This document shows, piece after piece, positions 1-26,236 of a stretch of DNA of 26,236 nt (the first letter of the stretch is position 1; each line of letters starts with the position of its first letter). The notes below the pieces were generated by a model, which was not told the DNA's origin, did no database searches, and saw only the letters and a program-made list of their open reading frames with translations. Source of the DNA: a virus; IMG/VR virus record IMGVR_UViG_3300046336_000025, positions 1-26,236 of that record, one strand, 5' to 3'. The position numbers and the translations under genes were made by a program.

Positions 1-24
1 ATTAATAGAACTATCTTTGATTAA

Positions 25-54
25 CTATCGAGGATAGAAACCCCGTAGGGTTTC
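25..54 (-). terminator. Tandem hairpins after the minus-strand gene
   Basis: Read on the minus strand just after the stop of the 103-residue gene, a 7-bp stem GAAACCC/GGGTTTC (37-43 with 48-54) closes a 4-base loop. A second small hairpin CTATC/GATAG (25-29 with 33-37) follows. The position fits a transcription end for the minus-strand gene, but there is no clear run of T after either stem, so a classical intrinsic terminator is only a possibility. Confidence 0.4.
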
Positions 55-59
55 AGGAG

Positions 60-371
60 TTACTCAGTAACTTCGTCGAGGAGAGCGAAGAAGTGATCGA
101 AACTAGCTGCAAATGATGCAGATTTAGCTTTTTGTTTACTAACTTGTTCAGCAGAGTTAGCCAATTGTAGTGCTATTTCAGCTCTACAGTTTTGTTTGAA
201 TGCTTTAGCTTCAAGTTTATATTGATATGCCTGTTCGTTAGATTGTTTATTAACGAATGCAGTGAGCATATCAGCACCAACACCAACTGCACCAATGGAT
301 GCAGTGATGGTGTTAGCAGTAGTTGCAACGGTTGTGAGGATAGAACCGAATGCGAGTTTAGTAGATGCCAT
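60..371 (-). CDS. Small hypothetical phage protein, minus strand
   Basis: I do not recognise this 103-residue protein. The first ~40 residues are rich in Ala, Thr, Gly and Val (a weakly hydrophobic, possibly membrane-interacting stretch around residues 6-38). The rest is Gln/Lys/Ala-rich and probably helical, ending in an acidic tail. The start ATG at 371 has a GGAG-type ribosome binding site 7-10 bases upstream (TGGAGC on the minus strand), which supports it as real. It is the only convincing minus-strand gene here and diverges from the late block across a 646-bp gap, so it probably belongs to a different transcription unit. The plus-strand frames overlapping it have no such ribosome binding site. 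Confidence 0.7.
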   Translation of the reverse strand: MASTKLAFGSILTTVATTANTITASIGAVGVGADMLTAFVNKQSNEQAYQYKLEAKAFKQNCRAEIALQLANSAEQVSKQKAKSASFAASFDHFFALLDEVTE

Positions 372-435
372 GGGAAGCTCCAGTTAGTTACGGCAAAGAT
401 GCCTTAAGCGACGCAGGAGCTAGTGTATGTAGCAT

Positions 436-486
436 GTGTACACAGTGTACGGGGGGGTACTTTATGTGTACGGGGGGTAGGTGTAC
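436..486. repeat. GTGTAC / G-run repeat cluster
   Basis: GTGTAC occurs four times, at 436, 445, 466 and 481. The second and third are each followed by a G-run (7 and 6 G), giving two near-identical copies of GTGTACGGGGGGTA about 21 bp apart. The first overlaps the 8-bp palindrome GTGTACAC. The spacing and palindromic core look like binding sites for a dimeric regulator or a phage-specific promoter element; this is inference. It lies 65-115 bp upstream of the minus-strand gene's start. Confidence 0.6.
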
Positions 487-516
487 CCTAATAATACATG
501 CGGACACACATATAAT

Positions 517-549
517 AAAAATCAAAAGTTTTACTAGAGCTAACTTTAT
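517..549. repeat. Imperfect direct repeat, copy 1
   Basis: An AT-rich stretch with the core AAAAATC-AAAAGTTTT followed about 10 bases later by TAACTTT. A second copy lies at 578-610, about 61 bp away. Each copy contains the near-palindrome AAAAGTTTT. This could be a pair of protein-binding or promoter sites; function unknown. Confidence 0.5.
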
Positions 550-577
550 CTTCTGGCTACTATGGAACATACACATC

Positions 578-610
578 AAAAAATCTAAAAGTTTTCCAAT
601 ATAACTTTGT
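578..610. repeat. Imperfect direct repeat, copy 2
   Basis: Second copy of the AAAAATC(T)AAAAGTTTT...TAACTTT unit described for 517-549, with a few substitutions and small indels. It is immediately followed by a short hairpin, TCTAA/TTAGA (610-614 with 621-625). Confidence 0.5.
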
Positions 611-711
611 CTAAAAAATATTAGATTAAAGGTTTCTTATATTGTGATCCTTAATAATGTCTTAAAAATGGATAGGAATGGGGCGCTGAATAATTATTCG
701 CAAGTAGGGAG

Positions 712-754
712 TTATAAATAAAAAAATAGGGAGAACAACAAATGCTCTCCCTAT
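712..754 (-). terminator. Intrinsic terminator on the minus strand
   Basis: A perfect 9-bp inverted repeat ATAGGGAGA/TCTCCCTAT (726-734 with 746-754) with an 11-base loop. On the minus strand it is followed by TTTTTT-A-TTTAT, the standard Rho-independent layout. On the plus strand the hairpin is not followed by T, so it acts only on leftward transcripts. No minus-strand protein gene lies directly to its right, which implies either a short leftward RNA or a stop for antisense transcription out of the late region. Confidence 0.75.
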
Positions 755-910
755 CCTGCCAAATCATCCCCAAGGAGGTAAGGAACTTTGACTGCAGCGG
801 TTTACATGGCCATCCCCACTCACTGCTGACGGGTTTTGATTCATTGTAGGGGGAAGTCCCCTGTGTTCTTGGTTCCAAGGGTTACGTCAGTAACCGTTGA
901 ACAATAGGAG
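721..910 (-). ncRNA. Candidate structured minus-strand RNA ending at the terminator
   Basis: Between the minus-strand terminator and the late block there is no good protein frame, but by eye several inverted repeats nest. ATTGT/ACAAT (905-901 with 847-843) encloses a 6-bp hairpin GGTTAC-TGAC-GTAACC (893-878) and a 5-bp hairpin AGGGG/CCCCT (860s-848). The CTGAC at the first hairpin's loop could pair with GTCAG further along (827-831), a possible pseudoknot. The layout, structure then terminator, is what a small RNA would show. There is no clear minus-strand promoter: a TATACT (minus strand, about 980) lacks a -35 partner. The same repeats would also fold in a plus-strand leader. Confidence 0.3.
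772..829 (+). other. Perfect Shine-Dalgarno with a 13-codon mini-ORF
   Basis: AAGGAGGT at 772-779 matches the full anti-Shine-Dalgarno sequence, better than any structural gene here. Eight bases later a TTG (788) opens a 13-codon frame that ends at TGA 827-829; an internal ATG lies at 806. The frame ends just before the structured 842-906 segment, as in leader-peptide arrangements, but no regulatory link can be shown from sequence alone. It could also be chance or an element of the opposite-strand RNA. Confidence 0.25.
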
Positions 911-1017
911 TCCCCATCTCTATCTCTTATTGCTAAGGGAGATTTAAAAAGGAAGCATAAGACTGAAGGGTAGGTTAAAGTATAAGCCTATTTAAACCAT
1001 CCTACGGGAAATTTTTC

Positions 1018-1251
1018 ATGGCAGTCTCAAACCAAAACAACGAATCGTGGGTACATCGCGTTCTTGATGAACGAGCAGAACTTGAGAAAAAGGTAGATGC
1101 CCTCCGTTTGTTTCTTGGTTCCAGCAAAGCAAGTGCTTTGCCTGACAGGTCACAAGCGGATCTGAGGGAACAGCTTTATCACATGGAAGGCTACGCTTGG
1201 GTCTTACAACGTAGACTACGTACTGCTTCTACGGTGTTAACACAAACATAA
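1018..1251 (+). CDS. Small helical-hairpin phage protein
   Basis: A 77-residue, charged, probably all-helical protein. Residues 14-33 form a heptad-like segment around DERAELEKKVDALRLFLG, followed by a Pro-containing turn and a second helix (about 48-70, REQLYHMEGYAWVLQRRL). This layout (ERxELxxK...L..FL, then L..QL..M..Y..VL..R) resembles the small phage proteins catalogued as crAss001_48-related; the match is from memory and the function of that family is not established. It is the first gene of the plus-strand late block, 18 bp ahead of the small terminase. The ribosome binding site is weak (GGGAA, 9-13 bases upstream). Confidence 0.7.
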   Translation: MAVSNQNNESWVHRVLDERAELEKKVDALRLFLGSSKASALPDRSQADLREQLYHMEGYAWVLQRRLRTASTVLTQT

Positions 1252-1269
1252 ATCTAAGGAACAAGAACT

Positions 1270-1962
1270 ATGACAACATTTACCGTTGAACTTCTGCAAA
1301 AGACTTTACCTTCCAATCTGCGAACTTCAGCCACACAAGGTATGGTGGACATGCTCAACAACGTGAGCAACAACCAACAAGAAGCTGAACTGATCCGTGA
1401 AAACTTTCTGGGCTACACGGCTGTACTGTCTGAAGGAAAGTACAAGACAGAGGATTATTTAAATGCTGTGAAGTACGTAAGCTTCAAACTGATGAAGTGC
1501 AGCAACGAAGAAGCCTATGTGAAAACTTTCCCTCAACGCTATCAGCGTATGGTGAAAGAAGGGGTAAAGCCCAAGGACATTGGCTCGTATGTGTATGCGT
1601 ATAGCAAAAACAAATTGGTCAACCGAATCATGGAACAGACGATGGTTCCAAGTTGGGTGCTGAACCAAGACATTTTCCAAGAAGCAATCAACACACAAGC
1701 TAGTCTGATGCGTGACCCAGATGTAAGCCCCAAGGTGCGAAGTGATGCAGCCAACAGTTTACTAACCCACTTGGCCAAACCAAAAGAGGCAGGGCCACTG
1801 ATCAATCTGGACATGCGCGATACGTCAGGCATGAAGGAAATGAAAGAGTTGCTGGTCCGTATGGCACAACAACAACAGGGGCTGATCAAAGAAGGTGTCA
1901 CAGCCAGAGAGATTGCTGCTGCAGTCATCATTGACGTGGAGGCTAAAGATGGCTCTAATTAA
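1270..1962 (+). CDS. Terminase small subunit (N4 gp69-like)
   Basis: A 230-residue protein directly upstream of the large terminase and overlapping it by 14 bp, the usual place for a small terminase, which recognises phage DNA and recruits the motor. Residues ~60-125 contain a helical region including a KYVSFKLM segment and a FPQRYQRM segment, then KNKLVNRIMEQTMVPSWVLN at about 112-131. This pattern matches what I recall of small terminases from N4-like and related marine podoviruses. A helical C-terminus rich in Gln/Met/Lys follows (185-230). Ribosome binding site AAGGAACAAG lies 5-14 bases upstream. The assignment rests mainly on position plus family resemblance. Confidence 0.75.
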   Translation: MTTFTVELLQKTLPSNLRTSATQGMVDMLNNVSNNQQEAELIRENFLGYTAVLSEGKYKTEDYLNAVKYVSFKLMKCSNEEAYVKTFPQRYQRMVKEGVKPKDIGSYVYAYSKNKLVNRIMEQTMVPSWVLNQDIFQEAINTQASLMRDPDVSPKVRSDAANSLLTHLAKPKEAGPLINLDMRDTSGMKEMKELLVRMAQQQQGLIKEGVTAREIAAAVIIDVEAKDGSN

Positions 1963-4588
1963 ACAAGAGATTGATCAATGGCTGGACAGTGTGGACTACA
2001 CCATACTGAACAGTCCTGATTACATGCCAACTGAGTTTGCACTGATCTTCATGAACTGGATCAAGTTGGTCAATGGTGGAACAGGTGAGACTCACAAGAC
2101 TCCACCTGTACATCTGGCCATGTTGGACAAAGTTGCACAAGGGGTGAGTGACTACATTGCAAACCTTTGCTTTCGTGGCGCAGCAAAGACTACATTGTTC
2201 ATGGAGTACCTGACATTGTTTGTGGCACAGTTTGGTTACTTACCTAACTTTGGAAGAGTTGAGGGAATGATCTATGTGTCAGACTCAATGGACAACGGCG
2301 TGAAGTCTGCACGAAAGAACATTGAGTTCAGATACAACAACAGTGAGTTCCTACAGTACTGGATTCCATCAGCTAAGTTCACAGACAATTATTTGGAGTT
2401 CAAGAACAGAGACAACATGATGTTAGGCGTCAAGATGTTTGGTGCCAAGGCGCTTGCTTTAGGCACGCTGTTGTATACCCCCGAAGGGGATACCACTACT
2501 ATCGGTGCTTGTCAGATAGGTGATTACATTATTGGGGCGAATGGTATGCCCACACAAATCAAAGCAAAGAGTGTGGTGTTTCACAAACCCATGTACCAAC
2601 TGAGTCTAGCGGATGGACGCTCTCTTCGAGTAAGTGAGGACCACTTGAATCAAGTTTGGCTCAAGAAATTCAACAGTAATCTAGCAGTGCCTCCAACATA
2701 CCAAGAAGAAACACTTAGCACATTGGAACTGTTAGCCTTACCTTTGCATAAGACTGAACTATGGCAATTAGATAATTATAGTAAAGGGTATGAAACCAAA
2801 CGCCCATTGGTTTGGGTAGAAAACTGTAAACCTGTACGATTCACAGAAAAAGAATTACCACTTGACCCCTACACTTTAGGATTGCTGCTGGGTGATGGAG
2901 CAATGTCTGTTAAGGCTTCAGGTCAATTTAGTGTTCGTCTTGTCGCTCACCGGGATGATTGGTTTACATATGAACAACACGTTCCTTATGCGTTGGGCAA
3001 ACAACAGATAGACAAACGTAATACGAATGTTGTAACTAGAACCCTACTCGGAATGAAATCTGTTATTGCTGCTTTAGGTATCAATACCCACGGGGATCGT
3101 AAAGCAATCCCTTATGAGTATTTCTTTGGTTCTGTTGAACAGCGTTTGGCTTTACTGCAAGGACTTATGGACACCGATGGTACTGCTTCAGTATCAGGTA
3201 AAACAACCTACACATCCAACAGTTTGAAATTGGTAGAAGGGATTGTTTCCTTGGTTCGTTCTTTAGGAGGTACAGCTACTCTACGAAAGTCGGGGGTAAA
3301 GAGTTGGCAAGCCCATTTGAAATTAAATCTTCAAATGTTTCGTTTGGACAGAAAATTGCGTCGTCAAAAAACTCATAGGCACATGCTTGTATCTGTCGAG
3401 TCTATTAAACGAATTGCTGACGAACCTAGTCAATGTATTGCTGTGGATAACAAAGATCGACAGTTTATTGCAGACGATTTCGTAAGAACCCACAACACTG
3501 GTCTGCGGGGGACTAAGATTTTTGGTAAGCGTCCTGTCCTGTGTGTGCTGGATGATTTGGTGAGTGATGATGATTCCAAATCTAAAGTAGCAATGGAGTC
3601 GATCAAGGATACTGTTTACAAGGGGGTGAACCATGCTCTTGATCCAACACGTCGCAAGGTGATCTTCAATGGCACACCCTTTAATAAGGATGACATTCTG
3701 ATTGAGGCTGTGGAATCTGGTGCTTGGGATGTGAACGTATGGCCAGTATGTGAAAGATTTCCGTGCACAAAGGAAGAGTTCGTGGGTGCATGGGAAGATC
3801 GATTTACGTTTGAGTACGTGTCGAACCAATATGACATGGCTGTGAAAACAGGTAAGGAAGCTGGCTTCTTCCAAGAGTTGATGCTTCGGATTACATCTGA
3901 AGAAGAACGTCTGGTGCAAGAAGGTGAGCTTCGTTGGTATGAGCGTGCCAAGTTATTGGCCAAAAAATCCACATTCAACTTTTACATCACGACTGACTTT
4001 GCCACATCAGCCAAACAAACGGCTGACTTTTCAGTGATCAGTGTCTGGGCGTACAACTCCAACGGTGATTGGTTCTGGGTTGATGGCATCTGTGAACGTC
4101 AAACAATGGAAAAAACTTTGGCAGATTTGTTTCGCTTGGTTCAGCTTTACAAACCACAGTCTGTTGGTATTGAGACTTCTGGCCAACAAGGTGCATTCAT
4201 TAAATGGATACAGGGGGAGATGCTGCTTAAAAATACATACTTCAACTTGGCTTCATCACGCAAGGGTGGGGAACCCGGTATTCAATCTCAAGGTGACAAG
4301 TTGACCCGATTCACCCTTGTTCTTCCTTGGTTCAAGCTCGGGAAGGTATATTTCCCTGAAGAAATGAAACGAAGCGTTATCATGGGCATCTTCATGGGAC
4401 AACTAAGACTTGTCACCAAGTCTGGTATCAAGGGTAAAGATGATTGTATTGATACAATCTCCCAACTTTTCTACCTTACCCCGTGGAAACCTTCTGAATC
4501 TGCCCCTGTCACTCCTGATGAGAACAGTCTGTGGGAAGAACAACAGGAAGTGGAAGCTCTTAGTGGACTTGCCTCTTACATTGTTTAA
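1949..4588 (+). CDS. terL: Terminase large subunit with an intein (N4 gp68-like)
   Basis: The DNA-packaging motor and headful nuclease, 879 residues as translated and 530 after removal of a 349-residue intein (residues 168-516). ATPase: a Walker A-like FRGAAKTT at residues 75-82 and a Walker B-like CVLDDLV with D535/D536. Nuclease: D683 (YITTDF), E742 (VGIETSG) and D831/D832/D835 (KGKDDCID), the RNase H-like triad expected in TerL. The exteins join as GAK|TGLRGTK, which reads as the conserved N4-type segment before Walker B, so the precursor must splice to give a normal motor. The ATG at 1949 is chosen over upstream in-frame codons because GGAGG lies 6-10 bases before it; it overlaps the small-subunit gene. 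Without splicing, the insertion would separate the ATPase motifs. Confidence 0.95.
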   Translation: MALIKQEIDQWLDSVDYTILNSPDYMPTEFALIFMNWIKLVNGGTGETHKTPPVHLAMLDKVAQGVSDYIANLCFRGAAKTTLFMEYLTLFVAQFGYLPNFGRVEGMIYVSDSMDNGVKSARKNIEFRYNNSEFLQYWIPSAKFTDNYLEFKNRDNMMLGVKMFGAKALALGTLLYTPEGDTTTIGACQIGDYIIGANGMPTQIKAKSVVFHKPMYQLSLADGRSLRVSEDHLNQVWLKKFNSNLAVPPTYQEETLSTLELLALPLHKTELWQLDNYSKGYETKRPLVWVENCKPVRFTEKELPLDPYTLGLLLGDGAMSVKASGQFSVRLVAHRDDWFTYEQHVPYALGKQQIDKRNTNVVTRTLLGMKSVIAALGINTHGDRKAIPYEYFFGSVEQRLALLQGLMDTDGTASVSGKTTYTSNSLKLVEGIVSLVRSLGGTATLRKSGVKSWQAHLKLNLQMFRLDRKLRRQKTHRHMLVSVESIKRIADEPSQCIAVDNKDRQFIADDFVRTHNTGLRGTKIFGKRPVLCVLDDLVSDDDSKSKVAMESIKDTVYKGVNHALDPTRRKVIFNGTPFNKDDILIEAVESGAWDVNVWPVCERFPCTKEEFVGAWEDRFTFEYVSNQYDMAVKTGKEAGFFQELMLRITSEEERLVQEGELRWYERAKLLAKKSTFNFYITTDFATSAKQTADFSVISVWAYNSNGDWFWVDGICERQTMEKTLADLFRLVQLYKPQSVGIETSGQQGAFIKWIQGEMLLKNTYFNLASSRKGGEPGIQSQGDKLTRFTLVLPWFKLGKVYFPEEMKRSVIMGIFMGQLRLVTKSGIKGKDDCIDTISQLFYLTPWKPSESAPVTPDENSLWEEQQEVEALSGLASYIV
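2450..3496 (+). mobile_element. Intein with LAGLIDADG homing endonuclease in TerL
   Basis: A 349-residue in-frame insertion. The N-terminal splicing block starts at Ala168 (ALALGTLLYTPEG) instead of Cys or Ser. Block B has S229..H232 (SEDHLNQVW). Block F has Cys496 (SQCIAVD) exactly 20 residues before the terminal Asn516. The end is Thr514-His515-Asn516, followed by Thr517 as the +1 residue. Ala/Leu start, Cys at F:4 and Thr at G:5 are the hallmarks of class 3 inteins, where the block F Cys is the first nucleophile; the usual Trp of block B is not in its typical place, but a Trp lies at 237. Two dodecapeptide motifs, LGLLLGDG (310-317) and GLMDTDGT (405-412), keep their acidic residues (D316, D408/D410), so the homing endonuclease looks intact. 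Splicing is inferred from these residues. Confidence 0.93.
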
Positions 4589-4599
4589 GGTTTAGATAC

Positions 4600-5298
4600 A
4601 TGCAACTCAATGACTTGTTTCACATGCTTGCCTACGGTGAGTTATCCAACCACCATATAGCCAGTGCTGGTGATGGTACTTTAGCTCTGACCAAGCAACC
4701 ACAGATCGTTCACTTTGCCAATGAAGCCCTTGTACGCTTGTACACGAAGTTCATTCTCAAAGAAAAAGATTGCATTGTTGAACTACAGGAGGGCATTACG
4801 ATATATCGTCTAACACCTGAGTATGCAACTACAAGTTTTGATAGTTCAATAGCCAGTGCTCCTTACATTCGGGACACTCTGAATGAACCTTTCCAAGATG
4901 ACGTGCTTAAAGTCTTGGCCGTGTACACCAATTATGGTGGCCATCGTCCTTTAAACGATGCAAACAATTGCTGGTCAGTTAATACGCCGAGTGCTAAGAC
5001 TTTGCAAGTGAACCTTGCACGCACTGATGAAGTGTTAGCAGTAACTTATCAAGCAAAGCATCCCACACTGGATGATACAGATCAAGAGATTGAACTACCA
5101 GCAACTTTGCATGGGGCTTTGACAGCATTCATTGCATACAAGGTGTTTTTTAACATGAACACACCAGAGTCTCAGGCCATCTCTCAAGGTCACTTGGCCA
5201 TGTTCAATAATATTTGTGCAGACACTACAGAAGCAGATGCGTTAAACTTAAGCATCAGCGGTGTCAACACTCGTTTTAACCTAGGTGGATGGAAATAA
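4600..5298 (+). CDS. Tail/adaptor protein (N4 gp67-like)
   Basis: A 232-residue protein immediately after the large terminase, 11 bp away, the same relative position as N4 gp67, a virion protein of the tail/connector region. The N-terminal ~60 residues look helical (MQLNDLFHMLAYGELSN, then HFANEALVRLYTKFILKE), followed by a beta-rich middle and a helical segment around 165-205. This organisation, an early helix pair for docking on a portal ring followed by a beta domain, fits gp11/gp67-type adaptors as I recall them. There is no strong ribosome binding site besides AAGG about 10 bases upstream. The role in joining portal to tail is inferred from synteny. Confidence 0.7.
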   Translation: MQLNDLFHMLAYGELSNHHIASAGDGTLALTKQPQIVHFANEALVRLYTKFILKEKDCIVELQEGITIYRLTPEYATTSFDSSIASAPYIRDTLNEPFQDDVLKVLAVYTNYGGHRPLNDANNCWSVNTPSAKTLQVNLARTDEVLAVTYQAKHPTLDDTDQEIELPATLHGALTAFIAYKVFFNMNTPESQAISQGHLAMFNNICADTTEADALNLSISGVNTRFNLGGWK

Positions 5299-5300
5299 TC

Positions 5301-5744
5301 ATGGCTATTGTAAAAGCTCCAGACTTGAGTACCAGCAATCTTTATGACACCGTGGGGCATCAGACTGTTGTAATTATTGATCCTGTGTCGGGTGCCCCTG
5401 TTGCACCAGCAGTAGTTGGTTTAACCAATACTGAGTTGCGTGCTGTACCTGTAGCTGTGGCTATACAGTCCCGTGTGTGTTTGGGTACGCAGTTAATTAC
5501 TGCACTCAGTTCTTCTGTTGCCACTAGTCTTACTATTCCTGTGGGTTCTTTGGTGGCAGAGATTCAAGCTGATGGTGGTGTACTACGTTTACGCCAAGAT
5601 GCGGGCACACCTACGGCAACTAGAGGTTGGCGTGTTGATGACGGGATGAGTGTGACAGTTGATAGTGTTCTTACTAGTGTTCGCCTGCTGGCACAGTCTG
5701 GTAGCACAACCCGCGTGCAAATTGCTTACTTCGATAAGGTGTAA
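5301..5744 (+). CDS. Small beta-rich virion protein, probably tail-associated
   Basis: 147 residues, almost entirely beta-type sequence (Val, Thr, Ala, Leu, Gly) with a conserved-looking NTELRAVPV segment at about 45-53 and a C-terminal stretch of alternating hydrophobics (VDSVLTSVRLLAQSG). Such NTELRA-type proteins are commonly found beside phage fibre genes. No enzyme motif is visible. The ATG at 5301 is preferred to the in-frame ATG at 5289, which sits right against the GGTGG that would serve as ribosome binding site. It lies between the adaptor and the fibre, so it may decorate the tail or tip; this is inference. Confidence 0.6.
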   Translation: MAIVKAPDLSTSNLYDTVGHQTVVIIDPVSGAPVAPAVVGLTNTELRAVPVAVAIQSRVCLGTQLITALSSSVATSLTIPVGSLVAEIQADGGVLRLRQDAGTPTATRGWRVDDGMSVTVDSVLTSVRLLAQSGSTTRVQIAYFDKV

Positions 5745-5747
5745 GCA

Positions 5748-7415
5748 ATGAGTCGCCTAGGCAGAAACTTACGTGGTAATACAAAAAAGGTTCCCACATT
5801 AACACAGCAGGTCATCGCCATCCTGCGTTTATTTGGCTCCGACGCTCACATCTACATCCCGGGCGTTGGTCAGCTAAACGGCTTAACCGCTGGCAACTAT
5901 CTTGACAGTGCTGGAACTACGGGTGCGACGGTTGATAACCCGGTGGGGTTAGTGCTAGATGCGGCTGGTGGGTTGGGGCCGGAGTTGGTGACAAATGGGG
6001 GGTTTGATACCAGCGCTGGTTGGGCGCTTGTCAATGGAGCCGCTGTCAGCGGCGGACAGCTATCTCTGCCAGCTGGTGATGCAACAGCAATCTTTGCGGG
6101 TGTGTCATGCACATCTGGCCTGACTTACAAGTTTGAGTTTGATTATGTGAGCGGCTCTGGTACGCAGTTCATCAACATTCAGGCTGGCTCCGCCATTTTT
6201 GGCGTGATCACAGCCACGACACCTCGCCGTTACGCCGGTTTTATTAGAGCTGGGGCAACTGACAACATCAAGATTTGGCAAGATGGTGGAGTGGCTGGGT
6301 CTGCCGTCATCGACAACATTTCCGTCCGCGAAGTAACAGGCATCCCCGCATCCCAAGCAACAACGGGCTCGAAGCCTATATTGCGCAGGGGGTTGGTGAA
6401 TCTTTTGACTTGGAGCGGGGATTACACACAAGGGGCGCAATGGATTCAGGGCGGCCTGTCTGTGGCAAAAAACGCGATTGGCATTAGTGGGGGCTCGAAC
6501 ACTGCTTGCACCGTGACCATAGCAGCCCCTGCGCACGCACTATATACAGCCGGGGCGGCTATAGCGGTGACCCCCCTTACGGCATACACGTTTGCTTTTT
6601 ATGCAAAACGGGGCACTGCATCAGAACTGAAATACAGCGTGAAGAACGTAACTGTAGGTGGCGATATTATCCCGGTAACAAGCTATTACGCACAGACAAA
6701 CTCGACTGATTTCAGCCTAATAGTTGTAAATTTCACAGCGCCTGCTGGTTGTACGCGATTGAACATATTCCCGTTGCGCGATAGTGTGGCTACCGGAACA
6801 GTGATTCTCGATGCGGCACTGATTGCCCAAGGAACCTACACCGCCGCCCAAATCATCGCAGCAGGCGGCATACCATTAACTACAACAGCCCCAGCAAGCT
6901 CATCGCAGGGGCCTAGCTACTGGCAATTTGACGGTAACAATTCTCTAGCTTTGTCGAGTGTGCCGTTTCAGATGGCGGATGACCATTGTGTTGTTGCTGG
7001 CTTCTCTGCAACCAATCTAGCAGGCTATCCAATTGTTGTTGCGGGCGCACAAGGCTCAGGCCCATCCGCAGTTTGTCTGTTGTACGCTGAATCTGACGGG
7101 AAGGTCGTAATTCGCTGGGTCGATGACGCAAACCAGGCTGTGTACGCTACGTCGCCCATTGGGTTGGTAAGCAGCGGTAAGATGGCTGTGGCGGTTGGGA
7201 GAAAAGTGGGGGCTACGGTATCCACGCGGTTTAACGGTATACCTGGCGGTGTCGGCCTAGCACCGACTGGCCCATGTACTGTTGTTAATAGTTACTTCGG
7301 GGGAGCCTTTTCTGGCCCAATCTACCTAGTAATCGCCATCAAAGGCACAGTCACCAACGAGCAACTAATCAAGCTAGAGAAGTTCGTGGCCCTTATGTCA
7401 GGAGTCACGCTATGA
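5748..7415 (+). CDS. Tail fibre/adhesin with carbohydrate-binding-like domains
   Basis: 555 residues. Residues 1-35 form a basic N-terminus and short hydrophobic helix. At about 70-195 there is a domain starting PELVTNGGFDTSAGW and ending VIDNISVREV, the typical edges of a carbohydrate-binding beta-sandwich. A second unit at about 215-370 begins NLLTWSGDYTQ and resembles the phage head spike fibre domain. The C-terminal ~155 residues (YWQFDGNNSLALSS...) look like a concanavalin/LamG-type sandwich. The likely role is binding host-surface glycans. The gene is clearly more GC-rich than the packaging genes (hand counts of single lines give about 57-63% versus 40-50%), which suggests module exchange. 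It overlaps the next gene as ATGA. Confidence 0.75.
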   Translation: MSRLGRNLRGNTKKVPTLTQQVIAILRLFGSDAHIYIPGVGQLNGLTAGNYLDSAGTTGATVDNPVGLVLDAAGGLGPELVTNGGFDTSAGWALVNGAAVSGGQLSLPAGDATAIFAGVSCTSGLTYKFEFDYVSGSGTQFINIQAGSAIFGVITATTPRRYAGFIRAGATDNIKIWQDGGVAGSAVIDNISVREVTGIPASQATTGSKPILRRGLVNLLTWSGDYTQGAQWIQGGLSVAKNAIGISGGSNTACTVTIAAPAHALYTAGAAIAVTPLTAYTFAFYAKRGTASELKYSVKNVTVGGDIIPVTSYYAQTNSTDFSLIVVNFTAPAGCTRLNIFPLRDSVATGTVILDAALIAQGTYTAAQIIAAGGIPLTTTAPASSSQGPSYWQFDGNNSLALSSVPFQMADDHCVVAGFSATNLAGYPIVVAGAQGSGPSAVCLLYAESDGKVVIRWVDDANQAVYATSPIGLVSSGKMAVAVGRKVGATVSTRFNGIPGGVGLAPTGPCTVVNSYFGGAFSGPIYLVIAIKGTVTNEQLIKLEKFVALMSGVTL

Positions 7416-7729
7416 GCAACTACTCTGAGCGCCTCAGCATCACGCTATCCGCTGATCTAGCTGAGATCGCCGCAAAGATTGGCAGAGCCCTCGACCCAGA
7501 TGTGGGCGGCGAAAGTAGTTTCGTGACGAGCGAAGACGGCTTGACGATTAGCACATCAACACCGTGCACGCCTGAGTTCAAAGCGCAAAGCGAGTATCTG
7601 CTGGCTAATCCCGAAGCTCTGCACGCTGCTGTGAGTGCTGATTACTTGGCGCGTTGGGGTGATATGACACCGCCTACGCTAGCTGAGTGCCAAGCGTTTT
7701 GCGCGGGTGTTGTGCGAGGTGCAGAGTGA
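7412..7729 (+). CDS. Hypothetical protein downstream of the fibre
   Basis: A 105-residue protein that I do not recognise. It begins inside the fibre stop codon (ATGA overlap), with AGGAG 7-11 bases upstream, so it is translationally coupled to the fibre. It is acidic and soluble, with an N-terminal amphipathic helix (about 8-28) and two Cys near the C-terminus. Small coupled genes after fibres can be assembly chaperones, but no motif supports that here. GC content is high, like the fibre. It overlaps the next gene at GTGA. Confidence 0.65.
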   Translation: MSNYSERLSITLSADLAEIAAKIGRALDPDVGGESSFVTSEDGLTISTSTPCTPEFKAQSEYLLANPEALHAAVSADYLARWGDMTPPTLAECQAFCAGVVRGAE

Positions 7730-7998
7730 TCTACGCCATGCGCTTATACATCGCAGTAGCTGTGCTGTGCGCTTGCGTGATGTTGTTGTCTGGCTGCTCT
7801 GGACTTGTTAAGCAGGCGGAAGTTAGCTCGACTCTTGTGCTGTGGCAACGCAAGGTTCCGACAGGCTGCGGCAATGCTGTGGGCTGCGCATTCCGCACGC
7901 AAAACTTCGAGAACTGCGTGATTCAAATGCCCGAGGATTCCCCGGACTGGGTTATTGCGCATGAGTTTAGGCATTGTTTCGGTTATGAGCATTACTAA
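7726..7998 (+). CDS. Tiny lipoprotein with HExxHxxGxxH zinc motif
   Basis: 90 residues from a GTG start, or 86 from the ATG at 7738. The GTG is preferred because GAGGT ends 5 bases before it and it overlaps the previous stop (GTGA). A short signal peptide with a lipobox LLSGC predicts lipidation at Cys24 and attachment to a membrane. The C-terminus is IAHEFRHCFGYEHY, a full HExxHxxGxxH zinc-binding signature of metzincin-type metallopeptidases, ending one residue after the third His. Four extra Cys in the mature part may form disulphides. No Met-turn or substrate cleft can fit after the motif, so activity is uncertain. Possible roles are outer-membrane action during lysis or superinfection control; both are speculation. 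Confidence 0.75.
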   Translation: MIYAMRLYIAVAVLCACVMLLSGCSGLVKQAEVSSTLVLWQRKVPTGCGNAVGCAFRTQNFENCVIQMPEDSPDWVIAHEFRHCFGYEHY

Positions 7999-8031
7999 GT
8001 CAATAACTAAATTTTTAACCAAGGAAAGACC

Positions 8032-8133
8032 ATGCAAAACGTAGCTTCACTACGTACCGCTGACGGTGCAATCAAGACTGAAATCATTGCAAAGGGCTTG
8101 ACTGCACCGCGCAGCACGCCTGCTGACACTTGA
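8032..8133 (+). CDS. 33-residue ORF, possible Phage_gp49_66 remnant
   Basis: A short frame with a good ribosome binding site (AAGGA, 7-11 bases before ATG). The peptide contains EIIAKGLTAPRSTPAD, which resembles the KGxTAPRxTPxDI signature I recall for the Phage_gp49_66 family, whose members are much longer. The frame stops directly after the signature. A +1 shift would extend it only 13 codons further (LERWVGFF...), so it is either a genuine mini-protein or a truncated remnant at the right end of the GC-rich cassette. Confidence 0.45.
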   Translation: MQNVASLRTADGAIKTEIIAKGLTAPRSTPADT

Positions 8134-8226
8134 GCGTTGGGTAGGTTTCTTTACAGGAGTGGCGTTCTGATAACGACAATGCAATAGTCTATTTACTAAT
8201 CTTAATTGAACCAACAAGGTGTACTT

Positions 8227-8658
8227 ATGGCATTTCAACCATTCTTCCCCGGCTGTATATTGCCCCAAGACACAACAAACTGTGCAACACCAGAGGACTC
8301 ATTGAAGTCTTCACGTCTAGCTGTTACTGAACTTGTTCAGAACGACACAGGACCACAACTTGTGCTGACATTGAGAGATTCCAATACAGGTGCTTTGCTT
8401 GATTTGTCTCGTATAGGTACAGAAGTTCAATTCAACTTCTCTTCCGGTTCCGGCACTGAAATCAAAGCGGTGATCCCAATGTTTCCGGGACCAGATGCTC
8501 TCAATGGTGAAGTAATGTTAGATTGGACAGCAGGAACACCTAAAGTCATGGATACTGTGGGTACTTACTACGCTGAGATTCAAATTACTTGGCCTGATGG
8601 ACGTATTCAAACGACGCCTGCAAAGCTGAAGTTCCGTATTCGTGGAGAACTAGGATGA
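8227..8658 (+). CDS. BppU-like N-terminal domain protein, tail tip
   Basis: 143 residues with the pattern LVLTLRDSNTGALLDLS (about 45-61), then a GEVMLDW strand, then YYAEIQITWPDGRIQT and a closing KFRIRGELG strand. This is the immunoglobulin-like fold of BppU/baseplate-upper N-terminal domains, which often sits upstream of phage fibres and spikes. The ATG at 8227 has AAGGT 6-10 bases upstream; the in-frame TTG at 8206 has none. It overlaps the next gene by 4 bases (ATGA). It probably attaches receptor-binding proteins to the tail. GC content returns to the packaging-gene level here, so the GC-rich cassette ends before it. Confidence 0.72.
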   Translation: MAFQPFFPGCILPQDTTNCATPEDSLKSSRLAVTELVQNDTGPQLVLTLRDSNTGALLDLSRIGTEVQFNFSSGSGTEIKAVIPMFPGPDALNGEVMLDWTAGTPKVMDTVGTYYAEIQITWPDGRIQTTPAKLKFRIRGELG

Positions 8659-8906
8659 CTTTTGAAGTAGCCTCCATTAGCTTTATCCAAGCTGAAGTCA
8701 GCAAAGTAGAGCATGTTGATATGCACGCTGTATTGATAGGAGCTGGCTTGTGGTTGGTGTTGGAAGGTTTTGTGAATGGTTATGCAAGTACTGAAGTTGC
8801 AGTAGACCAATTGCATTTAGATATTCACGACACGATTCAGCCTGAATCTGCGGTTGTTCAATTACACAGGTGGCTGCATACAGAGCTACCTGCCCATATA
8901 AATTAA
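8655..8906 (+). CDS. Hypothetical protein between BppU-like protein and spike
   Basis: 83 residues, unrecognised. It starts in the ATGA overlap with the BppU-like gene and lies 9 bp before the first tailspike, so it should be translated with them. It carries one moderately hydrophobic stretch (about 25-40, AVLIGAGLWLVLEGFV) and an unusual number of His residues (seven). It could be a small membrane or tail-associated protein; nothing more can be said. Confidence 0.6.
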   Translation: MTFEVASISFIQAEVSKVEHVDMHAVLIGAGLWLVLEGFVNGYASTEVAVDQLHLDIHDTIQPESAVVQLHRWLHTELPAHIN

Positions 8907-8915
8907 AGGACAGTT

Positions 8916-10541
8916 ATGTTGTTGCCCGACAAAGTATCTCAATTAGTCGCTGATTCCAATGTTGTCAATGCTTGGGTGCATGGCCCTTCTACGGGCGTTG
9001 GTAGTGAAGTTCTTACTGACGGGGGACTTGTGCGTACCCCTGCTAAATTAATTGCAGACACTGAAAGTGAACTTCTAGGGGGTACTCTTTTTAGGAATGC
9101 AATGGGACAACCCGCAGGTGCGGGACTCGTTGGCAATTTACCTTCTGGTACTATCTCTGCATCCAATGTACAAGCTGCAATCAATGAGCTTGATAATGAA
9201 AAAGCTAGTTTAGTTGGATTGGCTGCACCCACTGGCGCATCTTTAGTGGGCTACCTCCCCGCTGGAACTGATGCGGTTGCTACTACCGTGCAGGATGAGT
9301 TACGTACAGGGTTTGTAAGCTCACTACAGTTTATGTCTGATGCCCAAAAAGCAGACGTTCTTTCGCGCACCAAACTACTTGACGTTACCGCACCCCTTCA
9401 AGCAGCTTACACATACGCACAAAGCATTAAAAAGTCGTTACATATCGTTGCAGGCGCGTACAAACACTCCGGTATTACAAAATCATCATCTTTTGACCAT
9501 GTGAGTATAGTTGGGGGTGGTGCAGACTGTACTGAATTTGACTACAGTTCTTTTGGCTCCGTATCGGCAATTACAATAAGTGGTGGGTCAGGGTCGGTAA
9601 CTTTAAGTCGAATTGTTGGGATTCAATTTAATGGCGCAGCGAACGGTATAGGCATTACGCTAGTTGGTCAGGGTGGGGTACGACTAACAGATTGCAGATT
9701 TGGTCAAAATGCTAGAGGTATTGTTTTACACAACCAAAATTCTGGTGAGTTTTCTGAATTTAACGTTGCAGAAAATTGCGAATTTACTTCTGCCTGTGCG
9801 ACGGCTTTAGAGTACAGAGTTACAGCAGGAAATCAGAGTTTCCACGGTAGTGGTTTGCAGAATTGTTTAGTAAACGCCAAATCAAGCACAGACCCTGTTA
9901 TCTTGGTGGGTAATGGCTGCTTTGTATATAACGCCCCACTTTCTGCAACTGTGTTCCCTTCGCCCACTGGGGCCAGTATTATTTACAACAAAAACGTAAG
10001 CGGTTCTCTTAACAACAACTGGAACGGTCATATCAATCTTGAGCCGAGTAATTCGGCGGCGGTAAGTATTGCTGTAAATGATTCTGGAGCACGCACCTTC
10101 TTTTCTGGAGGAGTGACTTCAGTGAACAACAACTGGAGTCTTAATGACTGCATACTTGTAGATTCATTGACAATACGAACAGATGGTTCAGTGAACTACA
10201 CACCGAAGCCTTACACATTCACAAAAACAGATTGTGTGAATGGCTCCGTAGTTGATTTAAAAATCATAGATACATACAGCGGGTATGACAGCGGCCTAAT
10301 GTTGAATATCACGCTTGCTGGTAACAATTATCGCTATACACATGTGTGCGCAATGTCACTCGACAACGGGGTTGGTGGTGGCAATCAGATAGCGCAGCTT
10401 GCAATGCTACAGCAGTTCAATTCAGCCGGATGGGGGTCTTCTACGTTCTCAATAGATGGGAGCAATCAATTAGTAATTACAAATGCGGCTGGGGGTTTTT
10501 CTGTTACGGCAATTGTTGCTGTATCTCCGATTGGTGCGTAG
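8916..10541 (+). CDS. Tailspike 1, beta-helix receptor-binding protein
   Basis: 541 residues. Residues 1-112 are an anchor domain colinear, without gaps, with the start of the next gene (VNAWVHGP, RTPAKLIAD, ASNVQAAINELDNEK, LVGLAAPTGASLVG). From about 190 the protein has the repeated Gly/Val/Asn pattern of a right-handed parallel beta-helix (HVSIVGGGAD, ITLVGQGGVRLTDCRFG, GIVLHNQNSGEF), typical of trimeric spikes that bind or cleave surface polysaccharide. The C-terminal ~130 residues are beta-rich and of unknown fold. Catalytic acids cannot be assigned. The ATG has AGGACAG 4-10 bases upstream. Confidence 0.8.
   Translation: MLLPDKVSQLVADSNVVNAWVHGPSTGVGSEVLTDGGLVRTPAKLIADTESELLGGTLFRNAMGQPAGAGLVGNLPSGTISASNVQAAINELDNEKASLVGLAAPTGASLVGYLPAGTDAVATTVQDELRTGFVSSLQFMSDAQKADVLSRTKLLDVTAPLQAAYTYAQSIKKSLHIVAGAYKHSGITKSSSFDHVSIVGGGADCTEFDYSSFGSVSAITISGGSGSVTLSRIVGIQFNGAANGIGITLVGQGGVRLTDCRFGQNARGIVLHNQNSGEFSEFNVAENCEFTSACATALEYRVTAGNQSFHGSGLQNCLVNAKSSTDPVILVGNGCFVYNAPLSATVFPSPTGASIIYNKNVSGSLNNNWNGHINLEPSNSAAVSIAVNDSGARTFFSGGVTSVNNNWSLNDCILVDSLTIRTDGSVNYTPKPYTFTKTDCVNGSVVDLKIIDTYSGYDSGLMLNITLAGNNYRYTHVCAMSLDNGVGGGNQIAQLAMLQQFNSAGWGSSTFSIDGSNQLVITNAAGGFSVTAIVAVSPIGA
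9157..9252 (+). repeat. 96-bp perfect direct repeat, copy in tailspike 1
   Basis: Identical over 96 bases to 10870-10965, by direct comparison; the bases just outside differ on both sides (t/a left, a/t right). It encodes the ASNVQ...GASLVG linker between anchor and body. Both copies begin 241 bases after their start codons and are in the same frame. Confidence 0.95.
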
Positions 10542-10628
10542 ATACGACCAACAAGACCACCTACACACTATTAGCAACCTCGCTAATTATATTCTGGTCA
10601 ACCATTGTAGTATCATAGAAAGAAGCAC
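10542..10628 (+). other. Short gap between tailspikes with a weak hairpin
   Basis: An 87-bp spacer containing a 6-bp stem ATTAGC/GCTAAT (10570-10575 with 10582-10587) with a 6-base loop and no T-run after it. It may separate the two spike messages, but termination is not convincing. AGAAG supplies the ribosome binding site for tailspike 2. Confidence 0.3.
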
Positions 10629-12752
10629 ATGTCTCTTACCAATAAAGTAGCCCAGTTTGATGCAGACAGTGATTTGGTTAATGCATGGGTGCACGGTCCT
10701 GCCTCTGGTGCAGGCAGTACTATCACCACAGATTCAGGAACTGTACGCACACCTGCCAAACTGATTGCTGATATTGAATCAGCAGTTGTTAATGCTTCTG
10801 AAAATCTTGTTTTGTTTGTTGGTTCAAGTGGTGCTGGATTGGTGGGAACAATCCCTGCTGGAACACTTACTGCATCCAATGTACAAGCTGCAATCAATGA
10901 GCTTGATAATGAAAAAGCTAGTTTAGTTGGATTGGCTGCACCCACTGGCGCATCTTTAGTGGGCTTTACTTCCGTAGGCAGTGGCGCGGTTGCAAGAACA
11001 GCAGCAGCAAAACTCCAAGAAAATTTGACCGTAGCAGATTACGGCGCACTTAGTGACGGAACCACAGATGATTATGCAGCCGTGGTTGCTGCCAATACCG
11101 CAGCAGGAAGCAAGCCACTGATGTTTACTGGTGTCACACATATTGGCACAACCATCACAATTACGGCACCTATTTTTGACACGATGGCACAGATATTCAG
11201 CACTACAAGCCTAGTGACGATTGACAACGGTCAGCCCGTTCGTCCAGAGTGGTTTGGGATGGGTAACGGCAACATTAATCTGGCAGTGCAGGCTTTGCCA
11301 GCATCGGGCGGCATCGTCCAACTTGAAGATAAAACATACCCACCACAGGGCTACGTGTACGGCACGAGCGGTGCGTTCAAGTATTTGAGCAAAGCTAATG
11401 TGTCTATCGTTGGCCGCAAGATGCCATCGCTTGCGCTAGATTGCAAGTCGCTGGTGGGCGGAACCATCATTCAAGATATGTTTCTTGTCTACGCAGATAA
11501 CTTTGAAATGAGGGATGTTGGTATTGATAGCGGAAAAACCTTTGTTGATTCCGTATATGCTGGTGCAGCCCGCGAAGGGCTTTTGCTTACGTACCCGAGC
11601 GAGGCCATTAAAGCATCGTCCGCACTAAAGCGCCGTGCACGCCTACACAATGTAATTGGGCTGTGCTCTGCGCCAACTGCCTTGGTACACGCATGCATTG
11701 TTGGCGAGGGATACGCTGGAGTTACCTGTACGGGTGAAGTTGTAGGTTGCTACGGTACACACGGCATTATTATTAAGTGCACAGACGTTACAGCAAACAA
11801 ATTTACAGCGTATTGCAACGGTGGCGAGGGCGTAATTATTAAGTCAGACTCCCAAACTACTGCTATATCGTCAAACATTCAAATTGGCAAAATATCAACA
11901 TACGCAAGCGGCCCTGATGGATGGACACCCTACGCTGTGGCTACTACCGGATGGGGAACATTAATTGATGCGCCAGCTAACAACGTTAGTGTTTTGCAAA
12001 TTGGGGCCATCTACGACAGAGGGCATGCCACCGGGTTTGGTTTGAGCATTGCGCCGGGTAAGACAGTTGACAATCTGCAAATCGGCATGATTACGACAGA
12101 CGGAAACAGTTCGTGCTGTGTAGATTTAACAGCAGCTAATGGTGCGCAGTTAGCGAGATCGTCAATCAGTCAAATCGTGGCTAGAAACACCCCAGTCGGA
12201 CTTTATACAAACCTAAATGCAACTAACCCGGCAGTGCTTGGTACGCTAACAGTAGTAAATGCTGCGGTAGCCTACTTGGACGTTGGCAATGTGTCAGCGG
12301 CTATTGGTATTGTTGTGGCTGAGAACTGCACATCTGGTGCAGTCAGGTTGCTTGCAAACGCACGTCCAGAAATTGGCTCAATTATCAAGCTGGGGTCAAC
12401 AACTAACACTTACGCTACAGACTCTGGCGGTGTAGCACCTACGTTACTCAACGGCGCAACTAACGTTGCGGGCAATGAGCTATTTGGTGTCACGCATATA
12501 GGGTACGGTATTAACTTGCAGGGGTTGGTTATGCCTGGTACGTCTAACGTACTAGGTCAGTTACCCTTCTTTGCTCGGCCAGTAAAACCTAAGCGCTTTA
12601 TGGCACAGGGGTTCAACGGGGCTGCCGTATTTGCCGTCCCCGTTGTTATTGGCGCTGATGGCGCTGTTGTAGTAAATGAGGTAGCAGGGGGTATAGCCAA
12701 CTGTACGTCATGGATTTCATTAGCGGGTATTAATTACAGTCTAGAGAACTGA
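10629..12752 (+). CDS. Tailspike 2, pectate-lyase-like beta-helix protein
   Basis: 707 residues. The first ~112 match the anchor of tailspike 1. Residues ~138-155 read VADYGALSDGTTDDYAA, the hallmark FGAxxDGxTDDxAAI entry of pectate-lyase-superfamily tailspikes. A long series of Gly/Asn/Val-rich beta-helix rungs follows (about 240-560), and the last ~70 residues form a small beta-rich tip. The expected role is binding, and probably depolymerising, host capsule or LPS. A D(Q/T)DD-like start does not identify the substrate. The body is more GC-rich than the anchor (one hand-counted line near 11300 is 55%), consistent with a swapped receptor-binding module. The start has AGAAG upstream. Confidence 0.85.
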   Translation: MSLTNKVAQFDADSDLVNAWVHGPASGAGSTITTDSGTVRTPAKLIADIESAVVNASENLVLFVGSSGAGLVGTIPAGTLTASNVQAAINELDNEKASLVGLAAPTGASLVGFTSVGSGAVARTAAAKLQENLTVADYGALSDGTTDDYAAVVAANTAAGSKPLMFTGVTHIGTTITITAPIFDTMAQIFSTTSLVTIDNGQPVRPEWFGMGNGNINLAVQALPASGGIVQLEDKTYPPQGYVYGTSGAFKYLSKANVSIVGRKMPSLALDCKSLVGGTIIQDMFLVYADNFEMRDVGIDSGKTFVDSVYAGAAREGLLLTYPSEAIKASSALKRRARLHNVIGLCSAPTALVHACIVGEGYAGVTCTGEVVGCYGTHGIIIKCTDVTANKFTAYCNGGEGVIIKSDSQTTAISSNIQIGKISTYASGPDGWTPYAVATTGWGTLIDAPANNVSVLQIGAIYDRGHATGFGLSIAPGKTVDNLQIGMITTDGNSSCCVDLTAANGAQLARSSISQIVARNTPVGLYTNLNATNPAVLGTLTVVNAAVAYLDVGNVSAAIGIVVAENCTSGAVRLLANARPEIGSIIKLGSTTNTYATDSGGVAPTLLNGATNVAGNELFGVTHIGYGINLQGLVMPGTSNVLGQLPFFARPVKPKRFMAQGFNGAAVFAVPVVIGADGAVVVNEVAGGIANCTSWISLAGINYSLEN
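10870..10965 (+). repeat. 96-bp perfect direct repeat, copy in tailspike 2
   Basis: Second copy of 9157-9252, exactly 1713 bp (571 codons) downstream. Recombination between the two would remove 1713 bp and leave one intact, in-frame spike with the first anchor and the second body. Confidence 0.95.
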
Positions 12753-12781
12753 CATCCTTAAATTTTAATTGCCCTCTAAAA

Positions 12782-13024
12782 ATGACCCCTATTGAGCGTA
12801 AACAACTCTCTGAAGACATTGCATCAGCAATACAGAGTCACATCACAGTTCTGACAGACGAAGAAATTATTGCTATTCGTTTGCTTATACGCAAACAAGA
12901 GCAAAGCATTGCACTGCGTCAAGCGATCATTGAGAAGTCACTCACATCGCTGGTGTGGAGCGGCATTGTTGGGCTGGGTTTTATATTGCTTAGTTGGGCA
13001 ACACAACACGGGTACAAACCATAA
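12782..13024 (+). CDS. Small membrane protein in the lysis region
   Basis: 80 residues: a charged, helical N-terminal part (1-50, with LTDEEI, IRLLIRKQEQSI and LRQAIIEKSL) and one C-terminal transmembrane helix (about 55-72, LVWSGIVGLGFILLSW) ending in a short basic/aromatic tail. Similar small one-TM proteins occur beside phage lysozymes, and it may be an accessory holin or antiholin. It is not an obvious inner-membrane spanin, whose TM helix is N-terminal. No clear Shine-Dalgarno precedes the ATG (CTCTAAAA only), so translation may be weak. Confidence 0.65.
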   Translation: MTPIERKQLSEDIASAIQSHITVLTDEEIIAIRLLIRKQEQSIALRQAIIEKSLTSLVWSGIVGLGFILLSWATQHGYKP

Positions 13025-13111
13025 ATCAATCGCCGTGCAGGCTAATCTTGGCGTAAAGACAATACAGGTGCAAGCATTGGTCTATGTACTACTGCTTAAA
13101 ATGCTTAGGTA

Positions 13112-13139
13112 TTGTTTAAGAGTGTGAGTAAGTTATGAT
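13112..13139 (+). promoter_or_regulatory. Possible sigma70-type promoter before the lysozyme
   Basis: TTGTTT (13112-13117) and TATGAT (13134-13139) are 16 bp apart, with a -10 box differing from TATAAT at one base and a poor -35 box. They lie in the 165-bp gap before the lysozyme. N4 late promoters are weak sigma70 sites that need a phage activator, so a poor -35 is compatible. This is weak evidence. Confidence 0.25.
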
Positions 13140-13189
13140 GGCATTAATCGTGTAAACGCTTTGGTTTGATTGATGGAATAAGGATATGT

Positions 13190-13615
13190 ATGGTTACAAA
13201 CCTGAATGAGCAACTTCGCCGTGATGAAGGAGAGATTCTTCATGCTTACCAAGATCACCTTGGTTACTGGACATTGGGCGTTGGACGCTTGATTGACAAA
13301 CGCAAAGGTGGTGGCATTACTGCTGCAGAGTCTGCATATCTGTTGGGTAATGACATTACAGCGAAGACTTCTGATCTGACTCAAGCACTACCTTGGGTAG
13401 AACAAATGGACCCAGTACGCCGTGCTGTTCTTCAGAATATGGCATTTCAAATGGGTGTTGCTGGATTGCTTGGTTTCAAAAATACTTTAAACCTCATCAA
13501 AACGGGCAACTACGCACAAGCTGCTATGAATATGCAAATGAGCAAATGGCATAGTCAAACACCAGAGCGTTCTGATCGTCTGATCAAACAAATGATTACA
13601 GGGGAGTGGCAGTAA
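13190..13615 (+). CDS. Lysozyme, T4 type (GH24 muramidase)
   Basis: 141 residues. It cleaves the MurNAc-GlcNAc bond of peptidoglycan at lysis. The T4 lysozyme triad is in register: Glu13 (RRDEG), Asp22 (YQDHLGY) and Thr28 (WTLGVG), the same spacing as Glu11/Asp20/Thr26 in T4. GRLIDKRKGGGIT and the C-terminal TPERSDRLIKQMITGEWQ are also family features. There is no N-terminal signal/anchor, so it needs the holin for release, consistent with the holin directly downstream. The ATG at 13190 is chosen for AAGGA 5 bases upstream; the upstream in-frame start at 13166 has none. It overlaps the holin start by one base. Confidence 0.93.
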   Translation: MVTNLNEQLRRDEGEILHAYQDHLGYWTLGVGRLIDKRKGGGITAAESAYLLGNDITAKTSDLTQALPWVEQMDPVRRAVLQNMAFQMGVAGLLGFKNTLNLIKTGNYAQAAMNMQMSKWHSQTPERSDRLIKQMITGEWQ

Positions 13616-14124
13616 TGGAATTTCTAAAGACACTTGTACCTATGTTGGGAACAGCATTAGGTGGTCCTTTTGGTGGTATTGCTGCTGGCTTTATTGCAGA
13701 GAAGCTTGGTCTTGAAGGCAAGACAGTTGATGCTGTCACTAAAGCGTTGAGTGATAACAAGATGACTGCTGATCAAGTGACAGCTATTCGTTTGGCTGAA
13801 ATTGACTTCACTAAGTTCTTGGCTCAAAACGAAATCACCATTGCACAACTTGAAGTTACAAACACTCAAGGTGCACGAGAAATGCAAATGGCTGTTAAAA
13901 GCAGGACCCCAGACATTCTGGCTGTGATTATTGTGTCTGGATTTTTTGGTATTCTGATTACTATGATGATGGGGTTACTTACAGTATCTGACCAACAATC
14001 ATTGCTTATTCTTCTTGGTTCCTTGAGTGCTGGCTTTGGTGCAGTGTTGAATTTCTTTTTTGGTTCCAGCAGGGGATCACAGAACAAAGATGTACTATTA
14101 GCGAATAGCACCCCTGCAAAATAA
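13615..14124 (+). CDS. Holin, three-TM GTA-holin-like
   Basis: 169 residues. The N-terminus has a Gly-rich amphipathic helix (about 5-27, LGTALGGPFGGIAAGFIAEKLGL), the middle is a charged coiled-coil-like region (35-90), and the C-terminal half has two hydrophobic helices (about 98-116 and 123-143, LAVIIVSGFFGILITMMMGLL and LILLGSLSAGFGAVLNFFFG) ending FFGSSRGSQNKD. This layout and ending match the holin family known as GTA_holin_3TM. It would form the inner-membrane pores that release the lysozyme. ATG 13615 overlaps the lysozyme TAA and has GGGGAG 9-14 bases upstream; the GTG at 13606 would leave no room for that site. Confidence 0.82.
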   Translation: MEFLKTLVPMLGTALGGPFGGIAAGFIAEKLGLEGKTVDAVTKALSDNKMTADQVTAIRLAEIDFTKFLAQNEITIAQLEVTNTQGAREMQMAVKSRTPDILAVIIVSGFFGILITMMMGLLTVSDQQSLLILLGSLSAGFGAVLNFFFGSSRGSQNKDVLLANSTPAK

Positions 14125-14140
14125 CGAATGAGTACTGAAA

Positions 14141-16378
14141 ATGAAAGATGATTCTCTTAACCATGATGAACCAAAACAAACAATTGGTAATGTTCCTTTA
14201 GACCCTAACCAGTCTGCCAAGATTACTTCTTGGAAGAAAGAACCTTCCATTGCCCAACTCAAGCATGACATGGAACAAGCGGCTGGTGCACACAGTGCCC
14301 AGATGCTGAAAATTGGTGCATGGAATGATTTGATGGCAGTCAAGGGTAAAGCACGTCCTGCCAAGGTTAAGGGGCGTTCGTCAGTGCAGCCTAAACTTAT
14401 TCGGCGTCAGGCTGAGTGGCGTTATTCTGCATTGACTGAACCGTTCCTTGGAACCAATAAGCTCTATAAGATTAGTCCTCAGACCTTTGAAGATGCCCGT
14501 TCTGCCAAGCAGAATGAATTGTTGTTGAACTATCAATTTAGAACCAAACTCAATCGGGTTAATCTGATTGATGATTTTGTTCGTGCTACGGTGGATGAAG
14601 GTACTTGTGTCTTACGTGTGGGCTGGAATCGCAAGACAGTCATGGTCAAAGAGATGGCTCCGGTGTACTCATACTTCCCTGTGCAAACAGAGGAACAGAT
14701 ACAGGCACTGCAGCAAGGTATGGAGATGAAACAGACTGACCCTCGCATGTACGAGGAAGAGACTGATTCTGTATTGAAAGCCTCACTTGACTACTATGAG
14801 GAGACTGGTCAAACAGTCATGGCACAGCAGACTGGTGAACAAGAAGTTGAAGTTGAAAAGATTATCTTTAACCATCCCACCGTGGATGTCATGAATCCTG
14901 CCAATGTGGTGATTGATCCGTCTTGTCAGGGTGATGTGCTCAAGGCCAAGTTTGGTGTTGTTTCTTTTGAGACATGCAAGGCAGACCTTGAAGCTGAGAA
15001 AGATCGTTATACCAATTTGGATAAAGTGAATTGGGAAAATGCTGCTCCCTTGTCTGACAGTGAGTTTGCAACCAAAACACCGACAGACTTTCAATTTCAA
15101 GATGCCCCACGTAAAAAGATTGTGGCGTATGAGTATTGGGGCTTCTACGATATTCATGGTAAAGGTGAGCTGACCAGTATCGTGGCTACTTGGATCGGTA
15201 ATGTCATGATTCGTATGGAAGAAAATCCATACCCCGATAAAGCACTGCCGTTCGTTATCGCCAAGTATCTCCCGGTTAAACGTGAGTTATATGGTGAGCC
15301 TGATGCTGAGTTACTGGAAGATAACCAAGCAATCTTGGGTGCAGTATCTCGGGGCATGATTGATTTGTTGGGTCGTTCAGCCAACGGTCAACAAGGTTTT
15401 GCCAAGGGTATGTTGGACCCCTTGAATCGCCGCCGTTATGAGAATGGGCAAGACTATGAGTTCAACCCTACGACTACACCCGCAGCAGGATTAATTGAAC
15501 ACAAGTACCCTGAACTTCCACAATCAGCTTTGATGATGTTAAATCTTCAGAACCAAGAAGCTGAAGCACTGACTGGAGTGAAATCCTTCGGTGGTGGTAT
15601 TTCCGGTGAAGCTTATGGTGACGTGGCTGCTGGTATTCGTGGTGTATTGGATGCAGCTTCCAAGCGTGAAATGGCTATCTTGCGTCGTTTGGCCAAGGCA
15701 ATTGCTGATGTTGGTTACAAGATTATCAAAATGAATGCGGTATTTCTGTCAGATAAGGAAGTGGTCCGGGTGACTAACACCGAGTTTGTTGAAATCAAAC
15801 GGGATGATCTGTCTGGCGATTTCGATCTGGAAGTGGATATTTCCACAGCTGAAGTGGATGATGCCAAAGCAAAAGACTTGGCTTTCATGATTCAAACTAT
15901 TGGCCCTAATGCTGGTCAAGAGATTACATTCATGGTGATGGCTGAGATTGCTGACTTGAAACGTATGCCAGCACTGGCAGAGAAACTGCGGCGGTATAAA
16001 CCAGAACCAACACCAGAACAACAAGAGTTGGCTAAACTTGAAGTGGAAGAGAAGCGTGCTACTGTGGCTAAAATCATGTCTGAAGCTGCGTTGAATCAAG
16101 CTAAAGCTGCAGAATCTCAATCGAAGAAAGATGAGATGGATTTGAATTATGTGGAACAAGATACTGGCACCCACCATGCTCGTGATATGGAACGCATGAA
16201 AGCACAAGCAGAAGGTAATCAGAACCTTCAAATTACTAAAGCACTAACTGCAGCAAGAAAAGAAGGTGAACAAGCACCTGATTTAGCTGCAGCGATTGGA
16301 TTCAACCAAGTTAGTGATAAACTTAATGATGCACCAAGACAAGGTTATTCTTCCCTTGGTTCAAATATTTCCCTTTAA
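14141..16378 (+). CDS. Portal protein (N4 gp59-like)
   Basis: 745 residues, the size of N4-type portals (gp59, about 760). It forms the dodecameric ring at the head vertex through which DNA passes. Seen: a linker region with [24 protein letters not shown] (about 87-110), a beta-rich wing domain with [34 protein letters not shown] (about 245-265) and [11 protein letters not shown], and a long helical C-terminus from about 590, rich in Ala/Gln/Glu, that should form the barrel/crown. Such NPxNVxxDP motifs are typical of these portals. It lies between lysis genes and scaffold/capsid, as in N4. No strong Shine-Dalgarno is visible before the ATG. Confidence 0.92.
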
Positions 16379-16401
16379 CCCTTATAGAAAGACCATTCAG
16401 C

Positions 16402-16758
16402 ATGTCTGAAGTCACCGTACAACAATTGGAAACTCAACGTGAAGGTATGAAACAAGCTGTTGAAATGCGTCAAGCAGTTCAACGTCTGACACAAAATGCA
16501 GACTTCCGTAAAGTAATCAACGAACAGTTCATGGAGAAGGAATGTGCACGTTATGTGCAAGCTTCCGGTGATCCTGCATTGAGTGAACGCAGTCAAAAGG
16601 ATGCCTTGGCCATTGCCCAAGCTGCTGGACATTTGAAGCGTTACCTGTCTGTGCTTATCCAGATGGGTAATGCTGCAGAAAATGAGCTAGATTCCATTGA
16701 TAGTGCTTTGGATGACGCTCGTGCTGAGACTGCACTTCCTATTGACAGTCTGGAGTAA
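16402..16758 (+). CDS. Small virion protein (N4 gp58-like position)
   Basis: 118 residues, almost wholly helical and charged, with an N-terminal coiled-coil-like half (QLETQREGMKQAVEMRQAVQRL) and an acidic C-terminus (ELDSIDSALDDARAET). It lies between portal and scaffold, the N4 gp58 slot. I recall conserved proteins of this size there, without a firmly assigned function; it may assist head assembly. The ribosome binding site is weak (AGAAAGA, 10 or more bases upstream). Confidence 0.65.
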   Translation: MSEVTVQQLETQREGMKQAVEMRQAVQRLTQNADFRKVINEQFMEKECARYVQASGDPALSERSQKDALAIAQAAGHLKRYLSVLIQMGNAAENELDSIDSALDDARAETALPIDSLE

Positions 16759-16763
16759 CCAGT

Positions 16764-17951
16764 ATGGCTATTCTTGACGACGAAGCCTTCTTGAATGAAG
16801 CTCCACCTTCAGCTACAGAAACTGTGGCTGGGGATACTCCACCTATTGTTGATGAAACTCCAGACGTTGTTGTAGAGCCTCCTGCTTCTGTCGTTGAGGA
16901 AGTAATTGAGACTCCAACACAGAAGCCAGAAACAGACACACCTGCTTCTGGGGAGAGTATTGAGTTGCCGAACCAAGAGAATGGTGAGGCAGACAATGCG
17001 CTCAGTCTCCCAAAAGCAGAGGAACCAGAGACTGAAACTGTTGTTAAAACAGTGGTTAAGCCTGAAGCCACAATCGAGGCAGTACCTGAAATTGTAAACT
17101 TTGAAGCCAAGTACAAAGAAGCTATGGCTCCTTTGAAGGCGAACGGCAAGACTATTGAAATTCAGTCTATGGACGAATTGAGGCAGCTTGCGTCAATGGG
17201 TGCTAATTTCACCCGCAAGATGCAAGACATCGCACCGCATCGCAAGATTCTTGCAATGCTTGAAAATAATGGTCTACTTGATGAAACAAAGTTATCTTTT
17301 TTCATTGACTTGGATAAAAAGAATCCAGAAGCCCTCAAGAAACTGATTAAAGATTCAGGTGTTGATCCGCTGGATATTGATGTGAGCAGTGAACCCGCTT
17401 ATAAAGCAGGCAATCATGTGGTGAGTGACAATGAAATTGCGTTTCGTGCAGTGTTGGAAGACTTACAGTCCACCCCAACTGGCCAAGAAACCATTTCGTT
17501 GATTAACGCATCATGGGATCAAGCCTCTAAAGAAGAATTGTGGAAAGCTCCAGAAGTAATGGCTACGATTCAACAGCAAAGAGAAAATGGTATCTACGAT
17601 ACTATCTCTGCTGAAATCAACCGTCAGGCTATGTTGGGCAAGATTTCTGCGGGTACTCCATTTATTCAAGCTTACTTGACTGTAGGCAATGAGTTGAATA
17701 CTCGCGGTGCATTTACTAATTTAAATGTACCAAGTAATAAAGGTGTGCAAAATGCGCCTACGCAAACTACTGCCCCTGTTATTGCGCCAGTAGCTACCCG
17801 TGTGGTGGCTCCTAAATCGCAAGTAGCAAATGGTGCAGCAGCAAATGCAGCAGCCTTTACACGCCAAACCCAAAAACGCGTCGTACCTGTAGTAAACCTA
17901 CAAAGTATGAGCGACGACGACTTTCTAAAGAATTGGCAAAACCGCCTTTAA
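16764..17951 (+). CDS. Scaffolding protein (N4 gp57-like)
   Basis: 395 residues directly upstream of the major capsid gene. Residues 1-115 are an acidic, Pro/Val/Thr/Glu-rich, low-complexity region; the middle (about 120-260) is helical and charged (FEAKYKEAMAPLKANGKTIE, MDELRQLASMGANFTRKMQDIAPHRK); residues ~310-370 are Ala/Pro/Thr-rich and disordered; and the end (SMSDDDFLKNWQNRL) is a short helix. An elongated, acidic, disordered-ended protein just before the capsid gene is typical for an internal scaffold. GGAG lies 9-12 bases before the ATG; the gene is 12 bp from the capsid start. Confidence 0.78.
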   Translation: MAILDDEAFLNEAPPSATETVAGDTPPIVDETPDVVVEPPASVVEEVIETPTQKPETDTPASGESIELPNQENGEADNALSLPKAEEPETETVVKTVVKPEATIEAVPEIVNFEAKYKEAMAPLKANGKTIEIQSMDELRQLASMGANFTRKMQDIAPHRKILAMLENNGLLDETKLSFFIDLDKKNPEALKKLIKDSGVDPLDIDVSSEPAYKAGNHVVSDNEIAFRAVLEDLQSTPTGQETISLINASWDQASKEELWKAPEVMATIQQQRENGIYDTISAEINRQAMLGKISAGTPFIQAYLTVGNELNTRGAFTNLNVPSNKGVQNAPTQTTAPVIAPVATRVVAPKSQVANGAAANAAAFTRQTQKRVVPVVNLQSMSDDDFLKNWQNRL

Positions 17952-17963
17952 GGATTGAACAAA

Positions 17964-19175
17964 ATGTTGAATTACAACGCCCCTATTTCGGGTAGCAAAT
18001 CATCTGTCGATGGTTCTGGCTCCAATCAAATGAACTCGTTTTACTGGTTGCGGAAATCTCTGATTGAAGCTCGCCGGGAACAGTTTTTTATGCCTTTGGC
18101 TTCGGTCACGAACATGCCAAAAAACTTTGGCAAGACTATCAAGGTCTATGAGTACGTGCCAATTCTAGATGACCGCAACGTGAACGATCAAGGTATTGAC
18201 GCTGCTGGTGTCACCATTGCCAATGGCAATTTGTATGGTTCGTCCAAAGACGTTGGCACGATTTCCAGCAAGCTGCCTCTGGTTGGTGAGAATGGTGGCC
18301 GTGTGAATCGTGTTGGTTTTACCCGTCTGTCGCGTGAAGCTTCGTTGCTGAAGTTTGGTTTTTTCTATGAATTCACCCAAGAGTCGATGGACTTTGACAG
18401 TGATGACATGCTGAAGGAACACTTGGCCCGTGAATTGATGAACGGTGCTACCAAGATCACGGAAGACGTGCTGCAAAAAGACTTGCTGGCTTCGGCTGGT
18501 GTGGTTTTGTATGCTGGTTCTGCCACTTCCAACGCTACCATCCGTGGTGAAGTCAGCGGCCCTAATCCAATTTCACTCTTGAGCTACAAGAACATCATGC
18601 GTTTGTCTTCGGTACTTGATGAAAATCGTACACCGAAACAAACCACGGTGATCTCTGGTTCACGTTATGTGGATACCAAAGTCATTGGTGCTGGCCGTAT
18701 TGCCTACATTGGTTCGGAGTTGGCTCCTGTCGTAATGGAAATTTTGGACAGTTTTGGCAACCCTGCTTTTGTAGCTGTGCAGCATTACTCTGATGCAGGT
18801 ACTGTTCTCAATGGTGAGATTGGTTCGGTTGGTCCTCTGCGTTTCGTACAAGTTCCTGACATGCTGCATTGGGCTGGCGCTGGTGCTACCGTTACTGCAA
18901 ATCCGGGCTACCGCACTACTACTGTGCTCGGCGTGGAAAAGTATGACGTGTACCCTGTGCTGGTGGTGGGTGATCAGTCCTTCACAACCATTGGTTTCCA
19001 GACCGATGGCAAAACTGTGAAGTTCACGGTTATGACCAAAATGCCGGGTCGTGAGACTGCTGATCGGAATGATCCTTATGGTGAAACTGGTTTTAGTTCG
19101 ATCAAGTGGTACTACGGTATTCTGGTCACACGTCCTGAACGTATCGGCTTGATGAAGTCGGTTGCTCCTATCTAA
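17964..19175 (+). CDS. Major capsid protein, N4 gp56 family
   Basis: 403 residues, close to the 401 of N4 gp56. It forms the icosahedral shell with an HK97-like fold. Typical elements are [20 protein letters not shown] (about 31-50), an E-loop-like region with [12 protein letters not shown], and [15 protein letters not shown] (about 164-178) followed by a beta-rich C-terminal domain. The ATG at 17964 is chosen because AAGGA lies 9-13 bases upstream; the upstream in-frame TTG (17955) abuts that site. It is flanked by the scaffold gene and by a strong terminator at 19191-19220, which allows high capsid expression. Family membership is from memory but the features fit well. Confidence 0.92.
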
Positions 19176-19190
19176 TCAGATAGATAATTG

Positions 19191-19221
19191 GAAAGAAGGG
19201 GAATGCTCCCCTTCTTTTCTT
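19191..19221 (+). terminator. Intrinsic terminator after the capsid gene
   Basis: A perfect 11-bp stem AAAGAAGGGGA/TCCCCTTCTTT (192-202 with 207-217 of the 19 kb block, that is 19192-19202 with 19207-19217) closes an ATGC loop, followed by TCTT. It lies 16 bp after the capsid stop. The 3' side runs into the TTCTTGGTTCC motif (19217-19227). Confidence 0.88.
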
Positions 19222-19245
19222 GGTTCCAATAACTAGGTAAATAAC

Positions 19246-19881
19246 ATGACTGAAAATGAACAACTCCTTGCAGACTCGGAGAATCAAGTTGAACAAGAAA
19301 ATGCTGAGATGGTTGAAGATGAACTGGCATTGTTGAAAGACCGTGCCAAACTGATGGGCATCAAATTCTCCAACAACATTCGCATTGAATCTTTGCGTGA
19401 AAAGATTGCAGCAAAACAAGCAGGTGAAGAAGTGTCCGATGAACCAGTGACCAAAGTGAATCCACTGGCTGCTGTCGGTGCTGCTGAAGAAGCGCCTCTT
19501 GTCAGACAAATGACGTTGCGTGAAATTATGGTTAAGGAACAGATGAAACTGGTACGCCTGCGTATTCAGAATCTGGACCCAAAAAAGAAAGACCTTCCCG
19601 GTGAAGTCTTGTGCGTGGCTAATGAATATCTGGGCACTATCAAGAAGTACATCCCATACGGTGAAGCAAGTGATGAAGGCTACCATGTGCCATTCTGTAT
19701 TTATACGGAAATGGAGTCACGGCGCTTCCAGAATGTGCGTACCTATACAGACAAGGCTACTGGCCAAATCCGTATTGAATCGTCTTGGGTGCGTGAGTTC
19801 TCCTTGGAAATACTGCCTCCTTTGACACAAGCTGAATTGACCCAATTGGCTTCTGCACAAGCGGCGGCTGGAAACAAATAA
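19246..19881 (+). CDS. Head-associated protein (N4 gp55-like position)
   Basis: 211 residues. An acidic N-terminus (1-25) is followed by LLKDRAKLMGIKFSNNIRIESLREKI (about 28-55), which looks like an HeH/LEM-type helix-hairpin-helix motif. The C-terminal half has LVRLRIQNLDPKKKDLPGEV, a region of beta strands and SWVREFSLEILPPLTQAEL near the end. I recall similar proteins directly downstream of capsid genes in N4-like and other large phages, with no precise function; head decoration or DNA-binding in the virion are possible. It lies between two terminators, so it may have a separate or read-through transcript. The ribosome binding site is AGGTAA, 7-12 bases upstream. Confidence 0.7.
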   Translation: MTENEQLLADSENQVEQENAEMVEDELALLKDRAKLMGIKFSNNIRIESLREKIAAKQAGEEVSDEPVTKVNPLAAVGAAEEAPLVRQMTLREIMVKEQMKLVRLRIQNLDPKKKDLPGEVLCVANEYLGTIKKYIPYGEASDEGYHVPFCIYTEMESRRFQNVRTYTDKATGQIRIESSWVREFSLEILPPLTQAELTQLASAQAAAGNK

Positions 19882-19899
19882 ACTACTTTGACCCACAAT

Positions 19900-19930
19900 G
19901 AACGGCCCTTTGATTGGGCCATTCTTATTT
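19900..19930 (+). terminator. Intrinsic terminator after the gp55-like gene
   Basis: GGCCC/GGGCC (19904-19908 with 19916-19920) with a 7-base loop, extended by GAA/TTC after one mismatch, then TTCTTATTT. It lies 20 bp past the stop codon. Confidence 0.7.
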
Positions 19931-19941
19931 AAGGAATTGAC

Positions 19942-20775
19942 ATGAGTAATGGTGCAGAAGTCGTAGCAGATGCCTTGATGGACTCTCTGCTAGTTGATGA
20001 GGTGTTCGCAGTTCCCACAGTTAATCTGAATGATCCAGCATTCAACTTTCCCAGTATTGTGGGAAACCCTCTTTACAACGCAGTATCTGAACTGACAAAT
20101 GAAGACCTCACCACACGTACTGTAGGTGGTACAGGTACGTATGACGCAATCATGGCGTCACAAGCTGTGCACTTAAAAGATGAATTTAATGCTGGTCGTA
20201 TCACTGGTGCTGAATACACCAAGGCTTATATTGCTCTGGCTCAAGCTGCATGTGGTCAAGCCATTCAATTTCTTCTGGGTAAAGATCAAGCTTATTGGGC
20301 ATCTGTAAATGCACAGGGACAAGCTCTTATTGCCAAGGTCCAGCTTGAGACTGCAAAAGCACAGTTAGCTATTGCTACGGCTGAAATGAAAAATCAGCGT
20401 GCTACATTTGCACTTAACAAGATACGTCTTGCCAATGAAGATGCACAATACGGTATTGCCAAGTACAACTTGGATAATATTCTGCCTGCTCAACTGACTC
20501 TAGTTAAAGAACAGGGTGAAGTACAACGTGCACAAACTATGGATGCTCGTTCTGATGCTGCTGCTGTAGCTGGTTCTGTCAAGTCTCAAAAGGACTTGTA
20601 TGCTCAACAGGTTATCAGCTACAAACGCAGTTCTGAAGTAAATGCAGCCAAAATCTTTACTGATGCTTGGGTGGCTGATTCTGCAATTCAAGACTCTCCA
20701 ATTGTTCCAACAGCATTTTCTAGTGCAAACATCTCATCTGTGTTGACATCCATTAAGACTCTTAACGGTCTGTAA
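19942..20775 (+). CDS. Virion protein with central coiled coil (N4 gp54-like position)
   Basis: 277 residues. The first ~65 residues are loop/strand-like (FAVPTVNLNDPAFNFPSIVG). Residues ~80-225 are helical, with runs of Ala, Gln and Lys such as KVQLETAKAQLAIATAEMKNQ, an extended coiled coil. The C-terminus is Ser/Thr-rich. It lies after the capsid and gp55-like genes in the N4 gp54 position; proteins in this block of N4 are internal or ejected virion components, so it may be ejected or line the portal. AAGGA is 8-12 bases before the ATG. Confidence 0.65.
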   Translation: MSNGAEVVADALMDSLLVDEVFAVPTVNLNDPAFNFPSIVGNPLYNAVSELTNEDLTTRTVGGTGTYDAIMASQAVHLKDEFNAGRITGAEYTKAYIALAQAACGQAIQFLLGKDQAYWASVNAQGQALIAKVQLETAKAQLAIATAEMKNQRATFALNKIRLANEDAQYGIAKYNLDNILPAQLTLVKEQGEVQRAQTMDARSDAAAVAGSVKSQKDLYAQQVISYKRSSEVNAAKIFTDAWVADSAIQDSPIVPTAFSSANISSVLTSIKTLNGL

Positions 20776-20797
20776 ACAATAAGCAGAGGAATGCAAT

Positions 20798-23473
20798 ATG
20801 TGTTTTAGTGATGAAGAAGTAATCACTGTTGGTTCCTCTGCTTATAACTTAGCGGGGGATGTTAGTAGTCGTGATAATTTCATAAAGAATAACATCCTCA
20901 GCATGATTTTCTCTGGTACTTCAAAAGGAGGATTGGGTAAAGGTATTGTTGATGCTCACATTGCAGGACCAGCAACTGCATACTCTCGATTTTATAAATG
21001 GGCGGAGAGTTCAGGATACAACACACAGGTTGGTAATCTTGGGGGGTTAATCTATAGCTCAGATTCTCTGACAGCTGCAGGCTTTGTTTTCTTGGTTCCT
21101 GTGAAGTCTACTCATGACCAAAGAGCCATCTCATTTACTACATCAGCATTAGATTTGAACCTTGTTGCTCTTGAATGGATTATTAAGAATGCTCCTACAA
21201 ACAGAAGTAAAACTTTCAAGGCTACCTTAGAAAAATCACCGGGATTTTTAGGAACACTGACGGGTAAGCTACTTATTACTTACTCAGACAACACTACTGC
21301 AACTTTTACCCCAACGTACAACCTAACTAATAACATGCCTGTGGTACATCTGTATCATGAGGAACGTCTTAAAGTATCTCAGGTGGTTACAGATACTGGT
21401 TGGTTAACCGCATCACCACCAGTTAAAGTAGATTTCACTGGAAGTCCAATTACTGTTGCTCAAAATATTGAGCAAAACGAAGTAACGACAACAGTTACTT
21501 CGTACTCAGATGGCACACCAACAAATACATCAGTTAGTGATACTGTACAAAACCTTGCTTTCAATAAGATCACGGGTAGATATACCAAAGTAACTACTAT
21601 AGTTGCTACACCAACTGTTAAAGGTAAAGTAATTACACTTGTACAAGATGAAGAATCTTTTTACAACGTCTTGACTTCTTCAAGTATTTCCACCAGTTCA
21701 GAAATTATTGATGGAGTTACTGTAACTACAGAAACAACTGTCGTTACTCCCTACCTTGAAGTTTATTGGAAATATAAACAAGTAAGTACTGCTGATACTC
21801 AAGAAAAGTGGTTGCCTTACTTATTGACGTTGTACCAAAAAAGTACAAGCACTACGGGAGATTCATTACTGTTTAATACTCCTGCAACCATACAGAAGTT
21901 CTTTCCAGTCATTCCATTGCGTAGAGATAACGTAATGGTTGATGAAGCCCACTTCCCAACACAGTATGGTTGGAATAGAAAAGCATTTAGGAAATGTTTT
22001 GGAACCAAAAAGAAATACGACAACTTGATTACTTCATTGGCTGACAATCCATCACTGAGTGATATTGACCATGCTTGGGTTGTGTTTGGTGTTTCACTGA
22101 GTACCAAGCAACAAGACGGTCAAAAGTATTTGTATGAGTTTTTCAAGAATTTTTCTGATACAACAATCAGTGCAGTAGGTACATATAAAAGCCCTTCTGC
22201 TTTTGAAAGTGCATGGGCAACATATATAGCTGCACTGCAAACATCTACAAACGATGAATCTGGTACTGCCCCAACTCGTCCTGTTGCTCCAATAGCACAG
22301 GAATATACCCTTACTGTTAATGCTTCTGCTGCAGCACAAGATTGGCTGTATAACACATCTATTACTTGTCGTGGTGGCGGTCAAACTGTTGGTAATGGCT
22401 TTCATGCAAAGGCATTAGGTAAAGTTGGCCATTGTTGGGTGTATGTAAAAGGCACCATAACATTGAGCATTCCAACGTATGTTTCAGGTGATGGGGGTAT
22501 TGGTGACACTCTTCAATATGTACCTACAGCAACAACAATTATTGGTTTTGGGAAACAAACAACTGAAGATATTTGGGTAGAGTATGACTTTTATGACTTG
22601 GTTCACGTCAATAATGTGTATCAAGGGATAACTGCAACCACGTTGGGAACAACTGTTGTTGCCAGTACAGATGAAAACTCCAGCTTTATCATCCCATTAC
22701 ATGAAAGTGTGTTTAGTGATTTAACCTTGGTTCGCAGAACACAATTGAGTTTGGAGTGTTCATTTCTTGTTATCAATTACTACGACAAGCAGTATATCCC
22801 TTGGTATGCCACTAGCTTTTTCCAGATTGTTATTGTTGTGGCTATTATTGTTATTGCTATTTTTACTGGATATGTTGGTCCAGAATCTGCAGGTGTACTT
22901 GGAACTAATGCAGCAGTAGGGGCTACGCTTGGATTTACAGGTACTGCAGCAATTGTTGCTGGTGCTATTGCCAATGCTGTAGCTGCAGCAATCATTTCTG
23001 CAATGATCACCAAAGTAGCCATCAGTGCTCTTGGTGAAGATGTTGGTCAGATTGTTGGTTTCATTGTTTCAGTGGTCACCATCAACTTGATGAGTTCTTC
23101 TGGTCCATTCAATCTTGCTGACTCTTGGACACAGATGACCAAAGCAGACAACCTCATCAGGCTGTCTATGAGTGGTGTCCAACAATATGGTGCCCAATTA
23201 CAGAGTAAAGCAATGGAAATCAATGCCAAGACTCAAGCCTTGATGCTGGAGAGTAACAAGGCATTGGAAGAAATCAATCGCCTTACCCAAGAGTTGATGG
23301 GAGACACTGGTGTGAATCCCACAACAATCACTGACGCAATACGCTATGCTGCTGAAAACCCTGCACAGTTCTTCAACAGAACTACAATGACAGGCACTGA
23401 GATTGCTGCAATCTCCATTCAACTCGTGGAAAACTTTCCTGCTCCACAACTCGCACTCCCTTACCTTGACTAA
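20798..23473 (+). CDS. Large virion protein with C-terminal hydrophobic segments (N4 gp53-like position)
   Basis: 891 residues, unrecognised beyond its position. Residues 1-110 contain a helical/amphipathic start (NFIKNNILSMIFSG) and a conserved-looking GIVDAHIAGPATAYSRFYKW (about 52-71). The next ~520 residues are mostly beta-type, Thr/Val-rich with repeated TTV/VTS strands. Near the C-terminus are hydrophobic helices at about 668-690 (FFQIVIVVAIIVIAIFTGYV), 700-735 (Ala/Gly-rich) and 745-763, then a coiled coil to the end. A protein that is soluble in the virion but has late membrane-like segments suggests one that inserts into the host envelope on ejection; this is inference. AGAGGA is 8-13 bases upstream. 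Confidence 0.65.
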   Translation: MCFSDEEVITVGSSAYNLAGDVSSRDNFIKNNILSMIFSGTSKGGLGKGIVDAHIAGPATAYSRFYKWAESSGYNTQVGNLGGLIYSSDSLTAAGFVFLVPVKSTHDQRAISFTTSALDLNLVALEWIIKNAPTNRSKTFKATLEKSPGFLGTLTGKLLITYSDNTTATFTPTYNLTNNMPVVHLYHEERLKVSQVVTDTGWLTASPPVKVDFTGSPITVAQNIEQNEVTTTVTSYSDGTPTNTSVSDTVQNLAFNKITGRYTKVTTIVATPTVKGKVITLVQDEESFYNVLTSSSISTSSEIIDGVTVTTETTVVTPYLEVYWKYKQVSTADTQEKWLPYLLTLYQKSTSTTGDSLLFNTPATIQKFFPVIPLRRDNVMVDEAHFPTQYGWNRKAFRKCFGTKKKYDNLITSLADNPSLSDIDHAWVVFGVSLSTKQQDGQKYLYEFFKNFSDTTISAVGTYKSPSAFESAWATYIAALQTSTNDESGTAPTRPVAPIAQEYTLTVNASAAAQDWLYNTSITCRGGGQTVGNGFHAKALGKVGHCWVYVKGTITLSIPTYVSGDGGIGDTLQYVPTATTIIGFGKQTTEDIWVEYDFYDLVHVNNVYQGITATTLGTTVVASTDENSSFIIPLHESVFSDLTLVRRTQLSLECSFLVINYYDKQYIPWYATSFFQIVIVVAIIVIAIFTGYVGPESAGVLGTNAAVGATLGFTGTAAIVAGAIANAVAAAIISAMITKVAISALGEDVGQIVGFIVSVVTINLMSSSGPFNLADSWTQMTKADNLIRLSMSGVQQYGAQLQSKAMEINAKTQALMLESNKALEEINRLTQELMGDTGVNPTTITDAIRYAAENPAQFFNRTTMTGTEIAAISIQLVENFPAPQLALPYLD

Positions 23474-23489
23474 TAAGGATATATATACT

Positions 23490-23996
23490 ATGGCTGACTA
23501 TTCTATTGGTTCCACACCACTCACTTTGCAACAGCAACTCCAAGCAATACAAACCCCCAGTGTTTCCAGCATGTTACCAGCTAACTTTAATCCGGCAGCC
23601 GTTGATTATTCACTTGGCCAACAAGGTGGTATGTCTGTTGCTGGAATGGGGGGAGGCCAAGGTTTGCGGTCAGGTGGTATGAACACTTGGGGGCAAGGTT
23701 CTGCTGCTGGTAATTCCTCTGGTTCAGGTTTTGGAATGAATATGCCTACACTTGCTCTTGGTCTTCAAGGATTAAATTCCTTTGGTTCCTTGTATATGGG
23801 TGCTAAGTCTTTGGGCTTGGCCGACAAACAGTTTGAGTCTGCTCAGAAGTTTGCCAATATTAACTTGGCAAACCAAACAAAGAGCTACAACGACACACTA
23901 GAAAACAAGATTAAGCGTATCGGCTCTTTCAACGGTACGTCTGCTGCAGATACTGCTGCTGAGTATGAGCGTCGTAAACTTACTGGCCAAGCTTAA
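23490..23996 (+). CDS. Small ejection-type virion protein (N4 gp52-like)
   Basis: 168 residues. The first ~95 are disordered and Gly/Ser/Met/Gln-rich (GGMSVAGMGGGQGLRSGGMN). At about 95-115 there is a hydrophobic helix (LALGLQGLNSFGSLYMGAK), then QFESAQKFANINLANQTKSYNDTL and a basic tail. N4 gp52-type proteins have this kind of low-complexity head, one hydrophobic helix and a QF..QK.FAN.NLANQ..T motif, as I recall them. The ATG at 23490 is chosen because AAGGA lies 10-15 bases upstream; the longer in-frame start at 23403 lies deep inside the upstream gene. Confidence 0.68.
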   Translation: MADYSIGSTPLTLQQQLQAIQTPSVSSMLPANFNPAAVDYSLGQQGGMSVAGMGGGQGLRSGGMNTWGQGSAAGNSSGSGFGMNMPTLALGLQGLNSFGSLYMGAKSLGLADKQFESAQKFANINLANQTKSYNDTLENKIKRIGSFNGTSAADTAAEYERRKLTGQA

Positions 23997-24005
23997 GGAA
24001 TTATT

Positions 24006-25907
24006 ATGGCTCAACTTACTTGGCGTGATGTTGCTGCCCCTAATTTGGGCAACCCACAAGACAGCATCAATTCTGCTGCAAAGCTTCTTGCTGTTAGTAC
24101 TGGTGGTTTGTCCGGTGCACTGACACAGTTTGGTGATCAACAAGCTCTGCAACAACTGGCTCAATACTCTGATGCACAGAAGTTGCAAGCAGATATTCAA
24201 TCTGGTCGATTCAACACAGCCAATGCTTCAGTTGAAGCTTTGGCTACGATCATGGGCCGTCCAACCAGTTTGATTGCAGATCAGTCAAATCAACAAATGG
24301 CCGATTACCGTAAGGAATTGAATCCTCTGTTGCTTGCTTCACAGCAAGGTCAGAACAGTGCTGCAGCACAAAAACTGATAGAAGATCAGTATGGGCATAC
24401 ACGTAAGGTGGACACCAATGTGGCTACCGATGCTGTTAAGCCTTTAGTCAACAGTTTGATTTCTAAAGCTACAGGGCAAGACTTCAGTGGTTTTGCCGGT
24501 TTATCCCCTGAAGCTCAAGCTACTCTATCAAATGGTATTGTCTCGAGTCAGCGAACTACCGTTGCCAACACCAAATCTGACACAGACGAAGCCAACAGGA
24601 AGACTGCATTGGCCTTGCTTCAAGACATTCAACGCAATGTTGCTGGCCCTGATGGTGCACGTCAACGTCTTGCTGCTATTGAAAACCCTGAAGTAGCTGC
24701 CTTGGTTCAACAAGGTATGGGGGGTAACTTTGGCAATCTGTATGGTTCTAAAGCTGATGTGGACCCTGCAAGTGCTGTGCAGCCTGCTGATGATTTGACT
24801 TCAACTATTCATGCTGGTACACGCAAGGGCAGGCAAGAGGATGTGGTGTTGGGTTATGGTGAATATGGTTTACCTTCTAAACCAGTATCTCAATCTACCT
24901 TGGGTGAATTGGGTGAGTTTGGGCGTAAGACTCTTATTCCTAACACCAGAGACAATGAAAAGCTTGGCCTAAAAGGTACAGGCAAAGGTTCTTCTGCAGT
25001 GGGTAAATACCAATTTACTCAGGAAACTGCAGAGCGTTTGGCTCCAAAAGTCTTTGGCAAAGACTGGGAAAAAACAGTCTTCACTTTGGAGAACCAAGAC
25101 AAACTGGCTGAAGCTTTATTCAATGAATCCAAGGGTGGTAATTTAAAAGCTATTTGGCAAGGTCTGCCAAATGCTACTGCCGGAGCATATAAAGATGTGC
25201 CTTGGTCCCAAATGAAAGAGGTTATAGGACGTGTTGAATCTCAGGTAGATAGACCTACCCTGTCTGATACTATCACACCTGCAATGGCAACACGTCTTTT
25301 GGAGAAAGCCACCACGGACAATGCTTTCCAGAAAGTCAAGAATGATCCTACTGGACTCTATAAAGATATTGAAGCTAACGCCAACAACAATGCTTCTGCT
25401 GCTGAAGTAGCAAACCTTGTCACCGGTCCTAAAGGCATCTTGGAAGGTGAAGACTCTGGGCGTGTGCTTGACCAGATCAATTCTATTGTGCGTGAAACAG
25501 GCATGACCCCTGCTCAAGCTGCTGACACGATTGTTCGCAATAGTGAACGCAATGATTGGACAACCAAGATTGACTGGTTCACACCGGGTAGCACAACCAA
25601 ATTGGGTGATGGCCGTGTTGTTCGGGATACCCGCTTGGCAGATGACATTAAGCGTTACCAGAACAAAGACACCCTGCGTGCATACGGAGCCAATAAAGAT
25701 ATTGATGCCGGGAATGCAGCCGTTGCTGCTGCTATTCAAGCACAAGCTGCTGCAGAAGAGTTGTACAAACGGGCTAAGGGATTGCAAAGTAATGCTGGCT
25801 TTAAAGCACAACTTCCTGCTCTGGAAAAAGATGTGCTTAAAAAGAGAAGTAAGGTTGCTGAACTGCTTCAAAGCAAAGCGGCAGTTAACACTACAGGCAG
25901 TTGGTAA
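24006..25907 (+). CDS. Internal virion protein with transglycosylase-like domain (N4 gp51-like)
   Basis: 633 residues. The N-terminal ~265 are helical and Gln/Ala/Asn-rich. At about 282-400 a lytic-transglycosylase/lysozyme-like domain is visible: GYGEYG with Glu286 as a candidate catalytic acid, then GKGSSAVGKYQFT (about 327-340), the S(S/A)AxGxYQF signature of this fold, followed by an EALFNES segment. The C-terminal ~200 residues are helical, Ala-rich and charged. It would locally open peptidoglycan during DNA ejection, as T7 gp16 does. It lies just before the vRNAP start, the N4 gp51 slot. AAGGA lies 7-11 bases upstream. Confidence 0.75.
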   Translation: MAQLTWRDVAAPNLGNPQDSINSAAKLLAVSTGGLSGALTQFGDQQALQQLAQYSDAQKLQADIQSGRFNTANASVEALATIMGRPTSLIADQSNQQMADYRKELNPLLLASQQGQNSAAAQKLIEDQYGHTRKVDTNVATDAVKPLVNSLISKATGQDFSGFAGLSPEAQATLSNGIVSSQRTTVANTKSDTDEANRKTALALLQDIQRNVAGPDGARQRLAAIENPEVAALVQQGMGGNFGNLYGSKADVDPASAVQPADDLTSTIHAGTRKGRQEDVVLGYGEYGLPSKPVSQSTLGELGEFGRKTLIPNTRDNEKLGLKGTGKGSSAVGKYQFTQETAERLAPKVFGKDWEKTVFTLENQDKLAEALFNESKGGNLKAIWQGLPNATAGAYKDVPWSQMKEVIGRVESQVDRPTLSDTITPAMATRLLEKATTDNAFQKVKNDPTGLYKDIEANANNNASAAEVANLVTGPKGILEGEDSGRVLDQINSIVRETGMTPAQAADTIVRNSERNDWTTKIDWFTPGSTTKLGDGRVVRDTRLADDIKRYQNKDTLRAYGANKDIDAGNAAVAAAIQAQAAAEELYKRAKGLQSNAGFKAQLPALEKDVLKKRSKVAELLQSKAAVNTTGSW

Positions 25908-25921
25908 AGTGCTTTATTAGC

Positions 25922-25957
25922 AAGACCCTGTAACATAAGCTGTTGCAGGGTCTTTTC
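25922..25957 (+). terminator. Strong intrinsic terminator before the vRNAP gene
   Basis: Stem AAGACCCTG/CAGGGTCTT (25922-25930 with 25946-25954), continuing through an inner helix AACA/TGTT (25932-25935 with 25941-25944), followed by TTC. It lies 14 bp after the gp51-like stop, so the vRNAP gene is probably expressed by read-through or from its own start between here and 26009. Confidence 0.88.
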
Positions 25958-26008
25958 ACATTTATTGAGTTATGCTTAAGGTAAGCCCTCACAATTTTCA
26001 GGAATACC

Positions 26009-26236
26009 ATGTCTGACTTTCAAACCCTGTTGAATCAATATTCCGGTGGTAGTGTATTAGGAGAAAAACAGAAAGTAGTAGCACAAACTGCTGCCCAAAA
26101 GCAAGCACGTTTGGGCGGTATGCCTATGCCTTCTGCTGCTACCTACACCAATGCTGTGGTGGGGGGACAAAACAATGTCGGTGCTAATTCTGCTTCCATG
26201 ATGGAATTGGAACTACGTGAATTAACCCCTTTCCAG
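26009..26236 (+). CDS. Virion RNA polymerase, N-terminal fragment (N4 gp50-like), cut by window edge
   Basis: The first 76 codons of an open frame that runs off the window without a stop. The ribosome binding site is AGGA. The peptide ends in VGGQNNVGANSASMMELELRELTPFQ; the NVGANxxxx(...)LTPxQ pattern at about 55-76 matches my recollection of the N-terminus of N4 vRNAP (GNVGAN...MNLTPMQ at a similar distance from the start). The place, last gene after a gp51-like protein, is also that of N4 gp50, a ~3500-residue polymerase carried in the virion and ejected with the DNA to transcribe early genes. The rest must lie beyond 26236, so catalytic motifs cannot be checked. Confidence 0.75.
   Translation, partial: MSDFQTLLNQYSGGSVLGEKQKVVAQTAAQKQARLGGMPMPSAATYTNAVVGGQNNVGANSASMMELELRELTPFQ

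Follow-up and report, generated by a model that had tools for sequence, protein, structure and literature searches.

A class 3-type intein with asparagine at position B:12 in the terminase gene of an N4-like phage

Introduction

Inteins are known from the large terminase subunit (TerL) of several phages. For the Vibrio N4-like phages VCO139 and JA-1, a TerL intein was reported in 2013 (PMC3670811); no class assignment for it was found in the available text of that publication. In mycobacteriophages, the class 3 inteins TerL1-c, -d and -e reside in terminase ATPase domains, and TerL1-c (Bethlehem) has been shown to splice as well as to cut the inteinless allele (PMC5050341). Class 3 inteins in TerL, as well as an intein in the TerL of Vibrio N4-like phages, are thus already published.

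Here, an intein in the virus record IMGVR_UViG_3300046336_000025 is described. This stretch of 26,236 bases, a fragment of an N4-like phage, is called the window throughout. The VCO139/JA-1 inteins belong to the same TerL family and the same intein clade as the window intein, and share with it Asn at B:12, Cys at F:4, the THN|T junction and the LAGLIDADG motifs. They differ in their insertion at Walker A (RGIAK|TTL) and are only about 33% identical to the window intein (tblastn). TerL1-c, -d and -e share with it the class 3 type and the terminase ATPase location, but keep Trp at B:12, the WCT triplet being highly conserved there, and belong to other TerL families (PMC5050341). The class 3 DnaB-1 inteins Msm and Mch (PDB 6bs8, 6rix) have the Hint fold, Ala1, His65, the block F Cys and Thr-His-Asn in common with the window intein; in contrast, they are mini-inteins without an endonuclease and carry Trp67 where the window has Asn67. 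For AceL NrdHF, a class 3 mechanism without the signature Trp (MCT triplet) was demonstrated experimentally, whereas for the window the mechanism is read from the sequence. AceL NrdHF is split, has Met at B:12 and does not tolerate Ala there, while the window intein is unsplit, has Asn and contains an endonuclease (PMC7891396).

The TerL gene and the boundaries of the insert

The TerL open reading frame contains no internal stop and is organized as follows:

1949..4588, + strand: TerL precursor gene, 879 aa, an orthologue of N4 gp68 that an intein interrupts; N4 gp68 can be aligned with both exteins
1949..2449, + strand: N-extein, 167 aa, with the Walker A-like FRGAAKTTL, ending GAK
2450..3496, + strand: intein, 349 aa, class 3-type, Asn at B:12
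2450..2725, + strand: N-terminal splicing half (blocks A and B) with Ala1, Ser62, His65 (B:10) and Asn67 (B:12); boundary approximate
2825..3350, + strand: LAGLIDADG homing endonuclease domain, motifs LLLGDG and GLMDTDG, with D149, D241 and D243 kept; boundary approximate
3383..3496, + strand: C-terminal splicing half (blocks F and G) with Cys329 (F:4), Gln338 and Thr347-His348-Asn349
3497..4588, + strand: C-extein, 363 aa plus stop, starting TGLRGTK, followed by the Walker B-like VLCVLDDL and the nuclease domain

The match to gp68 of Escherichia phage N4 covers 61% of the TerL query at ~71% identity and, together with the gene neighbourhood, places the protein among the N4-like (Schitoviridae) TerL proteins. 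Downstream of TerL, virion, portal and major head proteins are encoded, portal and major head being matched by PHROG profiles.

The intein starts with ALALGT and ends with RTHN, which is directly followed by TGLRG. N4 gp68 runs uninterrupted across this junction (GVKMFGAKTGLRGTK; GVKMFGAK-TGLRGTK) and lacks the 349-aa insert; removal of the insert gives a spliced TerL of 530 aa, the length of the intein-free N4 gp68. Among 79 TerL relatives in viral contigs, the site is uninterrupted in 76 and occupied by an intein in three. These intein-free homologues fix the junctions, so that the position proposed in an earlier note on this DNA (2450-3496) is exact.

One contig with an empty site (L089) is 96.8% identical to the window in DNA over the 501 bases upstream (N-extein) and 88.9% downstream (C-extein). 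Compared with it, no identity drop was seen beside the site, and no co-conversion tract was marked. The GC content of the intein (42.1%) is close to that of the exteins (44.7%).

Two further observations concern annotation and the remaining window. The intein alone (2450-3496, without exteins) matches the PHROG 'terminase large subunit' profiles phrog_36964, phrog_15 and phrog_19299; these profiles therefore contain intein sequence and could mislabel other intein-bearing proteins. The adjacent long open reading frames at 8916-10541 and 10629-12752 have common N-terminal modules (NAWVHGP..., SNVQAAINELDNEKASLVGLAAPTGASLVG) and diverge downstream, a pattern like that of paralogous tail appendage proteins.

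Splicing domain and endonuclease

The PDB sequences closest to the insert are class 3 DnaB-1 inteins (6rix at 3.5e-10), and LAGLIDADG_3 (PF14528) is matched at 3.5e-9, above the Pfam cut-off. With both matches, a chance resemblance can be set aside. The intein was modelled with AlphaFold together with seven extein residues per side (mean pLDDT 92), and the model displays a Hint domain and a LAGLIDADG endonuclease. The model matches PI-SceI across both domains (5.1e-17); the splicing domain matches the class 3 MchDnaB-1 intein (TMt 0.76), and the endonuclease fold matches PI-SceI and I-DmoI.

The intein carries Ala1 and hence no nucleophile at its first position, Cys329 at F:4, Thr347 of the invariant THN at G:5, and Thr517 at +1, where class 3 inteins have Ser or Thr. 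In TerL numbering, Cys329 is Cys496, and the end of the intein with Thr+1 is Thr514-His515-Asn516|Thr517. The translation of 1949-4588 bears out these residues and the Ala start as given in the earlier note, and its assignment to a class 3-type intein is supported by the alignments and the structure model, with class 3 DnaB inteins as nearest PDB entries. Ala1, H65, N67, C329 and THN are invariant across 16 aligned clade inteins. Two features count against class 3 splicing: the Trp at B:12 of the WCT signature of Tori and Perler is absent, with Asn67 in its place, and F:13 is Arg, where His is usual. By the residues that carry the mechanism and under the definition used in the survey of PMC7891396, which asks for a missing Cys1 and a Cys at C2:4 and does not require Trp, the window intein is class 3; by the strict WCT signature it is not.

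Ala1 and Thr+1, taken alone, would also be compatible with a class 2 route, in which the N-terminal junction is attacked by Thr+1 itself, with no branch point at the block F Cys. This route is most improbable, since Cys at F:4 is present in all 200 surveyed relatives, together with Thr at G:5, and the nearest solved inteins use the block F Cys (PMC5222942, PMC7664689).

For the class 3 route, the following sequence of events is proposed. C329, aided by His65 and Thr347, would attack the bond after Lys167 of the N-extein, and the acyl group would then be transferred to Thr+1 (Thr517). Cyclization of Asn349 would release the intein, and ligation of the exteins would yield the 530-aa TerL. The LAGLIDADG domain may cleave intein-free terL at K|TGxRG, and repair would copy the intein in. 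Splicing, like DNA cleavage by the window copy, is thus a prediction from residues and relatives; in the literature search, no splicing or cleavage data for Asn-type members were found.

The endonuclease appears intact, as the earlier note had assumed: the acidic residues of both LAGLIDADG motifs (D149; D241, D243) are invariant among 16 relatives. In two close intein pairs, the dN/dS of the endonuclease is ~0.07-0.09. Two second-site inteins (contigs L320 and L323) have degenerate LAGLIDADG motifs (GDD/DTGG and GNG/DTNG) with intact splicing residues; such a loss of endonuclease acidic residues is as expected from the homing cycle.

Asparagine at position B:12

The signature Trp of class 3 inteins sits at B:12, two residues past His B:10 (PMC5222942, PMC7891396). 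The H65-L-N67 of the window aligns without gaps to the H-L-W (Trp67) of the DnaB-1 inteins. The earlier note had suspected a possible variant with a displaced Trp at W237 (intein W70). The variant part of this suggestion holds and extends to the whole clade, whereas the displaced Trp does not: W70 is not conserved, being W, H, V, K, I, Q or T in relatives, and the Trp is replaced by N67. The window intein is, on its residues, an 'NCT' rather than a WCT variant.

In a survey of 200 relatives, which was seeded by the window intein family and includes near-copies, 162 have Trp at B:12, 32 Asn, three His, two Phe and one Met. Every intein of the close clade has Asn at this position, and each of the 42 clade inteins in the second tree has either Asn or His, the 10 outgroups having Trp. 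By these alignments, the Asn variant is clade-wide and not peculiar to the window phage. After removal of identical rows, 25 Asn-type sequences have in addition V61 and M48, and their residue at position 338 is polar (Q, S, T or E); 101 of about 134 Trp-type inteins have Leu there. His-type inteins have Ser at this position, Phe- and Met-type inteins Leu. The co-occurring residues at 67 and 338 suggest a changed core, in which both positions may be in contact. Since the tree contains a single polar/hydrophobic change, this co-variation represents one evolutionary event and is not statistically independent.

Three class 3 inteins no longer spliced when Trp B:12 was changed to Ala (PMC5222942), and class 1 inteins and AceL NrdHF likewise need a large hydrophobic residue there (PMC7891396). 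This would fit a defective intein, in which Asn weakens the core and little or no mature TerL is formed by poor splicing, or a contig that represents a non-functional copy. However, packaging needs TerL, Asn is invariant in a clade that spans many TerL genes including those of cultured Vibrio phages, the catalytic residues do not vary, and Asn is accompanied by polar residues at 338. A defect is therefore very unlikely, and the insert is a real, mobile and probably active intein.

In the survey of 1701 class 3 inteins in PMC7891396, 6.1% deviate at the Trp position, and the Asn cases may already be counted among them. Among the publications searched, none was found to describe Asn-type class 3 inteins as a group.

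One Asn-clade Walker A intein (contig L329, TerL open reading frame on the minus strand) starts with Ser instead of Ala (SLPITSKL) and keeps Cys at F:4; its nucleophile might be that of class 1 or that of class 3.

Distribution and the two insertion sites

Viral contigs were scanned for the motif V-S-E-D-H-x-N-x-V with both serine codon types, independently of overall similarity. This revealed 45 stretches, 40 of them with the motif in frame, some contigs appearing under two locus names. All 40 in-frame loci are TerL genes, and all lie either at the Walker A site (RGxAK|T) or at a second site (x|[TS]GxRG; K|TGxRG before Walker B). A DNA-level search in phages with the window intein gave no real relative.

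Trees were built without positions 67 and 338. In the larger tree, a branch with 96% SH-aLRT places the Asn/His inteins on the same side; in the smaller, more carefully built tree, a pair of long Trp-type rows stands next to them without resolution. All 29 second-site inteins form one clade (100/97), which is nested with four Walker A inteins (99/88) and corresponds to one site change. Two TerL genes (contigs L011 and L312) each carry a pair of class 3-type inteins from the same clade, one in the Walker A site and one in the K|TGxRG site; in L312, the one at Walker A has His at B:12. The most parsimonious reading of the tree is that the Walker A site was occupied first and was followed by one jump to the second site, a direction that would follow from rooting on Trp-type inteins.

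Both sites could also have been colonized independently from outside. The K|T context is common to them, conserved ATPase motifs attract inteins generally (PMC5050341), and the direction of a jump depends on the root. Nevertheless, the second-site clade falls inside the Walker A inteins from the same TerL family, and the motif scan of viral contigs detected no Asn-type intein outside TerL among its in-frame loci. Independent colonization is thus the less likely history, although it deserves more weight than a defect or a class 2 route. Similarity of the targets was considered as a possible cause of the jump within terL. When the stretches of each gene are ranked by their DNA match to the Walker A site, the second site comes out rather high (median rank 5.5 of roughly 1,550; -9..+12, 86 genes), but this rank depends on the stretch chosen, with medians up to 34, and shared protein motifs could produce the match.

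Several further loci were observed. Inteins at a REFSK|S site (contigs L181 and L211) have His at B:12 and group with Walker A Asn inteins; L181 shows further intein matches in the same frame. An Asn-type Walker A intein is present in the N4-like TerL of two 73-kb contigs of a Lachnospiraceae MAG (L209 and L210), binned with a Bacillota genome. Vibrio phage 1.238.B (L085) has a second intein-like insert at about 4,850-5,900, in the nuclease part of TerL (HDDA|CSSGD ... VVHN|CDTISM); it is of the Cys1 type, its coding frame is apparently interrupted, and it is annotated as two hint-domain genes.

Recent mobility

The inteins of L004/L288, L005, L295, L298 and L302 are 99.0-99.5% identical in DNA, whereas extein identity among the three divergent backgrounds is 66-73%; the exteins of L005, L295 and L298 are 86.5-98.5% identical to each other. 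Between L004 and L005, DNA identity is near 100% within the intein and drops to about 75-85% at both ends. Near-identical inteins in the divergent exteins of five contigs indicate that the family has recently been mobile. Together with the empty sites, this agrees with the mobility among N4-like terL genes that had been put forward in the earlier note. The evidence for a sweep comes from these relatives, the nearest relative of the window intein being only about 54% identical in protein.

Discussion

Boundaries, residues, clade, site distribution and the recent spread of relatives are established at the level of sequence. On this basis, it is highly probable that the window insert is a mobile intein splicing by the class 3 route, within an NCT clade that would have occupied the Walker A K|T site first and moved once to another K|T site, which lies between the Walker motifs A and B. 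The clade-wide Asn variant, the two-site history with its site jump and the sweep are new, to the extent that this could be checked.

A more far-reaching proposal, for which we see somewhat less than an even chance, is a mechanistic subclass of class 3. Here, polar Asn/His and Gln/Ser/Thr/Glu would replace the core Trp-Leu pair (B:12 and 338), hydrogen bonds rather than Trp packing would hold the Cys-His-Thr triad, and the subclass would have spread via one intragenic jump between two similar K|T sites in the packaging ATPase.

Trp at B:12 counts as a class 3 signature, and its loss stops splicing in the tested members. A whole clade with Asn, including inteins of cultured vibriophages, makes the role of B:12 directly testable, and the inteins of this clade are candidates for protein ligation. 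The same clade documents the spread between distant phages, an apparent site jump and the presence of two inteins from one family in a single gene, events which are seldom caught.
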